A DNA stretch of 64,000 bases from Cohnella herbarum (lineage in GTDB: Bacteria; Bacillota; Bacilli; Paenibacillales; Paenibacillaceae): positions 1,612,001 to 1,676,000 of the forward strand of contig NZ_CP051680.1 of the NCBI RefSeq assembly GCF_012849095.1, written 5' to 3'. Below are positions 1 through 64,000 of the stretch, in pieces (the stretch's first letter is position 1; the number at the start of each line of letters is the position of its first letter). The translations under genes were made by a program, and so were the position numbers. A model generated the notes under the pieces. The model saw only the letters and a list, made by a program, of their open reading frames with translations, searched no databases and was not told the origin of the DNA.

Positions 1-2
1 CG

Positions 3-2345
3 TTCGTCATTCCAAACACCGCCGTTAGTCCGTTTAACAATACGGCGACGGCGACCGGCAACTTCAATACGCAAGCCGTGCAGAATAGCAGTTCCGCGTC
101 TCTTGATGTCCTACTACCCGCTTTTACGGTAACTAAGTCGGTCGATCAATCGCAAGTCAATCCAGGAGATACGGTCAACTTCACGTTTACGATCGTCAAT
201 ACCGGAGGCATCGCGTTGACCAATGTCGCGGTATCCGATCCGTTGCTATCGTACTTTAACTTAATTGCTTCGCTTGCCCCCGGCGCGTCCGTAACGGAGA
301 CGATCCCGTTCGTTATCCCGGACGATGCGGCGGCCGGCTCGAGCATTACGAACGTCGTCACCGTCTCCCCGACGGAGACTGGGCCGCAGCAAGGAACGTC
401 AACGGTAACGGTAAATCAAGTTCCCGCCATCTCGCTAACCAAAACGTCGGATAGGGACAATGCCCTGCCTGGAGACTTGATCACTTACACCGTTATTGTC
501 ACGAACACCGGGAATGTGAATTTAACGAACGTGGTCGTCAGCGACCCGCTGCTCGGCCTGAATGCTGCTATCCCGACGCTTCCTGTTGGTCAATCGCAGA
601 CCTTCACGCTAACGTTTACTGTTCCGCCGGGAACTATTGTCGGCACGGTTATCATGAATACGAGCACGGCTAATTCCGACCAAACGGCTTCCGTACAGGC
701 ATCTGCTAATGTGCTGATCAATGGATTGCCCGCGGAATTGACGGTCGTGAAGACCCCGGATCGATTGATCGCGGCTCCCGGAGATACCGTTACGTACACG
801 GTTACGGTGTCGAATCCCGGAACCGTTGTTCTGACGGATGTTGTCTTAACAGATGCTTTACTAGGCATCGCCCAAACGATCGGCACGCTTAATCCCGGCC
901 AAAGCCTAACGTTTACATTCCTTTTTACGATTCCTGCCGATGCGCCGAACGGTTCCGTCATCGTCAATACGGTTGTGGCCACTTCGGATCAGACGAATCC
1001 GCAAGAAGACACATCCAACGTAACGGTCGACCCGAGTCCGGGTTTAACGATAACCAAGACCATCGATCCCGCGCAAGCCGCGCCGGGGCAAACCGCGATC
1101 GCGACGATCGTCGTACGGAATACGGGCAACGTCGATCTGACGAATGTCGTCATCGCCGATACGACGCTGGACTTCCGTTCCGTGCTTCCCACATTGCCTG
1201 CCGGATCGACGGTTTCCATCCCGATTCCGTTCGTGACGCCTAATGTACCGGCCGGCACGATACTATCCAATACGGCAACTGCATTTTCCGACGAAACGGG
1301 GCAAACTTCCGCTACCGCAACGATTACGGTTTTACCGGAGTTCCAATTAAGTCTGATCAAAAGCGTTAATCCGTCCATCGGCTTTCCCGGAGATAGCGTT
1401 ACATTCACCTTCACCATCCAAAATTCATCCAACGCGCCGCTCACCGATTTGCGATTCACGGACGATTTGCTTGGCATCGACAAGACGGTAAATCTTATTC
1501 CACCCGGGTTCTTCATCATTCTGTCCCGTACGTTCACGATACCTGAGGATGCGCGCGGCGGTACTGTAATCACGAATACGGCGGTGTTAAGTTCCGCCGA
1601 GACCTCGCCTGTTTCTTCTACCGTGCAGGTAACCGTGGCCGATAATCCGCAGCTCACGATTAGCAAAACGGTATTCCCGACCATCGCCATTCCAGGAGAA
1701 GTCGTGTTCTTCCGCTTGGAAGGCATCAATACCGGCAACGTACCTCTGGTGAACATACGCTACTCCGATCCGCTGTTCGGCATTAACGGAATCGTGGCTA
1801 TGCAGGATGTCGGAGTTGCGATCGCGATCATCATTCCATTTACTGTGCCGGCTACCGCGAGTCCCGGCGATACGATCGTCAATACGGTACTAACCGACTC
1901 GGTTCAAACCGGGCCTTTAAGCACGGCGGCGACATTAAGAATCGTTGGTCTCCCCCTCTCCGTTACGAAGAGATCGGACGTCGATCTCGTCTTCGTAGGG
2001 GAAAATATCCGCTTCACGATTACGGTAGCCAATACGAGTACGCTCGCGACCAACAACGTCATTTTGACGGATGCGTTGCAAGCAGGCACGCAATTCGTGC
2101 CGAACAGCGTGACGGTCGGCGGCAGTTCCGTAGCCGGCGCCAATCCGGAAGCCGGTATTCCTCTCGGTAATCTTGCTCCGGGTCAGACCGTTCAAGTCTC
2201 GTTCCAAGCGATTCAACTCATTTTGCCGCCTAATGACCGAGTCCAGAATCAGGCAGCGGTAAGCTTCCAATTGGCCAATACGCTTCAACGGTTTACGATT
2301 AACTCCAATCTCTTGGTCATTACGGTGGAAGAACATGAAGAATAG
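3..2345 (+). CDS. DUF11 repeat surface protein, 5'-truncated
   Basis: The reading frame is open from the left window edge, so the true start lies upstream; the first in-frame start-like codon inside is a GTG at 78. The protein consists of about seven copies of a roughly 100-residue beta-sandwich unit. Each opens with a pattern like LTxTKTxD...PGDxVTYTVxVxNTGNxxLTNVxxxDPLLG, beginning near residues 16, 117, 220, 322, 423, 525 and 626 counted from codon 78. The last unit is the most canonical DUF11 copy (VANTS, LTDALQAGTQFVPNSV). It ends in EEHEE with no LPXTG or membrane anchor. Repeats of this kind are typical of large secreted or spore- or cell-surface proteins in Paenibacillaceae; no enzymatic role is suggested. 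Confidence 0.85.
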   Translation, partial: FVIPNTAVSPFNNTATATGNFNTQAVQNSSSASLDVLLPAFTVTKSVDQSQVNPGDTVNFTFTIVNTGGIALTNVAVSDPLLSYFNLIASLAPGASVTETIPFVIPDDAAAGSSITNVVTVSPTETGPQQGTSTVTVNQVPAISLTKTSDRDNALPGDLITYTVIVTNTGNVNLTNVVVSDPLLGLNAAIPTLPVGQSQTFTLTFTVPPGTIVGTVIMNTSTANSDQTASVQASANVLINGLPAELTVVKTPDRLIAAPGDTVTYTVTVSNPGTVVLTDVVLTDALLGIAQTIGTLNPGQSLTFTFLFTIPADAPNGSVIVNTVVATSDQTNPQEDTSNVTVDPSPGLTITKTIDPAQAAPGQTAIATIVVRNTGNVDLTNVVIADTTLDFRSVLPTLPAGSTVSIPIPFVTPNVPAGTILSNTATAFSDETGQTSATATITVLPEFQLSLIKSVNPSIGFPGDSVTFTFTIQNSSNAPLTDLRFTDDLLGIDKTVNLIPPGFFIILSRTFTIPEDARGGTVITNTAVLSSAETSPVSSTVQVTVADNPQLTISKTVFPTIAIPGEVVFFRLEGINTGNVPLVNIRYSDPLFGINGIVAMQDVGVAIAIIIPFTVPATASPGDTIVNTVLTDSVQTGPLSTAATLRIVGLPLSVTKRSDVDLVFVGENIRFTITVANTSTLATNNVILTDALQAGTQFVPNSVTVGGSSVAGANPEAGIPLGNLAPGQTVQVSFQAIQLILPPNDRVQNQAAVSFQLANTLQRFTINSNLLVITVEEHEE

Positions 2346-2401
2346 AACCAGCAGGATAATGCGATAGGCTTTAGTCAACCCTTGCCATCTCACTGCACGA
2401 A

Positions 2402-2441
2402 AAAGAACAGCGAATCGCGATAAGCGGTTTCGCTGTTCTTT
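2402..2441. terminator. Bidirectional intrinsic terminator
   Basis: A 13-bp perfect stem (2402-2414 with 2429-2441) sits between the convergent DUF11 and SRPBCC genes. A U-tract follows on the minus strand and a shorter one on the plus strand, so it can end both transcripts. Confidence 0.85.
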
Positions 2442-2469
2442 ATTCGTTTAATGGGTTCAAATCGTTACC

Positions 2470-2985
2470 TTACCTAACCGCATTCAGACGCTCTTCCAGA
2501 CGATCCCAAGTTTCAGTGATTCCTTGCAGCATGCCCATATCCATGACGGTCTTGAGCGCTTCAGCCGATACGTATTCGCTGCGGCTTACCAACTTCGTCT
2601 TGCCGCCCAGATCGATGAATTCCATTGTAACATCGGTTGACGGCATAGTCTCGTTCGAATTGCCTTCGGCATCCGAGAAGTAATCGGTGTAGCTGATCCA
2701 CTCCGGCTCGACAATTTCCTTGTAGACGCCTTTGCCCCATGATTCCATGCCGTAAAAATCTCCCAAGTTCTGATCGACGCACTTCATGCAGAAGTGCCAA
2801 ACGCCGCCCGGACGGAAGTCGATGTTGCACACGGGAAGCTCCCAGCCTCTCGGTCCCCACCAACGCTTGAGGTGCTCGGCCTCCTTAAACATCTTGAACA
2901 CGAGATCGCGCGGCGCTTCGAATACGCGCTCCAGCACCAGCACCCGATCATTCTCTACTCTTGAAACCATGGCATTGTTAGACAT
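2470..2985 (-). CDS. SRPBCC/AHSA1-family protein
   Basis: This 171-residue protein belongs to the START-like SRPBCC fold, AHSA1 subfamily. The usual signature is present: ERVFEAPRDLVFKMF, then HLKRWWGPRGW and FRPGGVWHF, with a C-terminal helix near LQGITETWDRLEERL. Family members bind small hydrophobic ligands in a deep cavity; the ligand here is unknown. The start has a good GGGAGGAAA site about 5 nt upstream. It follows an ArsR-type regulator by about 30 bp, a very common ArsR-SRPBCC pairing in which the regulator probably controls both genes. Confidence 0.85.
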   Translation of the reverse strand: MSNNAMVSRVENDRVLVLERVFEAPRDLVFKMFKEAEHLKRWWGPRGWELPVCNIDFRPGGVWHFCMKCVDQNLGDFYGMESWGKGVYKEIVEPEWISYTDYFSDAEGNSNETMPSTDVTMEFIDLGGKTKLVSRSEYVSAEALKTVMDMGMLQGITETWDRLEERLNAVR

Positions 2986-3015
2986 TGTATTTCCTCCCGC
3001 TATAATTTAATGTTT

Positions 3016-3360
3016 TTATGATTTATCTTTGTTCTGCAGCTCGCGCAAATAAGCATCTAGATTGTCGTATCTTTCTTCCATCACTCGGCGAAAGGACTGC
3101 ACCCAAGAGTCAAGCGCTTGAAAGGGTTCGGCCCGTAACTTGTAAATTCTACGGTTGGCTTCAGCTTGCACTTCCACAATCCGGTTCTCGCTAAGCACCT
3201 TCAGATGCTTCGAGGCTTGCGGCTGACGAAGCCCAAGCCGATCGGCGATTTCCCCCACGGTCAGTGGACCTTCGCGCAATAGTTCGACGATATTCATTCG
3301 ATTCGGTTCGGACAAAGCACTCAGCGTCGTCATGTCCATACTGGGAATGTTGTCTGACAT
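3016..3360 (-). CDS. ArsR-family winged-helix regulator
   Basis: This is a small ArsR-type repressor of about 114 residues. The winged helix-turn-helix lies in LSEPNRMNIVELLREGPLTV and the following EIADRLGLRQPQASKHLKVL. No CxC metal motif of the ArsR/SmtB type is visible in the recognition helix, which fits the ArsR proteins paired with SRPBCC genes rather than true arsenic sensors. The ATG at 3360 is preferred because GAGGTG lies 6 nt upstream; a GTG at 3369 is in frame but overlaps that site. It is first in a two-gene operon with the SRPBCC gene. Confidence 0.85.
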   Translation of the reverse strand: MSDNIPSMDMTTLSALSEPNRMNIVELLREGPLTVGEIADRLGLRQPQASKHLKVLSENRIVEVQAEANRRIYKLRAEPFQALDSWVQSFRRVMEERYDNLDAYLRELQNKDKS

Positions 3361-3439
3361 GTCGATCACCTCGTTAGGATAAAGTCTCTCGGTATATTAT
3401 CAACTCCCTCATCTCTTTGGTCAACTTCCTCTTGAAATT

Positions 3440-3469
3440 AATATACTTTATAAGGAATATTCCTGTCAA
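3440..3469 (-). promoter_or_regulatory. Sigma-A promoter with embedded operator for the arsR-SRPBCC operon
   Basis: On the minus strand TTGACA (3464-3469) and TATATT (3440-3445) are separated by 18 bp. A perfect 12-bp palindrome, AGGAATATTCCT (3453-3464), fills the start of the spacer. A second AAGGAATATT copy begins at 3468, 16 bp from the first (3452), just upstream of the -35 box. This is the layout expected for autorepression by the ArsR protein. Confidence 0.65.
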
Positions 3470-3491
3470 GGAATATTTAAATCAATAAAAT

Positions 3492-3514
3492 GGCACTGAA
3501 TAAGTACCAGTGCC
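3492..3514 (-). terminator. Intrinsic terminator after the pentapeptide-repeat gene
   Basis: A 7-bp GGCACTG/CAGTGCC stem is followed on the minus strand by ATTTTATT, just downstream of the pentapeptide-repeat gene. Confidence 0.6.
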
Positions 3515-3548
3515 CTTTAACCACCAATGCGCTATTGCATAACCCGCT

Positions 3549-4154
3549 TTAATCCACCTTGGCTCCATGAGATAGCGATAACAAAACAGCTTGCTCTCTA
3601 TCCATTCTCAACCCTATAACGGGGAATGACTTGAAGTCCACGCCATCCATTTTAGCCCCTCTTACATCGGCACCTTGCAGCTTAGCTTTGGCCAGCGATG
3701 CCATTGTGAGATCGCAATCTCTTAAGTCGGCTTTTTCTAAGTTGGCTTCCGACAAGTCCGCTTCGTAAAATTTAACCCCGCGTAAGTTCTGTCTAGCTAA
3801 TCTCGCAAGTCTCAAATTCGTATACGACCAATCGCCTTGAGTAATGGTGATCCCATCCATAGTGGCGCCGGAAAAATCCGAACCCGTCATTTTGCAATTT
3901 TCGAATTTAGATACAAAGAGGTTAGCTCCGCTGAAATGACAGTTCTCGAACGCGGATTCTTTATGAATAGAGCTATTTAACGATGCCCCCCGGAAGTCGC
4001 ACTCCATAAACCGGCAGTTGATCGATGTAATCTCTTCTAGAGAGCCGTGGGCAAACGAGCAACGACTAAATGTACAACTTATTAACTCTCCGTACCTTAA
4101 ATCCTGCTTGCCGAAGTTTACTCCCGAATAATCTTGATTACAATGCTGAAACAT
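3549..4154 (-). CDS. Pentapeptide-repeat protein
   Basis: The 201-residue protein is almost wholly built of A(D/N)LXX-type pentapeptides, for example CDFRGASLNSS, ANLFVSKFENC, KFYEADLSEANLEKADLRDC and ADVRGAKMDGVDF. It should fold as a right-handed quadrilateral beta-helix. Relatives include Qnr-type gyrase protectors, but most are of unknown function and nothing here singles out a target. The start has GGAGGG 8 nt upstream. It stands alone, with a terminator downstream and a divergent SCO1 gene upstream. Confidence 0.85.
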   Translation of the reverse strand: MFQHCNQDYSGVNFGKQDLRYGELISCTFSRCSFAHGSLEEITSINCRFMECDFRGASLNSSIHKESAFENCHFSGANLFVSKFENCKMTGSDFSGATMDGITITQGDWSYTNLRLARLARQNLRGVKFYEADLSEANLEKADLRDCDLTMASLAKAKLQGADVRGAKMDGVDFKSFPVIGLRMDREQAVLLSLSHGAKVD

Positions 4155-4349
4155 GAGCAGCCCTCCATCTATTTTTAATATAGCACACGGCTGTCAAGTA
4201 CCCGTATGAGCTCCGCGTAAAGTCAAGCGCTTTTTATTTCGTATCAAACACTCAAACACCTAGATTAGGATAGTTAAAATGACTATAAGGGGCTATTTTC
4301 GGCTCATTTATAGCGGTGATACAATAAAACAAACGAAAGGAGCGGAAAG

Positions 4350-4964
4350 ATGAAGACGAAGTCCGGATCGGGATATTTTCCTTATATCGTTCTTGCAATG
4401 TTCATCGTAATAGCAGGTTACATCGCTTACAAATCCCTAGTGCCTGCCAAATCTTTACCTGTCATTAAAGCGGCACCCGATTTCGTATTGGAAGATTTAG
4501 ACGGCAACGTGTTTCACAGCGAATCGATGAACGGAACGGTTCGATTAATGGAATTCATGTTCACGAGTTGTCCGGATATCTGTCCCGTAACCACCTACAA
4601 AATGGTACAAATCCAGGAAGAAATGAAAACACGCGGCATCTGGGGTGAACAAGTGAAGATGATTGCGGTCAGCTTCGATCCGGCGCGTGATACTCCGGAA
4701 GTCTTTAATGCATATGCCGATCGCATGAACATCGATAGATCCGGCTGGGCGTTACTCCGGGGAGAGGAAAAGAACATTCAGCAAATCGCCAAACAATTCG
4801 GGGTAACAATACAAAATATGGGCGATGGTCAATTTGTACATAACGTGACTTCTTTAATGTTAATTGACGGCAAAGATCGTATAAGACAAATCTATGAGAT
4901 GGGTTCCGAAATGGATAACGATACAATCATTAAAGATATATTAGCTCTGGTCGACGAACAATAA
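4350..4964 (+). CDS. SCO1/SenC-family copper chaperone
   Basis: This 204-residue thioredoxin-fold protein has an N-terminal membrane anchor (about residues 9-29) and an extracytoplasmic domain. The copper-binding motif is FTSCPDICP (CxxxC), with the distal ligand His in FVHNVTSLMLID. SCO proteins deliver copper to, or reduce the CuA site of, cytochrome c oxidase; some act as thiol redox proteins. AAAGGAG lies 8 nt before the ATG. A membrane-anchored cytochrome c gene follows after 16 bp, which supports a respiratory assembly role. Confidence 0.9.
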   Translation: MKTKSGSGYFPYIVLAMFIVIAGYIAYKSLVPAKSLPVIKAAPDFVLEDLDGNVFHSESMNGTVRLMEFMFTSCPDICPVTTYKMVQIQEEMKTRGIWGEQVKMIAVSFDPARDTPEVFNAYADRMNIDRSGWALLRGEEKNIQQIAKQFGVTIQNMGDGQFVHNVTSLMLIDGKDRIRQIYEMGSEMDNDTIIKDILALVDEQ

Positions 4965-4980
4965 TTGGGGGGATATTCAA

Positions 4981-5346
4981 ATGTACAAATGGATCGCCAG
5001 CGGAATAATAGCCTTAGCCTGCTTGTTTGCCGTCTACTTGATTACGTACAACATGCCTGAGAAAGAAGAGTCAGCCGAGCCCTCCTCATTGATAGCCATA
5101 CCTGCCACTCCCGTTGATGCCGATGCAGCCCTGCAAGTCTACAAAAGCAATTGTTTGTCTTGCCATGGGGATCAATTGTCCGGCGGTTTCGCACCGAACC
5201 TAACCAACGTTGGTACATCGATGACCAAAGAGAAGATTTACAAGCAAATTAAGCAAGGCGGAGGCGGAATGCCCAAATTCGAGGATAGACTGACGGAAGA
5301 TGAGCTCGTTAATATTACGAATTGGCTTGCAGGTATGAAAAAATAA
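4981..5346 (+). CDS. Membrane-anchored c-type cytochrome
   Basis: The 121-residue protein starts with a single transmembrane anchor (residues 4-24), then a short linker and one class I cytochrome c domain. The haem is held by CLSCHG, and the likely axial Met is in GGGGMPKFEDRL. It resembles the small c-550/c-551 cytochromes of Bacillus that shuttle electrons to terminal oxidases on the outer face of the membrane. It shares an operon with the SCO1-like gene upstream and has a GGGGGG ribosome site. Confidence 0.9.
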   Translation: MYKWIASGIIALACLFAVYLITYNMPEKEESAEPSSLIAIPATPVDADAALQVYKSNCLSCHGDQLSGGFAPNLTNVGTSMTKEKIYKQIKQGGGGMPKFEDRLTEDELVNITNWLAGMKK

Positions 5347-5350
5347 AAGA

Positions 5351-5394
5351 AAAGCTGCTTCGTAGGTCCTGCAAGGACTCTAGAAAGCAGCTTT
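5351..5394. terminator. Bidirectional terminator
   Basis: The 10-bp stem AAAGCTGCTT/AAGCAGCTTT, with an inner GTCCT/AGGAC pairing, lies between the convergent cytochrome and aldo/keto reductase genes. U-tracts follow on both strands. Confidence 0.8.
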
Positions 5395-5420
5395 TGTTAT
5401 TCAACTTGTTCTTTCGAATA

Positions 5421-6401
5421 TCAAACCGCACCCATTACCGAATGGGGTACATACGGCTCTTCCAACGAAACGATTTCTTCGGGCGTTAACTTAATCGACA
5501 GAGCAGCGTAAGCATCTTCTAGATTAGTCATTTTCGTAGCGCCGATAATGGGAGCTGTTACCGGTTGTTTCTGCAACAACCAGGCTAGCGCGATTTGAGC
5601 TCGGGGAACTCCGCGTTGAGCCGCTATTGCCGCAACACGCTCTACGATCAATCGATCCGTATTCGCGGTCGCATCGTATTTGGATTTCTGAACTTGATCG
5701 GTTTCGGAACGGCGGGTTGTCTCGGACCAATCACGAGTCAACCTACCCGATGCGAGGGGGCTATAGGGAATCACGCCGATTTTCTCTTCCTTGCAAAGCG
5801 GCAGCATCTCCCTCTCCTCTTCGCGGTAAATGAGGTTTAGATGATTCTGCATCGACACAAACCGGGTCCATCCGTTTTTCTCGGCAACATGTAATGCCTT
5901 TAGAAATTGCCATGCGTACATGGCGGAAGCGCCGATGTATCTTGCCTTCCCAGCTTTCACAACATCATGTAAGGCTTCCATCGTTTCCTCGATCGGAGTA
6001 TTGTAATCCCAGCGATGGATTTGATAGAGGTCTACATAATCCGTTCCTAACCTCTTAAGACTCTTATCCATCTCGCTCATGATTGCCTTCCGGGAGAGAC
6101 CGGCACCGTTTGGCCCTTGATGCATGCGGAAATGAACCTTGGTCGCGAGGACGATCTCGTCACGATTGGCATAATCCTTTAACGCTCGTCCTACAATTTC
6201 CTCGCTTGTTCCGTCTGAATACACATTGGCGGTATCGAAAAAATTAATCCCAAGCTCCAATGCTCTCTTGATAATGGGACGACTATGCTCTTCATTCAGT
6301 ACCCATTCATGAATCCACCGCTCCGCAACGCCAAAGCTCATGCAGCCAAGACAAAGCCGGGATACATCTAGGCCGGTATTTCCGAGTTTCACGTATTCCA
6401 T
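5421..6401 (-). CDS. Aldo/keto reductase
   Basis: A (beta/alpha)8 NADPH-dependent oxidoreductase of about 326 residues. The catalytic tetrad is readable as Asp in NFFDTANVYS, Tyr in the same segment, Lys in LATKVHF and His in DLYQIHRWD. It resembles the YghZ/Tas-like branch that reduces aldehydes and ketones; the physiological substrate is not predictable. The ATG at 6401 is preferred because GCGAGG lies 7 nt upstream; a TTG at 6422 would add seven unconserved residues. It lies just downstream of the rskA-type gene and may be co-transcribed. Confidence 0.88.
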   Translation of the reverse strand: MEYVKLGNTGLDVSRLCLGCMSFGVAERWIHEWVLNEEHSRPIIKRALELGINFFDTANVYSDGTSEEIVGRALKDYANRDEIVLATKVHFRMHQGPNGAGLSRKAIMSEMDKSLKRLGTDYVDLYQIHRWDYNTPIEETMEALHDVVKAGKARYIGASAMYAWQFLKALHVAEKNGWTRFVSMQNHLNLIYREEEREMLPLCKEEKIGVIPYSPLASGRLTRDWSETTRRSETDQVQKSKYDATANTDRLIVERVAAIAAQRGVPRAQIALAWLLQKQPVTAPIIGATKMTNLEDAYAALSIKLTPEEIVSLEEPYVPHSVMGAV

Positions 6402-6428
6402 TGGTCGATCCTCGCTTTCCAAGATTAC

Positions 6429-7247
6429 TTAAAGTTGTATCTCCGCGGTCAAGATGGCAGTACCTCTTGGCGATTGACCGAACGCATCTGGTTCTTGGGT
6501 GATGGCGATTTGATCATAACCATCCAAGCTTTGGTCAAGCGTAAAGTATAAACCGCCCTTCCCGTCTTGCGGGAAGAAGGTACCGGCGTTCACGACATCC
6601 TGGCCTTTCTTCATTAACCAAACCTGAAACGCTTCGTTTTCTTTTACCTGCGGAAGCTTCTCGGCTTGTACTAATAGATGGGTTCCCTTGTTATCGATCA
6701 CGATCGTCGCGAGACCGCTTGCGACGATGTCTTTGGCCGCCGAACTTAAGCTTACTGCCTGATTCATACGCAATCCCTGCGGGGGCTCGTTATGTTTGGC
6801 GAGGGTGAGTTCGTTATGAAGGTTCGACACCTCGTCCCTTAAAGCAAGTGTATATACGCACAACAAAATCACCGCGGCAGCAAGGCCGACATTTACCCAT
6901 TTGCCAAAGCTCCGCTTCTTCGATCCATCTGGAAAGGAGAGGACAGGGCGGTTTGATCTTTCTGGTGTTTGATGCGGAATAACAGGTTCAGTTTCTATAA
7001 CTCGTTTCACTTCCGTGTCTGCTACCTTCAGAATATTACCGAGAACCCGATCCTTCATCCCTGTCGGCACATCGACCGGCTCGGACGAAAGCGGCAGCAT
7101 ATCTACGATTTCCTGAAGCTCCGTGACTTGCTGTGCACATTCCGCGCAAGAGATAAGGTGCTGTTCGAAAGCTCTTTTTTCCGCTTCACTCAATCCGCCA
7201 AGCACATACATTTCCGCATTCTCGCATGAATTTGTATCATGTTTCAT
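6429..7247 (-). CDS. RskA-type anti-sigma factor
   Basis: This is a membrane anti-sigma factor of about 272 residues. The N-terminal zinc-finger-like anti-sigma domain carries the HxxxCxxC motif in HLISCAECAQQV. One transmembrane helix (WVNVGLAAAVILLCVYTLAL) follows, then an extracytoplasmic RskA domain ending in DAFGQSPRGTAILTAEIQL. It should hold the adjacent ECF sigma factor at the membrane until signalled. The start overlaps the sigma gene stop, so the two are translationally coupled; the ATG at 7247 has the better GGAGG spacing, with 7253 as alternative. Confidence 0.88.
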   Translation of the reverse strand: MKHDTNSCENAEMYVLGGLSEAEKRAFEQHLISCAECAQQVTELQEIVDMLPLSSEPVDVPTGMKDRVLGNILKVADTEVKRVIETEPVIPHQTPERSNRPVLSFPDGSKKRSFGKWVNVGLAAAVILLCVYTLALRDEVSNLHNELTLAKHNEPPQGLRMNQAVSLSSAAKDIVASGLATIVIDNKGTHLLVQAEKLPQVKENEAFQVWLMKKGQDVVNAGTFFPQDGKGGLYFTLDQSLDGYDQIAITQEPDAFGQSPRGTAILTAEIQL

Positions 7248-7821
7248 AACCATGCCCCTCCTCTCCTATATTTTCAAGTTCCGACTTCAGAGCTTTCATA
7301 GCGAGCCTTACCCTGCTCTTAACCGTTCCGAGCGGAATATCGCAACTCACTGATACTTCCTGCTGAGTATATCCGCCAAAATAGATGAGTTCCACAACTT
7401 GGTGCTGATCCGGGCTAAGCTTTCGCATTGCCTGCCGAACCTGTTCCCCGATCACTTTTGTTTCCACCGCTATAGCAGTATCTGTTGCAGAATCCGGGGT
7501 TTGATTTAATTGCTCCGTCTTGACAACTTGCTTTGATGTTCGGATTTGCCTTCTCCGAAGACCGTCAATGGCAATATTTCTAGTTAACGTAAACATCCAA
7601 CTGGATAGCTTGCCCTGATCTCCGTCATACTTCTCTGCTGCGTTCCATATTCGCAGGAACAGTTCCTGTACGACTTCTTCCGCTAGCATCGCATCTTTAA
7701 CGATACGGAAAGCAAAAGTATAAATGGGACGTTCATATCTTTCATATATAAGCTGCAATGCCTGGGAATCTTTACGGGTAATGCGCTCTATTAATTCTAA
7801 ATCCGTCATCTCATCCGACAT
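7237..7821 (-). CDS. ECF sigma factor (SigK/RskA type)
   Basis: The 194-residue protein contains sigma-70 region 2 (YERPIYTFAFRIVKDAMLAE, EVVQELFLRIW, LTRNIAIDGLRRRQIR) and region 4 (LSPDQHQVVELIYFGGYTQQ, then IPLGTVKSRVRLAMKAL). Pairing with an RskA-type anti-sigma factor places it in the SigK-like ECF group, often linked to envelope or redox stress. A TATAAT-like box lies on the minus strand at 7854-7859, but no convincing -35 could be assigned. This SigK-like ECF factor is unrelated to sporulation sigma-K. Confidence 0.9.
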   Translation of the reverse strand: MSDEMTDLELIERITRKDSQALQLIYERYERPIYTFAFRIVKDAMLAEEVVQELFLRIWNAAEKYDGDQGKLSSWMFTLTRNIAIDGLRRRQIRTSKQVVKTEQLNQTPDSATDTAIAVETKVIGEQVRQAMRKLSPDQHQVVELIYFGGYTQQEVSVSCDIPLGTVKSRVRLAMKALKSELENIGEEGHGYET

Positions 7822-7867
7822 ATTCGAAGCGGTCCCCCCTTACACACCCCCTCATTATAATATAAAA

Positions 7868-7902
7868 GTCCTGTTCCGGTATAAGGATAACCGAAACAGG
7901 AC
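7868..7902 (-). terminator. Intrinsic terminator after the stalk-domain protein gene
   Basis: GTCCTGTTCCGGT pairs with ACCGAAACAGGAC (one mismatch), followed on the minus strand by CTTTTAT. It separates the surface protein gene from the sigma factor gene. Confidence 0.75.
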
Positions 7903-7929
7903 AAGAATATTGCAGGTTCTCGAATAGGT

Positions 7930-9549
7930 TTACATAGCTTTAGTCAACGTAATCGACCAGTCGGCTTTGTTCCAATTCAGATTCCAACCTAGCAGTTCGG
8001 CGATGAACCGAAGCGGTACCTGTGTACGGCCATCGTGTGCGAATACGGGAGCCATAAGATTGACGTTTTCTCCATTCACTTGCGCGATATCTTTACCTAA
8101 CCAGAAGACAACTTTATCCGTGCCTGTGTCCACTTCAACCGTAGCCGTGGAAGGAGACCATCTCAAGTCAGCGCCAAGCGCCATCGTCAACGTTCTTAAC
8201 GATACGAAGGTAACTGTGTCCTTGATTAAAGGCGCAACGTCCATTTCCACGTTATTGCCGTTAACTTTGGCTGTTTTCCCGTTGATTTGAAGCCATATCG
8301 TTTGAACTTCGTTCGAGGTTTCAGGCTCGGTTACAGGAAACTCCGACTGGAAAAAATCAGGCTTTTGCATCACGATTGCTCCCCCCAACGCTTTACCGAC
8401 TCCGAACATGAGATTGTACCCTTTATCATAGCTTGCATACAATCCGGAAGCGTCCTTGGCTCTATATAGATCAAATGCCTCAAGCACGAGCCTCTCATGT
8501 TCTGCTATGGCAGCCGTTGCGGCAGATGCCGGAAGTTTACCACCTGTGGCAGCGCCAAGAAAATTACCGAATTCAACGGAAAACTTGCTCAGCTTAGCTC
8601 TAGCTTGCATACTTGCATTCGCATCTCCGGCAAGGCTAGCCTTAACAATTTCGTCTTGCGCATTAATATGATCGCCAAACCACACGGTTTTGAAGGCTTC
8701 ACCGCCAGCTGCACCATACAGAGAGGTAATGGCTTCAGTAAAACCTACCGTATTGCCGTTCTCAGCTTCGAGAATCGCGGGATATGCGGGAGATTTATCC
8801 ATTCCTTTTTGCATGCTAATTACGGCAAGGGCATAATGTTCCGCGGCGAGATAGTTCAGTGCCGATCTCAGATCTCCAGCCGAAGTGTCCGGCCGGGTAC
8901 CATTAAATTTATCGGGCATTTGGGTGACAATTGCACCTGACAATGCATCGCTAATTACGAACATGAAGCTTAGGCCTTCACGATATTTGGCAAGCGAACT
9001 TGTGTAATTTCCGGCGACATAATCGTCGAATACTTGTTTGACTTGATCCTCGTGCTTACGAAGCACGTCTTGCGCCGCCGATGCAGGCAGCTTGCCTGCG
9101 GTCGCCGTACCCAAGAAGTTGCCAAGTTTGATTGCGAATTGTTCGATTTCTTTAGCGACACTGGTTTTATCGGCGGCATTATTAGACTTGACTGCCGTTA
9201 CGTAATCTTTCGTATAGTTAAGATGACCGCTGAAAATTCGGTCGAACTCTCTCGCCCCTTTCTCTCCGTATACGGAAGCAATAGCCGGCACCATATCTTT
9301 CGCGTTTTTCTCCAGTGCCGTTTGAGCCGCAGCAGCGTCGAACGAGTTGTCGTACTTCTTGATCATCGAGTCAACGGCGAGCGTGAAGTGCTCCGAAAGC
9401 AAGTAATCCAATGTCGCTCTCAGCTCTATCGCAGGCGTTTCGACGGTTGGTATCTTCGGTTCCGCAGCGCTTGCGCTCGTCGCGCCGGTAATCGTAGGGA
9501 ATAGTAATGACAGACTAAGTACGGGAGCTAACCATTTGTTCAGTTTCAT
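7930..9549 (-). CDS. Secreted protein with copper amine oxidase-like stalk domain
   Basis: This 539-residue secreted protein has a signal peptide ending near TSASAAEPK. Two related helical repeats follow, at about residues 40-220 and 225-400; both contain patterns like LDYLLSEHFTLAV and ALNYLAAEHYALAV, and FGNFLGAATGGKLPASAA. The C-terminal 120 residues are a 'copper amine oxidase N-terminal' stalk module (INGKTAKVNGNNVEMDVAPL ... FVSLRTLTMALGADLRW ... VPLRFIAELLGWNLNWN). Despite that family name no amine oxidase domain is present. Such stalk modules are abundant on Paenibacillus surfaces and probably bind the wall. GAGGAG lies upstream, and a GTTGGTCT/AGACCAAC hairpin (9571-9602) lies in the leader. 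Confidence 0.85.
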   Translation of the reverse strand: MKLNKWLAPVLSLSLLFPTITGATSASAAEPKIPTVETPAIELRATLDYLLSEHFTLAVDSMIKKYDNSFDAAAAQTALEKNAKDMVPAIASVYGEKGAREFDRIFSGHLNYTKDYVTAVKSNNAADKTSVAKEIEQFAIKLGNFLGTATAGKLPASAAQDVLRKHEDQVKQVFDDYVAGNYTSSLAKYREGLSFMFVISDALSGAIVTQMPDKFNGTRPDTSAGDLRSALNYLAAEHYALAVISMQKGMDKSPAYPAILEAENGNTVGFTEAITSLYGAAGGEAFKTVWFGDHINAQDEIVKASLAGDANASMQARAKLSKFSVEFGNFLGAATGGKLPASAATAAIAEHERLVLEAFDLYRAKDASGLYASYDKGYNLMFGVGKALGGAIVMQKPDFFQSEFPVTEPETSNEVQTIWLQINGKTAKVNGNNVEMDVAPLIKDTVTFVSLRTLTMALGADLRWSPSTATVEVDTGTDKVVFWLGKDIAQVNGENVNLMAPVFAHDGRTQVPLRFIAELLGWNLNWNKADWSITLTKAM

Positions 9550-9718
9550 GAATCATTCACTCTCCTCAGGGTTGGTCTTATTTCGTTTCTAATTAGACCA
9601 ACGGAGAGAATGAAACTTTGGATCACATTCTTCTCCATCTTTTTCCCGAGCAGTTGTTGGTTATGTATCTTCATCTGGGTATTTGCTGAGATTTATTTAC
9701 TCTGGGTATTTGTACTGT

Positions 9719-9745
9719 ACCATACCGTCTAACTTACATAAGCTA
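9719..9745 (+). promoter_or_regulatory. Sigma-K-type sporulation promoter
   Basis: AC at 9719-9720, a 16-nt spacer and CATAAGCTA at 9737-9745 match the sigma-K consensus AC-N16-CATAnnnTA exactly. It lies 49 bp before the YjcZ-type gene start. The second YjcZ gene in this window has the same arrangement. Confidence 0.65.
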
Positions 9746-9793
9746 GACATGTGACCAACGACGATCACAAATAAACAATCGGTGGTGAAATCA

Positions 9794-9916
9794 TTGAGCG
9801 GAGTTGTTGGCGGGTATGGCGGTAGCTGCGGCGGATACGGCGGAGGCATGCAAGCGGCTGCATTTGCGCTTGTTCTCTTCATCCTTTTGGTAATCATCTT
9901 AAGAGCTGCCTACTAA
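9794..9916 (+). CDS. YjcZ-family small spore protein
   Basis: A 40-residue glycine-rich, membrane-inserting peptide of the YjcZ sporulation family. The N-terminus reads LSGVVGGYGGSCGGYGGGMQ (TTG start) and is followed by one hydrophobic helix, ALVLFILLVIILRA. TTG at 9794 is preferred because GGTGG lies 8 nt upstream and relatives start MSGVVGGYGG; a GTG at 9785 is an alternative. YjcZ-like peptides are made in the mother cell late in sporulation and their function is unknown. The gene is too short for normal ORF thresholds, and a near-identical core is encoded at 32623-32751. Confidence 0.85.
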   Translation: MSGVVGGYGGSCGGYGGGMQAAAFALVLFILLVIILRAAY

Positions 9917-9928
9917 CAAATTCATTGT

Positions 9929-9957
9929 AACCCGCGATGTACGATCGATCGCGGGTT
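9929..9957 (+). terminator. Intrinsic terminator of the YjcZ gene
   Basis: A 10-bp stem AACCCGCGAT/ATCGCGGGTT followed by a run of T on the plus strand, 12 bp after the YjcZ stop codon. Confidence 0.9.
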
Positions 9958-9980
9958 TTTACTACGCAATAGGAACACCG

Positions 9981-10262
9981 TTACACATCCGATGGACGCC
10001 GAGCTCGTTTTACTTTTGAGCCTCGTACCATTCCGGAATTTTTATTTTTCTTCCTATCCTTCGATTGCCTGTTATCAAGAACGATCGGTTGGAAGGGCAT
10101 CGTCACATTGAAGCTTGGACTATCAAAAGAGACCTCGTCTTTGTCGCCTTCGGTTGATCCCTGATTGCTCTGTGATGTGTTGTTAGGGACGCCGTTGACA
10201 TTACCGAAAATAATCGTTCCTTCGTTTTTTACAATCGTTATCCTTCCGATATGACAAAACAT
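9981..10262 (-). CDS. GerPA/GerPF-like small spore protein (tentative)
   Basis: A 93-residue protein whose N-terminal half (HIGRITIVKNEGTIIFGNV, then a Ser/Asn/Gly-rich GVPNNTSQSNQGSTEG) recalls the GerPA/GerPF spore-coat germination family (pattern V/I-G-x-I-x-I-x(4)-G-x-I-x-FG). The C-terminus is very basic (SKDRKKNKNSGMVRGSKVKR). The ATG at 10262 is chosen; AAGGAAG lies 11 nt upstream, a long spacing. CATAAGATA on the minus strand (10313-10321) matches a sigma-K -10 box, although the -35 AC is not at the ideal spacing. The family call rests on a short motif. Confidence 0.5.
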   Translation of the reverse strand: MFCHIGRITIVKNEGTIIFGNVNGVPNNTSQSNQGSTEGDKDEVSFDSPSFNVTMPFQPIVLDNRQSKDRKKNKNSGMVRGSKVKRARRPSDV

Positions 10263-10387
10263 GAAATAATCAACTTCCTTTTGTTTATTTCTATGTTGTC
10301 GGTACATGCTGCTATCTTATGTATAGATTTTAACATCGGCATTGGCTTTTCCAATAGTAACATGAGCCTTAATATAAGGACAAAAAA

Positions 10388-10419
10388 ACGGCCGCCGGCT
10401 TTCAAAGCCAATCGACCGT
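10388..10419 (-). terminator. Intrinsic terminator of the VOC gene
   Basis: On the minus strand ACGGTCGATTGGCTT pairs imperfectly with AAGCCGGCGGCCGT and is followed by seven U residues. Confidence 0.75.
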
Positions 10420-10460
10420 TCTATCTGCGGTTTAGGTTTACCGTTAATCCTCTGTAACGC

Positions 10461-10844
10461 TTATTTACTCTTCTCCATGACGGCAAAGTAATTATCTTCG
10501 AAATCCGCAAAGTTGAACACTCTACCGGAAGGCAAATTTACGATTTCTCCGACTTTGACGTTTTTATTGGATAAGTCGCTATGAAGTTGTTCGAAGTGAT
10601 CCGAGAAGAACATCAAAGAAGGCGTTCCGAGATTTAAACCCGGAGACATCTTGGCTACGAAGTCTTTATTGTGAAGGATGATGGTCGTATCCGAACTCTC
10701 TGCAGGAGCAATTTCAATCCATCTGAACCCTTGACCGTTGTCCTCTTCGGCAATAACGCTAAATCCTAATTTTTCCGTCCAAAAAGCACGCGCTTCATCT
10801 TGGTTGTTTACATACACCATGATTTGTCCGACTTTATTGATCAT
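10461..10844 (-). CDS. VOC (glyoxalase/bleomycin-resistance fold) protein
   Basis: About 127 residues with two beta-alpha-beta-beta-beta modules: VGQIMVYVNNQDEARAFWTE with KLGFSVIAEEDNG, and SLMFFSDHFEQLHSDLSNKN with NFADFEDNYFAVME. This is the common single-chain VOC form, which usually dimerises. Candidate metal ligands are partly missing at the first position, so a lyase or dioxygenase role is uncertain. A TTG at 10856 is in frame upstream, but the purine-rich site GAGGGAG would then touch the start codon, so ATG 10844 is preferred. Confidence 0.8.
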   Translation of the reverse strand: MINKVGQIMVYVNNQDEARAFWTEKLGFSVIAEEDNGQGFRWIEIAPAESSDTTIILHNKDFVAKMSPGLNLGTPSLMFFSDHFEQLHSDLSNKNVKVGEIVNLPSGRVFNFADFEDNYFAVMEKSK

Positions 10845-10881
10845 TAAATTTTCCAACTCCCTCTCAAAAACGAATATGAAT

Positions 10882-11013
10882 TTACTTGCACTGAGCGACT
10901 TTATCGATCGGCAGTCGGACCGATAATTGACCGACGTTAACAGTATTACCTATTGAGATCAACATTACGGGTATGAACCGATCCGCTTCGATTCCGAATG
11001 CTTCCGCAATTCG
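10882..11013 (-). pseudogene. C-terminal remnant of a nitroreductase
   Basis: The minus-strand frame ending at TAA 10882 reads RIAEAFGIEADRFIPVMLIS, then IGN ... SVRLPIDKV. That matches the last 40 or so residues of NAD(P)H nitroreductases (typically EAFGIP...F.PVMLIAIGK...SVRLPVDEV). No flavin-binding N-terminus is present: upstream the frame soon runs into the mqo terminator. It appears to be a 5'-deleted relic. The assignment is by eye from a short stretch. Confidence 0.55.
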
Positions 11014-11045
11014 CCGTCGAGAACAATGTGCGATCCTCAGAAAAA

Positions 11046-11079
11046 GAAGCTGACCCCATGCTGAATTGGAGTCAGCTTC
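11046..11079 (-). terminator. Intrinsic terminator of mqo
   Basis: GAAGCTGAC pairs with GTCAGCTTC across a 16-nt loop with further pairing, and UUUUU follows on the minus strand. It lies 33 bp after the mqo stop. Confidence 0.85.
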
Positions 11080-11111
11080 AGCTTTGCAAATGAATCGCCG
11101 ATTATTCTTAA

Positions 11112-12635
11112 CTATGAAACGGAAACGGTTCTGCGCGCGGCTTGTAACGGCATGTTGTCGCTTAAGCCAAGCGTCCGCGCCGTTGAAGTATGAATTTCTT
11201 CGATAAGCTCGGGATTCTTCAATAGCGACACGCCGTAAGAGGGAATCATTTCTTTGATTTTCGGCTCCCACTCTTTGATATGTTGAGGGAAACATTTGTT
11301 AAGAACCTCAAGCATAACGTGAACGGCGGTAGAAGCACCCGGAGAAGCGCCGAGCAATGCGGCTATCGAACCGTCCGCGGCGCTAATGACCTCCGTACCG
11401 AATTGAAGCGTTCCTTTGCCGGCATCCGTATCTTTAATGACTTGCACGCGTTGACCGGCCACCACTAAATCCCAATCCTCGATTTTGGCGTTCGGGATAA
11501 ATTCACGCAACTCATCCATCCTTTTTTCTTTCGACAACATCACTTGCTGGATCAGATATTTCGTCAAAGACATGTTTTTGGCGCCTGCCGCCAGCATCGT
11601 TACGACATTATTCGGTTTAACGGAAGTAACCAAATCGAACATGGAACCGGATTTTAAGAACTTAGGCGAGAAGCCGGCAAACGGTCCGAATAACAACGAT
11701 TTTTTATTATCGATATATCTAGTGTCAAGATGCGGAACGGACATTGGCGGAGCGCCGACCTTCGCTTTGCCGTATACTTTGGCGTGATGCTGCTTGACAA
11801 CATCCGGATTGTTACACACCATAAAAATCCCGCTAACCGGGAATCCGCCGATATGTTTTCCTTCGGGAATACCCGATTTTTGCAGTAAATGTACGCTTCC
11901 GCCTCCGCCTCCGATAAAGACGAATTTAGCAATATGGCGTTCAACGTTACCGGTATCGACATTTCTCACTTTCAATTCCCAAGAACCATCTTTAGTACGT
12001 TTGATATTATCGACATTTTGTTTGTATTTGATATCGACTTTCTTGCTCTTTAAGTGGTCAAACAACATCCGCGTTAAAGCGCCGAAGTTAACATCCGTTC
12101 CGGAGTCTATTTTCGTTGCCGCTATCGCTTCGTTCGCCGGACGGTCTTCCATAATAAGCGGAATCCATTCCTTCAGTTTTTCCGGGTCATCCGAAAATTC
12201 CATCCCTTGAAACAGAGGGTTGTTTAATAACGCTTCGAAACGTTTCTTTAGGAAAGTTACGTTTTTCTCTCCCTGGACCATACTCATGTGAGGCAATGGC
12301 ATGATAAAATCCTGCGGATTATTGACGAGCTTGCTGTTGACGAGATAAGACCAAAACTGCATCGAAAGTTGAAACTGTTCATTAATTTTGATAGCTTTGC
12401 TAATATCGATCGATCCGTCCGGTTTTTCTTCCGTATAGTTAAGCTCGCACAGAGCCGCATGCCCCGTTCCAGCATTATTCCATTCGTTAGAGCTTTCCTC
12501 ACCAGCATTTTCGAGCTTCTCGAACACTTTAATTTCCCAGTCCGGTACTAATTCTTTCAGCAGCGATCCCAATGTAGCACTCATAATTCCCGCACCAATT
12601 AAGATAACGTCTGTTCTAGTTTGTATGTTGCTCAT
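11112..12635 (-). CDS. mqo: Malate:quinone oxidoreductase
   Basis: The 507-residue flavoprotein is a full-length membrane-associated Mqo, which oxidises L-malate to oxaloacetate and passes electrons to the quinone pool. The FAD-binding Rossmann motif is [17 protein letters not shown] near the N-terminus. Family-typical blocks follow: [32 protein letters not shown] and [20 protein letters not shown]. It provides a bypass of NAD-dependent malate dehydrogenase in the TCA cycle. It is monocistronic, with its own promoter and terminator. Confidence 0.96.
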
Positions 12636-12682
12636 TTTTACCTTCCTTATATCTAAAGAATAGATTAATATATTTATCTACT

Positions 12683-12711
12683 ATTATAGATAGTTATAAG
12701 CTATACGACAA
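12683..12711 (-). promoter_or_regulatory. Sigma-A promoter of mqo
   Basis: On the minus strand TTGTCG (12706-12711) and TATAAT (12683-12688) are separated by exactly 17 bp, about 50 bp before the mqo start. Confidence 0.75.
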
Positions 12712-12801
12712 GAAGCGCGGCGAAGAAGCCGAATAATGTTCTTATTTAGCGGTTATCCTACTCATCATCATTTCCCGATGGGCGGAGGAGCGTTATTTTC
12801 C

Positions 12802-13935
12802 ATGCAACGGATCATGGCAGTCATCGTCGCAATCGGTTTTGTATTGAATACGTACGGCGTTGTCGACGCTGCCGCTCAATCCAAATCGAATACTGAGCTT
12901 GAGATCGTGAATTTTCTACAACAATTATTCGATGCCCGCTCGCGATTCTTGCTGAGTAACGATAATGAAATGTTAAATCGATACTATCTCTCCATGGAGA
13001 AGGCAAGCCGACATGCTCTTCAGCAGGAGATGATTCGTAAGGAATATATCCAAGCATGGGCGACTCGAAGAAAAGTTCGCTTTGAGCGCGTCCATAGCCA
13101 TATTCGTGTCCCTCGTATTCGCATAGACGGTAATCGCGCTAAAGTATCCGTCGTCCTATCCCAGAAATTGGAATATTCGTATTCGGAGCCTTTCTCCGTC
13201 TTCCAGTCGTTCGGTATCGGTACTCGACATGCATTAACATTAATTCAAACAGACGGAAAATGGCATGTCCTTCGAGAATGGTATTCCGATCCGCTTAACG
13301 AGAATCCCCGATTAATTTCCGCTACGAACGATAACTTTCCTAACCCGTTAATCCAAGAGCATACGAAAAGAAATCGATCAAACGAAGGGAAACTCGGTTA
13401 TCAACGAGACCGAGCCATAGCTTATGCCAATAAGTATGCAGGTGCCGCTTGGGGAGCCGGAAACAATAATCGCTATAACTTGAATTATCGGGATTATACA
13501 TCGGACGGAGGAGACTGCACCAATTATGCCTCGCAAGTAATCGGCGATCCTCATGAAGGCGGCGGGTTGCGGATGACAACCAATTGGCGGTATTGGTTTC
13601 GGTCCGGCGGTAGCCATACTTGGATTCAGACGGATCGTTTTCGCAAGTTTCTTCTAGCCTCGGGATATGTTAGCGTAATTTCGGCAGGAACTTTCGAAGA
13701 GATAACGAAACCGAGCCCACAACGTCCCTACGGCGATATCGGGGAATTAAAGCCCGGCGATTTAATTGCTTATATTCTTCATGGCGATGACGTGGACCAT
13801 TTCGGCGTGTTAGTAGGCTATGATGACAATGGCTATCCCTTAGTAAATTCCCATACCGCCGATCGCATTGGGGTGCCGTTCGACTTGGGATGGGATCAAC
13901 ATACCCGATATCAGCTCATTCATATTTTGGATTAA
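12802..13935 (+). CDS. Secreted amidase-domain protein (Amidase_6 type)
   Basis: A protein of about 377 residues with a signal peptide (MQRIMAVIVAIGFVLNTYGV, cleavage near VDAAAQ), a 180-residue alpha/beta region of unknown role and a C-terminal papain-like putative amidase domain. Likely catalytic residues are Cys in GGDCTNYASQ and His in DDVDHFGVLVGYD; NSHTADR is also conserved. Such proteins are thought to cleave cell-wall peptides. ATG 12802 is preferred over 12736 because it begins the signal peptide and has GGAGGAG upstream. It is convergent with the SpoVB gene, only 13 bp away. Confidence 0.8.
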   Translation: MQRIMAVIVAIGFVLNTYGVVDAAAQSKSNTELEIVNFLQQLFDARSRFLLSNDNEMLNRYYLSMEKASRHALQQEMIRKEYIQAWATRRKVRFERVHSHIRVPRIRIDGNRAKVSVVLSQKLEYSYSEPFSVFQSFGIGTRHALTLIQTDGKWHVLREWYSDPLNENPRLISATNDNFPNPLIQEHTKRNRSNEGKLGYQRDRAIAYANKYAGAAWGAGNNNRYNLNYRDYTSDGGDCTNYASQVIGDPHEGGGLRMTTNWRYWFRSGGSHTWIQTDRFRKFLLASGYVSVISAGTFEEITKPSPQRPYGDIGELKPGDLIAYILHGDDVDHFGVLVGYDDNGYPLVNSHTADRIGVPFDLGWDQHTRYQLIHILD

Positions 13936-13948
13936 ACGATTCATTCGT

Positions 13949-15466
13949 TCATAGCTGCTGCCGGATTTTGAAGAAAAACCGTATGCCCATGTAAATGCCC
14001 GCTCCTCCAAGGTATATCGCGATCTCAAGCGCTAGCGCGATTGGTTTCGATGATGAAAGGTTTAGTAAAAATAAGGATACAATCGTTGCGAAAATCATCA
14101 TTCCAGCAAGAACCAACGAATCCAGAATAAGCAACGTCGGTCGAACATAATGATTACGCACCAGCTTAAGAGCTCGTATGTTCCATGCCGCGGCAACAAG
14201 CTCCATCGACAGGAATGCGATCGCGGCTCCCGCATATTCGAATCCCGGAATCGTGATGAGATAATACAACAAAATGAGAGTCATGCTTACCCCTGCAATC
14301 ATGCCCGCCAAAGGTACCCTCTTACGATCTTGGGCCCACAAAGTACTTGTCGTTAATTCACGGAATCCTACGATCAAAGGGATAGCCGACAAATATTGAA
14401 TCGCTGTAGAGGCTTCATCCGTGCCAAAAAACAACCAAGAAATTTGCGCAGCGTACTTATATAGAAGCAGACCCGAAGCCCACCCCCATATCCAGCTCAG
14501 CTCCATAGCAGCATAAACCCGTCTATAAAAATGGTTTTTCCGGCCTTCCTGCCAATCGGCAGCGATTTTCATTGTAAGGGTATGTGACAATGCCGAGGTA
14601 AGTAAGGTCGGCATATAAACAATAATGACGGCCATTCCGGATAACACGCCGTACATAGCCATCGCTTCCGACGCGGAATAACCCGCGAATTGCAATCGTC
14701 TCTGGATCACGACGGCATCGATCAGGTCGGAAGCCGGGATCAACAGTCTCGTTAGAGCAATGAGTAAAGATGATTGAATGACGATGGAAAGCGCGGGACT
14801 TACAGGCGACGCTCCCAACGGATTACCGATGGACGGAATAGGTTTTCGTGCAAACGCGCAAGCGACTATTAAAAGGATGAAGGAGAACAATGCTCCGATG
14901 AACGTTCCTAGAATGCCTCCTCCCACCGCTAATGAAGAGCCGTAAGAGAGAAATAAAATTACGAAAACAATCATGGCCGTTATGCGTACGGCTTGTTCCG
15001 TTAATTCCGATAACGCAATCATTCCGTAGCGTTCCATCCCTTGCAGGTATCCCCGCAGCAAGTTAAGTAACGGAACGGCGAATAGCGCGGGAGCTATACA
15101 TTGAATAGCGAATGCTAGCTTGGAATTACCGAGAAGCTGCGCGATTACTGAAGCGAACGAGAAGCTAAGCAAGCTGACTAATCCGCCTATAACGACGATG
15201 ATCAGAGAAAACGCTTTGAACAACCTCCAGCCTTGAGCTTTATTTTTCGCAGTGTACAAAGCAAGAGTCGTCGGTAGCCCCCCGGTAATCAACATCAGCA
15301 TCAAACCATAGTAAGAGTAAGCGATTTGATAGAGCCCCACTCCTTCGGCACCGACCAAACGCGTCAGAACAACCCTTCCGATCAATCCGAATATTTTCAC
15401 GCCAAACATGGCGCTGCTTCGCAAAGCAGTTTGTTTCAGAAGAAGCGGCATTCTCAACGCATTCAC
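13949..15466 (-). CDS. spoVB: SpoVB-type polysaccharide flippase
   Basis: The 505-residue integral membrane protein belongs to the MOP/MATE polysaccharide transporter group, with about 14 predicted helices. The N-terminus (LRSSAMFGVKIFGLIGRVVL then TRLVGAEGVGLYQIAYSYYG) is typical of SpoVB, the putative lipid II flippase of spore cortex synthesis. GTG at 15466 is given as the start; an ATG at 15451 is possible. A sigma-E-like promoter upstream supports a sporulation role. Paenibacillus genomes often carry several SpoVB paralogues, so orthology is not certain. Confidence 0.8.
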   Translation of the reverse strand: MNALRMPLLLKQTALRSSAMFGVKIFGLIGRVVLTRLVGAEGVGLYQIAYSYYGLMLMLITGGLPTTLALYTAKNKAQGWRLFKAFSLIIVVIGGLVSLLSFSFASVIAQLLGNSKLAFAIQCIAPALFAVPLLNLLRGYLQGMERYGMIALSELTEQAVRITAMIVFVILFLSYGSSLAVGGGILGTFIGALFSFILLIVACAFARKPIPSIGNPLGASPVSPALSIVIQSSLLIALTRLLIPASDLIDAVVIQRRLQFAGYSASEAMAMYGVLSGMAVIIVYMPTLLTSALSHTLTMKIAADWQEGRKNHFYRRVYAAMELSWIWGWASGLLLYKYAAQISWLFFGTDEASTAIQYLSAIPLIVGFRELTTSTLWAQDRKRVPLAGMIAGVSMTLILLYYLITIPGFEYAGAAIAFLSMELVAAAWNIRALKLVRNHYVRPTLLILDSLVLAGMMIFATIVSLFLLNLSSSKPIALALEIAIYLGGAGIYMGIRFFFKIRQQL

Positions 15467-15493
15467 CCCGATAGTAAAACTTGTCCTTATCGA

Positions 15494-15520
15494 ACTTTAT
15501 GACAAGAACGGATCAGGTAT
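15494..15520 (-). promoter_or_regulatory. Candidate sigma-E promoter of the SpoVB gene
   Basis: On the minus strand ATA (15518-15520), 16 nt, then CATAAAGT (15494-15501) fits the sigma-E pattern ATA-N16-CATAnnnT. It lies 28 bp before the SpoVB start; spoVB of Bacillus subtilis is also expressed in the mother cell. Confidence 0.45.
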
Positions 15521-15554
15521 GAAACCATGTGCCAGCAGTATCTTCTGAAAATGC

Positions 15555-15585
15555 GTAAAGGGATCCATAAGGCGGATCCCTTTAC
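15555..15585 (-). terminator. Terminator of the Tc-toxin gene
   Basis: A perfect 12-bp stem GTAAAGGGATCC/GGATCCCTTTAC, 6 bp after the toxin stop codon. The U-tract is weak, so termination may be incomplete. Confidence 0.65.
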
Positions 15586-15590
15586 GATCA

Positions 15591-18500
15591 TTATTTAAAT
15601 AATTCGAGCTCCAGGGTGAGGTTTCTGTCCAAGGAATTCGCATCGATAATCAAATCTTCCATAAAATCGGCTTCGACTGCTCTTACCTTGGCTATTTTGA
15701 CATAATCCGTCAGGTTAAAGTCTGTATCCGTGAGGATCGTATTCAAATCCACTTCAGATCCGCTTGTTTCGGCCTTATGAATTAAATAGCCAAGAGCTGT
15801 CTTGACACCGTAATTTTGGCCGTGTTGCGACTTGGCCGAAGGATTGTACACGGCACCTCCAGGAGCAAGGAAGGCGTAGGACTGCCATACTTGTCTCGCT
15901 TCATAACTGAGTTGGTTTAACGCGCGATCCCCTCCCCGTTCTCCCAGTCTATCCTTCACTTGAACCTCAAATTGTTCATAGCTGTGGCGAGTTTGAGCCG
16001 CGTAAGCCAATACTTCGTCTTGTGTCGGAATTTCCGCGGGATACACCTTCTTACTCGTTTCAGGATTGTCCTGGCTAGATAAAACTGTCCAATTAGAAGT
16101 AATTTTCGAGACTAGGCGAAACTTACCCATATTCGTTGAGAGATGATCGATGCCGCCCTCTGCAAAAGTATTAACCTTCTTCTCTTCCCCTGAAGCCGTA
16201 ATAGACGAAACATGTTCCCGAGCAGCGATCATCATGGATAGCAACGGGGAGATTTCCTTGACGATGTTCGCCGCCCTATTGACATTAATAGCCGCATACT
16301 CGCTCGGTTTCTGCTTTTCCTTTTTATAAGCTTCCCTAGACAGAACTCTTAGCAGCCCCACAAGTCTTACATCTTTGTCTTTGTCATAGAGATTAGATAT
16401 TTCATCCGCGAACCCTTCCTTCGGAATTCCGTATTTCTCTAGAAGCGGATACATCCTGTCTTTTCGTTCTTGCTTGCTCATCTTGCTCCCAAACCTTGCG
16501 GCCCTCTGAATCTGGTCAGCCGTAAAGAAGATTTCAGGTTTCGTGTCCTCCGTTGCCGACTGTCTCCCGTTCCGATCATGCCGGATGACCGGAGAATTCC
16601 GGCAATAAGCATACAGATTCGTTCCTTCGACCATTCCCGCCGGGTCGCAATTGAGCCATCTGCCGAGCCAAGGCAAGTAATACCTAGCGCCATGATAAGC
16701 CAAACCGCTCTCTTCGTCCCGTTCCATGCCCGTATAGCGGTAACGCTTGGCAGCACTTCGGATAGATGCATTGTGTGCTTTATAGGCAGTCGTACCGAAC
16801 GGATGATATTCTTCGTAGCTGACCACCCTCGCCTCCTCGTCCAGCTCCAGCGAGGCCGAGCCCAGATGATTGTGCAACAGGTAACGCACCGATACGACAG
16901 GGGCGGTTCGCGCTGCGGACGAACCGAAGCCTTCCGCCGGTTTCGTCTCGACATCGATCAGAACGAAGCGGTGCCCGCCATCCATAAGGCTCAGACTCGT
17001 GCGTTCCAATCCCGCGTCCGCTCCGGCATAGCGTCTGTAGATCTCGTATCCGGCGATATAGATCCGCTCGTCTTTCCGCGTCGGCTCCTGTCCTTCGGGC
17101 GCCTGATATTCGGTTATTTTCCGAATCCGCTGCCCTTCGCCGTCATATTGATAATAAGTCGTCTCAGGCGTACCGCCGTCCGTTCTCCTCTGACGGACGG
17201 TCTTCGCTAGTTCCTCCTTGTAATTCCACCCGACGTAAGATAAATGAGGCATGGAAGTGATATAGCCGTGCTGAGAATGGTGCGTATAGTGAAACGTCGC
17301 GGAACCGACTTGCGTTCGTAACAGTCGATTATTTGCCGAAGCCATCTCGTAATCTCTCGTCCAATTGCTGCCGGCCGCCTGGTGCCGCATTTGCAGCAAA
17401 TTACCGGCAAGGTCATAGCGGTAGCTCTGGATATACATCCGCATAGCCATCGGGTCTCCGGGATTCAACGAGTGCATGAACGCATTATCGTTCCAATTGT
17501 CTTCGCCTCCGTGGTCTGGTAGTGCCGCTTCGTTTTCTCTTCCGGTTGCCTGAATCAACCGATATAAGGAATCGTAAGTAAAGGTTGCGACTCCGACAAT
17601 CTTCCGGTTATCGAAAAAGACGACTGGAACGTTGTTATCTTGGATATGGGTGATATTCCCCGTCGGATCGTACGTATAACGCCAATCCTGAAGCGGTTCG
17701 CCGTTCCCGCGTTTCGTCTCCAATCTCGTCGGTCGTAAGGTCTCTCTGTCGTAATGGAATCGCGTCAACACTCCATTTCCATAGACTACCGACGTCCGCT
17801 GCCCTTTTTCATTATAATTAATGTCGTTAATATAAGATTCCGTCGCATTCCCATCCGTATGGATCACTTTTTCTCCCTTTAGCAAACCGGCTTTGTTATA
17901 CACGGGAACGAGAATCCGCCCGTCGGGGACGATCTGCCGGACGATCCGGCCGATCGCGTCCGTTACCGTCCGGATCGTGAAGCTCTCCTCTTCCAGATCG
18001 TCTTCCGGATTGGCATAGATCCAATTCGCGATTTCCTTGTAATTGCGGTACAGCGTACGAGTCATCGACATCGGCTGCCCCTTGAAGTCGAATTCGGGCG
18101 TTTCCGTCCTTCCCCCCGTATCGTAATGGCGAATGACTCGCCCTCTCAAGTTTTTCGCTTCGGGATTGTCCTCACCATCGCCATACTCCATCCGTTCGAC
18201 GACATGGTTCAGAGCGATTGCTCCGTCTCCCCCCGACACCATGCTGTGCGTCGGCCTCTGCAAAATATCATAGAAATAGCGCATTTCGTGATTTCGTCTA
18301 TCCCAAGTCCTTAGCGGCTGACCTGTAATATTCGTAAGTTGCCACCGACTGCCGGCATCCATACTCCGCTGATAAACCTTGTTTCCCAGCATATCGTAAC
18401 GGTATTCCATAGCCAAGTTACCTCGCGCGTCGATCACGGCTTTCAGGTTGCTTTCGATGTCGAGCACGACCCTAGTCGCTACGAATTCATCCTTCCCGGT

Positions 18501-21500
18501 GTCGGGAGCCCGGTTATGGTCAATCGCTAATACGGGCCTGCCTAACGAATCCAAGTGCTGAACGCTGGGCGTATTCGCGTGAGCCGCGCTCTGATCGGCC
18601 GCCTCCTTTTCCTTGACCGGGTCTTTGCCCGCCGCGAGCAGCTCGTTATCGATCAACCGGTTGGTTCGGTTAAAATACCAGGAAGATTCGAGTATCGTAT
18701 CGTTGGCATCGTAAGCGGCTTGTTTCCAGGAATCGAAGGTTGCGCGAGTCAGCGTGCCGTCAGGCAATTCCGTGCGGATGAGCCTCCCGGGCGCATCGTA
18801 GAAAGACAGCGGCGTAACTCCCGTTTCCACTAGCTCTTTCAAATCCTCATAACGATGCGTGACCGAGAAATAGGGCTCGTATTGTTTAACGGGATTACCT
18901 TTGTTGTTCAGTACGGTTCTGCCGTTGCCGATCCAACGCAGTTGTTGGGGGCTTAGCGCTGCGGTATCGATGTCGACGATCGCATAGGAATCATCCGGAT
19001 TAACCGTCACTTGCTTGGCCGGTCCCGGCTCTGCCTGCGTCTTCTTCATTACAACTTGTCCTAGACCGTTTGAATATTCGAAACTGATCTGGACGGGCGA
19101 ATTCACGTTGTCGATATAATGCTCTTCCCTCACGATGGAAGCAGCAGCCGCAGGTTTGCCTGATTTTCGATAAGCATCATAGTCATATACGAATCTTGCC
19201 GTGGCATGCCGCAATAAACTTTTCCCATGACTAACCAATACATCGGAAGCCTGCGCATGTAAGAAAACATTGATCAGTACCCTCTCGGAAGTCGAAGAAA
19301 ACTCGTTAAAGCCGCTCAGGTCATCGGCTTCGCTCCCTTTGCCGTAAACGGCCATCGCTTTTACCAAGCCCAATTCATCTGTCAATGTTTCCGAGAGATT
19401 ATGGTTCGCATCCCTCATCCGTTGCGGAGAAAGCGTGCGGAAATTAAACCATTCAACCTTCGCGCGATTGCCTAACGCATCTTCGGTTTCCGTCATGAAT
19501 AACCGATAACGGTCATATTTCACTTTAGTCGTTGCACCATACGGATCCGTATAGCTGACAGGAAGGTAGAATCGATTACGAGCTTCGGCTGCCGTTTCAT
19601 CAGATGCGATATACCCGGTCGTTCCCGAGCGAATCCACCAGTTAGGCTCATCTTCCCAGCGCATGAATTTCCCTTCCAGCAGAACGTCGTCGCTCGCTTT
19701 ATCACCGAAAATGTGGTCTACCAGAGCCGGCGTGTAAGCAAGCTGGTAGCTCTCGTAAGGCAATGCCATAGACACCAGTTCATAGATCGGCAATGCATCG
19801 ATCAGATCGTCGCTCCTGTACAGCGTGCGTGCATGTTCGATTAATCGTTTCTGCGAGCAACCGGGGGCTGGCGCAACATCCGTTTGATAATAGTCGACCT
19901 CGTCCGCTAACGCAAGGACATGCTCGAAATCAAGGACGTCGAAGAGCGCTCCGGCTTTGACTAGACCCTTCAATTCATAAATTTTCGTCTCCGCAGGCAG
20001 TCTCAATCGGTAAGCCGCATCGGTAACTACATCGTTCGTATAACGATTAAGCGTATAGACGATCTGCATCCGATTCTGCGCTTCGCGGGTTTCCTCAGGC
20101 AACGAAAAATCGGTTAGACGTCTCGGATATACAACCGAAGCCGTCTCCAAAATCTGTCCGTATTCGTCCAACTTTACGTTCAGCGTATGGGCTACGCGCG
20201 GATCGTCCGTATTCCGCTCGTATCCGTACGTCAGCGCTTCGCGCTCTTGCACCGCATAGACCGCATGCCGATTGTGTCCTTTGGGCTGCATCAGAACGAT
20301 CGTATATCCTTGCTTGGCCGTAGAGTATGGGCTAAGCTGCTTGCGGATTTGATCGGCCGTCGCATCGTTCGATGGTGCGTCGCGCGCGAACGTTTCCGTC
20401 CGTAAGCTTCTGCCTTTGCAGGCTCGGTACGCCTCCCTACGCTCTTCGGCGTCGAGCCTTTCAAGAAGAACGGGATCCAATCCCGGAGCCGTTACGATCG
20501 TCGTCTCCTTCAACGCTATTTCCGGATTTTCTGCCGTAAATCCTGCCCGTTTAAGCTCAGCTTCCCAATAATCCGTGCCGAACGCACGGGACAGATCGCC
20601 CCCGTTCAAGTAAACTCCGGTATGGAACCAGCTTCTGGAGACGACCGGTGCTTGGTGCATAGACCGATCCAGCGGTTGACCGTTCTCTCCCAACACCCAA
20701 TGCTCGAACGTTTCGGCATCCGTTTGCTCCACCATGCCGAAGCCGCGGAACTCCCTTTCGGCGCGATCGTAATAACCGTGTCGGTACCGATATTCGTTCA
20801 CGAACCGGTAACCGGTCGTACGGTCCCTTGTCTCGGTTCGCGTCAGACAATGTACGGGAAAGTGCAGCGGCTCAAGCCAAGGAGACCCCGCCATTCGGTC
20901 TGCTAAGTAAAACGCCGTAGATGGCTTATATTCCATCGTCACTTCTTTCCCAAGATTATTTTTGTACAAAGTCATCAGATGAGGTTTTCTGCCGTTCATA
21001 AGATCGATATATTGGAGAGGAGCCTGGGCATCCTTGGATAATGGACTGGACCAAACGATGCAGGCAACTCCGTTGCCCAGAAGATCGATGACCGAGACGC
21101 GTGCCTCCGAATGAACTTCCGGGAATGCCTCGATGACATAAGGAGATGCGCTGAATGCGTTCCCGCTCAGATTGAACCAACAGGCTATGCGATCTGGCCC
21201 CACATACAGAAGATCTGCGGTTCCTGACCCGTCTACGTCGGCAAGTTGCAAGTATGACGGTTGAAACGCCTCCGGATGGTCGAAAACCGGCGCATTGTCC
21301 ATTGCCACCTTCGCCCCGAAGCGACCATAGCCGAGATTCGGCCAATAGCAGACTTCCCCGTTGCGAATGCGAACAATGTCCGACAGTCCGTCGCCGGACA
21401 TATCCGCAAGATAGATGAATTGTTCGGCGTCGGAGAAGACGGCCGAGGGACCGGTTTCTTCATCCGAAGAGCGAATCGTCTTGCCGGCGTACTCGAATCC

Positions 21501-23189
21501 TCTTCTTCCGATGGAAGCATACCAGACGAAAACAAGTTCTTCCGTCAATAACATCTCCGATCTGCCGTCCCCGTCGAGATCAAGCATCCGGACGTTGGTA
21601 TCCGCCATGTTCGAATTGGGTAAGCTCTTGAAGGGTTGGAAAGGCAGCCAATCCTCCGCTTCGCCCAGCTCGAAGAACCCTTTCGGTTCGTTGGCAAGAC
21701 TAACAAGCTGATTGCTTCCGTCCGCATCCAGATCCATCAGTCGCATCGTGGAACCAAGTCCCGCGAACGAGGGCTTGCGGGAAACCAACTCGGCATTTCC
21801 GAACTTTCCGCCGCCCAAGTTGCGTTTGTAATACCAGCCTCCGCCCTGTTCGGTGAGCATACCGGAAACCCCTTCGTTGTAGAGATCCGTAAATTGATAA
21901 CGCGGTTCATCAAGTCCAGCAGGCGCATGAACGAGCGCTTCCGCCGACACGGTCTGAACCGCTTGATTCCACTCGATAGGCTGATATTCAAAGGCGATAG
22001 GCGGTAATGATTGATTCGTATACGTTCCGTCCGGTTTTTTAATATAGCCGCGCGCCGTGAACGACTTGAGCAAGCTCAGATCCGTTCCGTTCGCTTCGCT
22101 ATAGCCGAATTCGATAGATTTGACCAGAGCACAACCACCCGGCAGCTCGGCGAAATGATGAAACAGCAGCACTCGCTTGCAGCGTCTAGTCGTCCGAATC
22201 TCGAATCCGGCCTTATACTCCGACCAAGCATCTTTTCTGAATTCCCACTCCTGAATTTCGTCGTATGGCGAGTCAACGTCGTATTCGCCGTAGTCGAACA
22301 CCGTTTGAAACACGTAATCGGATGCCGGCGGGAAGGCATCGCCGAAACCGAGATAGGGAGTTCGGTTGCCATAGCAAACCCTCGCGATATAAATGTTGGC
22401 GTAAGTGAGTTGGCTGTTGCCCGCTATTCGATTGCGGTGATGCAGCAACGAAGCATCGAAACCGGCGATATCTTCCTTCTTGTACAAGTAATGCGTGCAA
22501 TTTCCCTGATCGTCGAAGACGAACTCCGGTAACCATTCGAATACGCGAGACGCATTTTGCGGGTCGCAAATTCGGGAATCGACGCTCCATCCGAGAAGCG
22601 TCGTCACGTTGGCCTTCGATACGACCCGCCACTTGATCTCCCGCGTAGATTTGCCCGTCCAACGCTCGATCCTTGCGAATAAGCCTTCAATCCGAGGCTT
22701 GTAGAAGCGGATCGTAAATAAGCCGTCCACGGAGTCTTGTTCATGGACGACATAACTCCCATTCGCATCGATGCGAAAACTTCCGTCCTCCGATCTCGCG
22801 AACGCCGGCACCAAATCTTCGGCTTCGGAGAACAAATACGTATCCGAATCGGTATCGTCTTCGTACTTGGGCAGTCCTTGATCCGTTTTCCGCTTGATCG
22901 ATGGCAATCCTAAGATCCAGCCCAAGCCGAAACTCCCGTTGCCCTCGCCGGAATTGTACATCAGGTTCATCGCCGGCGAAGCGCTCCCTCTAGCCGGAGA
23001 GAATGGCAGCGGAACGGAGAAGGAGGACGTGCCGTTCACTGCGTTGACGGTAAACTTCTCGTCAATCCCTCTTAGAGCTCCGCCGCCCTTGGGTAACGAG
23101 ATGGATGGAACATCGATGGCGTTGGATTTTGTTCTTCCGCCACTTGTGTCAAGGAGCGACATATTCGCTTTCGAGTTTTCCGCGTTCAT
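15591..23189 (-). CDS. Fused TcB-TcC insecticidal-type toxin (SpvB/RHS)
   Basis: A single protein of about 2532 residues combining both 'cocoon' subunits of a Tc (ABC) toxin. Residues ~35-350 are SpvB-like (VNAVNGTSSFSVPLPFSPAR, GLGWILGLPSIKRKT). FG-GAP/VCBS-like blocks around 480-660 (LMDLDADGSNQLV, LADVDGSGTADLL) and TcdB middle domains follow. Residues ~1200-2180 carry RHS/YD repeats, then the RHS core (HNHLGSASLELDEE, RYYLPWLGRWLNCDPAG, NLYAYCRNSP). The conserved Asp residues of the self-cleaving aspartyl site are present. The last ~320 residues are an unrecognised cargo. ATG 23189 (GGGGG 7 nt upstream) is preferred over 23219. No TcA pore gene or immunity gene is nearby. Confidence 0.9.
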   Translation of the reverse strand: MNAENSKANMSLLDTSGGRTKSNAIDVPSISLPKGGGALRGIDEKFTVNAVNGTSSFSVPLPFSPARGSASPAMNLMYNSGEGNGSFGLGWILGLPSIKRKTDQGLPKYEDDTDSDTYLFSEAEDLVPAFARSEDGSFRIDANGSYVVHEQDSVDGLFTIRFYKPRIEGLFARIERWTGKSTREIKWRVVSKANVTTLLGWSVDSRICDPQNASRVFEWLPEFVFDDQGNCTHYLYKKEDIAGFDASLLHHRNRIAGNSQLTYANIYIARVCYGNRTPYLGFGDAFPPASDYVFQTVFDYGEYDVDSPYDEIQEWEFRKDAWSEYKAGFEIRTTRRCKRVLLFHHFAELPGGCALVKSIEFGYSEANGTDLSLLKSFTARGYIKKPDGTYTNQSLPPIAFEYQPIEWNQAVQTVSAEALVHAPAGLDEPRYQFTDLYNEGVSGMLTEQGGGWYYKRNLGGGKFGNAELVSRKPSFAGLGSTMRLMDLDADGSNQLVSLANEPKGFFELGEAEDWLPFQPFKSLPNSNMADTNVRMLDLDGDGRSEMLLTEELVFVWYASIGRRGFEYAGKTIRSSDEETGPSAVFSDAEQFIYLADMSGDGLSDIVRIRNGEVCYWPNLGYGRFGAKVAMDNAPVFDHPEAFQPSYLQLADVDGSGTADLLYVGPDRIACWFNLSGNAFSASPYVIEAFPEVHSEARVSVIDLLGNGVACIVWSSPLSKDAQAPLQYIDLMNGRKPHLMTLYKNNLGKEVTMEYKPSTAFYLADRMAGSPWLEPLHFPVHCLTRTETRDRTTGYRFVNEYRYRHGYYDRAEREFRGFGMVEQTDAETFEHWVLGENGQPLDRSMHQAPVVSRSWFHTGVYLNGGDLSRAFGTDYWEAELKRAGFTAENPEIALKETTIVTAPGLDPVLLERLDAEERREAYRACKGRSLRTETFARDAPSNDATADQIRKQLSPYSTAKQGYTIVLMQPKGHNRHAVYAVQEREALTYGYERNTDDPRVAHTLNVKLDEYGQILETASVVYPRRLTDFSLPEETREAQNRMQIVYTLNRYTNDVVTDAAYRLRLPAETKIYELKGLVKAGALFDVLDFEHVLALADEVDYYQTDVAPAPGCSQKRLIEHARTLYRSDDLIDALPIYELVSMALPYESYQLAYTPALVDHIFGDKASDDVLLEGKFMRWEDEPNWWIRSGTTGYIASDETAAEARNRFYLPVSYTDPYGATTKVKYDRYRLFMTETEDALGNRAKVEWFNFRTLSPQRMRDANHNLSETLTDELGLVKAMAVYGKGSEADDLSGFNEFSSTSERVLINVFLHAQASDVLVSHGKSLLRHATARFVYDYDAYRKSGKPAAAASIVREEHYIDNVNSPVQISFEYSNGLGQVVMKKTQAEPGPAKQVTVNPDDSYAIVDIDTAALSPQQLRWIGNGRTVLNNKGNPVKQYEPYFSVTHRYEDLKELVETGVTPLSFYDAPGRLIRTELPDGTLTRATFDSWKQAAYDANDTILESSWYFNRTNRLIDNELLAAGKDPVKEKEAADQSAAHANTPSVQHLDSLGRPVLAIDHNRAPDTGKDEFVATRVVLDIESNLKAVIDARGNLAMEYRYDMLGNKVYQRSMDAGSRWQLTNITGQPLRTWDRRNHEMRYFYDILQRPTHSMVSGGDGAIALNHVVERMEYGDGEDNPEAKNLRGRVIRHYDTGGRTETPEFDFKGQPMSMTRTLYRNYKEIANWIYANPEDDLEEESFTIRTVTDAIGRIVRQIVPDGRILVPVYNKAGLLKGEKVIHTDGNATESYINDINYNEKGQRTSVVYGNGVLTRFHYDRETLRPTRLETKRGNGEPLQDWRYTYDPTGNITHIQDNNVPVVFFDNRKIVGVATFTYDSLYRLIQATGRENEAALPDHGGEDNWNDNAFMHSLNPGDPMAMRMYIQSYRYDLAGNLLQMRHQAAGSNWTRDYEMASANNRLLRTQVGSATFHYTHHSQHGYITSMPHLSYVGWNYKEELAKTVRQRRTDGGTPETTYYQYDGEGQRIRKITEYQAPEGQEPTRKDERIYIAGYEIYRRYAGADAGLERTSLSLMDGGHRFVLIDVETKPAEGFGSSAARTAPVVSVRYLLHNHLGSASLELDEEARVVSYEEYHPFGTTAYKAHNASIRSAAKRYRYTGMERDEESGLAYHGARYYLPWLGRWLNCDPAGMVEGTNLYAYCRNSPVIRHDRNGRQSATEDTKPEIFFTADQIQRAARFGSKMSKQERKDRMYPLLEKYGIPKEGFADEISNLYDKDKDVRLVGLLRVLSREAYKKEKQKPSEYAAINVNRAANIVKEISPLLSMMIAAREHVSSITASGEEKKVNTFAEGGIDHLSTNMGKFRLVSKITSNWTVLSSQDNPETSKKVYPAEIPTQDEVLAYAAQTRHSYEQFEVQVKDRLGERGGDRALNQLSYEARQVWQSYAFLAPGGAVYNPSAKSQHGQNYGVKTALGYLIHKAETSGSEVDLNTILTDTDFNLTDYVKIAKVRAVEADFMEDLIIDANSLDRNLTLELELFK

Positions 23190-23412
23190 CATTTTTCCCC
23201 CTTTTGAGACGAATGACATTACCTTCCATAAAAAAACTTCTCTAAATCACTACAATTGTAGAAGTCCGGTTTGTCATCTTGCTAGTGACTATCGTCATTT
23301 GTGGTCATGCAATGAGATCACGCTTCTTGTCGACATGAACCGACAGAAGTTAATGGTTCTCCATTTCAAAGCCTATGGGTCGCATACGTACATGAAGCCA
23401 TGCAAACAAAAA

Positions 23413-23440
23413 AAAGCCCGTCACCGAAGTGACAAGCCTT
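23413..23440 (-). terminator. Intrinsic terminator of the APH-family gene
   Basis: AAGGCTTGTCAC and GTGACGGGCTTT pair (two G-U wobbles) around a TTCG tetraloop, followed by a long U run on the minus strand. It probably ends the whole iron-uptake transcript. Confidence 0.85.
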
Positions 23441-23450
23441 ATCCGCTTAG

Positions 23451-24329
23451 CTAGCGTTCGTAATCATCCACAATCACATTAATGACATTAAATGATTGTT
23501 CTGCTACTGCTCTGTTTGAATTCCTATTGCCATCGTATGTGATTAAAGCCTTCCATAACGCCCATCCTCGCGCTCTATTCCAGGTGTCTTGATCCATGCC
23601 TAATTGTTCCTTGAATATCTTTCGACTATCGTTATCGAAGAAGGTCCATGCCATCGCAGCATCGCAGGAGGGATCTCCTACGCCCAATATTCCGAAATCA
23701 ATGACTGCACACAACCTTCCCTCATTAACCAACAGATTACCTGGCGCTATATCACCATGGACCCAAACAGGATCTTTATCCCATTTAGAATCCAACGCAA
23801 GCGCCCATATTTCTTTTAATAAGTGTTCATCAAAGGTATCTTTCGTATTTTCGATTGCGGTTCTAGCCTCTTCATCATAGACGGCAATGGGTCCCCCTCG
23901 ATAAAAGTTATGCTCCCCGGCTGCGGGACCTTGACTAGCATCGATGGATTGGAATTCAACTAAAAATTTTCCCAAGTCTCGGGCAAATTGATTAACATCA
24001 TTAATATTGTTCCGAGTCAACGTCTCTCCTTCTAACCACATATTAACGGACCAAGGCCAAGGATACATTGCACTAGGATTCCCTTTGGCTAGCGGAGCGG
24101 ATATGGGTAAAGAAAGTTGTTGTTTTAATAAAGGGAGCCATATTCTTTCTTTCTCCACTTGGGGAACATAAGAGGCTGCGCTCGGTAACCTTACGCTCAT
24201 ATGGTCGCCTAGATGAAACGTTCGATTATCATTCCCGCTGAATTTTACCGGACTGATTTCTAAATCCGACCATTCGGGAAATTGCTCGCGTATTAATCTT
24301 GTTACTAATTCCACGTTAATATGAACCAT
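23451..24329 (-). CDS. Aminoglycoside phosphotransferase (APH)-family kinase
   Basis: The 292-residue protein has the APH/choline-kinase fold. The catalytic loop is VWVHGDIAPGNLLV and the metal-binding segment is CAVIDFGILGVGDPS. ATP-dependent phosphorylation of a small hydroxylated substrate is expected; many chromosomal members in Bacillales are not true resistance enzymes. AGGAGG lies 6 nt before the ATG. It follows the FhuF-like gene by 19 bp and may be co-transcribed with the siderophore operon, though a functional link is not evident. Confidence 0.85.
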   Translation of the reverse strand: MVHINVELVTRLIREQFPEWSDLEISPVKFSGNDNRTFHLGDHMSVRLPSAASYVPQVEKERIWLPLLKQQLSLPISAPLAKGNPSAMYPWPWSVNMWLEGETLTRNNINDVNQFARDLGKFLVEFQSIDASQGPAAGEHNFYRGGPIAVYDEEARTAIENTKDTFDEHLLKEIWALALDSKWDKDPVWVHGDIAPGNLLVNEGRLCAVIDFGILGVGDPSCDAAMAWTFFDNDSRKIFKEQLGMDQDTWNRARGWALWKALITYDGNRNSNRAVAEQSFNVINVIVDDYER

Positions 24330-24348
24330 ATTGTTCCTCCTACTTAAT

Positions 24349-25122
24349 TTAACTCACTTCATGCTTCCTTTTAGGACAAGTCGGACAATATTCTTCATCC
24401 GACGTTTGATAATAATAACAGCAAGTTTTTCGAATGCGAAGGGGAACGTCGGAAGTCGGAATCATGATCTTATCGCTATTGAATTTCTTAAATGGATTAC
24501 TGGTTTCTCCGAAAAGAGTTGCCGGGGCTTCGTTAATCAAGTATTGAAAGTCATCGCGTATTCGGGATTTCTGAGCTTCGCTCGCCCCCTCCTCGATTCT
24601 ATTCTCATACAACCAATACACGTAAATGGCCGCATTCTCCCATAGAACGGATGCCGATATCGGAGCGATCTTAGTCAGAGCGCGCCATACTTTAGCTATA
24701 TTCCCGGCGAAAATCGTTCGGAGGACTTGATCTCGCCATTCCTCCCGGCAGCCTTCAACGGGTCTTGAAACATCCCAACGTATAAGGCGCACTTTCGGAA
24801 GCCAAGCCTGATCCCGATAACTGGATTCCAGATGACAATTTTCAATCGAATAATTCAGAGACTTATCGAACATCGTCATGGCATACAGTCCTGATAGGAT
24901 AGACATGAATCCATATCGCTTCGCGAAAAGCGAGACTACGGCAACCTTCGATGAGGTTTCGAACACGGTGGATACCTTATCCATCAGTTCTAGCCCCTTA
25001 TCTCTATCCAGTAAACTTACGGAGGGGATTGAGATCCGTCTATCCAACGAGGGCTCGAGCGTCAATCGAAAATGTTGTGTCAGAACGTTCATTTCTTCAG
25101 GTAGCATGGCGAAAGCCATCAT
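24349..25122 (-). CDS. FhuF-like siderophore-iron reductase
   Basis: A 257-residue cytoplasmic protein whose C-terminus has the FhuF-type [2Fe-2S] cysteine pattern C-C-x10-C-x2-C (RKTCCYYYQTSDEEYCPTCP). FhuF-like proteins reduce ferric iron to release it from imported siderophores. Its place behind the siderophore importer and the AraC-binding-protein regulator supports this. A GAGGGGGG ribosome site precedes the two adjacent ATG codons. Confidence 0.85.
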   Translation of the reverse strand: MMAFAMLPEEMNVLTQHFRLTLEPSLDRRISIPSVSLLDRDKGLELMDKVSTVFETSSKVAVVSLFAKRYGFMSILSGLYAMTMFDKSLNYSIENCHLESSYRDQAWLPKVRLIRWDVSRPVEGCREEWRDQVLRTIFAGNIAKVWRALTKIAPISASVLWENAAIYVYWLYENRIEEGASEAQKSRIRDDFQYLINEAPATLFGETSNPFKKFNSDKIMIPTSDVPLRIRKTCCYYYQTSDEEYCPTCPKRKHEVS

Positions 25123-25164
25123 GCATTTCCCCCCTCTTATTGTTCCCCTCTGCGGAAGACGACT

Positions 25165-26757
25165 TCAGGTATTCCGTTGCGTTACGATCATGTCCACAAG
25201 CGAATCGATAATCGCCAATCGGCCCTTCGTCGTCCAACTCATCGCGAACCAGTTCGGGATCAGCTTCACGTTGCGTTTGCAAACCGCTGGTATCTCCGAC
25301 CAAGCGGGCGAGCGTGTTAGCTCTTCGAATATCTTCTCGCTTCCAGCCAAGACGTGGTGCTTCTGGACAAATAGATGTTCCGTCTCTAACTCGGGTAAGG
25401 ACTCCGGCAATATCTCCAGTCTCCACATCGATCCCGCTTCTTTGGCTCCGGACTTAAGAGCAAGCTCGCTATAAATCAGCTCATTAAGCGGATGCCCCGA
25501 GAGGCCTTGGATGCCTACCGCACGGTGGCTTACTTGCATGATCGCAATGCGCTCCTCGCCCAGCGCAAGGCGCAGTTGCTGTTTGGCCTCCGCGATTCGC
25601 AATTCCAGTCGGGTTAACGTCTGTTCCGCTTCGCGCTCGCGGTCGACAAGCTCGGCGATTTTCATGAAGCTCCCTTTCCAATCCCATACCGAAAAGTCAA
25701 GAAAAACCGGATGGGCGATCTCCTTTAACGTCATCTTGAAATCCATATGATAGTGATCGGCCAAGATGAGATCGGGATCGGAGGTTCTCAGCTCCTCCAA
25801 TTGTCGTTGCAACAATTCAGCGTATTGCTCCTCGGCCAATCCCGGATAGTGAAATAGATCCACCACGCAAACCGGATCTATGCCTAACGGGACTAGATGA
25901 TCTTGAAACCCTAACGAAGATGCCACGGCTATCTTTAAGGTACTCCGCTTCATGAATACCGTAGGAGATACGCCAACGATCCGCTGGAACGTTCGACTGA
26001 AATAAAATTCGCTGCGAAATCCGACGGCAGCGGCCACTTCCTTAACACGGCTGGAATCCTGGTCTAACAATCGCTTAGCTCGATCGATCCGAATGTTGCC
26101 CAAATATTCAACGGGAGATATCCCCGTAACTTTGCGGAATTGACGGGAGTATGCGGCCGGCCCCATATTCGCTTTATCGGCCAACTCCTCCATGCTGATT
26201 TTCTCCGTGTAGCGAAGCTCCATATGGGAAATGCTCCGGTCGATCCGCTCATCGCTCATATCGGATTTGTCCGAAGCATTGACAATAAATTCATTGATTA
26301 AAGTCTCTAATCTGAGCCGCAGCGAAAAACGACTTTCCTTCTGCGGTCCGCTGCTCTTGTCTTGCATTTGGAGAATACGTTGGAACACTTGTTGCGGATG
26401 ACGGATCGGGAGATGTCCCGGAAACAATGTACCGGTCGACGATGACGTTTGTTTCACCGAGCGAGCTCCATTCGTTTTGACAAGAGAGACCGGCTCGAAG
26501 AACACTCCGAGATACTCATATCCCTTGCCCTGCTCCGGGAACTCTACAATCATGCCCGGAACGAGCAAATAAAGCTCGAAGGGACGGATCTTGAATAATG
26601 CCCCGTCGATTAGCGCAACTCCCTCGCCTTTGGTAATAAAACAAAATAAATGCACGGGAATTCGATACGAATAGACTCCCGTTTTGTTCGGGAAAATACG
26701 CTTACGAACAGATGAGAATAGGAAAAGCGTATCGTTCTCGAATAAAGGGGATGGCAT
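25165..26757 (-). CDS. AraC regulator fused to a siderophore-binding domain (Btr-like)
   Basis: About 530 residues in three parts. An N-terminal cupin-like segment (GEGVALIDGALFKIRPFELY) is followed by a double helix-turn-helix AraC domain at ~175-275 (ISMEELADKANMGPAAYSRQ, EVAAAVGFRSEFYFSRTFQR). The C-terminal ~250 residues are a FepB/FecB-type binding-protein domain (LKIAVASSLGFQDHLVPLGI, DPDLILADHYHMDF). This is the plan of Bacillus Btr, which senses ferric bacillibactin in the cytoplasm and activates its uptake genes. It sits within the operon it probably activates. ATG 26757 or TTG 26760 may start it. Confidence 0.88.
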   Translation of the reverse strand: MPSPLFENDTLFLFSSVRKRIFPNKTGVYSYRIPVHLFCFITKGEGVALIDGALFKIRPFELYLLVPGMIVEFPEQGKGYEYLGVFFEPVSLVKTNGARSVKQTSSSTGTLFPGHLPIRHPQQVFQRILQMQDKSSGPQKESRFSLRLRLETLINEFIVNASDKSDMSDERIDRSISHMELRYTEKISMEELADKANMGPAAYSRQFRKVTGISPVEYLGNIRIDRAKRLLDQDSSRVKEVAAAVGFRSEFYFSRTFQRIVGVSPTVFMKRSTLKIAVASSLGFQDHLVPLGIDPVCVVDLFHYPGLAEEQYAELLQRQLEELRTSDPDLILADHYHMDFKMTLKEIAHPVFLDFSVWDWKGSFMKIAELVDREREAEQTLTRLELRIAEAKQQLRLALGEERIAIMQVSHRAVGIQGLSGHPLNELIYSELALKSGAKEAGSMWRLEILPESLPELETEHLFVQKHHVLAGSEKIFEELTRSPAWSEIPAVCKRNVKLIPNWFAMSWTTKGRLAIIDSLVDMIVTQRNT

Positions 26758-26802
26758 CAATCCGCACAACCTTTCGTTAATCTTGAATAATTCCTTTTCA
26801 TA

Positions 26803-27804
26803 TTAAATAACATTGCGGCGAAGCAGCAAATAAATCATATAAGGCGCTCCAATTACCGCGGTAATCAGTCCGGCGGGTATCTCGTACGGCGAGAATAAGA
26901 TTCTGCCTAGTAAATCCGCTGACATGACGAAGAGTCCCCCGATCAGTGCCGCGACCGGCAGTCGCTTCATGCTTGAGCTGCCGACTAGATGCAAGGCCAT
27001 GTGCGGGGCCATCAGCCCTACGAATGCAATCGTACCCGCCATCGATACAGCTGAACCAGCTAATCCTACGCTGATCAAGATCAGAATAAATCGTGTCGAC
27101 TCCAACCGAATGCCCAACCCTTTTACCGACTCGTCTCCTAATTGAAACAAATTTAGCCGTCTTGCGAACAATAGAATCAACGGAAACAAAAGGGCTAACC
27201 AAGGAAGCAACGGCCAGAAGTGAATCCAAGTTCTCCCGTACAAACTACCAGCCATCCAGATGGAAGCTTGCGTAACTTGAAATATTTCTCCGATTGTCAA
27301 TAGATAAGTAATCAACGCTCCGGCCATGGCCGAAATAGCTATTCCGACCAAGAGCATTCGTACCGTAGAGCTTCCTTTTCTCCATGACAGGATGTAAATG
27401 ATAACCGCAGCCATAAGCGCTCCGAGAAACGCGACGATAGGTAATCTGCTTATTGGGAAAGACGGAATTAGCGTGATTACGGCAACGACAGCCGCAGCCG
27501 CGCCTGAATTAAGTCCGATAACGCCCGGAGAAGCCAATGGATTACGGGTTATGATTTGTAATATCGTCCCGGATAAAGCCAATCCGCAGCCTACCAAAAA
27601 TCCGGTTAGCGCTCTAGGCAGCCGAAGCTGCCGAATCGTAAACGCATATTCCTCATTACCGATGCCGAGCGCTGTCCGAATGGCTTCGATTGCCGGTATA
27701 AGCCGTTCTCCCAGTATGACATTTAGAGTAAGCACTAGTAAATTCAAAATAATCAATAGCAGGACGAGCCACGACCATTGCCTCTTAAACGCGGGAGAAA
27801 CTAT
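26803..27804 (-). CDS. FecCD-type siderophore permease 2, probable ATA start
   Basis: About 333 residues with the hydrophobic pattern of FecCD/BtuC permeases and family motifs RLPRALTGFLVGCGLALSGT, NPLASPGVIGLNSGAA and AGTIAFVGLMAPHMALHLVG. It forms the importer with the preceding permease and the lipoprotein; no ATPase gene is present here, as is usual when one shared ATPase serves several systems. The frame has no ATG, GTG or TTG near the family-typical N-terminus. The best-placed codon is ATA at 27804, 6 nt after AAGGGGGG and overlapping the upstream stop as ATAG, just as ATGA overlaps do. Confidence 0.85.
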   Translation of the reverse strand: MVSPAFKRQWSWLVLLLIILNLLVLTLNVILGERLIPAIEAIRTALGIGNEEYAFTIRQLRLPRALTGFLVGCGLALSGTILQIITRNPLASPGVIGLNSGAAAAVVAVITLIPSFPISRLPIVAFLGALMAAVIIYILSWRKGSSTVRMLLVGIAISAMAGALITYLLTIGEIFQVTQASIWMAGSLYGRTWIHFWPLLPWLALLFPLILLFARRLNLFQLGDESVKGLGIRLESTRFILILISVGLAGSAVSMAGTIAFVGLMAPHMALHLVGSSSMKRLPVAALIGGLFVMSADLLGRILFSPYEIPAGLITAVIGAPYMIYLLLRRNVI

Positions 27805-28790
27805 GTCGTCCCCCCCTTTCGCACGACTAAATAAATAAGGAACGGGGCTCCGAAAAAGGCGGTCACGACCCCCACCGGAATTTCTTGAGCCGGATGCACG
27901 AATCGTGCGGCAATGTCCGCCGCTAACAATAGCAATGCGCCAAGCAAAGCAGCATAGGGTAGAATCCAGCGATAATCGGTGCCTACGAGGAAACGGGCAA
28001 TGTGCGGAACCGCCAATCCTACGAAACCGATCGGCCCGGCAATGGCAACCGCGCTTCCCGCAAGCATGACAATGACAATGATGCAACCGACTTTCATGAA
28101 AAACACGCGCTGACCTAACCCGCGGGCCATATCGTCCCCAAGGTTAATAACGTTCATATGCCCCCCCATGCTAAACGCGACTATTAAACCGATAATCATA
28201 AACGGAAGCACTTGCTCCAACAAATGAATATCCCGCCCCGTTAGCGAACCGGCAAGCCAGAACCGCATCGTATCCAACGATTGTTCGTTTAATATGAGAA
28301 TTCCTTGCGTCAACGACGCGAGCAGAAGATTCATTGTCGAACCGGCCAATACTAGCTTAACCGGCGTCAGCGGATCTCTCCCAAGCGATCCTAGCAGAAA
28401 TACGGAGGCCCCTGAAATCGCGGCTCCCAATAAAGCCGACCATGCGAATATCGTGAGGGAAGTCGACCCTAATAAGAAGGATGCGATGACGGCCGCCAAA
28501 GCTGCCCCGTAATTAACCCCGAACAATTCCGGACCTGCGAGCGAGTTCCTGCTCAGCGCTTGCATTAGGCAACCGGCAACGGCTAAAGAACCGCCCACCA
28601 TTACCGCTATTAGCGCTCTTGGCAATCTTACGGTGCGAATGATCAATTGATCTCGCGATCCATCGAACGACCAGAACGCATCCAGCACTGAACGATAAGG
28701 GATTCGTACGATTCCGAACGCGATACTTAGGATCGCGGCCACAACGACAAGAGTAAGAAGGACTGCCAACCCTATGAATCTGACCTTCAA
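27801..28790 (-). CDS. FecCD-type siderophore permease 1
   Basis: About 329 residues with the FecCD fold; motifs RLPRALIAVMVGGSLAVAGC, NSLAGPELFGVNYGAAL and IAGPIGFVGLAVPHIARFLV are clear. TTG at 28790 is the preferred start because GGAGG lies 8 nt upstream; a longer frame reaching 28874 runs through the intercistronic hairpin and has no site. The stop overlaps the next permease by 4 nt. It acts with the binding protein encoded upstream to import a ferric siderophore. Confidence 0.88.
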   Translation of the reverse strand: MKVRFIGLAVLLTLVVVAAILSIAFGIVRIPYRSVLDAFWSFDGSRDQLIIRTVRLPRALIAVMVGGSLAVAGCLMQALSRNSLAGPELFGVNYGAALAAVIASFLLGSTSLTIFAWSALLGAAISGASVFLLGSLGRDPLTPVKLVLAGSTMNLLLASLTQGILILNEQSLDTMRFWLAGSLTGRDIHLLEQVLPFMIIGLIVAFSMGGHMNVINLGDDMARGLGQRVFFMKVGCIIVIVMLAGSAVAIAGPIGFVGLAVPHIARFLVGTDYRWILPYAALLGALLLLAADIAARFVHPAQEIPVGVVTAFFGAPFLIYLVVRKGGTT

Positions 28791-28835
28791 TGTTCTTCCC
28801 TCCGCAGCATGTCCAGTGTGATAAATACAGAATAA

Positions 28836-28866
28836 AGATTGGGCCGCCGCTAGGACGACCCAATCT
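28836..28866 (-). terminator. Intercistronic attenuating hairpin
   Basis: AGATTGGG...CCCAATCT with an inner CG pair, followed by UUUAUU on the minus strand, lies between the binding protein and the first permease. It probably terminates part of the transcripts, so that the lipoprotein is made in excess. Confidence 0.65.
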
Positions 28867-28895
28867 CTGATCAAGCGATTACGGAACGGGCAACC

Positions 28896-29909
28896 CTAGT
28901 CGACAAGATATGCGTTCAAATCGTCGACTACCTTGTTCACTGCTTGAATGCCAAGTCCGCTCATCCAATATTCCCAATCAACCGGATGTACGCGCTTGTT
29001 TTTAGCCCCTTCCAAGGTCGCCCATAGGGCGCTGCTTTCCAGCTTCGCGAAGGCGCTCTCCTCTCTATTGAACCAGAGCATCACGTCTCCATCGAGATCG
29101 GCTATTTGCTCCGTCGTTAAGTCCTTGGAAAATCCTTCGTCGCTTTGCGCAGCAGGGCGAGTGATTCCGGCATCGGTCATTATACTTCCCGCGAACGTAC
29201 CTTTCAGGTAGATCTGGATTTTATCTTCCCTTGGCCGGAATAATGAAACTTCTATGGGCTCGTTCGCGGAGAGCTTCGATTTGAGCTCTTCGATTCTCTG
29301 CTCGTAGTTTTCCAGCAGTTTCTTGCCTGCTTCTTGTTTGTTCACCGTCTCTGCATGCAGCAAGAGATTGGCTTTCCAGGTCACGCCCAATGATTCTACG
29401 AACACCGTTGGAGCGATTTGCTTCAACTGGTCGCGAATCGCTTCATGCGCGTCCTTGTTGCCGATAATTAAATCCGGCTTCAGCGCATCGATTGCTTCCA
29501 TATTCGGTTCATTAACCGTGCCGATATTATCAATCCCGTCCGTTCCCTTCAGATAAGCCGGATAAGGATCTCCCGCGGTCAAGATCGAAGGGGCGCCAAT
29601 CGGCTTGATCCCCAATTCCAATAAATTATCGAGCGCTCCGATATCTAGCACAACGATTCGCTCGGGATTTTCCGGGACTTCGACTTCCTCGTAGGCATCT
29701 TTTACTACCCTAGTTGCGGCTGTGTTCGCTTGATTATCCGTAGCATTCGCAGCCGTTTCCGTGGACGCCGGCGTAGCCGATCCCGAGGTATTGCCGTTTG
29801 TCGTATCCGATTCCGAGTTGCCGCACCCCGCTAGGACCGTCAGCAGTAGTACAAGAACCGATAAATAAATCCATGATTTACGATGAATCCCCATTTGACT
29901 TCCCAACAT
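28896..29909 (-). CDS. Ferric-siderophore-binding lipoprotein
   Basis: A 337-residue class III solute-binding protein. The lipoprotein signal (VLVLLLTVLAGCGNSE) places the lipidated Cys at about residue 29. A Ser/Thr/Asn-rich linker follows, then the two-lobed FepB/FhuD-like domain (PERIVVLDIGALDNLLELGI, LKPDLIIGN, ALWATLEGAKNKRVHPVDW). It should capture ferric siderophore at the membrane surface for the FecCD permeases downstream. GGGGG lies 9 nt upstream of the ATG. A near-perfect Fur box precedes it. Confidence 0.92.
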   Translation of the reverse strand: MLGSQMGIHRKSWIYLSVLVLLLTVLAGCGNSESDTTNGNTSGSATPASTETAANATDNQANTAATRVVKDAYEEVEVPENPERIVVLDIGALDNLLELGIKPIGAPSILTAGDPYPAYLKGTDGIDNIGTVNEPNMEAIDALKPDLIIGNKDAHEAIRDQLKQIAPTVFVESLGVTWKANLLLHAETVNKQEAGKKLLENYEQRIEELKSKLSANEPIEVSLFRPREDKIQIYLKGTFAGSIMTDAGITRPAAQSDEGFSKDLTTEQIADLDGDVMLWFNREESAFAKLESSALWATLEGAKNKRVHPVDWEYWMSGLGIQAVNKVVDDLNAYLVD

Positions 29910-29931
29910 GCAGTTAATCCCCCTACAACTA

Positions 29932-29956
29932 ATTAATAATGATTATCATTATTAAT
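29932..29956 (-). promoter_or_regulatory. Fur box of the siderophore operon
   Basis: ATTAATAATGAT-T-ATCATTATTAAT is a perfect 12-bp inverted repeat around one central base. The central 19 bp match 16 of 19 positions of the classical Fur box GATAATGATAATCATTATC. It lies 22 bp before the lipoprotein start and predicts iron repression of the operon. Confidence 0.85.
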
Positions 29957-30021
29957 GAAAATAATAGCGTACGCAGGATAGACTGTCCATGCAAAAACCT
30001 ATCGATTCCATACAAAAAAAT

Positions 30022-30048
30022 AAAAGCCTGATCATCATTCAGGCTTTT
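30022..30048. terminator. Intrinsic terminator
   Basis: A 10-bp stem AAAAGCCTGA/TCAGGCTTTT, followed by a seven-U run on the minus strand, ends the small membrane-protein transcript before the Fur-regulated operon. Confidence 0.85.
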
Positions 30049-30066
30049 AATCCGGCATACGATTCC

Positions 30067-30183
30067 TTACCCTTTTACTATTCTTCGATTGTTCCTGCTT
30101 GCAACCGTCGCTCCGATAAGTATAAAGACCAAGAGAATAAAAATCACAAGTACGATTAACCCGACTATCGAAATGCTCATCAT
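30067..30183 (-). CDS. Small single-span membrane protein
   Basis: A 38-residue peptide starting MMSISIVGLIVLVIFILLVF and ending in a basic tail, SRNNRRIVKG. One transmembrane helix with the positive end inside is clear. AAAGG lies 8 nt before the ATG pair and a strong terminator follows, both of which support a real gene. No family was recognised. Confidence 0.6.
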   Translation of the reverse strand: MMSISIVGLIVLVIFILLVFILIGATVASRNNRRIVKG

Positions 30184-30300
30184 TTCACCGGCCTTTGTGC
30201 TTGTTTATCTCCTCGTTAATATATGTAAGGATAATTATACCGCCAGTGCATCCGCACAGAATCGACGAAAATACGAGTCCATTACGCCTATTCGCAACCT

Positions 30301-30621
30301 CTATCTGATCCGATATCGTTGTTCCTCGAATCCTTCGATCGTCAACAACAAAACCCGGTACACGAAATACACGCCTAAGTAAGCACCCGACAAGAGGAAG
30401 ACCGGATTCAGAAACACGCCATGTATACTGGTCATGAACACGATTCGATCCTTAATGATTCCGGCAATCGACATTGCGGCGATATTCCCGAAGATAAGCA
30501 AAGAGACTAGCGACAACATGTTAAACACGTTAGAAGCTTGCGACCACTTACGTTGCGCATACAACATAGCTAACGGAACTATAAAACTGCCGAATAAGAT
30601 TAAGATCGACACGGGATTCAC
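30301..30621 (-). CDS. Small multi-span membrane protein of unknown function
   Basis: A 106-residue hydrophobic protein with three likely transmembrane segments: ILILFGSFIVPLAMLYA, VFNMLSLVSLLIFGNIAAMS and VFLLSGAYLGVYFVYRVLLL. It ends in the charged tail EGFEEQRYRIR. The GTG at 30621 is preceded by GGGG 5 nt away. It lies upstream of the 38-residue membrane peptide on the same strand. I do not recognise the family. Confidence 0.6.
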   Translation of the reverse strand: MNPVSILILFGSFIVPLAMLYAQRKWSQASNVFNMLSLVSLLIFGNIAAMSIAGIIKDRIVFMTSIHGVFLNPVFLLSGAYLGVYFVYRVLLLTIEGFEEQRYRIR

Positions 30622-30831
30622 CTCATCCCCATTGTTAGCTTATTATTTCGGGAAAATACGTAAGCCAGCTTTTCTTCTTGGGACGCCCCGGAAAGCTGAT
30701 CTAAAAATGAACCTGCACTAGGATAAAAAAGTTGGCTTCAGGAAACATTAATGACGAGCCATATTCCCCCCGCTTGCAACAGCCGCGGTATCGTATGAGC
30801 AATTCGTTAATGCTGTATTCCGGAGGTTAAC

Positions 30832-31179
30832 ATGTACTATTTTTATGGCACTGCGCTCCTATTTGCAGGACTAACGGGAATAAACTTTATTTTTTCCTAT
30901 CAAAGTAAAAACATTGATCCTCAGTTTTGGGTCACGTTAAAGTTTCAAGTGATGATGCTCCCGCTGTTTTTAATAACGAATCTCTGCATAGGCTACGGCA
31001 TTAAATTTGGTTTTAAAGCTGTACAGAACCTCGGATTCGTGCTGATTGCTGCAAAATGTATGGAAGTACTGATTTCGTTAGGAATGGGCTACCTGTTTCT
31101 TAAAGAACTACCCAATTGGAAAACATGGGTCGGTCTCGGAATTATTGCGGTTGGTCTTGTGTTCGTAAAACAAAAATGA
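30832..31179 (+). CDS. Small EamA/SMR-like membrane protein
   Basis: The 115-residue protein has four likely helices. Its last one, KTWVGLGIIAVGLVFVKQK, resembles the terminal helix of drug/metabolite-superfamily half-transporters, as do LGFVLIAAKCMEVLISLGMG and FLKELPNWK. It is about the length of a single DMT/SMR unit, so it would have to dimerise. CGGAGG lies 6 nt before the ATG. No partner is adjacent; substrate unknown. Confidence 0.65.
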   Translation: MYYFYGTALLFAGLTGINFIFSYQSKNIDPQFWVTLKFQVMMLPLFLITNLCIGYGIKFGFKAVQNLGFVLIAAKCMEVLISLGMGYLFLKELPNWKTWVGLGIIAVGLVFVKQK

Positions 31180-31201
31180 ACTTCACTCCAAGAAATGCAA
31201 A

Positions 31202-31253
31202 AGTGCACCTATGTCCTCCCCTAAAATAGACTGTAGGAAGATATAGGTGCACT
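31202..31253. terminator. Terminator-like hairpin between convergent genes
   Basis: AGTGCACCTAT and ATAGGTGCACT form an 11-bp perfect stem with a 30-nt loop between the DMT-like gene and the 92-residue gene; UUUU follows on the minus strand. Confidence 0.6.
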
Positions 31254-31263
31254 AATATCTAAA

Positions 31264-31542
31264 TTATTTCCACTCGACACGTTTCAATAAACGGTATTTC
31301 ATAAGAGCAAGTATAAAATCCACATAATAATCTTGGCGGACGATCACTCGATATCGTTGATTTGCATAGGGATAAAACATTACATCGGTAAGTACATTGT
31401 TTTCTTCGAACTTCTGCTGAATTTGCTTCAATTGTTCCCCATGCTCTTCCTTGATCATTCTGATATCGAACTCAACGTCTAAGTCGTTGGCTGATTCCGC
31501 TATGTGGACGACTTCATGATTACACTCATAAGTGATTATCAT
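31264..31542 (-). CDS. Hypothetical 92-residue protein
   Basis: A small acidic cytoplasmic protein with a central charged helix (MIKEEHGEQLKQIQQKFEEN) and a C-terminal alternating basic/hydrophobic stretch (YRVIVRQDYYVDFILALMKY, RLLKRVEWK). AGGAGGG lies 8 nt before the ATG, so translation is likely. I do not recognise a family. It is the second gene after the HEAT-repeat protein on the same strand. Confidence 0.65.
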   Translation of the reverse strand: MIITYECNHEVVHIAESANDLDVEFDIRMIKEEHGEQLKQIQQKFEENNVLTDVMFYPYANQRYRVIVRQDYYVDFILALMKYRLLKRVEWK

Positions 31543-31584
31543 ATCATTATCCCTCCTTCTCTACATTCCTAATTGGCGTGTTAA

Positions 31585-32424
31585 TTAATGGATCGGCGGT
31601 GGAAAGCTTCTCAGAGCGCGTTTGATAATGCGCCTCGTATCTTTAGTATCCGATGTAACCGACCAAGTCTTACAAACCTTTTGAACCCACTCCGGATTCG
31701 ATTTACCGGCATCATTTAGCCAATTCCCAACCGAATCTTGAACGTATTTGACCGGATCTGATTTTACGGCTTCGAGCAGAACCAGAGCCAGTCCGGGTTT
31801 GTTCTTCAACGCGGAAATATGCTTAGCCCAGACGCCATGGGGACGAGTCGCTTCGATGGCGAATCTCCGGACATAGTCGTTGGCATCGTGTACCCAATCA
31901 CTAAGAATACGAATGGATAGCTCCAACTCATTGGATATAGATTCCCTGACGGCCATCCATGCAATCTCGCGCACGCCAAAATGAGAATCCGCGGCAAACG
32001 ATCGAATATGCGTCAATTTCTGGTCAAGACTAAGCTTCCGATCCAGTCCGACTATGTAGGCAGCCCAACACCGAACACTGTCCGAGAGATGCGTCGATAA
32101 TTTCATGAAAATGAGTTCGCGCGATTCTGACGGTAAGCGCTCCATCAAACTAAGCCATGCCTGCGCGATTGCAGGGATGATTTTCATAATTTTCTTCTCT
32201 GCTCCCTGCTGGAGCTCATCAACCATAGAACCAGCCTGTTGCTTCAGATCAAGTTCATTTACGATATGATCCAATAGTACGATATGGTTGACTGCGAGCC
32301 ATTCTGTCAGATTAACAGACTCCAATTGTCCACTCTGAAGCAGCGCGCTTACTTCTTCCGGGATTTCGCTGACCTTAAGAGCGCCTTTTCGTTGCATAAT
32401 CACATCGGATATCATCTTCTTCAA
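31585..32424 (-). CDS. DNA alkylation-repair-like HEAT-repeat protein
   Basis: The 279-residue all-helical protein is made of HEAT-like repeats, e.g. SVRCWAAYIVGLDRKLSLDQ, FGVREIAWMAVRESIS and YVRRFAIEATRP. The segment KYVQDSVGNWLNDAGKSNPE followed by WVQKVCKTW matches the signature region of AlkC/AlkD-type alkylpurine DNA glycosylases (DNA alkylation repeat family). Excision of N3/N7-alkylated purines is the likely role. TTG at 32424 has GGAGAG 8 nt upstream; ATG 32415 is an alternative. Confidence 0.75.
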   Translation of the reverse strand: MKKMISDVIMQRKGALKVSEIPEEVSALLQSGQLESVNLTEWLAVNHIVLLDHIVNELDLKQQAGSMVDELQQGAEKKIMKIIPAIAQAWLSLMERLPSESRELIFMKLSTHLSDSVRCWAAYIVGLDRKLSLDQKLTHIRSFAADSHFGVREIAWMAVRESISNELELSIRILSDWVHDANDYVRRFAIEATRPHGVWAKHISALKNKPGLALVLLEAVKSDPVKYVQDSVGNWLNDAGKSNPEWVQKVCKTWSVTSDTKDTRRIIKRALRSFPPPIH

Positions 32425-32565
32425 AAGGTCATCTCTCCGTATCTCGTCATCTATGCTTATAATAACTTATACTTCTATGAACCCATAATATTAGACCTTC
32501 CTTTCCAACAATAGATTCACAACGATATACTTGTCAAGGAAACGGCAGCCTCCTTAAACACAATT

Positions 32566-32600
32566 CAAAACCCATCATGCTACGCGCATGATGGGTTTTG
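32566..32600 (-). terminator. Perfect 15-bp hairpin after the second YjcZ gene
   Basis: Arms 32566-32580 and 32586-32600 pair perfectly around a 5-nt loop, 23 bp beyond the YjcZ stop. UUUUG closes the arm and only a weak U-tract follows. Confidence 0.7.
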
Positions 32601-32622
32601 AGTTAAGCGTCGAAGATCATTT

Positions 32623-32751
32623 TCAATAGAAGCCTGCACGCAAGATAATGACCAGCAAAATGAACAGTACTAGCGCGAATGCAGCGGCTTGCATTCCGCC
32701 GCCGTATCCTCCACAACTACCGGCACCTACTCCTCCGACTTCACAACCCAT
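32623..32751 (-). CDS. YjcZ-family small spore protein, second copy
   Basis: A 42-residue peptide starting MGCEVGGVGAGSCGGYGGGM, followed by QAAAFALVLFILLVIILR and ending AGFY. The segment from GGYGGGMQAAAFALVLF onward is identical to the copy at 9794-9916, so the two are recent paralogues or under strong constraint, while the N-termini differ. GGTGGG lies about 8 nt before the ATG. A sigma-K-type promoter is present upstream. Confidence 0.85.
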   Translation of the reverse strand: MGCEVGGVGAGSCGGYGGGMQAAAFALVLFILLVIILRAGFY

Positions 32752-32795
32752 GGATATCACCCACCATTAATTATTGTGATGTTACATCACACGGT

Positions 32796-32822
32796 TAGTC
32801 TATGTTGAGATAAATTTACGGT
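32796..32822 (-). promoter_or_regulatory. Sigma-K-type sporulation promoter
   Basis: On the minus strand AC (32821-32822), 16 nt and CATAGACTA (32796-32804) match AC-N16-CATAnnnTA exactly, 44 bp before the YjcZ start. A 17-bp palindrome TGTGATG-TTA-CATCACA (32775-32791) lies in the transcribed leader just downstream. Confidence 0.65.
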
Positions 32823-33001
32823 TTGTGCATTCGCACAGATGGGAAAATAAACCTTTAAGTTCATTATTTTTTCAGATGCAGCCCATAAAAATAACAATCG
32901 CCATCACAAGCCGCTAGAAAGTATGATTCTCTGCTTCCACAAGCCTATCGTCATGGCAAAAGCGATCTTGGGTTGCCGCGGCATATTCGACCTTGTAGGT
33001 T

Positions 33002-33427
33002 TCATGGCTTCTGTTTCAACTCGTTCAGCTTAAGTTCCAATCGTTCGATTAAGCTTGCATCGGCCCTGTCCAGATTATCGATGAGATGGCTTACCATAAG
33101 CGATCCGAAGTCTTCGACAAGTCCATCGGTCACAACCTTCGTTTGTTCGCTAATGAATTGTTCCCTGTTCTGAACCGGAGAGAATAAAGTAATCTTGTTT
33201 CTGCTGTTGCCGGTTGATTCCTTAAGCAAATGCTCCTTGTCGGCCAACCGTATCATAACGGTCATTACCGCGTTCAGAGAGATGGGATCTTCCCGATTCA
33301 GAATTTCATGCACTTGTTTGATGGTCATTTTATTTTTTTCCCACAGCACTTCCATAATCTTAACTTCAAGAGAACCGAAGAAGCGATGAAGCCCTTCTTC
33401 GTTCAAGTGTATTTTTTTTACTCTCAA
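33002..33427 (-). CDS. BlaI/MecI/CopY-family repressor
   Basis: A 141-residue winged-helix protein of the penicillinase-repressor family: LEVKIMEVLWEKNKMTIKQV, HEILN..., SLNAVMTVMIRLADKEHLLK and a C-terminal dimerisation helix. Such repressors control beta-lactamases, PBPs or copper exporters and are usually inactivated by a BlaR1-type sensor protease or by metal. No BlaR1 gene is in the window. It closes a minus-strand run CopC-like / D,D-carboxypeptidase / BdbD / BdbC / BlaI. TTG at 33427 has GGGGG 8 nt upstream. Confidence 0.85.
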   Translation of the reverse strand: MRVKKIHLNEEGLHRFFGSLEVKIMEVLWEKNKMTIKQVHEILNREDPISLNAVMTVMIRLADKEHLLKESTGNSRNKITLFSPVQNREQFISEQTKVVTDGLVEDFGSLMVSHLIDNLDRADASLIERLELKLNELKQKP

Positions 33428-33458
33428 CGGTTTTGCCCCCTTGGAAATCCGAATGGCT

Positions 33459-33893
33459 TCAATCGTTCTCCGACGACGTCCTGAGGAAAATCATGCTAAC
33501 CGTGATAAGCACGAACGCAACTAAAGCTAGAAACGGGATCGTAATAAAGCCTAACCAATCAATATAATCGACGTTACAAGGAACCCCGTTCGTGCAAGGC
33601 TTTATTCCCTCGAATCCGGGCGCTTTTTGAAGCAAATAATGATAAATGGAAATCGATCCCCCGATAATCGACAGAGGTAAAATATACTTTTTCATCGCAA
33701 CATCGCCATAATAAGCGGCTATCCCCAGTAAGATGCTTAAAGGATACATCAATATCCGTTGATACCAACAGAGCTCGCAGGGAATATACCCGCGAACTTC
33801 GCTGAAATACAAGCTTCCTAACGTTGCAACGACGGAGACGATCCAAGCAAAATATAAGAAGAAATGCGGAGCAATCGATTTTCTCGGGTTCAT
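33459..33893 (-). CDS. bdbC: BdbC/DsbB-type disulfide oxidoreductase
   Basis: A 144-residue membrane protein with four helices. The first redox pair is in YIPCELCWYQR (CELC) and the second in IKPCTNGVPC, the DsbB plan. It passes electrons from the thiol oxidase BdbD to quinone. The gene follows bdbD after 2 bp, and GGGAG near the bdbD stop serves as its ribosome site. The pair therefore forms a complete extracytoplasmic disulfide-forming system. Confidence 0.9.
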   Translation of the reverse strand: MNPRKSIAPHFFLYFAWIVSVVATLGSLYFSEVRGYIPCELCWYQRILMYPLSILLGIAAYYGDVAMKKYILPLSIIGGSISIYHYLLQKAPGFEGIKPCTNGVPCNVDYIDWLGFITIPFLALVAFVLITVSMIFLRTSSEND

Positions 33894-33895
33894 CT

Positions 33896-34606
33896 TTAAA
33901 CTCCCAACTCCTTATCGATCACGGATTTGATCGACTCGATATCAAAAGGATTTGCAATCGTAATGCCATTGATCATCAAAGTTGGCGTTTGATTAATTCG
34001 ATACTTCTCGACGAGAGCGTTATCGACTTGAACCTGAGGTAATGTCGTTCTGTTGCTCAAGTCGTTCTTTAACTTCTCAATATCTATCTGCGGTGTGATC
34101 GTTGTCGCGAGTTCCGCGATTTTCTCCTCGGTGATCCAGAGTCCATCGTGGTTTGCCGAAGGCTGCGCATTAAACATCGCTTCGTTAAACACCCAGAAGG
34201 CGTCCTTGTTCTGGGAGAACACCGCCTCCCCGGCCAAAGCCCCGAGTTCGGATTCATCGCCGTGAAACAGCGTGTTAACGAATGCAAGCTTCATTTTCCC
34301 GGTATCGATATATTCTGCCTTGAGAACGGGATATACGTCTTGACTCCATTTTTTGCATGACGGACATTTATAATCTCCAAACTCGATCAAGGTCACTTTA
34401 GCGTCCTCGCTCCCGATAACGGGTTGATCCGCGATGCTGGGTTGCACGTCGACCCGAGTTAAATCCTGCGTTCCATCCTTATTGGCTTGATTAATGAAAA
34501 ACAAAGCAACGAGCAAGAGTACGAGAGCTGTCGTGTAGAGCACCATAGCTTTTCCCGGATTCTTCTTACGACCTGTCGTACCTGCCTTCTTATTCTTGCC
34601 TGACAT
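33896..34606 (-). CDS. bdbD: BdbD/DsbA-type thiol oxidase
   Basis: The 236-residue thioredoxin-fold protein has a basic N-terminus (GKNKKAGTTGRKKN), one membrane anchor (MVLYTTALVLLLVALFFINQ) and the active site in EFGDYKCPSCKKW (CPSC). The cis-Pro loop is INQTPTLMINGI. It would oxidise thiols of exported proteins and be re-oxidised by BdbC downstream. AAGGGG lies 8 nt before the ATG. Confidence 0.9.
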   Translation of the reverse strand: MSGKNKKAGTTGRKKNPGKAMVLYTTALVLLLVALFFINQANKDGTQDLTRVDVQPSIADQPVIGSEDAKVTLIEFGDYKCPSCKKWSQDVYPVLKAEYIDTGKMKLAFVNTLFHGDESELGALAGEAVFSQNKDAFWVFNEAMFNAQPSANHDGLWITEEKIAELATTITPQIDIEKLKNDLSNRTTLPQVQVDNALVEKYRINQTPTLMINGITIANPFDIESIKSVIDKELGV

Positions 34607-34619
34607 TTTGTTATCCCCT

Positions 34620-35837
34620 TTACGATCTGAATTTTTGCGTCAACCTTTTTCTTCTTTTGGCTAACAAGACGAATAACATGAATAGCAACTGTAAAAACCA
34701 AAAAATAGTAACCATAATCGCCCATGGGGACTTCTTATCTATAGGAGGCGTGATTTCCACCTCGGCTGCGGCTTCAAGCAAGTTCGGAGCTTCGCTAAGA
34801 AATAGCGGTCTTAAGGAAGCAATCGATTGATCCAGCTTATAGAGCGAGCTATTCCGTACGTATAGATTTCCGGATTCATCCGCTGCGAGAGCGGGTGTCG
34901 TCCCCTTCTCTGCGGTCATCCAAATCGCAGCATTCGAATGGAAAGGCTTCTCTTCGCCGTTTACTGAAAAGTTCTGTTCGACGCCTTCGTCCATGATCTT
35001 AATCGTTTCTACGCGTTCAAATCCGTAGTCTAGCAAGGCAGCCATGTCCGAATAGATTTCATCGCTGGAAGAGGACTTAAGAATCACGCCGATTAGCTCC
35101 GTGTCGCCGCGCTGTGCGGAAGAAACCAACGTAAAGCCAGATGCGTTCGTATACCCATTCTTAATCCCTGTCGCCCCTTCGTAACTCGACAAGAGCTTAT
35201 TATGATTAACGAGCTCCGACACCCACTCTTTCCCGACCCACGGTTTATTCCGCGTGGACACGATGGTCCGAAAGGTTTCGTTTTCCATTGCGTATTTCGC
35301 GATAATTGCCATATCTCTTGCCGTCGTATAGTGATTGGAATCCGGGAGCCCGTGAGGGTTCGTGAAGTTCGTTTGCGTTAATCCCAGCTTCTCTTTCACG
35401 AAAGCATTCATGCGATTTGCGAATTGCTCTTTGGAACCATCCATATGCTCCGCGATTGCTGTGGCCGCGTCATTCCCCGAGTTAACAAGAAGTCCGTAAA
35501 CGAGCTTCTCCATCGGAACCTCTTCCCCTTCGGCTAGAAATACGCGAGTTCCCTCTTCATTTCTTGCTTCCTTGGAAACTTTTACGATATCGGCGAGATT
35601 CGAGTCTTCCAACGCTAGAATTCCCGTCACGATTTTCGTGATACTGGCGGGATACATTCGTTTGTCGCCATTATTATCGTATACGACGGCGCCTGTTCGC
35701 GCATCGATCAAGATTGCGGCTTCACCGCGGATTGCCGGAAGCTGACCGCCGTTCGCCGAAACGGATCCCGCCCAACACAAGAACATCAAGACCGGAAGAA
35801 ATAGTCGAATGATCGAAACCCGCATATTGATCTTCAT
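34620..35837 (-). CDS. D-alanyl-D-alanine carboxypeptidase (DacF/DacA-like)
   Basis: A 405-residue penicillin-binding protein of the S11 family. The signal peptide ends near VSANGGQLP. Active-site motifs are SxxK in YPASITKIVTGIL, SGN in LLVNSGNDAATAIAEH and KNG (for KTG) in ATGIKNGYTNASG. A C-terminal membrane helix (SPWAIMVTIFWFLQLLFMLF) with a basic tail anchors it. It trims the terminal D-Ala of peptidoglycan stems. It lies between the CopC-like gene and bdbD in one transcript direction. The start at 35837 is uncertain (ATG 35825 also possible). Confidence 0.88.
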   Translation of the reverse strand: MKINMRVSIIRLFLPVLMFLCWAGSVSANGGQLPAIRGEAAILIDARTGAVVYDNNGDKRMYPASITKIVTGILALEDSNLADIVKVSKEARNEEGTRVFLAEGEEVPMEKLVYGLLVNSGNDAATAIAEHMDGSKEQFANRMNAFVKEKLGLTQTNFTNPHGLPDSNHYTTARDMAIIAKYAMENETFRTIVSTRNKPWVGKEWVSELVNHNKLLSSYEGATGIKNGYTNASGFTLVSSAQRGDTELIGVILKSSSSDEIYSDMAALLDYGFERVETIKIMDEGVEQNFSVNGEEKPFHSNAAIWMTAEKGTTPALAADESGNLYVRNSSLYKLDQSIASLRPLFLSEAPNLLEAAAEVEITPPIDKKSPWAIMVTIFWFLQLLFMLFVLLAKRRKRLTQKFRS

Positions 35838-35882
35838 CTCCGCTTTTATGAACCGATTGGATAGAAATACCTCAACCGCTCA

Positions 35883-36533
35883 TTATCTTTTTTTCCTGCG
35901 CAGGTACAAAGCAACAAATAATAGGAATACGGCCCCGGCGGCATAGAGAAGAAAATCCGAAGCTTTGGACTTAACTTCTAAGGACGTATTATCGGATGAA
36001 TCAGATTCACTGTCCGGTTGCGATGATTCCGAAGCGGACGGATTGGAGGTATTCGTTTCGCTTGGAGCCGGACTTAAGGATTCGGAGGCAACCGGATCTT
36101 CGGAGCTTGAAGGCGATGACGATGGCGAAGCCGAAGCCGAAGCCGAAGGTGAAGCAGATGGAGTTGCAGTTGCCGGAACACGCACGCTGAATGCGAAGCT
36201 GCCTTTAATCGGATGTCCGTCTTTGCCAATGATTTTCCAATCCACGGTATATTCCCCATCCTTCAATGGCGAATTCAATCCTCCGGACATGGATGACTTA
36301 TCGACCAATTTGTCGGCGATCTCATATTCGGTTCCCTGAGCGTCAACAACCTTAAAGCTACTCAGCTTCTCAATGTCCGTGTTAAAGGTCATTTTTATCT
36401 CATTGACTTCCGCATCCACGATTTGTTTATTTTCGGGGGTCGAGGATTTAAGACCCGTATGCGCGAAAGCGCTTGTCGGAGCAAGGATTGCCAGAACGAA
36501 GGCCGTTAAGATCAGCCATTTGGTTCGTTTCAT
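35883..36533 (-). CDS. CopC-domain membrane protein
   Basis: About 216 residues. The signal peptide should be cut at SAFA/HTGLKSS, leaving an N-terminal His, the hallmark of the CopC histidine-brace Cu(II) site; the second conserved His is in KIIGKDGHPIKGSFAF. A long Ser/Pro/Ala/Glu-rich linker (residues ~130-185) and a C-terminal membrane helix with RRKKR follow, so it is tethered rather than soluble as in Gram-negatives. No CopD domain is present. ATG 36533 with GGGGA is preferred over a longer reading to 36569. Confidence 0.85.
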   Translation of the reverse strand: MKRTKWLILTAFVLAILAPTSAFAHTGLKSSTPENKQIVDAEVNEIKMTFNTDIEKLSSFKVVDAQGTEYEIADKLVDKSSMSGGLNSPLKDGEYTVDWKIIGKDGHPIKGSFAFSVRVPATATPSASPSASASASPSSSPSSSEDPVASESLSPAPSETNTSNPSASESSQPDSESDSSDNTSLEVKSKASDFLLYAAGAVFLLFVALYLRRKKR

Positions 36534-36808
36534 TATTGATTCCCCATTTCGAATCTTTTCTAGTAACATATGAATCTCGTGACTTATTTATTTTACAACA
36601 TTATTAAACTACGATAAATAGTATGATTTGACGTAATGATGACATCGATGCGCAATTTTTAGGCTCCGCGCAAGAAATCGAAGTGAAAACATAAGTCGGC
36701 CAACGTCAATAAGAATTCGATGTGGAGTTTCTCATTGTTTTATCATAATCGTCGGAAGACCTATGGCGGACATGCTCGGATTGTCTTCTTGGTAAATAGA
36801 GGGTCAAA

Positions 36809-36854
36809 AAGATGTGTTATCGTTGGTTCAGGTGATCAAGCAGCAACACATCTT
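36809..36854 (+). promoter_or_regulatory. Leader stem-loop upstream of the NlpC/P60 gene
   Basis: AAGATGTGTT (36809-36818) and AACACATCTT (36845-36854) form a perfect 10-bp inverted repeat with a 26-nt loop. It ends 10 nt before the AAGGAGG of the next gene. The CATCTTAA motif of the second arm is partly repeated next to the ribosome site. The 309-bp gap holds no other recognisable gene, and the leader does not match the ydaO riboswitch often found before such hydrolases. Confidence 0.5.
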
Positions 36855-36878
36855 AACCATCTTAAGGAGGACGACATC

Positions 36879-37544
36879 ATGACTACTACCATTAAGAAAA
36901 ATCATATGGGCAAGTTGCTTGTCGGAGCTACGCTAAGCCTTTCGATCGTTTTCTCGGCAGGAACGATGTTCGCGAATACGAACTCGGCCTATGCCGCAAC
37001 AACGTCAACCGCGGACAGCGTAATTGCGACGGGCAAGAAGTTCTTGGGCGTTCCTTATGAATTCGGAGCCTCATCGAACAAAACGACCGCGTTTGATTGC
37101 TCATCGTTCACGCAATACGTGTTCAAACAAAACGGAGTCAGTATCCCCCGTTCGTCTAAAGAACAATCCAAAGTAGGTACTTTCGTGTCCAGAGACCAGC
37201 TCCAACCTGGAGATTTGGTATTCTCGGATACGAATCGGGACGGAGTTATCAATCACGTGAGCATCTATATCGGTAACGACCAGCTTCTGCACACCTATAG
37301 AGTCGGAATTGGCGTTACGATATCGACGTTCACAGGCAGTTCGTGGGATAAGACATACGTAACGGCTCGCAGAGTGCTTCCAACGAATGAACAACCTGTC
37401 GAGGTCACTCCGCCGACCAACATTACGAAACCGGATCCGAAGCCTGACAAACCTTCGATTACCGAACCCGATACAGACAGTTCGGATGATGGCGATCATT
37501 GGGATCGTGACCGCTACAATCACAAGAAGAAATGGCATCGATAA
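36879..37544 (+). CDS. Secreted NlpC/P60 cell-wall endopeptidase
   Basis: The 221-residue secreted protein has a signal peptide ending near NSAYAATTS, then one NlpC/P60 domain. Catalytic residues are Cys in TAFDCSSFTQYVF, His in GVINHVSIYIG and the third polar residue in QLLHTYRVG. It cleaves D-gamma-Glu-diamino-acid bonds in peptidoglycan stems. The C-terminus is a Pro/Asp/Lys-rich tail (PDPKPDKPSITEPDTDSSDD, then DRYNHKKKWHR) and no LysM or SH3 binding module is seen. AAGGAGG lies 8 nt upstream of the ATG. Confidence 0.9.
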   Translation: MTTTIKKNHMGKLLVGATLSLSIVFSAGTMFANTNSAYAATTSTADSVIATGKKFLGVPYEFGASSNKTTAFDCSSFTQYVFKQNGVSIPRSSKEQSKVGTFVSRDQLQPGDLVFSDTNRDGVINHVSIYIGNDQLLHTYRVGIGVTISTFTGSSWDKTYVTARRVLPTNEQPVEVTPPTNITKPDPKPDKPSITEPDTDSSDDGDHWDRDRYNHKKKWHR

Positions 37545-37576
37545 AACATGACGGGTTAACTTCCCTAAATCAAAGA

Positions 37577-37613
37577 CAAAATGACCGCCAGATCAACTCT
37601 GTCGGTCATTTTG
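37577..37613. terminator. Bidirectional terminator
   Basis: CAAAATGACCG pairs perfectly with CGGTCATTTTG, with additional CAGA/TCTG pairing inside, between the convergent NlpC/P60 and ABC-F genes. Confidence 0.85.
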
Positions 37614-37635
37614 TTTGGAATAAAGTCCGGCAGCT

Positions 37636-39114
37636 TTAGAGCTTAACGATCTTGGTCGCAATATTTTCGCAAAATTCGCTGTCATGCTCAACAAAAAGCA
37701 AGGTTGGCTTATATTCAAGCAGCAACTCTTCAATTTGCATGCGTGAGATGACATCGATAAAATTTAGCGGTTCATCCCAAATATGCAAATGGGCTTTCTC
37801 GCAAAGGCTTTTTGCGATTAATACTTTCTTTTTCTGCCCACCGCTAAAATCCGACATATCCTTCTCGAATTGCACCCTCGAAAAATCGAGTTTCCTTAAG
37901 ATCGATTTGAACAGACTTTCGTCAATCCCGTTATCTCTCGCGTAGTCCGTCAAATTGCCCCGCAGATGCGAAGTAATCTGTGAGACATAGGATATTTTAA
38001 GTTGGCTGCCCTTCCTGAAAGTACCGGAATAATCGATTTTCTCGCCCAGAATAAGTTTTATGACGCTCGATTTTCCCGAACCGTTCCTACCCGTAAGCGC
38101 TATTCTATCCCCTTGCTCAATCATAAAACCGATATCCGAACATACCTGCTTCTCGCCGTAATAAATGGAAACATGATCGAGTTCGGCAAGTTGATTTTTA
38201 TGATAGGCAAGCTGTGAAAGCTTTAAGCTCTCGGCGCTTTCAATATTCTTAAGCAGCTTAGACTTGTCTTCTATCGCGGATTGCTGTCTATGCTCGATCG
38301 ATTTCGAGCGTTTCATCATTTTAGCGGCTTTGTGGCCGATATACCCTCTATCTACGTCGGATCCGGAATTTAAGGTTCCGAATTTCGTCTTTTCCACTGC
38401 ATCTGACCAATTGCTCGTTCGTTTCGCGGATTCCGATAGACGTCTAATGTCTTTTCTGAGCTTTTCGTTCTCCGCTAGCTCGAAGTGATCCTGTCTCCTT
38501 TTATTTTCCCACCAATCGGAGAAATTACCCTTCCGGATTTCGATGTTAGTCTTATTGATGGATAAAATGTGATCTACGCAGCGATCAAGAAACGATCTGT
38601 CGTGAGACACGAGGATGTATCCGCTTTTGGCGTTGAGATAATGACCGACGAGTTTTCTTGCCTCAATGTCAAGATGATTGGTCGGTTCATCGATTAACAG
38701 AAAACTGTTTTCCTTAAGAAATAAGGCTGCTAATAGTACCTTGGTCTGTTCTCCGTTGGACAAAGAGTCGAACGGGCGATATAAGACATCTTCGGAAACC
38801 TTAAGCAACGTCAATTCGCGCATGATTTCCCAGAGAGGGACGTCCGGGACAATGCCGTTGATGACATCAATCGTATGATCTTCCATGTGTTCGACATGGA
38901 ATGGGAAATATTCGAACCCGACATTAGCGGAAATCTTCCCGCCGTATTCATAATCACCAAGCAATAAGCGGAGGAATGTGGTTTTCCCCCTTCCGTTTCT
39001 TCCCGTAAATCCTAATTTCCAATCGGTGTCCAATTGAAAATTAACTTTTTCGAACAAATTATCGTAGCTGCCCTCATAGGCAAACGTTAAGTTCGCGACA
39101 TTAATTAATGACAT
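37636..39114 (-). CDS. Lsa-type ABC-F ribosomal protection protein
   Basis: A 492-residue ABC-F protein with two ATPase domains and no membrane segment. Walker A motifs are TGRNGRGKTT and TGRNGSGKSS, signatures are LSNGEQTKVLL and FSGGQKKKVLI, and the first Walker B is LLIDEPTNHLD; the interdomain linker lies near residues 190-290. The N-terminus (INVANLTFAYEGSYDNLFEK, DTDWKLGFTGRNGRGKTT) is Lsa-like; that group dislodges lincosamides, streptogramin A and pleuromutilins from the ribosome. ATG 39114 has AGGAGG 8 nt upstream. An attenuator leader precedes it. Confidence 0.88.
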   Translation of the reverse strand: MSLINVANLTFAYEGSYDNLFEKVNFQLDTDWKLGFTGRNGRGKTTFLRLLLGDYEYGGKISANVGFEYFPFHVEHMEDHTIDVINGIVPDVPLWEIMRELTLLKVSEDVLYRPFDSLSNGEQTKVLLAALFLKENSFLLIDEPTNHLDIEARKLVGHYLNAKSGYILVSHDRSFLDRCVDHILSINKTNIEIRKGNFSDWWENKRRQDHFELAENEKLRKDIRRLSESAKRTSNWSDAVEKTKFGTLNSGSDVDRGYIGHKAAKMMKRSKSIEHRQQSAIEDKSKLLKNIESAESLKLSQLAYHKNQLAELDHVSIYYGEKQVCSDIGFMIEQGDRIALTGRNGSGKSSVIKLILGEKIDYSGTFRKGSQLKISYVSQITSHLRGNLTDYARDNGIDESLFKSILRKLDFSRVQFEKDMSDFSGGQKKKVLIAKSLCEKAHLHIWDEPLNFIDVISRMQIEELLLEYKPTLLFVEHDSEFCENIATKIVKL

Positions 39115-39145
39115 AAAGAAATCCTCCTGCATCCTAAAAAAATAA

Positions 39146-39176
39146 GAGCTACAAGAAAGTTACTTTCTTGTAGCTC
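39146..39176 (-). terminator. Attenuator terminator of the ABC-F gene
   Basis: Two 15-nt arms (39146-39160, 39162-39176) form a perfect hairpin followed by a seven-U run on the minus strand, 32 bp before the ABC-F start. The loop side (39152-39165) is perfectly complementary over 14 nt to an upstream leader segment (39245-39258), which would form a competing antiterminator. Confidence 0.8.
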
Positions 39177-39209
39177 AAATAAATACAGAAAATCCAACCC
39201 GCTATGGGG

Positions 39210-39275
39210 TTAGAAAATGGATTTATTCATTGAGCGAAAAGAATAAGTAACTTTCTTGCATACAAAATAAAACAT
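39210..39275 (-). CDS. Putative leader peptide of the ABC-F gene
   Basis: A 21-codon minus-strand reading frame begins MFYFVCKKVTYSF and ends in NKSIF, ahead of the attenuator. It covers the antiterminator strand, and its stop lies inside a second hairpin (AAATCC...AACCC/GGGTT...GGATTT, 39191-39226). Leader peptides that sense stalled ribosomes are known before ABC-F resistance genes. The ribosome site is weak (AGGA about 17 nt upstream, with a small hairpin between), so translation is inferred. Confidence 0.5.
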   Translation of the reverse strand: MFYFVCKKVTYSFRSMNKSIF

Positions 39276-39428
39276 GCGAAAACGATCGCTTTTCCTGTTT
39301 TATAATGATTAGCAAGAAAAATCACATTATTCTTTTCAACTCCCGTCATTAAAGTAAGTGAAGTTTACCATAACCGTTTTTTATTTTCAACACCTATGCG
39401 GGAGACACACCTATGTGGGAGATCCTTC

Positions 39429-40298
39429 CTATACGTCCAATACTGCCAGGTTCATCTCTCTAATGCGCGAAGGTTCGGAAATCAAGTCGACCTCGACGAT
39501 CTTCCCGTGAATCAGTGTAAATTGGAGAATATAAAGCAGCTTTCCACGAGGAGCAACGATAGCGCCTACCTTTCCGTTCACGAGGGCTGACTGCGCAGCC
39601 TGCGCGCGTCCAGAGATATGCATCGCCAGCGCTTTTGCGCCTCGAGTTACGTTGGATTGTGCTGTCCGGCGATCGTCTCTGACGACAACATCCGGATCAA
39701 GAGCCGCTACCAACGCATCAAAATCGCCAACGCGCGATGCCGCTAGGAAAGCGTCGACGAGCTCGCGCTGCAGAGCAATTCCGGCATCGTCAGTCTTTCC
39801 AGTCCCTTGCACCCGGCGACGAGCCCTGCTCGCAAGTTGTCTGACCGCGGTTTCGGATTTCCCCACGATAGGAGCAATTTCGTTGAAAGGTATTGCGAAG
39901 ATATCTCGCAGCACGAACGCGATGCGTTCCGCGGGATTCAGATTATCGAGCACGACCAACAGGGCAAGACCGACGGAATCCGCCAGCAGCGCTTCGTGTT
40001 CGGGGTCGTTACGATCGCTATGAGTCGCGAACGTCTCGGGCAAATGCGTTTCCATCGATTCCTCGCGTCTCGACTTGCGCGAACGCAGCATATCGAGGCT
40101 CACCCGAGAAACTACAGTGGTCAGCCATCCTCCCAGGTTCACGACATCGCTCGTATCCGAACGGCTAAGTCTTACCCAAGTTTCCTGCACCGCGTCCTCC
40201 GCCTCGCTCAATGATCCAAGCATGCGATACGCAACCGCCTGCAGGTGATTCCGATGCACTTCGAACTGCTCCGCCTTCCGTTCCATTCCGTTCATCAT
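39429..40298 (-). CDS. ECF41-family sigma factor (SigJ-like)
   Basis: About 289 residues: sigma region 2 (HRNHLQAVAYRMLGSLSEAE, DAVQETWVRLSR), region 4 (LNPAERIAFVLRDIFAIPFN, IAPIVGKSETAVRQLASRAR) and a C-terminal SnoaL-like domain, which in ECF41 factors replaces an anti-sigma factor and controls activity from within. The final segment KIVEVDLISEPSRIREMNL lies where the regulatory NPDKL-type motif of ECF41 falls. ATG 40298 is chosen for AAGGA 6 nt upstream. It is divergent from a carboxymuconolactone-decarboxylase-like gene, the usual ECF41 target. Confidence 0.88.
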   Translation of the reverse strand: MMNGMERKAEQFEVHRNHLQAVAYRMLGSLSEAEDAVQETWVRLSRSDTSDVVNLGGWLTTVVSRVSLDMLRSRKSRREESMETHLPETFATHSDRNDPEHEALLADSVGLALLVVLDNLNPAERIAFVLRDIFAIPFNEIAPIVGKSETAVRQLASRARRRVQGTGKTDDAGIALQRELVDAFLAASRVGDFDALVAALDPDVVVRDDRRTAQSNVTRGAKALAMHISGRAQAAQSALVNGKVGAIVAPRGKLLYILQFTLIHGKIVEVDLISEPSRIREMNLAVLDV

Positions 40299-40339
40299 CC
40301 ACATTCCTTTTCGATCTGATATTCATCTTTATCATTATT

Positions 40340-40366
40340 GACGAACGATAACCGGCTATTGTGACA
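40340..40366 (-). promoter_or_regulatory. ECF41-type promoter driving the sigma factor gene
   Basis: TGTCACA (40360-40366, minus strand), 16 nt, CGTC (40340-40343) equals the ECF41 consensus TGTCACA-N16-CGTC. It predicts autoregulation. Confidence 0.75.
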
Positions 40367-40406
40367 TGTCGATTAAAATCGCTGATTAACCGGCATAACT
40401 TCCACT

Positions 40407-40433
40407 TGTCACATTCCAGAGGTTCATTTCGTC
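40407..40433 (+). promoter_or_regulatory. ECF41-type promoter driving the CMD-like gene
   Basis: TGTCACA (40407-40413), 16 nt, CGTC (40430-40433) on the plus strand, facing away from the matching minus-strand site 40 bp away. Confidence 0.8.
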
Positions 40434-40491
40434 ATCGTTTTGAAGAGGGCGAATACTTCGCTCCTATCAGAATAAAGAAGGGTTGTTACTT

Positions 40492-40962
40492 ATGCAATCA
40501 AGAATGAATAGTCCCGCGATGATCGTTCCAGAAGCGATCCAAGCCTTACAAGCACTAGGCAAAGCCTTGTTCGAGTCCGCCGAGAAAACCGGCGTTCCGA
40601 GCCGGACGCTCTTCCTTGCTTATCTTCGGACGAGTCAGATTAACGGAGACAGCGTATGCGTTGATCTTCATTCGCGCAACGCTATGGCGGCCGGCGTACA
40701 GGTAGAGAAGCTTCTAGCCGTTGCGGCCTGGCGTGAAACGCCGCACTTCACCGATGCCGAACGTGCGGCGCTGGGACTCAGCGAGTCGATTACCCGTCTA
40801 AGCGACCGAACGGATCCCGTGCCGGACGAGATTTATACCGAGGCTGTCCGACACTACGAGGAACAGGCGTTGGCCACACTGATCGCCGGAATCGCTACGG
40901 CCAACCTCTGGAATCGCTTTAACGTTTCGACTAGGCAGATCGTTAATGTCTCCGTGGAATAA
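40492..40962 (+). CDS. Carboxymuconolactone decarboxylase/AhpD-like protein
   Basis: About 156 residues of the all-helical CMD/AhpD superfamily. The usual redox motif NGCxxCxxxH reads SQINGDSVCVDLHSRNA here: the second Cys and the His are kept but the first Cys is Asp. The classical CxxC peroxiredoxin-reductase chemistry is therefore doubtful. ATG 40492 has AAGG 10 nt upstream; a TTG at 40483 is also in frame. It is the predicted target of the divergent ECF41 sigma factor, a pairing conserved in many bacteria. Confidence 0.85.
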   Translation: MQSRMNSPAMIVPEAIQALQALGKALFESAEKTGVPSRTLFLAYLRTSQINGDSVCVDLHSRNAMAAGVQVEKLLAVAAWRETPHFTDAERAALGLSESITRLSDRTDPVPDEIYTEAVRHYEEQALATLIAGIATANLWNRFNVSTRQIVNVSVE

Positions 40963-40995
40963 GCGCAACTGAATGCGCAATCTTCGTAAATAAAG

Positions 40996-41021
40996 GGCGG
41001 CTGACTGGATAGTCGGCCGCC
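40996..41021 (+). terminator. Terminator of the CMD-like gene
   Basis: GGCGGCTGAC pairs with GTCGGCCGCC (one mismatch), followed by TTCTTC, 34 bp after the stop codon. Confidence 0.65.
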
Positions 41022-41142
41022 TTCTTCACGCGTTCTTAAGACTCCGTCGCCTGATTTTATTTTCCCAAGCATTTGTCCCTATCAGACTGCAGCTATTCCG
41101 CATCTGTTAATGATCATAGGTCGTTAAGGATGGGGACGCAGG

Positions 41143-42069
41143 ATGAAATATTTAATCGTTAACGCGGATGATTTCGGCTTATCTCCTGGTGTCAACAGGG
41201 GCATTGTCGAAGCCTATCTGGCAGGCGGGATAACCAGCACAACCTTGATGGTGAATATGCCCGGCTTTGAGGATGCCATAATTCGTTCTCTTGCGCTGCC
41301 AAATCTGGGTGTCGGTTTACACTTTAACTTAACCTCCGGCATACCTATTTCACATCCGAATCTCATCCCTTCTCTCGTACAACAAGATGGAACATTTCGT
41401 GATTTCAGGCAAGTTCACGCAAGAGACGAACGCGAGATCGAAATCGAGCTCGCCGCGCAATGGAATCGTTTCATTGCCTCCGGCCTACGCCCCACCCATT
41501 TGGATTCCCATCACCATATCCATCAGATCTTCCCTTCCGTCTACAAAGCAATGGCGAATTTAGCTACTAAAGAGAACATTCCCATGCGGCGTTCGCAGAC
41601 GTCAGACGAAACAATCGCTCCTTCGGTATTAAAGACCCATCAAGTTTTACTGGACACTTACGAGAAGCCAGACGGTCTTCAAAAGTTGCTTCTTTACCTT
41701 AGCCAACTTCCCGAAGGCACGACGGAATTGATGTGTCATCCCGGATATACCGACAACATGCTGCGCGAACGAGAAACCTCGGAGTGGTCGAATGCCAGAG
41801 AAGCCGAATTGGCGGTTTTTCGCGATCCTGTCGTCCAGCACACGATTCGAGAGCTGGATATTCGTCCGATTCATTACGGATTGCTGAGTTCGATAATCGC
41901 TCAACCTACCGTGCATCCTACTCCAAACCCAAAACCCAAGATCCTTCTCAAATATAAACGCCGCAAGAAACGTACATTTAAGAAAAAAGCCAAGTTAATA
42001 ACGCCGAAGAGGAAGAAGCGGCGTGTTTCTACTCGTTTATTTCTTTCAATAAAGTATAAGACTCGATAA
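41143..42069 (+). CDS. YdjC/ChbG-family deacetylase with polycationic tail
   Basis: The 308-residue protein has the YdjC fold: metal-site motifs NADDFGLSPGVNRGI (Asp-Asp), GLHFNLTSG and THLDSHHHIHQIFP, and a general-acid segment MCHPGY. The family deacetylates N-acetylated sugars or oligosaccharides. The catalytic domain ends near residue 255 (PIHYGLLSS). The remaining ~50 residues are a Pro-rich linker and a strongly basic tail (KYKRRKKRTFKKKAK, TPKRKKRRVSTRL), which is not usual for the family and may bind anionic polymer or nucleic acid. GGGG lies 7 nt before the ATG. Confidence 0.87.
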   Translation: MKYLIVNADDFGLSPGVNRGIVEAYLAGGITSTTLMVNMPGFEDAIIRSLALPNLGVGLHFNLTSGIPISHPNLIPSLVQQDGTFRDFRQVHARDEREIEIELAAQWNRFIASGLRPTHLDSHHHIHQIFPSVYKAMANLATKENIPMRRSQTSDETIAPSVLKTHQVLLDTYEKPDGLQKLLLYLSQLPEGTTELMCHPGYTDNMLRERETSEWSNAREAELAVFRDPVVQHTIRELDIRPIHYGLLSSIIAQPTVHPTPNPKPKILLKYKRRKKRTFKKKAKLITPKRKKRRVSTRLFLSIKYKTR

Positions 42070-42095
42070 TACTAATAGGATGCGCGACTCGAGAC

Positions 42096-42752
42096 TTACA
42101 AATTTTTGCGATTATAGATCCGCGTCGAAACCGTTAGCGAGATCCAACCGATCGCTGCTGCCAGCGCGCACAAGAGGATGTCTTGAACGATAGCGGGAAA
42201 AGGGAATTGAAAGCGGATGTCGATGTTTCGGCTTTGTATTTCTTGCATGATTGACGGAATTACGAATGGGAACATAACGATGATTAACATGAACGCATAT
42301 CTGGTCTTCTCGTACCCGATTTGATATTGTACTGGGATTATCGCACCGAAGAAAACGGTTAAGATCAATAAAGACAGAGAAAAGTCCGAGAAACGAAGCG
42401 GCTCCAACATGCTAGGAACAACGAGGGACATCATCGTGTACAAAGCGAAACATCCCGCGAATATCGTCAAAACGAATAGATAAGTCGATCTCACGATCGA
42501 TTTCCTCGTGTAGGGCGTCGTGCATAAGAACGTGGATCCTTTGTATTTGTATTCGACCATCGAAACCATATTAAACATTAAATACTGAATGTAGATCGTG
42601 CTAAGAAAGAAGCTTAAGAACCGGCTATCGGCCAATTCGATTTTACTGCTGATCCCAAGAGGTAATAATAGCGCCGCAATTAGCATAATGATCCAATATC
42701 TTTTAGCCAATAATAAGTCTTTTTTCACAAGATGGAGAACCATCCTTCTCAC
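42096..42752 (-). CDS. ABC-2-type permease of a YtrA-type operon
   Basis: A 218-residue membrane protein with six likely helices, such as YWIIMLIAALLLPLGISSKI and SLSLLILTVFFGAIIPVQYQ. It is the permease partner of the ATPase whose gene overlaps its start by 4 nt. Such small GntR-ATPase-permease operons respond to cell-wall antibiotics in Bacilli; the exported substrate here is unknown. Confidence 0.82.
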   Translation of the reverse strand: MRRMVLHLVKKDLLLAKRYWIIMLIAALLLPLGISSKIELADSRFLSFFLSTIYIQYLMFNMVSMVEYKYKGSTFLCTTPYTRKSIVRSTYLFVLTIFAGCFALYTMMSLVVPSMLEPLRFSDFSLSLLILTVFFGAIIPVQYQIGYEKTRYAFMLIIVMFPFVIPSIMQEIQSRNIDIRFQFPFPAIVQDILLCALAAAIGWISLTVSTRIYNRKNL

Positions 42753-43597
42753 CTCCCGATGTAACCGAGCATGATTTCTTCAACCGAAGGTCTTTCGAAT
42801 AGGACGTCTTTCATTTGCTTGTGAACGGCCGCAGGATTATCGGTCAATCCGGTAAACCCGTATTTCGTCTCCTCCAGCGTCAAGAACAAATCGCGCACGC
42901 CGTCCAACTGACGGCAGTCCCCTTTCACGACGCTGTGCCTCTCCCGCAAAACATCCTTCTCCTCGTCCAACACGACGCGCCCCTTATCGATCAGAATTAA
43001 CGCATCCGCAACTTTATCCAAGTCGGAAGTGACATGCGAGGAGAAGAATACGCTTTTTCCTTCTTCCTTCACGAATTCGAGCAAAATGTTCATCAATTCC
43101 GAGCGAACTTGCGGATCCAAACCGCTTGTTGGCTCATCCATAATGAGCAAGTCCGCATGGTGGGAAATTGCCAAAACGATAGAATATTTCATTCGCATGC
43201 CTTTGGATAACGTCTTGATCTTTTGATTTGCCGACAAACCGAACCGTTCCATACGCTTTACAAAGATCGCGTTATCCCAATTCGAATAAGACGGCGCGAT
43301 TATGCTTTTCATTTCGAGTAAATTCAAGTCATCGTAAAAGTTGCCATCGGACAAGACGATACCGATTCGGTTCTTGAATTCTCTTTCGTACCGCTGCGTA
43401 TCTTTTCCGTAAAACGTAATGTTTCCGGCATCCTTCCGGGTAAGTCCGAGAATCGACTTGATCGTCGTCGTCTTCCCCGCCCCGTTGACGCCGATAAATC
43501 CGGTAATGCAACCCTCGTATAACGTAAAACTCACGTCCTTAAGTCCGAAGTCGCCCCAACTTTTACTAAGGCCTTTTACTTCCAGCATCGGCTTCAT
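42749..43597 (-). CDS. ABC transporter ATPase of a YtrA-type operon
   Basis: A 282-residue ATPase: Walker A GVNGAGKTTT, signature LSKGMRMKYS (a variant of LSGGQ common in this group), Walker B LLIMDEPTSGLD and switch His in VFFSSHVTSDLDKV. It overlaps the GntR gene before it and the permease after it by 4 nt each, so all three are translationally coupled. Confidence 0.9.
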   Translation of the reverse strand: MKPMLEVKGLSKSWGDFGLKDVSFTLYEGCITGFIGVNGAGKTTTIKSILGLTRKDAGNITFYGKDTQRYEREFKNRIGIVLSDGNFYDDLNLLEMKSIIAPSYSNWDNAIFVKRMERFGLSANQKIKTLSKGMRMKYSIVLAISHHADLLIMDEPTSGLDPQVRSELMNILLEFVKEEGKSVFFSSHVTSDLDKVADALILIDKGRVVLDEEKDVLRERHSVVKGDCRQLDGVRDLFLTLEETKYGFTGLTDNPAAVHKQMKDVLFERPSVEEIMLGYIGR

Positions 43598-43974
43598 TCC
43601 GTATCCTCCTCAAACAATAATTCCATCATAGCGAACAATTCGTCTTTGCCGATTCCAAGAGATCTCGCCGTGTCCCAAGCTTCCGTAAGCTTGACCTCGA
43701 CAAGATGACGCCTGGACTCGAGCAGAAGCTCGAGATTTTCCTTGGCGACGAACGAGCCCTTGCCCGCTCTCGTCGTAATGAACCCTTCCGACTCGAGTTC
43801 GTCATACACTCTGCGCGTCGTCAAAACGCTTACGCGAAGATCGCTCGCCAGCGCGCGAATCGATGGAAGCATTTCGCCCTCCGCTAATTCTCCGCGCAAG
43901 ATCTCGTCTTTCATTTGATTTTTGATTTGCTGATAGATCGGCGTATCGGATACGTTGGATACGATAATTTTCAT
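43594..43974 (-). CDS. GntR-family regulator, YtrA subfamily
   Basis: The 126-residue protein has a GntR winged helix (PIYQQIKNQMKDEILRGELA, LPSIRALASDLRVSVLTTRR, FITTRAGKGSFVA) and only a short helical C-terminus without a ligand-binding domain, as in YtrA. It should repress its own operon until cell-wall stress. CCGGAGG lies just upstream of the ATG, and a palindromic candidate operator lies directly after the promoter. Confidence 0.9.
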   Translation of the reverse strand: MKIIVSNVSDTPIYQQIKNQMKDEILRGELAEGEMLPSIRALASDLRVSVLTTRRVYDELESEGFITTRAGKGSFVAKENLELLLESRRHLVEVKLTEAWDTARSLGIGKDELFAMMELLFEEDTE

Positions 43975-43995
43975 GTGACCTCCGGAGGTCTTATC

Positions 43996-44044
43996 TGTAT
44001 ATTAGTTACATACACAGAATACACACGATACACAGTAAAGTCAA
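43996..44044 (-). promoter_or_regulatory. Promoter and candidate operator of the YtrA-type operon
   Basis: On the minus strand TTGACT (44039-44044), 17 bp and TATTCT (44016-44021) form a sigma-A promoter. Immediately downstream lies an imperfect inverted repeat, TGTATATTAGTTACATACA on the plus strand (43996-44014), preceded by GTGTAT direct repeats. It is well placed for repression by the GntR protein. Confidence 0.6.
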
Positions 44045-44076
44045 CTTCCGGTTTCCTGCTCCGTTCTCGCGGCAAC

Positions 44077-44120
44077 AACTTGAAGAAGGCCTTGCGGCAT
44101 GCGCAGGCCTTCTTCAAGTT
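44077..44120. terminator. Perfect 16-bp hairpin ending the hut cluster
   Basis: AACTTGAAGAAGGCCT (44077-44092) pairs without mismatch with 44105-44120. It lies 44 bp beyond the M20 peptidase stop. The U-tract is short on the minus strand. Confidence 0.7.
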
Positions 44121-44164
44121 AAAATTAATTTTTCTCTTAACCGCTCGAAATTTATTCGGCTAGC

Positions 44165-45355
44165 TCAATTCCCAGTCACGAACCGATGAGCCATCAGCGC
44201 GTATACTTTCGCGGCCTTTACGACTTGGTCCAAGGGAACGAATTCATTCGGGGCGTGGGCGACGTCGATGCTTCCCGGACCGTAAAGCAAGGAAGGAATG
44301 CCGGCTGCCGACAGAAGCTCGACCTCGGCGTACCCGTTAAAGCCCATGAAGGCGGACTCTTCACCGGTTGCGTCATTGATTGCTTCCGATAGACGAACGA
44401 CGACTTCTTCCCCGTCCGATAACGTCCACGTACTAAAGCTTTGCTTCAAAACCAACTCGACTCCGAGTCCTTCGTCGCGATTCAAGGCATCCGTCAGATG
44501 GCGGACTTCCTTCTCCGCCAGTTCCATCGACTCGGTAGGCAACACCTGTCGGTCGAAATCGACATCGCAGAAATCCGGCACGAGCGTGACCCCGACACCC
44601 CCTTGGATTTTCCCGACATTGACGGTGGGATGCCGAAGATCGGGATCGCTGACAACCTTCGCCAACCCGTCGTTGTACTCCCTCAAAGCTTCGAGATAAC
44701 GACCCATCTTGAATATGGCGTTATCCCCGTTAAACGCGACTCCGGTATGCGCGCTGCGACCGACCGTTCTTGCGGAGAACTCCATCGCGCCTTTCAGTCG
44801 ATTGCCGATCCGAAGGCTTGTCGGTTCGGAGATACAAGCCATGACGCAATCGGCTAGTTTATCGTTGGACAGCAATGCCTTCGTGCCGAGGAAGTTGACC
44901 TCTTCGTCGATAACCGCGGTAAACAACAGCCCCCTGGAGCGGACGACTTTGCTTTGTACCAACGCCTGAACCGCGAAGATCATCGAAGCGACTCCGGCCT
45001 TCATATCGCACGAGCCTAAGCCGTACATTTTCCCGTCCCGGATTTCCGCCGCCCATGGATCACTGTCCCAGAGCTCTAAGTTACCGGCGGGCACGGTGTC
45101 CGTATGGCCGTTGAACAACAGCTTTTCCGGCCGTTCTCCTTCCAGGGCGACGATGACGTTCACCCGATCCCCTTCGACTTCCTGCAATTCCACTTGGCAA
45201 CCGATCGATCGAAGCTTATCCGCGATCAACCGGGCAACGGCTCCCTCCCTTCCGGGAGGATTCTCGCTATTCGTGGCGACCAATTGCCGAAGAAACCGAA
45301 TGAGCTCCTCCTCGTCGATGAGTTGAAGCAGTTCGTTCTCTTGTTGCGTGAGCAT
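44165..45355 (-). CDS. M20-family (ArgE/DapE-like) metallopeptidase in the hut cluster
   Basis: About 396 residues with the M20 di-zinc hydrolase plan: LFNGHTDTVPAGN, GLGSCDMKAGVAS and VIDEEVNFLGTKAL supply metal ligands and the catalytic Glu, and a lid domain follows (RTVGRSAHTGVAFNGDN). The family hydrolyses N-acyl or dipeptide bonds. It is the last gene after hutH-hutU, 36 bp downstream, so it may release histidine from an N-acyl-histidine or His-dipeptide, or act on a formyl/formimino-glutamate product; this is inference from position. ATG 45355 has AAAGG 9 nt upstream. Confidence 0.85.
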   Translation of the reverse strand: MLTQQENELLQLIDEEELIRFLRQLVATNSENPPGREGAVARLIADKLRSIGCQVELQEVEGDRVNVIVALEGERPEKLLFNGHTDTVPAGNLELWDSDPWAAEIRDGKMYGLGSCDMKAGVASMIFAVQALVQSKVVRSRGLLFTAVIDEEVNFLGTKALLSNDKLADCVMACISEPTSLRIGNRLKGAMEFSARTVGRSAHTGVAFNGDNAIFKMGRYLEALREYNDGLAKVVSDPDLRHPTVNVGKIQGGVGVTLVPDFCDVDFDRQVLPTESMELAEKEVRHLTDALNRDEGLGVELVLKQSFSTWTLSDGEEVVVRLSEAINDATGEESAFMGFNGYAEVELLSAAGIPSLLYGPGSIDVAHAPNEFVPLDQVVKAAKVYALMAHRFVTGN

Positions 45356-45391
45356 GCTCATCCGCCTTTCTATGCGAACACCGCGAATAGA

Positions 45392-47062
45392 TTAATCCTT
45401 AGCGATCATCGGCATTCGGATTCCTTTATTCCTCGCGGTTTCTATGGCTAAATCATAACCCGCATCGGCGTGGCGGACAACACCCATTCCGGGATCCGTC
45501 GTCAGCACGCGTTCAAGACGCTCCTCCGCCTCTTTCGTTCCGTCCGCCACGACGACCATACCCGCGTGCATCGAGTAACCCATCCCTACGCCGCCGCCGT
45601 GGTGCACGGATACCCAGCTAGCTCCCGCGGACACGTTAACGAGCGCATTCAGAATCGGCCAATCCGCCACGGCGTCGCTGCCGTCCCGCATCGCTTCGGT
45701 TTCGCGATTCGGGGATGCCACGGATCCCGCGTCCAGGTGGTCGCGTCCGATAACGATCGGAGCTTTCAGTTCGCCAGTGGCGACCATATCGTTAATGATT
45801 TTGCCGAATTGGGCGCGTTCCCCGTACCCCAACCAACAGATTCTCGCCGGTAAGCCTTGGAACGCGATTTTTTCTTTCGCCATCCTGATCCATTTGCACA
45901 GATGCTCGTTATGCGCGAAAGTCTTCATGACGACTTCATCCAGTTTGTAGATATCCTCGGGATCTCCGGATAGCGCCGCCCAACGAAACGGACCTTTCCC
46001 TTCGCAAAATTGCGGGCGGATGTAAGCAGGTACGAATCCCGGAAAATCGAAAGCGTTGCTCACGCCTTCGTCGAAAGCGACTTGGCGAATATTGTTGCCG
46101 TAATCGAATACGATCGAACCTAGCTTTTTCATTTCCAGCATCGCTTCCACGTGGACAGCCATGCTCGATTTGGACAGCTTCACGTATTGCTCGGGATTTT
46201 CTTCGCGCAGCTTGCGCCCTTGTTCAAGCGTATAGCCGGCCGGCAAATAACCGTTCAGCGGATCGTGCGCGGACGTCTGGTCCGTTACGATATCCGGTAT
46301 GAACGCTTTGCCGATCATCGCCGGCAATACTTCCGCCGCGTTGCCGACTAACCCGATGGACAGCGAGCGACCCTCGCTGGCCGCTTCCTTGGCAAGTGCG
46401 ATCGCCTCGTCCAAGCTGTCGACCACCTGATCCAGATAGCGGGAGTCGATTCGTTTCTGGATACGCGTCGCGTCGACGTCTATTCCGATCACGACACCAT
46501 CGTTCAACGTCACGGACAGCGGCTGCGCGCCTCCCATTCCGCCCATTCCGGCGGTTACGGTGATCGTTCCTTTCAGCGATCCTCCGAAATGCTGCCGCGC
46601 GAGCTCCGCGAACGTTTCGTAAGTCCCCTGAACGATGCCTTGGCTCCCGATATAAATCCAGCTTCCGGCCGTCATCTGACCGTACATCATCAAACCCTTT
46701 TTATCGAGCTCGTGGAACTTCTCCCAATTCGCGAATGCCGGCACGAGGTTCGAGTTAGCCAGCAACACGCGCGGCGAGTGTTTATGCGTCCGGAACACGG
46801 CGACCGGTTTACCAGATTGTATAAGCAAGGTTTCGTCTTCTTCCAGATTCTTAAGGGCCTTAACGATCGCATCGAAGCTTTCCCAGTTGCGGGCGGCTTT
46901 GCCGATTCCGCCGTAGACGACGAGCTTATCGGGGTGTTCGGCAACATCGGGATCCAGATTGTTCATCAGCATGCGCAAGGCGGCCTCTTGGACCCAGCCT
47001 TTCGTGTTCAGCACGGTTCCTCTTGGCGCGCGCACCTCACGCGGATTAGACTCGTTACTCAT
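45392..47062 (-). CDS. hutU: Urocanate hydratase
   Basis: The 556-residue, full-length HutU converts urocanate to imidazolonepropionate with tightly bound NAD+. Hallmarks are [16 protein letters not shown] near the N-terminus, the NAD-binding glycine-rich [18 protein letters not shown], the active-site Cys region [17 protein letters not shown] and the C-terminal [17 protein letters not shown]. It starts 17 bp after hutH with GGGGG 8 nt upstream of the ATG. Confidence 0.97.
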
Positions 47063-47078
47063 TCGAAGTTCCCCCTTA

Positions 47079-48647
47079 TTATTGAATGACCGCTACGGCG
47101 GACATCGCTTCGGCAATATTGGTTCGTTTCATCCACTCGGCAATAATCTCGAAATCGTGCGACAAAATGCGATCCACGGTAACGGCCGGAATCAGCTCGC
47201 GACAATGCTCGTATAGCCAAGTCGTGCCAAGCCCAAGCAGCTTCGGATCGCGAAAATCGACGGCTTGCGCACCGCATAACAGCTCGATGGCGAGGACGGC
47301 ATACGCGTTATCGACGATTTGCCTCGCCTTCCGCGCGCCGATCGTTCCCATGCTCACATGGTCTTCTTGGTTACCGGACGATGGGATCGAATCTACGCTG
47401 GCCGGATGCGCCAACGATTTATTTTCCGAGACGACCGCTGCCGCCGCATATTGAGCGATCATAAAACCGGACTCGAGTCCGCCGTTCGTCGTTAAGAATG
47501 GCGGCAAGCTCTCGTTCAAATGCGGATTAACGAGCCGTTCCACGCGGCGCTCGGAGATATTAGCCAGTTCGGCGGCGCTGATGGACAGATGATCCATCGC
47601 CAGCGCGATCGGTTGTCCGTGGAAGTTGCCGCCCGAAATGACTCGGTCCTCATCCACGAAGATGAGCGGATTGTCCGTCGCCGAGTTGATCTCGATCTCC
47701 AGCTTGTTCGCGATATATGCGAGCGCATCTCGGCTAGCTCCGTGCACTTGAGGCGCGCAACGCAAAGAATAGGCGTCCTGCACGCGCTTTTCTCCCTGAT
47801 CGGTCATCAATCGGCTGCCCGAAGTTAACGCCCGGATATTCGCCGCGGAACGGCTTTGCCCTGGATGCGGGCGAATGCGGTGCGTCGAGGCGTGGAACGC
47901 GTCGCGAACTCCGAAGAGCGCTTCGCTGGTCAGCGAAACAGCGCAATCCGCCCAGTTGGCAAGATTAAGCGCATCCCAGCAAGCTAGCGTGCCAACAGCG
48001 GTCATGACCTGCGTACCGTTAATGAGCGCGAGTCCTTCTTTGGCCTCCAGCGTAACGGGAACGAGACCCGCCATCGCCATCGCTTGACCGCCCGGCAATC
48101 TCTCGCCGTGATAATACGCTTCTCCTTCACCCACGAGCACGAGCGCGAGATGCGACAACGGGGCCAAATCGCCGCTTGCGCCAAGCGAGCCTTTCTCCGG
48201 AATGACCGGCGTGACTTCCCGATTGAGCATGTCCGCGAGCAGAAGGACGACCTCCGGACGGATACCCGAATATCCGAGCGCCAGAGCATTGACCCTCAGC
48301 AGCATAATCGCCCGGACAACTTCGATCGGAAACGGGGCGCCGATTCCGCACGCATGGCTCCGTATGAGATTGATTTGCAACGTCTGCACGTCTTTGCCGG
48401 AAATGTACGTATCGCTAAATTTACCGAATCCAGTCGTGAGTCCGTAGACGACTTTCTGTTCGTCGAGCAGCTTCTCCACGTAATCGCGGGTACGCTTCAT
48501 CAGTGCGACGCTCTCCGGCAGAATGTCAACTTCGGCATAATTTCTGGACACGCGCACGACCTGTTCGATCGTCATCTCTCCGCCGCCCACCATGACGGGG
48601 GTCTCTTTCATCGGTTGCGCCTGTTGCTCTTGATGTACTTGTTTCAT
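47079..48647 (-). CDS. hutH: Histidine ammonia-lyase
   Basis: About 522 residues. HutH removes ammonia from L-histidine to give urocanate, the first step of the pathway. The self-processed MIO cofactor arises from Ala-Ser-Gly in [17 protein letters not shown] at about residue 156. Other conserved blocks are [30 protein letters not shown] and [17 protein letters not shown] 48647 is chosen because AGGTG lies 6 nt upstream; a longer frame to 48689 would overlap the attenuator. It is preceded by a HutP-type attenuator. Confidence 0.97.
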
Positions 48648-48679
48648 GATCCGCACCTGCTTTACGAGTAATAAAAAAA

Positions 48680-48721
48680 AGCCAACCAAAAAAGGGTTCG
48701 GCTTCTAATCACTAATCGCTA
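48680..48721 (-). promoter_or_regulatory. HutP-type attenuator before hutH
   Basis: In the minus-strand RNA three UAG triplets (48719-48721, 48712-48714, 48705-48707) are spaced by exactly 4 nt. The terminator hairpin AGCCGAACC/GGTTGGCU (48680-48703) with a long U run follows directly. NAG-N4-NAG-N4-NAG is the known recognition pattern of HutP, so histidine-bound HutP would prevent termination. Only 20 bp separate it from the hisD stop, so it gates read-through from the upstream operon. Confidence 0.85.
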
Positions 48722-48741
48722 AAGGGCCATATTCTTTTTGT

Positions 48742-50031
48742 TTATTTTCCGCTGCCTTCTTCCGAGTTCGCCATGCGCAGCTTAACGGAATAAGCATGGC
48801 CTTGCAGCCCTTCGAATTCGGCTAACGCAGCTATTTTATGTCCATTGGCCGCCATGTCCGCCCGACTATAACTGACCAAGCTCATTTTCTTAATGAAGTC
48901 GTCCACGGACAACGGGGACGAGAAACGGGCTCTGCCGCTCGTCGGCAGCACGTGATTCGGTCCTACGTAATAATCTCCGATAGGAACCGGGCTATTGTTG
49001 CCGATAAATACGGCTCCCGCATGCTTGACTTTGCCTAATCGTTCGAAAGGATCGGCGATGCACAACTGTAAGTGCTCCGTTGCCAATTCATTCACGATAT
49101 CGAACGCCTCATCCAAACTATTGGCTATACATATGGCGCTCCATTGATCGATCGATTGTGCGGCAATCTCTTTGCGATTCAGATGCTCGAGCTGACTTAA
49201 CACTTGCTCCTGCACTTGTTCGGCTAACGCGGCCGAAGTCGTAACCAATATCGCCGAAGCGAGCGGGTCGTGTTCGGCTTGGGCAAGTAAATCCGCCGCG
49301 GTAAATTCCGGATTGGCCGTTTCATCCGCGAGGATCACGACTTCGCTAGGGCCGGCAATCATGTCGATGTCTACGTCTCCATAGACTTCCCGCTTGGCAG
49401 CCGCTACGAAGGCGTTGCCGGGCCCGGTTATTTTATCGACTTTGGCGATCGATTCCGTCCCGTAAGCGAGAGCCGCGATCGCCTGGGCGCCGCCGACTTT
49501 GAAAATCTCGGTTATGCCTAACTCTCTAGCCGTGACCAGAACCGCGGCATTCATCCTGCCGTCCTTGCCTGGAGGAGTCGTCATCACGATCTGTTCGACG
49601 CCCGCTACAAGCGCGGGTATGGCGTTCATCATGACCGATGACGGATAGGAAGCCGTACCGCCGGGAACGTAGATCCCTACTCGTTCCAACGGCCTGACCA
49701 GTTGACCTAGAATCGTGCCCGACTCCGTCGCGTTCATCCACGATTGCCGAACTTGTCTTTCATGATAATCCCGGATATTGCGAATCGCGCTGCGGATCGC
49801 ATCGAGCAACGTATCGTCGATCGCTTCGAAAGCTTCATCGAACTCTTCCGGTTGGACTTTCAAATGCGCTAGCTTGACTCGGTCGAATCTTTCCGTCATC
49901 TCAAGAAGCGCCTGATCGCCATTTTGCTTTACTTGCTCTATGATATTCAGAACGTCTTCCCTACGATCCTGCCCTTTGGAAGCTCTGCTCCGATTGGCAC
50001 GCAATTGTTGGCGTTGCATCACCTTAAGCAA
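48742..50031 (-). CDS. hisD: Histidinol dehydrogenase in the hut cluster
   Basis: A 429-residue, apparently intact HisD: GIYVPGGTASYPSSVMMNAI, FKVGGAQAIAALAYGTE, KITGPGNAFVAAAKREVYG, AQAEHDPLASAILVT and PNHVLPTSGRARFSSPLSV are all family hallmarks. It oxidises L-histidinol via histidinal to L-histidine with NAD+ and Zn. No other his biosynthesis genes are nearby; it lies between an ABC importer and hutH, so a catabolic role (histidinol to histidine to urocanate) is likely. TTG 50031 has AAGGAG 9 nt upstream. Confidence 0.93.
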   Translation of the reverse strand: MLKVMQRQQLRANRSRASKGQDRREDVLNIIEQVKQNGDQALLEMTERFDRVKLAHLKVQPEEFDEAFEAIDDTLLDAIRSAIRNIRDYHERQVRQSWMNATESGTILGQLVRPLERVGIYVPGGTASYPSSVMMNAIPALVAGVEQIVMTTPPGKDGRMNAAVLVTARELGITEIFKVGGAQAIAALAYGTESIAKVDKITGPGNAFVAAAKREVYGDVDIDMIAGPSEVVILADETANPEFTAADLLAQAEHDPLASAILVTTSAALAEQVQEQVLSQLEHLNRKEIAAQSIDQWSAICIANSLDEAFDIVNELATEHLQLCIADPFERLGKVKHAGAVFIGNNSPVPIGDYYVGPNHVLPTSGRARFSSPLSVDDFIKKMSLVSYSRADMAANGHKIAALAEFEGLQGHAYSVKLRMANSEEGSGK

Positions 50032-50055
50032 TAGTCCGCGCTCCTTCCAGCCTGT

Positions 50056-50898
50056 CTATCCTTTGTTCGCCGTCTTGTTCTTCAGCGATTTCTGAAGCTC
50101 CAGCTCCATGATGATCGCTCTCTTATAATACATGAATTTATCCGATAGTTGATCGTTGAAATCTCTCGGCTTAGGAATATCGATCGTCATCTCTTGGGCG
50201 ACGCGGCCCGGATGCGCGCTCATAATGTAGAGGCGGTCAGACAAATAGATCGCTTCATCCACGTCATGCGTAACGAATAATACGCTGCATTTCTCTTCCG
50301 ACCATACTTTCATGACCAGATCCTGCATTTCCCTGCGCGTCTGCGCGTCCAACGCGCCAAAAGGCTCGTCCATAAGCAGCAAAGAAGGATGGAACACCAA
50401 CGCGCGGGCGATCGCCACCCGTTGCTGCATGCCGCCTGACAACTGCGCTGGATACGACATCTCGAACCCTTTAAGACCGACCAAATCCAAATAATGATAG
50501 GCCTTTTCCTTTTTCTGGGCGGCGCTTAAATCTTCCGCTTTCTTCAAAGCGAACGCGACGTTCTCCCACGCATGCAACCAAGGCAGCAAGCTATATTGCT
50601 GGAATACGACGCCCCGATCTCTGCCCGCCCCGGTAATCGGCTCGTTATGCAGGATCAATTCGCCCTCCGTCATAGGGTCGAGTCCGGCTACCAGTCTAAG
50701 GAAGGTCGACTTCCCGCAGCCCGAAGGGCCTAGCAGCGAGACGAACTCTCCTTTACCGATCGTTAAGCTAACGTCTTCCATCGCCGTGATCGTTTTCTTG
50801 TGGCTTTCGAACTTCTTGGTCACGTTGCGCGCAACCAGCATCTGTTCCGGTCGAGCGGACGAATTCCGTGCATCTTGCATGACCATGTCCCCTTTCAT
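50056..50898 (-). CDS. NitT/TauT-type ABC importer ATPase in the hut cluster
   Basis: The 280-residue ATPase is of the SsuB/TauB type: Walker A LGPSGCGKSTFLRLVAG, Q-loop GVVFQQYSLLPW, signature LSGGMQQRVAIARAL and Walker B LLMDEPFGALD. It overlaps the permease gene by 4 nt. ATG codons at 50898, 50886 and 50880 are possible; the last has the best-spaced AAAGGGG site. Confidence 0.92.
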   Translation of the reverse strand: MKGDMVMQDARNSSARPEQMLVARNVTKKFESHKKTITAMEDVSLTIGKGEFVSLLGPSGCGKSTFLRLVAGLDPMTEGELILHNEPITGAGRDRGVVFQQYSLLPWLHAWENVAFALKKAEDLSAAQKKEKAYHYLDLVGLKGFEMSYPAQLSGGMQQRVAIARALVFHPSLLLMDEPFGALDAQTRREMQDLVMKVWSEEKCSVLFVTHDVDEAIYLSDRLYIMSAHPGRVAQEMTIDIPKPRDFNDQLSDKFMYYKRAIIMELELQKSLKNKTANKG

Positions 50899-51659
50899 CC
50901 CTTAGCTTTCTCCAGCGCTTTCCAAGGGAACATTTTTTTGTACAACAGCGAGAACAGCATATCGGTAATCAAACCTAGCAAACCGATGATCAGGATTCCT
51001 AGTATGATTCGATCCGTTGCCATGTACCGCTGCGCCTGCATGATCCGGTATCCGAGACCGGAGGAGGCGGCAACGAGCTCCGCGACGACGAGATAAGTCC
51101 ATGCCCAACCCCAAGTCGTACGGAATGTGTCCATCATTCCCGGAAGCGCGGCTTTGAACGTGATATGTCTTAGAATTTCCCTTTTGTTAAAGCCAAGCGT
51201 CTTTCCGACCTCGATTAACGATTTGTTTACCGTTTTGCAATTGTCGGCGATCATAATGACTTCTTGGAAGAACACGCCCAAGAACAGAATGAAGAACTTC
51301 TGAATATCGGACGCTCCGAACCACAAGATCGATAACGGAATAAAAGCGACCGCCGGCATATAGCGGATCAGGGCGATTAGCGGTTCCCAGATCGCTTGCC
51401 AGGCTCGGGAAGTGGCGATCAACATCCCGATCGGAACGGCGAAGATCGTAGAGATCAGAAATCCGACTGATATCCGATAGAAACTCGTGCCGACGTCCTT
51501 AAAGAAAATGCCTTCTTCGATTTCTTGCTTCAATGCCTGAACGATATCTCCGGGCGTAGGCAAGAACAAGCTATCCACCATATTCGTATACGTGAATATC
51601 GACCAGACTGCCAGCACCAGGAGAACGCTGGAGATAGAATAGATGGTATACCGCGACAT
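50895..51659 (-). CDS. NitT/TauT-type ABC importer permease in the hut cluster
   Basis: About 254 residues with six likely membrane helices and the inner-membrane-component loop motif EVGKTLGFNKREILRHITFK AALPG near the C-terminal third, as in SsuC/TauC. AAGGAGG lies 7 nt before ATG 51659; a longer frame to 51749 runs through the intercistronic hairpin and is rejected. Confidence 0.92.
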   Translation of the reverse strand: MSRYTIYSISSVLLVLAVWSIFTYTNMVDSLFLPTPGDIVQALKQEIEEGIFFKDVGTSFYRISVGFLISTIFAVPIGMLIATSRAWQAIWEPLIALIRYMPAVAFIPLSILWFGASDIQKFFILFLGVFFQEVIMIADNCKTVNKSLIEVGKTLGFNKREILRHITFKAALPGMMDTFRTTWGWAWTYLVVAELVAASSGLGYRIMQAQRYMATDRIILGILIIGLLGLITDMLFSLLYKKMFPWKALEKAKG

Positions 51660-51696
51660 ATGTCGTCCTCCTTCGCTATCCTCCATGCTTCGAAGA

Positions 51697-51734
51697 GACC
51701 GTTGCGGTTCGGACTCGTCCGCCCCGCAACGGTC
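51697..51734 (-). other. Intercistronic hairpin between importer lipoprotein and permease
   Basis: GACCGTTGCGG (51697-51707) and CCGCAACGGTC (51724-51734) form a perfect 11-bp stem without a U-tract. It lies between the binding-protein and permease genes, where such stems often stabilise the upstream mRNA and raise binding-protein dosage. Confidence 0.6.
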
Positions 51735-51776
51735 GCCTTGCAGAAGCACGGCTAGTAACGCCGCTATTGAGATTGC

Positions 51777-52820
51777 TTATTTCGTCGGAACAATTTTTTG
51801 CAAGTCCACTTCTTTATCAAGCGCGCCCTGCTCAATCAGGATTTGCTGGATGTTCTGCACGGATTTCAACAATTCGCCGGAATCAAGCAGCTTGTTCTGA
51901 TCTTCAGTGGAGAAATATTTCAGTCCGTCCAGAATGACCGGAAGCTCTTCCGCCGAAATTCCGCTTTCTTTAGCTACGATTTCGTTACCTTCGGCCTGAT
52001 TCGCTTTCCAGTAAGCTAGAGACTCGTCCCAAGCTTTCATCAATTTTTCCTTCAAGCCCGCATGCTCCTCAAGGAAATCCGTGCGTACGATGGCAATATC
52101 GCTAATCAATCCGGGAGCGTTCTCGCCCGAATACAGAATGCTTGCATCGCCTTTGTTCATGATCGTCGAAATGTAAGGCTCATAGGTAACGGCCGCATCG
52201 ACTTTCTTGGCGAGCAGTGCCATCCCTGCATCGGAAGCCGGCATTTGAACGAATTTAACATCGTCCAAGGAAATGTTGTTTTCTTTAAGCGCTTTACGGA
52301 TAAGAAGGTCGGAAGTCGTTCCTTCTTCGAAAGCGATCTTCTTGCCTTTCAATTGCGTTATGCTGTCGATGCCTGTTAATCCAAGAACGGCGTCCGCTTT
52401 GTGCGACTCGTCCAAGAAAATAACGCCGGTCATCGGAACGCCCTCTTTCGTGGCCAGCTTGATGGCCGTGTGCGTCGCGACGTTAGACACTTGAATGACG
52501 TCGGCGGCATAGGCCGCGTTCATGTCCGCATCTTGGTTAAACATCTTGATCGTTACATCCAGACCGTGTTTCTTGAAAATTCCCGCCTTGTCGGCAATCC
52601 ACCAAGGTCCGTTTCCGACCCACGGCTGCATGCCCATCGCCAAGCTGACCGGCTCGTCCGATTGCTCGGGCGACGCCGACGGATCGGACGAAGCCGAGCT
52701 CGCGCTAGATGCCGCCGGAGAAGAAGCCGGTTGTTTTTCATTGTTGTTACCATTGGAACCGCAGGCTGACAGCAAGCTTACGAACATGCATAATGCGGTT
52801 AACACGACCCACTTCTTCAT
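51777..52820 (-). CDS. NitT/TauT-type binding lipoprotein in the hut cluster
   Basis: A 347-residue lipoprotein: signal and lipobox VSLLSACGSNG, a Ser/Ala-rich linker, then an SsuA/NMT1-like two-lobed domain (LAMGMQPWVGNGPWWIADKA, GIFKKHGLDVTIKMF, KGKKIAFEEGTTSDLLIRKA). The family imports aromatic or heterocyclic organic acids, sulfonates, nitrate or pyrimidine precursors. Its place under HutP control and next to hisD suggests an imidazole compound such as histidinol, histidine or urocanate; the sequence alone does not decide. Confidence 0.88.
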   Translation of the reverse strand: MKKWVVLTALCMFVSLLSACGSNGNNNEKQPASSPAASSASSASSDPSASPEQSDEPVSLAMGMQPWVGNGPWWIADKAGIFKKHGLDVTIKMFNQDADMNAAYAADVIQVSNVATHTAIKLATKEGVPMTGVIFLDESHKADAVLGLTGIDSITQLKGKKIAFEEGTTSDLLIRKALKENNISLDDVKFVQMPASDAGMALLAKKVDAAVTYEPYISTIMNKGDASILYSGENAPGLISDIAIVRTDFLEEHAGLKEKLMKAWDESLAYWKANQAEGNEIVAKESGISAEELPVILDGLKYFSTEDQNKLLDSGELLKSVQNIQQILIEQGALDKEVDLQKIVPTK

Positions 52821-52910
52821 TCGCTACACTCCATCTCATTCTTTTTTCGACTCGATTATCCTTATTTCGCGCAATCATGTCCGGTTGTAAACGAATATCA
52901 TCGTAAGCAT

Positions 52911-52989
52911 AAAAAAAATAGAATGAACTCCGAAAAAGGAAACGCAAAGTTTCCCTGTTCAAAGCTTCATTCTATCGGCTAAATCACTA
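52911..52989 (-). promoter_or_regulatory. HutP-type attenuator before the ABC importer
   Basis: In the minus-strand RNA UAG triplets at 52987-52989, 52979-52981 and 52972-52974 are spaced by 5 and 4 nt. The last touches the base of a terminator hairpin (AGAAUGAA/UUCAUUCU, 52920-52973, with an inner GGAAAC/GTTTCC stem) followed by an eight-U run. It closely resembles the hutP leader. Confidence 0.78.
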
Positions 52990-53078
52990 TATAGAGCTTT
53001 GATCAAATAAACATCGTTATGAGAGGGAAAGATTCTTGATGAGTAATGTTATCTGACATCCAGCAATGATGATACTGA

Positions 53079-53092
53079 TGATATCGCTTACA
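53079..53092 (-). promoter_or_regulatory. Candidate cre (CcpA) site in the importer leader
   Basis: TGTAAGCGATATCA on the minus strand fits every position of the cre consensus TGWAANCGNTNWCA. It lies just downstream of the candidate importer promoter, a repressing position. Confidence 0.6.
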
Positions 53093-53111
53093 ACTAAACA
53101 CTCATACTAAT

Positions 53112-53141
53112 AATATCCTTCATTTCGACGTTTATTGTCAA
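53112..53141 (-). promoter_or_regulatory. Candidate sigma-A promoter of the importer-hisD operon
   Basis: On the minus strand TTGACA (53136-53141) and GATATT (53112-53117) are 18 bp apart, just past the hutI stop. The -10 box is weak (4 of 6), so some expression may also be read-through from hutI. The 329-bp gap holds this promoter, the cre site and the HutP attenuator, and no gene. Confidence 0.5.
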
Positions 53142-53149
53142 TATGTTTT

Positions 53150-54439
53150 TCATTGCGAGAGCCTGCTGCCTTCGGAAACGACGACCTTCCCCCGTTTAAT
53201 TACCGCGTTAACGTGGTTAATGCCGAAATGATAAGGTAAATAAGCCAGATTGTTCGCTTCAAAAATAACCAAATCTCCTAGTTTTCCTACCTCCAGACTA
53301 CCGATCGAATCCCCGCGTCCGATGGCGTATGCCGCGTTAATCGTCACGGCGGTCATCACCTCCTCCGGCGTCATTCCTAGATTCAAGCAGGCCAGCGTCA
53401 TGACGAGCTGGATGGATTCCGTCGGCGAGCTTCCGGGATTATAGTCCGTCGATAACGCGACCGGTAACCCGAACTCGATCATCTTGCGAGCCCGAGCGTG
53501 ACGGGTCAGCCGCAGGTTAAACGATGTCGCCGGCAAACAGACGGCAATGACGCCCGCGCGTTCCATCGCCTCCAAGCCTTCGTCCGAAGCCGCGAGCAAA
53601 TGCTCGGCGGATACGCAGCCGATTCGGCCGGCAAGCTCCGCGCCGCCCATCGGTTCGATCTCGTCGGCGTGGATTTTCAAGCCGAAGCCAAGGGCCTTAG
53701 CCGCGACCAATATCCGTTCCGATTGCTCGACCGTGAATACGCCATGCTCGCAAAATACGTCGCAGAATTCCGCGAGATTTAATCGCTTGACTTCGGGCAA
53801 CATTAGTCGTATCAGCAGTTCTACGAATTCGTCGGAACGGCCTTTGTATTCTTCCGGCACCATATGCGCACCCATGAAAGTAGACACCATATCCACCGGA
53901 TGGGACTCGTTCAAGCTTCGGGTTACCCTTAGCTGTTTCAATTCATCCTGTAGCGTGAGCCCGTATCCGCTCTTGGCTTCGACGGTCGTAACGCCGTGCA
54001 GCAGCATGATGTCCAAGCTTCGGCGCGCTTTCGCGTATAGCTCTTCCTCGGTAGCTTGACGGGTTGCGCGCACCGTGCATAGAATTCCGCCGCCTTGAGC
54101 CAGGATTTCCAAATACGTGCTTCCTTTTAATTTCAACGCGAGCTCGTGCTCGCGAGATCCTCCGTGTACCAGATGCGTATGCGGATCGACAAGTCCGGGA
54201 GTGACCAACCTCCCGCCTGCATCGAATTGTTCCGCGATAGCCGCATTGCCGAGTTGCGCTCTTACTTTATCTTCAGGGCCAACCGCAACGATTTTCCCTT
54301 CGCTTATGGCTACGGCTCCGTTAGAAACCATCGACAACTCCGACATCTCGGCTCCTTTGCGAGCTGCCGCTTTTCCTGCCATCGTCACCAACGTTCCGAT
54401 GTTATGCACCAACAAATCGATTCCTGTTCCCGTTTCCAT
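53150..54439 (-). CDS. hutI: Imidazolonepropionase
   Basis: About 429 residues of the amidohydrolase superfamily. HutI opens the imidazolone ring to N-formimino-L-glutamate. Metal ligands are in VDPHTHLVHGGSREHEL, further catalytic residues in KIHADEIEPMGGAEL, and ALSTDYNPGSSPTESIQLVM is the HutI-specific C-terminal block. It starts a few bases after hutG; ATG 54439 has AAGGGTGAG upstream, with 54454 as an alternative. Confidence 0.96.
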   Translation of the reverse strand: METGTGIDLLVHNIGTLVTMAGKAAARKGAEMSELSMVSNGAVAISEGKIVAVGPEDKVRAQLGNAAIAEQFDAGGRLVTPGLVDPHTHLVHGGSREHELALKLKGSTYLEILAQGGGILCTVRATRQATEEELYAKARRSLDIMLLHGVTTVEAKSGYGLTLQDELKQLRVTRSLNESHPVDMVSTFMGAHMVPEEYKGRSDEFVELLIRLMLPEVKRLNLAEFCDVFCEHGVFTVEQSERILVAAKALGFGLKIHADEIEPMGGAELAGRIGCVSAEHLLAASDEGLEAMERAGVIAVCLPATSFNLRLTRHARARKMIEFGLPVALSTDYNPGSSPTESIQLVMTLACLNLGMTPEEVMTAVTINAAYAIGRGDSIGSLEVGKLGDLVIFEANNLAYLPYHFGINHVNAVIKRGKVVVSEGSRLSQ

Positions 54440-54454
54440 TGTCTCACCCTTCAT

Positions 54455-55432
54455 CTATGGATTCGATCTCATCGCGTATCCGGTCAAGAACGTTAGAATA
54501 ACGTACAACGTCATCCTAACGGTCGCTCTCCGCGGATCTTGCATCGGGTCGACGCAGACGATATCGAACGCTTTAACTTTCGGATGCCTACCCAGCATGT
54601 AAGCCGCTTCCAGCAATTTCCACGGCGTCATACCGGCGGGTACCATCGCGGGTACGCCCGGCGCGAAAGCCTGATCCAACACGTCCATGTCCACCGTTAC
54701 GTAAATCGCCTCCGTGCCGTCTCCCGCAGCTTTGATCGCTTTCTCCACTAAGCTTTCTATGCCTGCGCGATGCACTTGATTCGCCGTAAATTGCAAGATG
54801 CCTTGGGATTTGGCGTAATCGTGGTAAGCTTTGGAATTGGCGAAGCTATGGATGCCGATCTGAGCGATATTCCGTCCTTCCACCGTGCCGGACTCCAACA
54901 AGCCCCGTATCGGCGTTCCGTTCGACGGCCCTCCGTCTTCCAGGTTCCTTACGTCCATATGGGAATCGATTTGCACGATGCCGACCTTACCGCCCGCATG
55001 CTTACGGAAAGCCTTAACCGACGGACAAGTAATGGAATGGTCTCCGCCCGCGATAATAGGAAACAAGCCGGGCAATGTCTCGTATACATTGTTCAGGCCC
55101 TGTTCGATGTTCGCATGGCATTTCAACAAATCCGTTACGTGCATCGAGATGTCGCCTAGATCTCTGGCACGTAGATGCTGCAGATCCACTTCGTGATCTA
55201 CGTTGTAAGTCGTCGCGTTCGCGAACAATTCCCGGAGCGCGTTCGGCGTCATGGAAGCGCCGGAGACGCTAATCGACGTCTTGGATAACGGGACGCCGAT
55301 GAAGCCGATCTCCGGAAGCTCTACGCCATCCCACGGCGTCAACCACTGCGCGACTTTCGTTTCGTAACGGTCTCTCCAGTTGGATCGCCTGATGATTTCC
55401 GGCGGGTTAAGAAATTCGATTTGCTTGGTCAT
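54455..55432 (-). CDS. hutG: Formimidoylglutamase (ureohydrolase family)
   Basis: About 325 residues of the arginase/agmatinase family. Manganese ligands are in IAGGDHSITCP, VQIDSHMDVRN and VTVDMDVLDQAFAPGVPAM. In this context it hydrolyses N-formimino-L-glutamate to glutamate and formamide, the last step of the four-enzyme hut route of Bacilli. ATG 55432 has AAGGGA 10 nt upstream. A HutP attenuator lies between it and hutP. Confidence 0.93.
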   Translation of the reverse strand: MTKQIEFLNPPEIIRRSNWRDRYETKVAQWLTPWDGVELPEIGFIGVPLSKTSISVSGASMTPNALRELFANATTYNVDHEVDLQHLRARDLGDISMHVTDLLKCHANIEQGLNNVYETLPGLFPIIAGGDHSITCPSVKAFRKHAGGKVGIVQIDSHMDVRNLEDGGPSNGTPIRGLLESGTVEGRNIAQIGIHSFANSKAYHDYAKSQGILQFTANQVHRAGIESLVEKAIKAAGDGTEAIYVTVDMDVLDQAFAPGVPAMVPAGMTPWKLLEAAYMLGRHPKVKAFDIVCVDPMQDPRRATVRMTLYVILTFLTGYAMRSNP

Positions 55433-55469
55433 AGGTTCTTCGTCCCTTCGAACGGTTGATAACAAAAAA

Positions 55470-55513
55470 AGCCAACCCAAAATCAGGTTATGGCTTCTAA
55501 TCGCTAATCGCTA
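55470..55513 (-). promoter_or_regulatory. HutP-type attenuator before hutG
   Basis: Three UAG triplets (55511-55513, 55504-55506, 55497-55499) are spaced by exactly 4 nt, directly before the terminator hairpin AGCC(AU)AACC/GGUUGGCU (55470-55495) and seven U. The UAG block is nearly identical to that before hutH. Confidence 0.85.
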
Positions 55514-55549
55514 TAAGGATTCGATTTACTTCCGCTATTATTCCGATAA

Positions 55550-56011
55550 TTAAATATGGTTAAATCCGAATCCGATCGCTTCGTGCTCGAAGCCTTTTTT
55601 CGGGGCGCCGATCGTCCCGTATACGCAGACGGCTATCCATTCGCCGCTATGCTCCAATGCTCCGTCCATTTTACCCCGAACGATGCTGAACGTTAAACCG
55701 ACCGTGCGCAAGATATCGCCGAATTGCACGACTCCCCGCCCGATGCTCTGAATCGCTTCGATAATAGCGTGATAGACGGCATGAATTTCGCGATACGATT
55801 CGCTGTCGATGATTTTATTGTTTTTGGCGGCCGTCTCGATCGCGGTCACGACCTTGATAATGTCCATCGCTCCGACTCGCCCTATCGTGAAACGGAACCC
55901 TTTCGCGGTCAATTCGTCTTCCACGTCTTTTCTCCATTCGTGATCCTGGAGGACGGCGAGCATGATCGATAATTTGCCGATCGGGAATGAAGCCGCTTTC
56001 GAGTTTGTCAT
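55550..56011 (-). CDS. hutP: HutP antiterminator protein
   Basis: The 153-residue HutP is an RNA-binding hexamer that, with L-histidine and Mg2+, binds NAG repeats and disrupts terminators of hut mRNA. Family features include the N-terminal helix IGKLSIMLAVLQDHEW, VGAMDIIKVVTAIETAAK, QSIGRGVVQFGDILRTVGLT and the signature C-terminus GFEHEAIGFGFNHI with the His residues used for metal/histidine binding. AAGGGG lies 7 nt before the ATG. It is first in the cluster and has its own attenuator, suggesting autoregulation. Confidence 0.95.
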   Translation of the reverse strand: MTNSKAASFPIGKLSIMLAVLQDHEWRKDVEDELTAKGFRFTIGRVGAMDIIKVVTAIETAAKNNKIIDSESYREIHAVYHAIIEAIQSIGRGVVQFGDILRTVGLTFSIVRGKMDGALEHSGEWIAVCVYGTIGAPKKGFEHEAIGFGFNHI

Positions 56012-56056
56012 GTCATATCCCCTTATGAGTCAACTTCTGGACGTCATCTTAAGCGA

Positions 56057-56128
56057 CAAAAAAAGTGCGCTTGAACAGGAGATCATCGTCTCCAACGTCC
56101 AAGCGGCACACTATCGGCTAAATAACTA
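56057..56128 (-). promoter_or_regulatory. HutP-type attenuator before hutP itself
   Basis: UAG triplets at 56126-56128, 56118-56120 and 56111-56113 (5- and 4-nt spacing) precede a terminator hairpin: GUG(C)CGCUUG pairs with CAAGCGCAC across 56065-56110, with an inner stem and a seven-U run. The last UAG abuts the stem base. It shares the UAUUUAGCCGAUAG core with the importer leader (UGAUUUAGCCGAUAG). Confidence 0.78.
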
Positions 56129-56143
56129 TTGCGCTCTGCTCTT

Positions 56144-56173
56144 ACTATACTCACGCCTTGCGGTTTAAGTCAA
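56144..56173 (-). promoter_or_regulatory. Sigma-A promoter of the hut cluster
   Basis: On the minus strand TTGACT (56168-56173) and TATAGT (56144-56149), 18 bp apart, lie directly before the hutP attenuator. Confidence 0.7.
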
Positions 56174-56201
56174 TATCGAGATGATATCGTCCGCCAAGCG
56201 A

Positions 56202-56633
56202 TTACTTGACGATTAACACCGGAATTTGCGCCAGTTGAGCGACATGGTGGCTTACGCTGCCAAGCATCCATTCGCGGATCGGGCCCAGTCCCCTGTTACC
56301 CATAACGATAAGATCGCACATATTTTCCTTGGCATAGTCCAGAATCGCCGTAGCGGGCGTACCCGACAAGATAACCACCTTCGCATACGGAAGATCCGCG
56401 ATCTTTGCTTTGGCTTGATCCACAAGCGAATTTTGATGATCTTTGATCTGCTGCTCGTAACCTTCGGGTATAACCATTCCATATCCGGCGAAAGCGTATG
56501 CAGGCCTCACGAGGACGTTGGCCACCGTAAGCTTGCTTCCGGGATTGCCTTGGATTAACTTAATCGCGTGTGATAGCGCTTTCTCGGATGCTTTCGATCC
56601 ATCGTATGCGGTAATTATGTTGTGATAGGACAT
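56202..56633 (-). CDS. Universal stress protein (UspA family)
   Basis: About 143 residues with the UspA fold: NIITAYDGSKASEKALSHAI at the N-terminus and the ATP-binding motif G-x2-G-x9-G(S/T) in VMGNRGLGPIREWMLGSVSH. ATG 56633 has GGAGGG about 6 nt upstream; a longer frame to 56702 has no site. Such proteins are induced under stress and growth arrest. It lies just upstream of the hut promoter but has no evident link to it. Confidence 0.92.
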   Translation of the reverse strand: MSYHNIITAYDGSKASEKALSHAIKLIQGNPGSKLTVANVLVRPAYAFAGYGMVIPEGYEQQIKDHQNSLVDQAKAKIADLPYAKVVILSGTPATAILDYAKENMCDLIVMGNRGLGPIREWMLGSVSHHVAQLAQIPVLIVK

Positions 56634-56761
56634 ATTGTTCCCTCCAATGGATGATGATTTCATCTTAATACTAGAATACCTCATCTCCGAAGAATGTAAC
56701 ATCTATCACATTTGTCAATTTCGCTCGCGAACGCAGATCTGTATCCTCATTTTCCGCTCTT

Positions 56762-57286
56762 TCATGATTTCCCGATCGCTTTCCTAGCCGCTACGTGCGC
56801 TATTTTATGCAGGGCATTATTCTTTTTGTGATTGCTAATGTACTTTACCCTCACTGAGATCTCGGGAAAAAACATTTTCAACCCATTGATAGTTGCCGTG
56901 ATTTGATTCCGCATTTCTTCGTATTGGGGCTTTAAGTGACTATCTTTGGATATCAGTCTGGCTATGCAGCTACAATCTGTATATAACATGGCGATTTTCG
57001 GACGGGTTTCCATTTCCGCCAACGTTTCACCAAGAATTTCGAGACTATAAACAATAGCCAATAATTCTCCGTGTACGGAATCGCCTATTTGCTCGACCGT
57101 CACTTGTTTCGAGTCGACGTAGATGTTTCTGCGATAGACCCAACAGCAAGCTATGCCGCAATCGTTGGTTTCCTTTTGCCCGGAGAAGTCGCTATACATG
57201 CAAATCATGCCCGAGTTCATCATATTCTGCCGTAAGCTCGGAGTTGCATACGCTCTCTTGACCAAGAAATGCAGGCTTGAATCCAT
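56762..57286 (-). CDS. RNase H-fold protein with altered last catalytic residue
   Basis: The 174-residue protein has the RNase HI-like order of acidic motifs: ICMYSDFSGQKE (first Asp), SVHGELLAIVYSLEIL (Glu), AMLYTDCSCIARLIS (second Asp). The fourth position reads NHKKNNALHKIAHVAARKA, with His where RNase HI usually has Asp (N..AD.LA). Activity is therefore uncertain; similar inactive-looking RNase H paralogues occur in Bacilli. A terminator and the tandem repeat arrays lie just upstream. Confidence 0.75.
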   Translation of the reverse strand: MDSSLHFLVKRAYATPSLRQNMMNSGMICMYSDFSGQKETNDCGIACCWVYRRNIYVDSKQVTVEQIGDSVHGELLAIVYSLEILGETLAEMETRPKIAMLYTDCSCIARLISKDSHLKPQYEEMRNQITATINGLKMFFPEISVRVKYISNHKKNNALHKIAHVAARKAIGKS

Positions 57287-57316
57287 ACCTTACCTCCGGA
57301 AAATTAATGTAAAAAA

Positions 57317-57339
57317 CGGAAGCCTTTCATAGGCTCCCG
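57317..57339 (-). terminator. Intrinsic terminator facing the repeat region
   Basis: CGGGAGCCU/AGGCUUCCG, one mismatch, then six U on the minus strand, upstream of the RNase H-like gene. It would end any transcript coming through the repeat arrays. Confidence 0.75.
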
Positions 57340-57383
57340 CTTTCTACCGAAATTATTCAGGTATGGCTAGGTACAATGGGATT

Positions 57384-57740
57384 GTATCGATTATTTCGAG
57401 TAACTCTCGCAGAAACTGGTCACCTCGCTGGAATTAGTCGAATTTTTCGAGTAACTCTCGCAGAAACTAGTCACCTCGCTGGAATTAATCGAATTTTTCG
57501 AGTAACTCTCGCAGAAACTGGTCACCTCGCCGGAATTAATCGTATTTTTCGAGTAACTCTCGCAGAAACTGGTCACCTCGCTGGAATTAATCGAATTTTT
57601 CGAGTAACTCTCGCAGAAACTGGTCACCTCGCTTGAATTAGTCGAATTTTTCGAGTAACTCTCGCAGAAACTGGTCACCTCGCTGGAATTAATCGAATTT
57701 TTCGAGTAACTCTCGCAGAAACTAGTCACCTCGCTAGCTA
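57384..57740. repeat. Seven 51-bp tandem repeats
   Basis: The motif GAGTAACTCTCGCAG recurs at 57398, 57449, 57500, 57551, 57602, 57653 and 57704, exactly 51 bp apart. Units differ only at a few positions (CTGGTC/CTAGTC, TTAGTCG/TTAATCG). Because 51 is a multiple of 3, open frames run through on both strands, but none has a ribosome site. There are no spacers, so it is not CRISPR. Confidence 0.95.
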
Positions 57741-57752
57741 ACTACTAGAATG

Positions 57753-57945
57753 TTAGTCGATTTTCCGCCTATCTCCCCATCACGCGGAGCTAACTCGGAG
57801 CAGACAGATCGAAATTCCGCCTATCTCTCCCTCACGCAGGGCTACCTCGGAGCAGATAGGTCGAATTTCCGCCTATCTCTCCCTCACGCGGCGCTAACTC
57901 GAAGCAGATAGGTCGAACTTCCGCCTATCTCTCCCTCACACACCC
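57753..57945. repeat. Four 52-bp tandem repeats with internal dyad
   Basis: CCGCCTATCT recurs at 57765, 57817, 57869 and 57921, a 52-bp period; the last copy is partial. Within the units AGATAGG and CCTATCT form an inverted repeat around TCGAA-TTTCCG, so each boundary could form a small hairpin. The array follows directly on the 51-bp array but its sequence is unrelated. Confidence 0.9.
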
Positions 57946-57987
57946 ACTCACGCTTCATCCGGAATTCGACCTTATCAAGATACTCAA

Positions 57988-58422
57988 TCAGCCGGAGGGG
58001 TACGTCTCGTTCAGGAACTTAACGGACTGGTTGATCAACGCAACTAACACTTCAGTATCAATATCCGCTACCTTATTGATGTAGACGCAGCCTTTACCTG
58101 CGGTAAATTTTCCGAAATCTTTAAGCAAAGTCTCGCGCGCGGCATCGCCTGTCGCAAAATACAAGCTGATCTTGGCTTTACGCGGCGAGTATCCTACAAG
58201 CGGCGCATCACCTTCATGACCAGATGCATATTTATAGTGATACGAGCCGAATCCTATAATCGTAGGCCCCCACATCTTCGCGGGATGACCGGTCGTTTCG
58301 GTAAAGAGATCCAACAGCTTGTAAGCATCCTCGCGCTTCTTAAGGTTGTCGATATTTTCGATAAACTCTATGACGCTGGCTTCGGTTTCTTTGGTTTTCT
58401 GTTCATACATGACAAGAACCAT
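57988..58422 (-). CDS. DUF1801-domain protein
   Basis: The 144-residue protein is a YdhG/DUF1801 type: VIEFIENIDNLKKREDAYKL, LLDLFTETTGHPAKMWGPTI, IGFGSYHYKYASGHEGDAPL, VGYSPRKAKISLYF. The function is unknown; the fold is shared with frataxin-like/YdhG proteins. It follows the double-GNAT gene by 19 bp and may be co-transcribed. The start could also be ATG 58410. Confidence 0.85.
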   Translation of the reverse strand: MVLVMYEQKTKETEASVIEFIENIDNLKKREDAYKLLDLFTETTGHPAKMWGPTIIGFGSYHYKYASGHEGDAPLVGYSPRKAKISLYFATGDAARETLLKDFGKFTAGKGCVYINKVADIDTEVLVALINQSVKFLNETYPSG

Positions 58423-58441
58423 TCCTTCCTGGATTTACTAT

Positions 58442-59263
58442 TCAAAATGGATACCTGTAATAATCTTGCGAATGCACCGCTTTGAATCCAACCGATTCGT
58501 ACAATCCTAACGCTTGATCGTTTTTCGTCTCGACTTCCAAGTGAACCGAATGACCGGTTGCGCTTAACTGTTTAATGACTCGGCGAAGCGCTTTCCTGCC
58601 GATCCCTTTGCCTTGCCGTTCCGGCAAAACGGAAAATCCATAAAGCCACGCCTCCCCGTCTTGGCGATCCACGCGAATTTTCCCGACGGTTTCTCCGTCC
58701 GCTTCGATCATTAGCATTTCGGCTTCCGAGTCCTGGTCGACCCTATTTTCTATCTCCTGGGCATCGGCTTCTTCCAAGCCGAACGCCGTAACGGTCAACC
58801 GAACGCGCATCTTATAATCGTCGGCTGTTGCTTCCCGCAGAATAATGCCTTCTGCTTCTTCGATCGGTCTTTGTTGCCACTTCATTTGATGCTCGGAAAA
58901 GGCGTATTCAGCACCTTGTTTGTTCAAAAAAGCTTTGGCCGCTTCCGATCCCGTTGGCGCGTTCAATAAGATTTTCTTGTAGCCTTGTTGTTTGGCTACG
59001 TTCATTCCCTGATGGAACAAGCTATCGAAATGTCCCTTGCGTCGCTCCCTTGGTTTCACCATGCCGCATACTTCGACCGTAGAACCAAAGTCGTACAAAC
59101 CTAAAAACGCTGCAAGTTCGTCATTTTCGTAATAAAAAAAGTCTAACTGATCGGATTCGCGTTTTTTAAGCATATCCCAATTAAGCTTCAACTGGATGCC
59201 ATCATGTCTCTCGCACTCTTGTTGCAATCGTTCAATCTCTTGCAGACGTTGCTTCGTTAACAT
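58442..59263 (-). CDS. Tandem GNAT acetyltransferase
   Basis: About 273 residues with two GNAT-like halves. The N-terminal half (residues ~40-135; ELAAFLGLYDFGSTVEVCGM, KPRERRKGHFDSLF) has a degenerate acetyl-CoA loop. The C-terminal half (~145-272) has a good Q/R-x2-G-x-G/A motif in LPERQGKGIGRKALRRVI and NDQALGLYESVGF. The substrate is unknown. ATG 59263 has AGGAG 6 nt upstream. Confidence 0.87.
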   Translation of the reverse strand: MLTKQRLQEIERLQQECERHDGIQLKLNWDMLKKRESDQLDFFYYENDELAAFLGLYDFGSTVEVCGMVKPRERRKGHFDSLFHQGMNVAKQQGYKKILLNAPTGSEAAKAFLNKQGAEYAFSEHQMKWQQRPIEEAEGIILREATADDYKMRVRLTVTAFGLEEADAQEIENRVDQDSEAEMLMIEADGETVGKIRVDRQDGEAWLYGFSVLPERQGKGIGRKALRRVIKQLSATGHSVHLEVETKNDQALGLYESVGFKAVHSQDYYRYPF

Positions 59264-59356
59264 AGTCATCTCCTGCCTTATGGCTTGTCATTCCGCATCA
59301 AAGTCTCGGTTTATGATGTCATTCTAGCAGAGTATCTATGGATTATATAGCGAATA

Positions 59357-59386
59357 GTGCCGCTCCATCCGTAGATGAGGCGGCAC
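59357..59386. terminator. Hairpin between GNAT and dioxygenase genes
   Basis: GTGCCGC/GCGGCAC, a 7-bp perfect stem 16 bp beyond the dioxygenase stop. No U-tract follows, so it is a weak terminator at best. Confidence 0.4.
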
Positions 59387-59401
59387 GATATCGGTTTAAC
59401 C

Positions 59402-60379
59402 TTATTCTTTAACCAAATCTTTGGTACTGCGTACCGTATCGATCGGACGAACCCGTTCCTCGATCTGTTCCCGTTTGTTTTCCAAGAACGGAGGAAGAGA
59501 CAACTTTTCCCCTAGCGTTTCGTAGGGCTCATCTCCCATAAATCCTGGCCCATCCGTTGCAAATTCGAATAGAATTTGGGGAGCAACCCTGGCGTACAAA
59601 GATTCGAAGAAATGGCGATCTACATAACCGGACGAATGTAACCCGAAGCTGTCCAAGCGGTTGATCCATTCCTCCAATACTTGGCGGTCTTCAACGCGGA
59701 ATGCCACGTGATGCACGGTACCGGAACCTTGATAGCCTTGAGGAAGAACGATATTGTGTTCAACGATGATCTGGGCTCCATTGCCGCCTTCTCCGACTTC
59801 GAACAAGTGGAATGATCCTTCTTTGGCGATTTCCTTGAATAATAATACTTTTTCCAGCATTTCCTTAAAATGATCGAATTGAGCGATGCGAACGAAAATG
59901 GGTCCTAAGCCGGTAATGGCATGCTCTAGCGGAATCGGTCCCTTTTGCCACGGCGTTCCCGAAGCGACGCCTTTGTTATTCTCATCGGATATTAACTGAT
60001 AATGCTGATCATCGAAATCAACGAAAGAAAGCGTCTTTTTGCCGAATTGCGTTTGTATTCCCGAATGTTTGATTGACAGACGATTAAACCGTTGTTCCCA
60101 GTAGTCAAGCGACGCATCGGTAGGTATCCGGAAAGAAGTTTTCGAAATCTCGTTCGTCCCATGAACGCCCTTAGGGATATTAGGGAAATCGAAGAACGTC
60201 ATATCCGTACCCGGGTTACCCTTATCATCCGCAAAAAACAAATGGTAAGTTCGAATATCGTCTTGGTTAACCGTCTTCTTAACTAAACGCATTCCTAAGA
60301 TGTATGTGAAAAATTCGTAATTCCGCTCTGCGCTGCTTGTAATTGCCGTTACGTGATGTATGCCTTTTAATCCGTTCAT
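59402..60379 (-). CDS. MhqO-like ring-cleaving dioxygenase
   Basis: The 325-residue protein contains two VOC modules: GIHHVTAITSSAERNYEFFT at the start, LEHAITGLGPIFVRIAQFDH and GTVHHVAFRVEDRQVLEEW in the second half, and the C-terminal Glu in QILFEFATDGPGF. The pattern of His and Glu metal ligands matches extradiol-type dioxygenases such as MhqO/MhqA of Bacillus, which act on hydroquinones during quinone stress. GGAGGA lies 7 nt before the ATG. A perfect MhqR-like palindrome lies in the promoter region. Confidence 0.87.
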   Translation of the reverse strand: MNGLKGIHHVTAITSSAERNYEFFTYILGMRLVKKTVNQDDIRTYHLFFADDKGNPGTDMTFFDFPNIPKGVHGTNEISKTSFRIPTDASLDYWEQRFNRLSIKHSGIQTQFGKKTLSFVDFDDQHYQLISDENNKGVASGTPWQKGPIPLEHAITGLGPIFVRIAQFDHFKEMLEKVLLFKEIAKEGSFHLFEVGEGGNGAQIIVEHNIVLPQGYQGSGTVHHVAFRVEDRQVLEEWINRLDSFGLHSSGYVDRHFFESLYARVAPQILFEFATDGPGFMGDEPYETLGEKLSLPPFLENKREQIEERVRPIDTVRSTKDLVKE

Positions 60380-60455
60380 GATCTATTCCTCCAGTCGATT
60401 TTAGCTTACCCACCCTGCCGGTAAAAACACTTAACTCAACAATCTTAATATCATA

Positions 60456-60473
60456 TATCTTAAATTTAAGATA
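60456..60473. promoter_or_regulatory. MhqR-type operator
   Basis: TATCTTAAATTTAAGATA is a perfect 18-bp palindrome, 77 bp before the dioxygenase start. It shares the TATCT..AATT..AGATA frame of the MhqR box of Bacillus subtilis. The 395-bp gap to the next gene also has GGTACTAT direct repeats at 60684 and 60700, and no gene. Confidence 0.7.
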
Positions 60474-60774
60474 AATATAACAGGGTTACGATTGAAAGTC
60501 AACCTAGATCAATCTCGTCGAAAAACCGACACCTATAAATTGGATGCTTGCTTCATAACCCTTTGAAGTAGCCGGGATAGAAATCGATATAGCTATTTAT
60601 TCCCTTGAATCCTAAAGGGCCGAACGATTACAGGAACCTCCGTAACCTTTGTCGAATAGTAACGTTTATGGTCGTAAGTTGGCGGTACTATAAACAATTG
60701 GTACTATCCGGTCGTGTTTCTATCCTTCACAATGAACGTGTGAGAACGTTACGCACCGGTAAGGAGTTTATACG

Positions 60775-61782
60775 ATGAGTACGAATACGCGCAAAGTAAA
60801 AATAGTAGGAACTGGAAAATATTTGCCCGGCCAGCCGATCTCGGACTCGGAAATGGACGAACGTCTCGGAGTTGCTCCGGGCTGGACACGCCGAATGACG
60901 GACGTCTCTTTCCGTCACTTCGCGGGTGCCGATGATACGGCGTCCGCGATGGGAGCTAAGGCCGCATTCGAAGCCCTAAAAGCCGCAAATCTTCAATTCT
61001 CGGACTTGGACTGCCTGGTTAGCGCGAGCGGCACCAAAGAACAAGCGCTCCCCTGCTCGGCCGTGTTCATTCAACGGGCGATGGGGATGGAACAATCTGG
61101 CGTGCCCGCGTTCGATATCGATTCGACGTGCCTGAGTTTCCTGGCCGCGCTCGACGCCATGTCCTGCATGATCGCGACCGGCAGGTACAAATACGTGCTA
61201 ATCGTCTCGTCCGAGATCGCTTCCGTCGGAATGGATTGGCGGAACAAAGAAAGCGCGGCCTTGTTCGGCGACGGAGCCGCAGCCGTCGTCATCGGACCAT
61301 CCGGAGACGGCGATCCGTCCGGAATCATCGGCGCTTCCCTTCGTACTTTCGGCACGGGAGCACCCTATTCCGAGATCCGCGCCGGGGGCACGAAACGTCA
61401 CCCGCGCGGCCCTCTTCCCGCTCAGCCGGAAGACTATTTATTCCAAATGGACGGCCCCGCTATTTTCAAAATGGCTTCGCGCCTGTTGCCGGCCTTCACG
61501 GATGAACTTCTGAAAGCCGCCGGCACGAGGATGTCCGACTTTAAGGCGGTCATCCCACATCAAGGCAGCGCGATGGCCGTCCGACTCATGCGTAAAAAGC
61601 TGGATATTTCGGAACAACAGCTCGTTTATATCACGCCAGATCACGGAAACACGATCGCCGCGTCCATCCCCATGGGTCTTCATGAAACGATCCGGACGAG
61701 CCGGATCGGAAGAGGCGACCGCGTGTTGCTGATCGGTACGGCCGCCGGGCTTACGTTGGGAGGGCTCATTCTTGACTACTAG
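60775..61782 (+). CDS. 3-Oxoacyl-ACP synthase III-like ketosynthase
   Basis: A 335-residue thiolase-fold protein of the FabH/KAS III group. The catalytic triad is Cys in FDIDSTCLSFLAALDAM, His in AVIPHQGSAMAVRL and Asn in TPDHGNTIAASIPMG. It would condense an acyl-thioester with a malonyl or acyl partner. It is not the housekeeping fabH by context: it is coupled to an ATP-grasp ligase and an NAD-dependent epimerase/dehydrogenase, as in small specialised pathways. AAGGAG lies 8 nt before the ATG. Confidence 0.88.
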   Translation: MSTNTRKVKIVGTGKYLPGQPISDSEMDERLGVAPGWTRRMTDVSFRHFAGADDTASAMGAKAAFEALKAANLQFSDLDCLVSASGTKEQALPCSAVFIQRAMGMEQSGVPAFDIDSTCLSFLAALDAMSCMIATGRYKYVLIVSSEIASVGMDWRNKESAALFGDGAAAVVIGPSGDGDPSGIIGASLRTFGTGAPYSEIRAGGTKRHPRGPLPAQPEDYLFQMDGPAIFKMASRLLPAFTDELLKAAGTRMSDFKAVIPHQGSAMAVRLMRKKLDISEQQLVYITPDHGNTIAASIPMGLHETIRTSRIGRGDRVLLIGTAAGLTLGGLILDY

Positions 61783-63016
61783 CGCAGACTCTGACTCCCT
61801 TAGCATTCTTATCACCGGAGGGAGATCTCCAGCTGCTTTGGAGTTGTCTCGCCTGTTTCAAGCCGCCGGGCATCGCGTGTACGCAGCCGAGTCCATTCCG
61901 TATCATTTGTGCCGGGTATCCCGTTCCGTCGAACGGAGCTTTACCGTACCCGCTCCGATCGGCGACCCGTCCGGATACGTCCAGTCGCTGCGTAAGATCG
62001 CAGAGGAACATGACATTGACGTTTTGATACCGGTATGCGAAGAGATCTTCTACATCTCCAGGGAACTTGACCGGTTTGACGGCGTCTGCCGGGTGTTCGC
62101 TACTCCGATCGATGAACTGGAACGCGTTCATCACAAAGAAAAATTTATACGATTCGCCGAGCGTATGGGCTTGCCTGTTCCGGCAACCGTGCTGATCGAG
62201 TTTCCGGAAAGCTGGCTGCCGCTGCTCGAAGACTCCCGGTTCGGCGAAGGACTCGTGCTCAAACCGGCTTACTCCCGGTTCGCATCGCGTACTTTGTTCA
62301 TGGATTTGAGCCGAGGTTCCTTATCTGCCGAACAGCGGCAACATTTTGTCCGTAAGTTGGAAAATGCCAAGGCGTCGCCAACTCTTCCTTGGGTTGCGCA
62401 AGAACTGCTGCGAGGCGAAGAATGGTGCACTTATAGCGTGGCGCACGACGGCGTGATCACCGCTCATGCCGCCTACCGCAGTCGTTTTCGAGCCGGGCGC
62501 GGAGCTAGCATTCATTATGAGCCGGCTATACAGCCTCAGCTATTCGAGTGGGTACGAAACTTCATTAGTCGAAGCAGCTTTACCGGTCAGATCGCGTTCG
62601 ACTTCATGGTATCTCCGGAAGGAGCCGTCATGCCGATGGAATGCAACCCTCGCGCGACGAGCGGGGTCCATCTGTTCGGCTCCTCGGACGGCAGTCTGGC
62701 GGAGGCATTACTGACTCCGTCGGGCCTCATCGCGAACGGTCGAATCGCGACGCCTTCGGAGATAGCCGGAAGCGGCGCCATGCTAACAGCCGCAATGCTG
62801 TCGTTCGGGTTGACGCAAGCCGTCAGGCAGCGCATGCTTCGCGAATGGCAGCGCGCTTACCGGAGCAGCCGAGACGTCGTGTTTCGTCGGGAGGATCCGA
62901 AGCCGTTCGCGGAGCAATTCCGGCTTCTCGCTTGGACTCGTCGCGTCGCGCGTCGCCGGGGCTTCTCCCTGCAAGAGGCTTCAACATCCGATATAGAATG
63001 GAATGGTGAACGATGA
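61772..63016 (+). CDS. ATP-grasp carboxylate ligase
   Basis: About 414 residues with a preATP-grasp Rossmann start (SILITGGRSPAALELSRLFQ), the central ATP-grasp fold (GLVLKPAYSRFASRT, VAQELLRGEEWCTYSVAHDG) and the metal-binding end (QIAFDFMVSPEGAVMPMECN PR). It forms an acyl-phosphate and ligates a carboxylate to an amine, thiol or hydroxyl. The TTG start at 61772 has GGAGGG 7 nt upstream and overlaps the ketosynthase stop, so the genes are coupled. The substrate is unknown. Confidence 0.85.
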   Translation: MTTSADSDSLSILITGGRSPAALELSRLFQAAGHRVYAAESIPYHLCRVSRSVERSFTVPAPIGDPSGYVQSLRKIAEEHDIDVLIPVCEEIFYISRELDRFDGVCRVFATPIDELERVHHKEKFIRFAERMGLPVPATVLIEFPESWLPLLEDSRFGEGLVLKPAYSRFASRTLFMDLSRGSLSAEQRQHFVRKLENAKASPTLPWVAQELLRGEEWCTYSVAHDGVITAHAAYRSRFRAGRGASIHYEPAIQPQLFEWVRNFISRSSFTGQIAFDFMVSPEGAVMPMECNPRATSGVHLFGSSDGSLAEALLTPSGLIANGRIATPSEIAGSGAMLTAAMLSFGLTQAVRQRMLREWQRAYRSSRDVVFRREDPKPFAEQFRLLAWTRRVARRRGFSLQEASTSDIEWNGER

Positions 63017-64000
63017 CTAAGGCGCTCGTGACTGGCGCAACGGGATTTCTAGGACGGGCGACGGCCCTTCGTCTTAGAGATTTGGGCTGGGACGTGCAAG
63101 GGCTCGGCCGCGACCCGCAAGCCGGACGCTTGCTGACCGAGCAAGGTATCCCCTTCGTTCAGGCGGATTTGCGTAGTACAAAGGAGATCGAGAAAGCTTG
63201 CGCGGGACAGGACTACGTCATCCATTGCGCGGCGTTGTCCTCCCCCTGGGGGCGTTACCGGGATTTTTACGAGATGAATGTAACCGGTACGGAGAATGTC
63301 GTTACCGGCTGTCTTCGTCACGGCGTGCGTAGACTCGTGCACGTCTCGACGCCAAGCGTCTATTTCGATTATTCCGATCGGCTGCTTATCTCCGAACAAA
63401 CGGAACTTCCGAGAAAGCCGGTGAATGCCTATGCCGCTACCAAGCTTATCGCGGAGAGAATCGTATCGGATGCCGGAGCTAATGGCTTGCCTTCGGTCAT
63501 TATCCGTCCGAGAGCCATTTTCGGGCCGGGCGACACTTCGCTTTTTCCGCGTCTGCTGCGCGTGAACGAGTCGCGGGGTATTCCGATGATCGGCGGAGGT
63601 CAAGCGGAGCTTGATCTGACCTTCATGGACAATGTCGTAGATGCGCTTCTTATGGCCTGCCGAGCGCCGGATGACGCTACCGGACATATCTACAATATTT
63701 CCAACGGCGAACCCGTCAAGTTGATCGAGTTGCTAAGGCAATTGTTCGATGAGTTGCAATTGCCTCTTCGCGTCAAGCCTGTCTCTCGTCCGATCGCGTT
63801 GGCTGCGGGACAAGGTTTGGAATGGTTATACCGGGCCCTTCCTTCGCTTGGTCCGGAACCGAAGTTCACGCGGTACACGGTCGGGCTGCTCGCCTATAGC
63901 CAGACGCTCAATATATCCAAAGCGCGCAAATCCCTTGGGTATGAACCGCGAATTTCCATAAAAGAAGGATTGCGCCGGTTCGCGGACTGGTGGCGGAACG
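63013..64000 (+). CDS. NAD-dependent epimerase/dehydrogenase, 3'-truncated
   Basis: The gene starts at ATG 63013, overlapping the ATP-grasp stop as ATGA, and runs off the right edge with at least 329 codons. It is an extended SDR: NAD-binding ALVTGATGFLGRATAL, active-site Ser-Thr in HVSTPSVYFD, YxxxK in NAYAATKLIAERIV and the family block LDLTFMDNVVDALLMA. It resembles the 3-beta-hydroxysteroid-dehydrogenase/OleD-like branch that reduces a beta-keto group. Together with the ketosynthase it suggests chain condensation followed by keto reduction. Confidence 0.88.
   Translation, partial: MTKALVTGATGFLGRATALRLRDLGWDVQGLGRDPQAGRLLTEQGIPFVQADLRSTKEIEKACAGQDYVIHCAALSSPWGRYRDFYEMNVTGTENVVTGCLRHGVRRLVHVSTPSVYFDYSDRLLISEQTELPRKPVNAYAATKLIAERIVSDAGANGLPSVIIRPRAIFGPGDTSLFPRLLRVNESRGIPMIGGGQAELDLTFMDNVVDALLMACRAPDDATGHIYNISNGEPVKLIELLRQLFDELQLPLRVKPVSRPIALAAGQGLEWLYRALPSLGPEPKFTRYTVGLLAYSQTLNISKARKSLGYEPRISIKEGLRRFADWWRN

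Follow-up and report, generated by a model that had tools for sequence, protein, structure and literature searches.

The hut cluster and its four leaders

The window analysed here, a 64-kb stretch of the genome of the soil bacterium Cohnella herbarum, carries on its minus strand a hut gene cluster that runs from hutP to an M20-family deacylase gene and encloses an ABC importer and a second copy of hisD (Table 1). The other hisD copy of the genome lies among HisZ, HisG, IGPD, His_biosynth, PRA-CH and PRA-PH genes, and the importer lipoprotein passed no specific family cut-off in NCBIfam. The hutP gene is single-copy in the genome, and its product matched PF09021 (E 3.6e-31, 108.5 bits, cut-off 25), NF002838 (205.5 bits, cut-off 155) and PDB 4ok9 (E 1e-44). 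By alignment, residues H77, H81, H143, R102, T103 and E142 correspond to H73, H77, H138, R98, T99 and E137 of the Bacillus subtilis protein; these residues, which we take to contact metal, ligand or RNA in solved HutP, are invariant in 21 homologs. As judged from its sequence, HutP of the window is thus a genuine family member.

Table 1. Genes, candidate HutP sites and associated RNA features of the hut cluster (positions in the 64-kb window)
Feature	Position	Strand	Evidence
HutP antiterminator, 153 aa (hutP)	55550..56011	-	PF09021, NF002838, PDB 4ok9
hutG-like formimidoylglutamase (arginase family)	54455..55432	-	PF00491 E 6.1e-71; TIGR01227 219.4 bits, slightly below cut-off 229.15
Imidazolonepropionase (hutI)	53150..54415	-	TIGR01224 486.8 bits
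ABC-importer substrate-binding lipoprotein (NMT1/SsuA-like; tauA label)	51777..52820	-	PF09084 E 2.8e-21
ABC-importer permease (tauC label)	50895..51662	-	PF00528 E 2.2e-25
ABC-importer ATPase (tauB label)	50056..50898	-	PF00005 E 7.1e-32
Histidinol dehydrogenase (hisD), second copy	48742..50031	-	TIGR00069 563.5 bits
Histidine ammonia-lyase (hutH)	47079..48647	-	TIGR01225 693 bits
Urocanate hydratase (hutU)	45392..47062	-	TIGR01228 994.6 bits
M20 ArgE/DapE-family deacylase, final gene of run	44165..45361	-	TIGR01910 265.3 bits
Promoter-like sequence ahead of hutP leader, TTGACT-18-TATAGT	56144..56173	-	10/12 consensus matches
Putative antiterminator 5' arm, hutP leader, GCGCA	56130..56134	-	pairs with UGUGC at 56106-56110; p 0.194
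Candidate HutP site, hutP leader, UAG-5-UAG-4-UAG	56111..56128	-	triplet scan
Intrinsic terminator, hutP leader	56058..56109 (hairpin 56065-56109, then U-run)	-	leader -24.0 kcal/mol, z -3.1; hairpin -22.8
Candidate HutP site, hutG leader, UAG-4-UAG-4-UAG	55497..55513	-	triplet scan; model R2 E 3.6e-8 (leader in training set)
Intrinsic terminator, hutG leader	55462..55497 (hairpin 55468-55497, then U-run)	-	leader -13.5 kcal/mol, z -2.5; hairpin -11.3
Antiterminator 5' arm, importer leader, UCAAAGCU	52995..53002	-	8 bp with AGCUUUGA at 52959-52966; p 0.002
Candidate HutP site, importer leader, UAG-5-UAG-4-UAG	52972..52989	-	triplet scan; model R1 E 2.2e-9 (leader in training set)
Intrinsic terminator, importer leader	52911..52974 (hairpin 52919-52974, then U-run)	-	leader -28.9 kcal/mol, z -6.2; hairpin -25.9
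Candidate HutP site, hutH leader, UAG-4-UAG-4-UAG	48705..48721	-	triplet scan; model R2 E 2.0e-9 (leader in training set)
Intrinsic terminator, hutH leader	48671..48705 (hairpin 48678-48705, then U-run)	-	leader -11.3 kcal/mol, z -1.9; hairpin -10.0

The first-pass annotation had described four leaders in this cluster, each with three UAG triplets 4 or 5 nt apart followed by an intrinsic terminator, and all four were recovered where it had placed them, on the minus strand. Counting both strands, the 64 kb contain just four sets of three UAGs at 4- or 5-nt spacing, and every one abuts an intrinsic terminator, ahead of hutP, hutG, the importer gene and hutH. Two triples have 4/4 spacing, where shuffling predicts 0.14 (at least two occurred in 3 of 100 shuffles), and two have 5/4 spacing, where it predicts 0.07 (none of 100 shuffles had at least two). 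Folding, a check suggested with the original description, gave hairpins with U-runs at all four leaders, the hutH terminator being the weakest case because 11 of 200 shuffles of that leader fold equally well; a generic terminator scan of the window listed none of the four. The stretch examined around each site, 80 nt on its upstream side and about 110 nt on its downstream side, contained no second NAG cluster, barring registers that overlap the first. The promoter-like match ahead of the hutP leader is by itself weak, as the scan returned 20 such sites where shuffles average 10.7.

When compared with each other, the leaders fall into two duplicated pairs. It had been suggested that two classes of site might bind with different strength; the comparison does not bear this out as it stands. 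The classes correspond to two lineages of duplicated leader, whose visible differences lie in terminator strength and in the antiterminator helix described below.

In addition to the four leaders, patterns for a site plus U-run matched eight places across the 8.5-Mb genome. None of these is leader-like: seven are without a hairpin abutting the third UAG, and the remaining one, at 1909 kb with 5/5 spacing, forms a weak hairpin of -8.4 kcal/mol and lies antisense within a coding frame. These all-UAG patterns therefore revealed no further leaders elsewhere in the genome, sites with other NAG triplets being covered only through the leader models R1 and R2, which reported the importer, hutH and hutG leaders on this genome and not the hutP leader. 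A tandem array at 865 kb, with five UAGs 4 nt apart, was set aside, as it forms the tail end of a gene for a surface protein and the terminator is at least 14 nt away.

Leaders in relatives and co-occurrence with HutP

The same element is found in relatives ahead of hutP, hutH and importers. By one rule it was present in 62 of 91 loci, with at least two copies in 28 and four copies in the window only. By a strict rule 60 of 90 loci carried it ahead of hut genes, and some of the other 30 showed variant spacings by eye. A leader precedes hutP in 25 of the 90 (one of them, L052, is unconvincing), which, together with hutP's own leader and its promoter-like sequence, speaks in favour of the earlier proposal that hutP regulates itself. 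Among 30 further loci taken class-wide, the element lay downstream of hutP in 20, whilst two gave no hutP end and eight no element. Rfam 15 returned no match in the window, nor in six HutP loci (L045, L061, L073, L077, L105 and L119).

A scan of family genomes with the leader models, which the first-pass annotation had recommended, showed that matches track the presence of HutP: R1 and R2 matched 17 of 21 HutP-bearing and 6 of 176 HutP-less genomes (p 4e-16), the HutP-positive rows partly overlapping the training set of the models. All 28 leader matches in HutP-bearing genomes had intact triplets, as against one of the six in HutP-less genomes (p 2e-5), bearing in mind that training leaders were chosen for intact triplets and that one match (G031) was counted as not intact by eye, its triplet match falling downstream of the hairpin. 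One genome (G098) has an intact R1 site and a second site downstream; in another (G145) the triplet is intact and no HutP was found. Sequence comparison lends good support to the proposal that these leaders are sites of antitermination by HutP: a single, genuine HutP is encoded alongside, the element recurs in hut clusters of many Bacilli, and both the leader and its intact triplets track HutP.

A covarying helix encloses the triplets

Ahead of the triplets lies a segment that pairs with the 5' arm of the terminator, and this pairing covaries across Bacilli. In 33 representative leaders (84 leaders thinned at 70 percent identity, L052 having been dropped beforehand as an unconvincing site) the closing helix scored 360 against 249.8 +- 18.4 for shuffled sequences, with p < 0.05 alone in only 11 of the 33. 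In the common Bacillus type of hutH leader, whose triplet-bearing loop spans 17-24 nt, a set of 30 scored 381.5 against 189.2 +- 18.2 when shuffled and 288.8 +- 15.3 when arms were swapped (none of 1000 swaps reached 381.5), and four pair types occur at the third pair of the helix; leaders of the two Paenibacillus types were left out of this set, and 15 loci gave no hairpin by the rule used. The 20 further loci, three of which (L203, L209 and L218) may repeat loci already used, scored 229.5 against 118.4 +- 17.1 shuffled, with an arms-swapped control that overlaps the observed value (205.0 +- 12.1, largest 240). Together these comparisons suggest that the upstream arm and the terminator 5' arm form an antiterminator whose loop carries the triplets, and that the leader would switch between two competing hairpins.

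Within the window, the closing helix is clear in the importer leader, the only one of the four in which it is significant by itself, plausible in the hutP leader, and weak in the hutH (p 0.060) and hutG (p 0.48) leaders. In shortened hutP and importer transcripts the predicted fold contains a spanning helix until the terminator 3' arm is made, and the GCGCA/UGUGC helix of hutP is part of the minimum-energy fold of the shortened transcript. Some UAGs are paired within the loop of both predicted antiterminators, and HutP would need to open them.

The B. subtilis HutP system is usually summarized as a plain steric block; applied here, HutP sitting on triplets beside or inside the terminator foot would prevent its folding, and the flanking helix would go unused. 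PMC7430163 has HutP preventing terminator formation, PMC8934654 has it binding T-loop sequence repeats, and the hutG and hutH leaders of the window possess hardly any flanking helix. Such a block, however, gives an upstream arm outside the terminator no reason to covary and match the terminator 5' arm, and we regard it as a rather unlikely account. It is quite improbable that regulation is confined to the promoter-proximal hutP and importer leaders, with the hairpins between genes, at hutG and hutH, being leaky or decaying remnants: these hairpins are the weaker ones, with weak closing helices, yet their three UAGs are intact, whereas triplets decay in HutP-less genomes, and relatives commonly have intact triplets in hutH leaders that lie between genes. 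That the leaders are terminators with incidental triplets, or sites of another RNA-binding protein, is hardly credible given the low chance expectations, the fact that none of the eight other matches produced by so short a motif resembles a leader, and the co-occurrence of leader and HutP.

Proposed mechanism

Going by sequence, the cluster is very probably a four-gate HutP regulon in which each leader RNA has two exclusive folds and each segment would be gated separately. We infer that by default the terminator hairpin would form and RNA polymerase would halt at the U-run. With ample histidine, a HutP hexamer carrying the amino acid and a divalent metal would bind the three UAGs, presented as a loop between the short upstream arm and the terminator 5' arm, and would keep these arms paired as an antiterminator, or at least block the terminator, such that transcription continues. 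The strong gates (hutP and importer) lie downstream of their own promoter-like sequences and the weaker gates (hutG and hutH) between genes, so that distal genes would be read through several gates in series; from the layout of its own gate, hutP would be positively autoregulated.

A broader reading is tentative, and we consider it a serious possibility somewhat short of probable. Throughout Bacilli, HutP leaders would represent one RNA element with two states, absent from Rfam and built on a covarying antiterminator hairpin with a 17-24-nt triplet loop; the HutP ring may template this hairpin, since its 3' strand is the terminator 5' arm. Four such elements in series, one ahead of hutP, could lend histidine use steep cooperativity and perhaps bistability, and control would reach the importer and histidinol dehydrogenase, pointing to histidinol, or a compound akin to it, as a histidine source.

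If the leaders work in this way, HutP would govern a whole regulon of several targets, importers and its own gene among them, and the covarying helix would provide an explanation, open to direct test, of how a ring protein that reads unpaired triplets disables a terminator. With its four natural leaders in two strengths, the cluster forms a ready test set together with the decayed leaders of HutP-less genomes.

Comparison with known systems

To our knowledge, HutP, a textbook antiterminator, is known from one terminator in one organism, and our search of the open literature turned up nothing on HutP in Paenibacillus and no paper joining HutP, UAG and terminator. TRAP attenuation of trp resembles the proposed system in that a ring-like protein reads regularly spaced NAG triplets; the outcome there is termination, however, and TRAP binds some eleven triplets whose spacers are shorter than those seen here. 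In B. subtilis the single hut terminator lies between hutP and hutH, whereas here four leaders occupy one cluster, one of them ahead of hutP, with an importer and a second hisD proposed to be under control. Shared by both are the HutP family, three NAG triplets ~4 nt apart and a terminator that overlaps or abuts them, as given in PMC7430163, which also describes two NAG clusters 20 nt apart in B. subtilis where each of our leaders has one. The RAT/terminator pairs of BglG, SacY and LicT, as outlined in PMC8934654 and PMC7430163, likewise rely on an antiterminator helix, stabilised by a protein, whose formation excludes the terminator; the protein is unrelated, though, and HutP would hold a 17-24-nt triplet loop rather than a structured stem. 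The phrase 'hut antiterminator RNA' already appears in the title of Oda 2004, as cited in PMC12456014. The protein and the principle are already known, and it is the variant of the architecture that is new.

The hut cluster and its four leaders

On its minus strand, the window encodes hutP, hutG, hutI, the three components of an NMT1/SsuA-type ABC importer, the histidinol dehydrogenase HisD (hisD), hutH, hutU and an M20 deacylase. HutP, single-copy in the genome, scored well over the cut-offs of both PF09021 and NF002838 and matched solved HutP structures with E-values of 1e-44 or weaker; the putative metal, histidine and RNA contact residues did not vary among 21 aligned homologs. The hisD of the cluster is a second copy; its counterpart sits with genes for histidine biosynthesis, so the cluster copy may plausibly serve catabolism, perhaps of importer-delivered histidinol. 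The window also holds a short tandem-repeat coding stretch with two overlapping frames (see table).

The first-pass annotation described UAG triplets and terminators upstream of hutP, hutG, the importer and hutH, and these were present as claimed: three UAGs separated by 4- or 5-nt spacers, followed directly by a hairpin and a U-run. The window contains no other UAG triples of such spacing, with 0.14 (4/4 spacing) or 0.07 (5/4) expected by chance from shuffling. Across the genome, site-plus-U-run patterns matched the four leaders and eight other places; seven of the latter lacked a hairpin next to the triplets, and the remaining one had a weak hairpin, antisense within a gene. Promoter-like sequences, TTGACT-18-TATAGT at the hutP leader and TTGACA-18-GATATT at the importer leader, each gave 10/12 matches in a scan whose yield was roughly double that of shuffled sequence. 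Separately, locus L146 (at 865 kb in the genome) has two tandem stretches past a surface-protein terminator, resembling the motif of c-di-GMP riboswitches.

The two sequence classes proposed earlier coincide with homologous pairs: hutG and hutH leaders aligned with a local score of 38, compared with at most 16 in 2000 shuffles, and hutP and importer leaders with 30, compared with at most 17. The four cross pairs scored 10–17, inside their shuffled range. Together with the two-site clusters of relatives, this makes an ancestral leader pair, each member duplicated as hutP and hutG-hutI became separated, the simplest history we can infer.

A covarying helix flanks the triplets

Immediately before the triplets lies sequence complementary to the terminator 5' arm, the basis of a proposed two-state switch in which this helix would be the antiterminator. 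For 33 representative leaders, the best flanking helices summed to 360, compared with 249.8 ± 18.4 for shuffled upstream flanks (largest 311.5 of 2000) and 282.5 ± 18.3 for flanks swapped between leaders (largest 342). For the common Bacillus type of hutH leader (30 distinct sequences), the sum was 381.5 versus 189.2 ± 18.2 after shuffling and 288.8 ± 15.3 after swapping (at most 347 in 1000 trials), and the arms covary (AGCCC/GGGCU, AGCCU/AGGCU, GACC/GGUC, UAGUCC/GGACUA, AUAACCC/GGGUUAU, CGCCU/AGGCG), the third pair being C-G in 22, A-U in four, G-C in three and U-A in one. In further class-wide HutP loci, 20/30 of which had the element, the sum of 229.5 exceeded shuffled flanks (118.4 ± 17.1); this set alone was not separated from swapped arms (205.0 ± 12.1, largest 240). 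Folding of the growing hutP and importer transcripts predicted a spanning helix, with some UAGs paired inside its loop, until the terminator 3' arm emerges and the terminator forms.

Flanking helices of the window leaders and positions of other features
Feature	Position	Helix	p
Importer leader, window		8 bp	0.002
hutP leader, window		5 bp	0.194
hutH leader, window		4 bp with a G-U pair	0.060
hutG leader, window		3 bp	0.48
Tandem-repeat coding stretch, window	57376-57729
Tandem stretches, L146	~1570-1850
Tandem leader and triple, L034	1189
Tandem leader and triple, L036	-18457/-18299
UAG run, L119	9900-9998
Divergent leader, L073	9591, minus strand
113-aa ORF, L073	8985-9326
Importer-hisD-M20 cluster, L186	G196:C11:1562000-1577000

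The element in relatives

We sampled 80 named loci from genome contigs (the best 80 of 475) and 19 stretches of family genomes. Requiring at least two U among the three NAGs and, no more than 9 nt away, a hairpin at least as stable as -8 kcal/mol, the element was present in 62/91 non-duplicate loci, 27 with two sites and the window with four; in five of the 27 the second site preceded a gene outside the annotated ones, and at least that in L113 was apparently chance. Allowing any NAG, with a hairpin within 6 nt and upstream of an annotated gene, gave 60/90 loci, with placement before hutH (51), hutP (25), an importer gene (7) and hutG (1, the window). Five loci (L031, L043, L048, L055 and L056) share the order importer-binding gene, hutP, permease, ATPase, hisD, hutH and carry sites upstream of the first gene and of hutH. 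The element also precedes binding-protein genes that, judged by eye from their translations, are of oligopeptide type (L114, L115) and spermidine type (L057). GAG or CAG replaces some UAGs in Geobacillus and others, consistent with the NAG rule.

Several loci showed further arrangements. In the Paenibacillus dendritiformis group (L034, L036), a full HutP leader upstream of hutH is followed by a second tandem UAG triple whose terminator hairpin is apparently lost. L115 is Cytobacillus oceanisediminis plasmid pBO1, which carries a hutP-hutH cluster and HutP leaders, the binding-protein gene having a further one. A run of UAG triplets with 4-nt spacing (UAGUUAA repeats) lies upstream of hutP in L119, and in Peribacillus butanolivorans (L073) a HutP-like leader diverges from hutP, the first downstream frame to reach 100 aa being a 113-aa ORF.

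The leader is tied to HutP

The suggested covariance scan of Paenibacillaceae was carried out with models of two Paenibacillus leader types, R1 (21 leaders) and R2 (16 leaders), which matched 17 and 16 genomes, respectively. HutP occurs in 21/197 family genomes (20 above the cut-off). Leaders tracked it: R1 and R2 together matched 17 of the 21 genomes with HutP (all except G105, G128, G129 and G172) versus 6/176 without. Three NAGs with spacers of 4–6 were kept in 28/28 matches from HutP genomes versus 1/6 (G145) from the others, the training leaders having been picked for intact triplets, partly from the same genomes as scanned.

Genome G196, of the window's own genus, has an importer-hisD-M20 run (importer 73-91 percent identical, the others 82 and 75) in which the leader hairpin and antiterminator arms are kept and the middle UAG is UUG. 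HutP was not found in G196, and the triplet change looks like relaxation once the reader was lost. The cluster (L186) has none of the hut genes that were queried.

Proposed mechanism and relation to known systems

HutP, once activated by histidine and Mg2+, binds clusters of NAG triplets and keeps the terminator from forming (PMC7430163). In the window, histidine-bound HutP would open the four gates, those of hutP and the importer probably at transcript starts, as their promoter-like sequences suggest, and those of hutG and hutH on read-through from upstream; such gating would be serial and autogenous. Rfam 15 gave no match to the element in the window and the loci tested. HutP and its antitermination principle are already known; new, as far as the limited literature reached allows us to say, are the several gates in one cluster, including that of hutP itself, the link to an importer and the covarying antiterminator.
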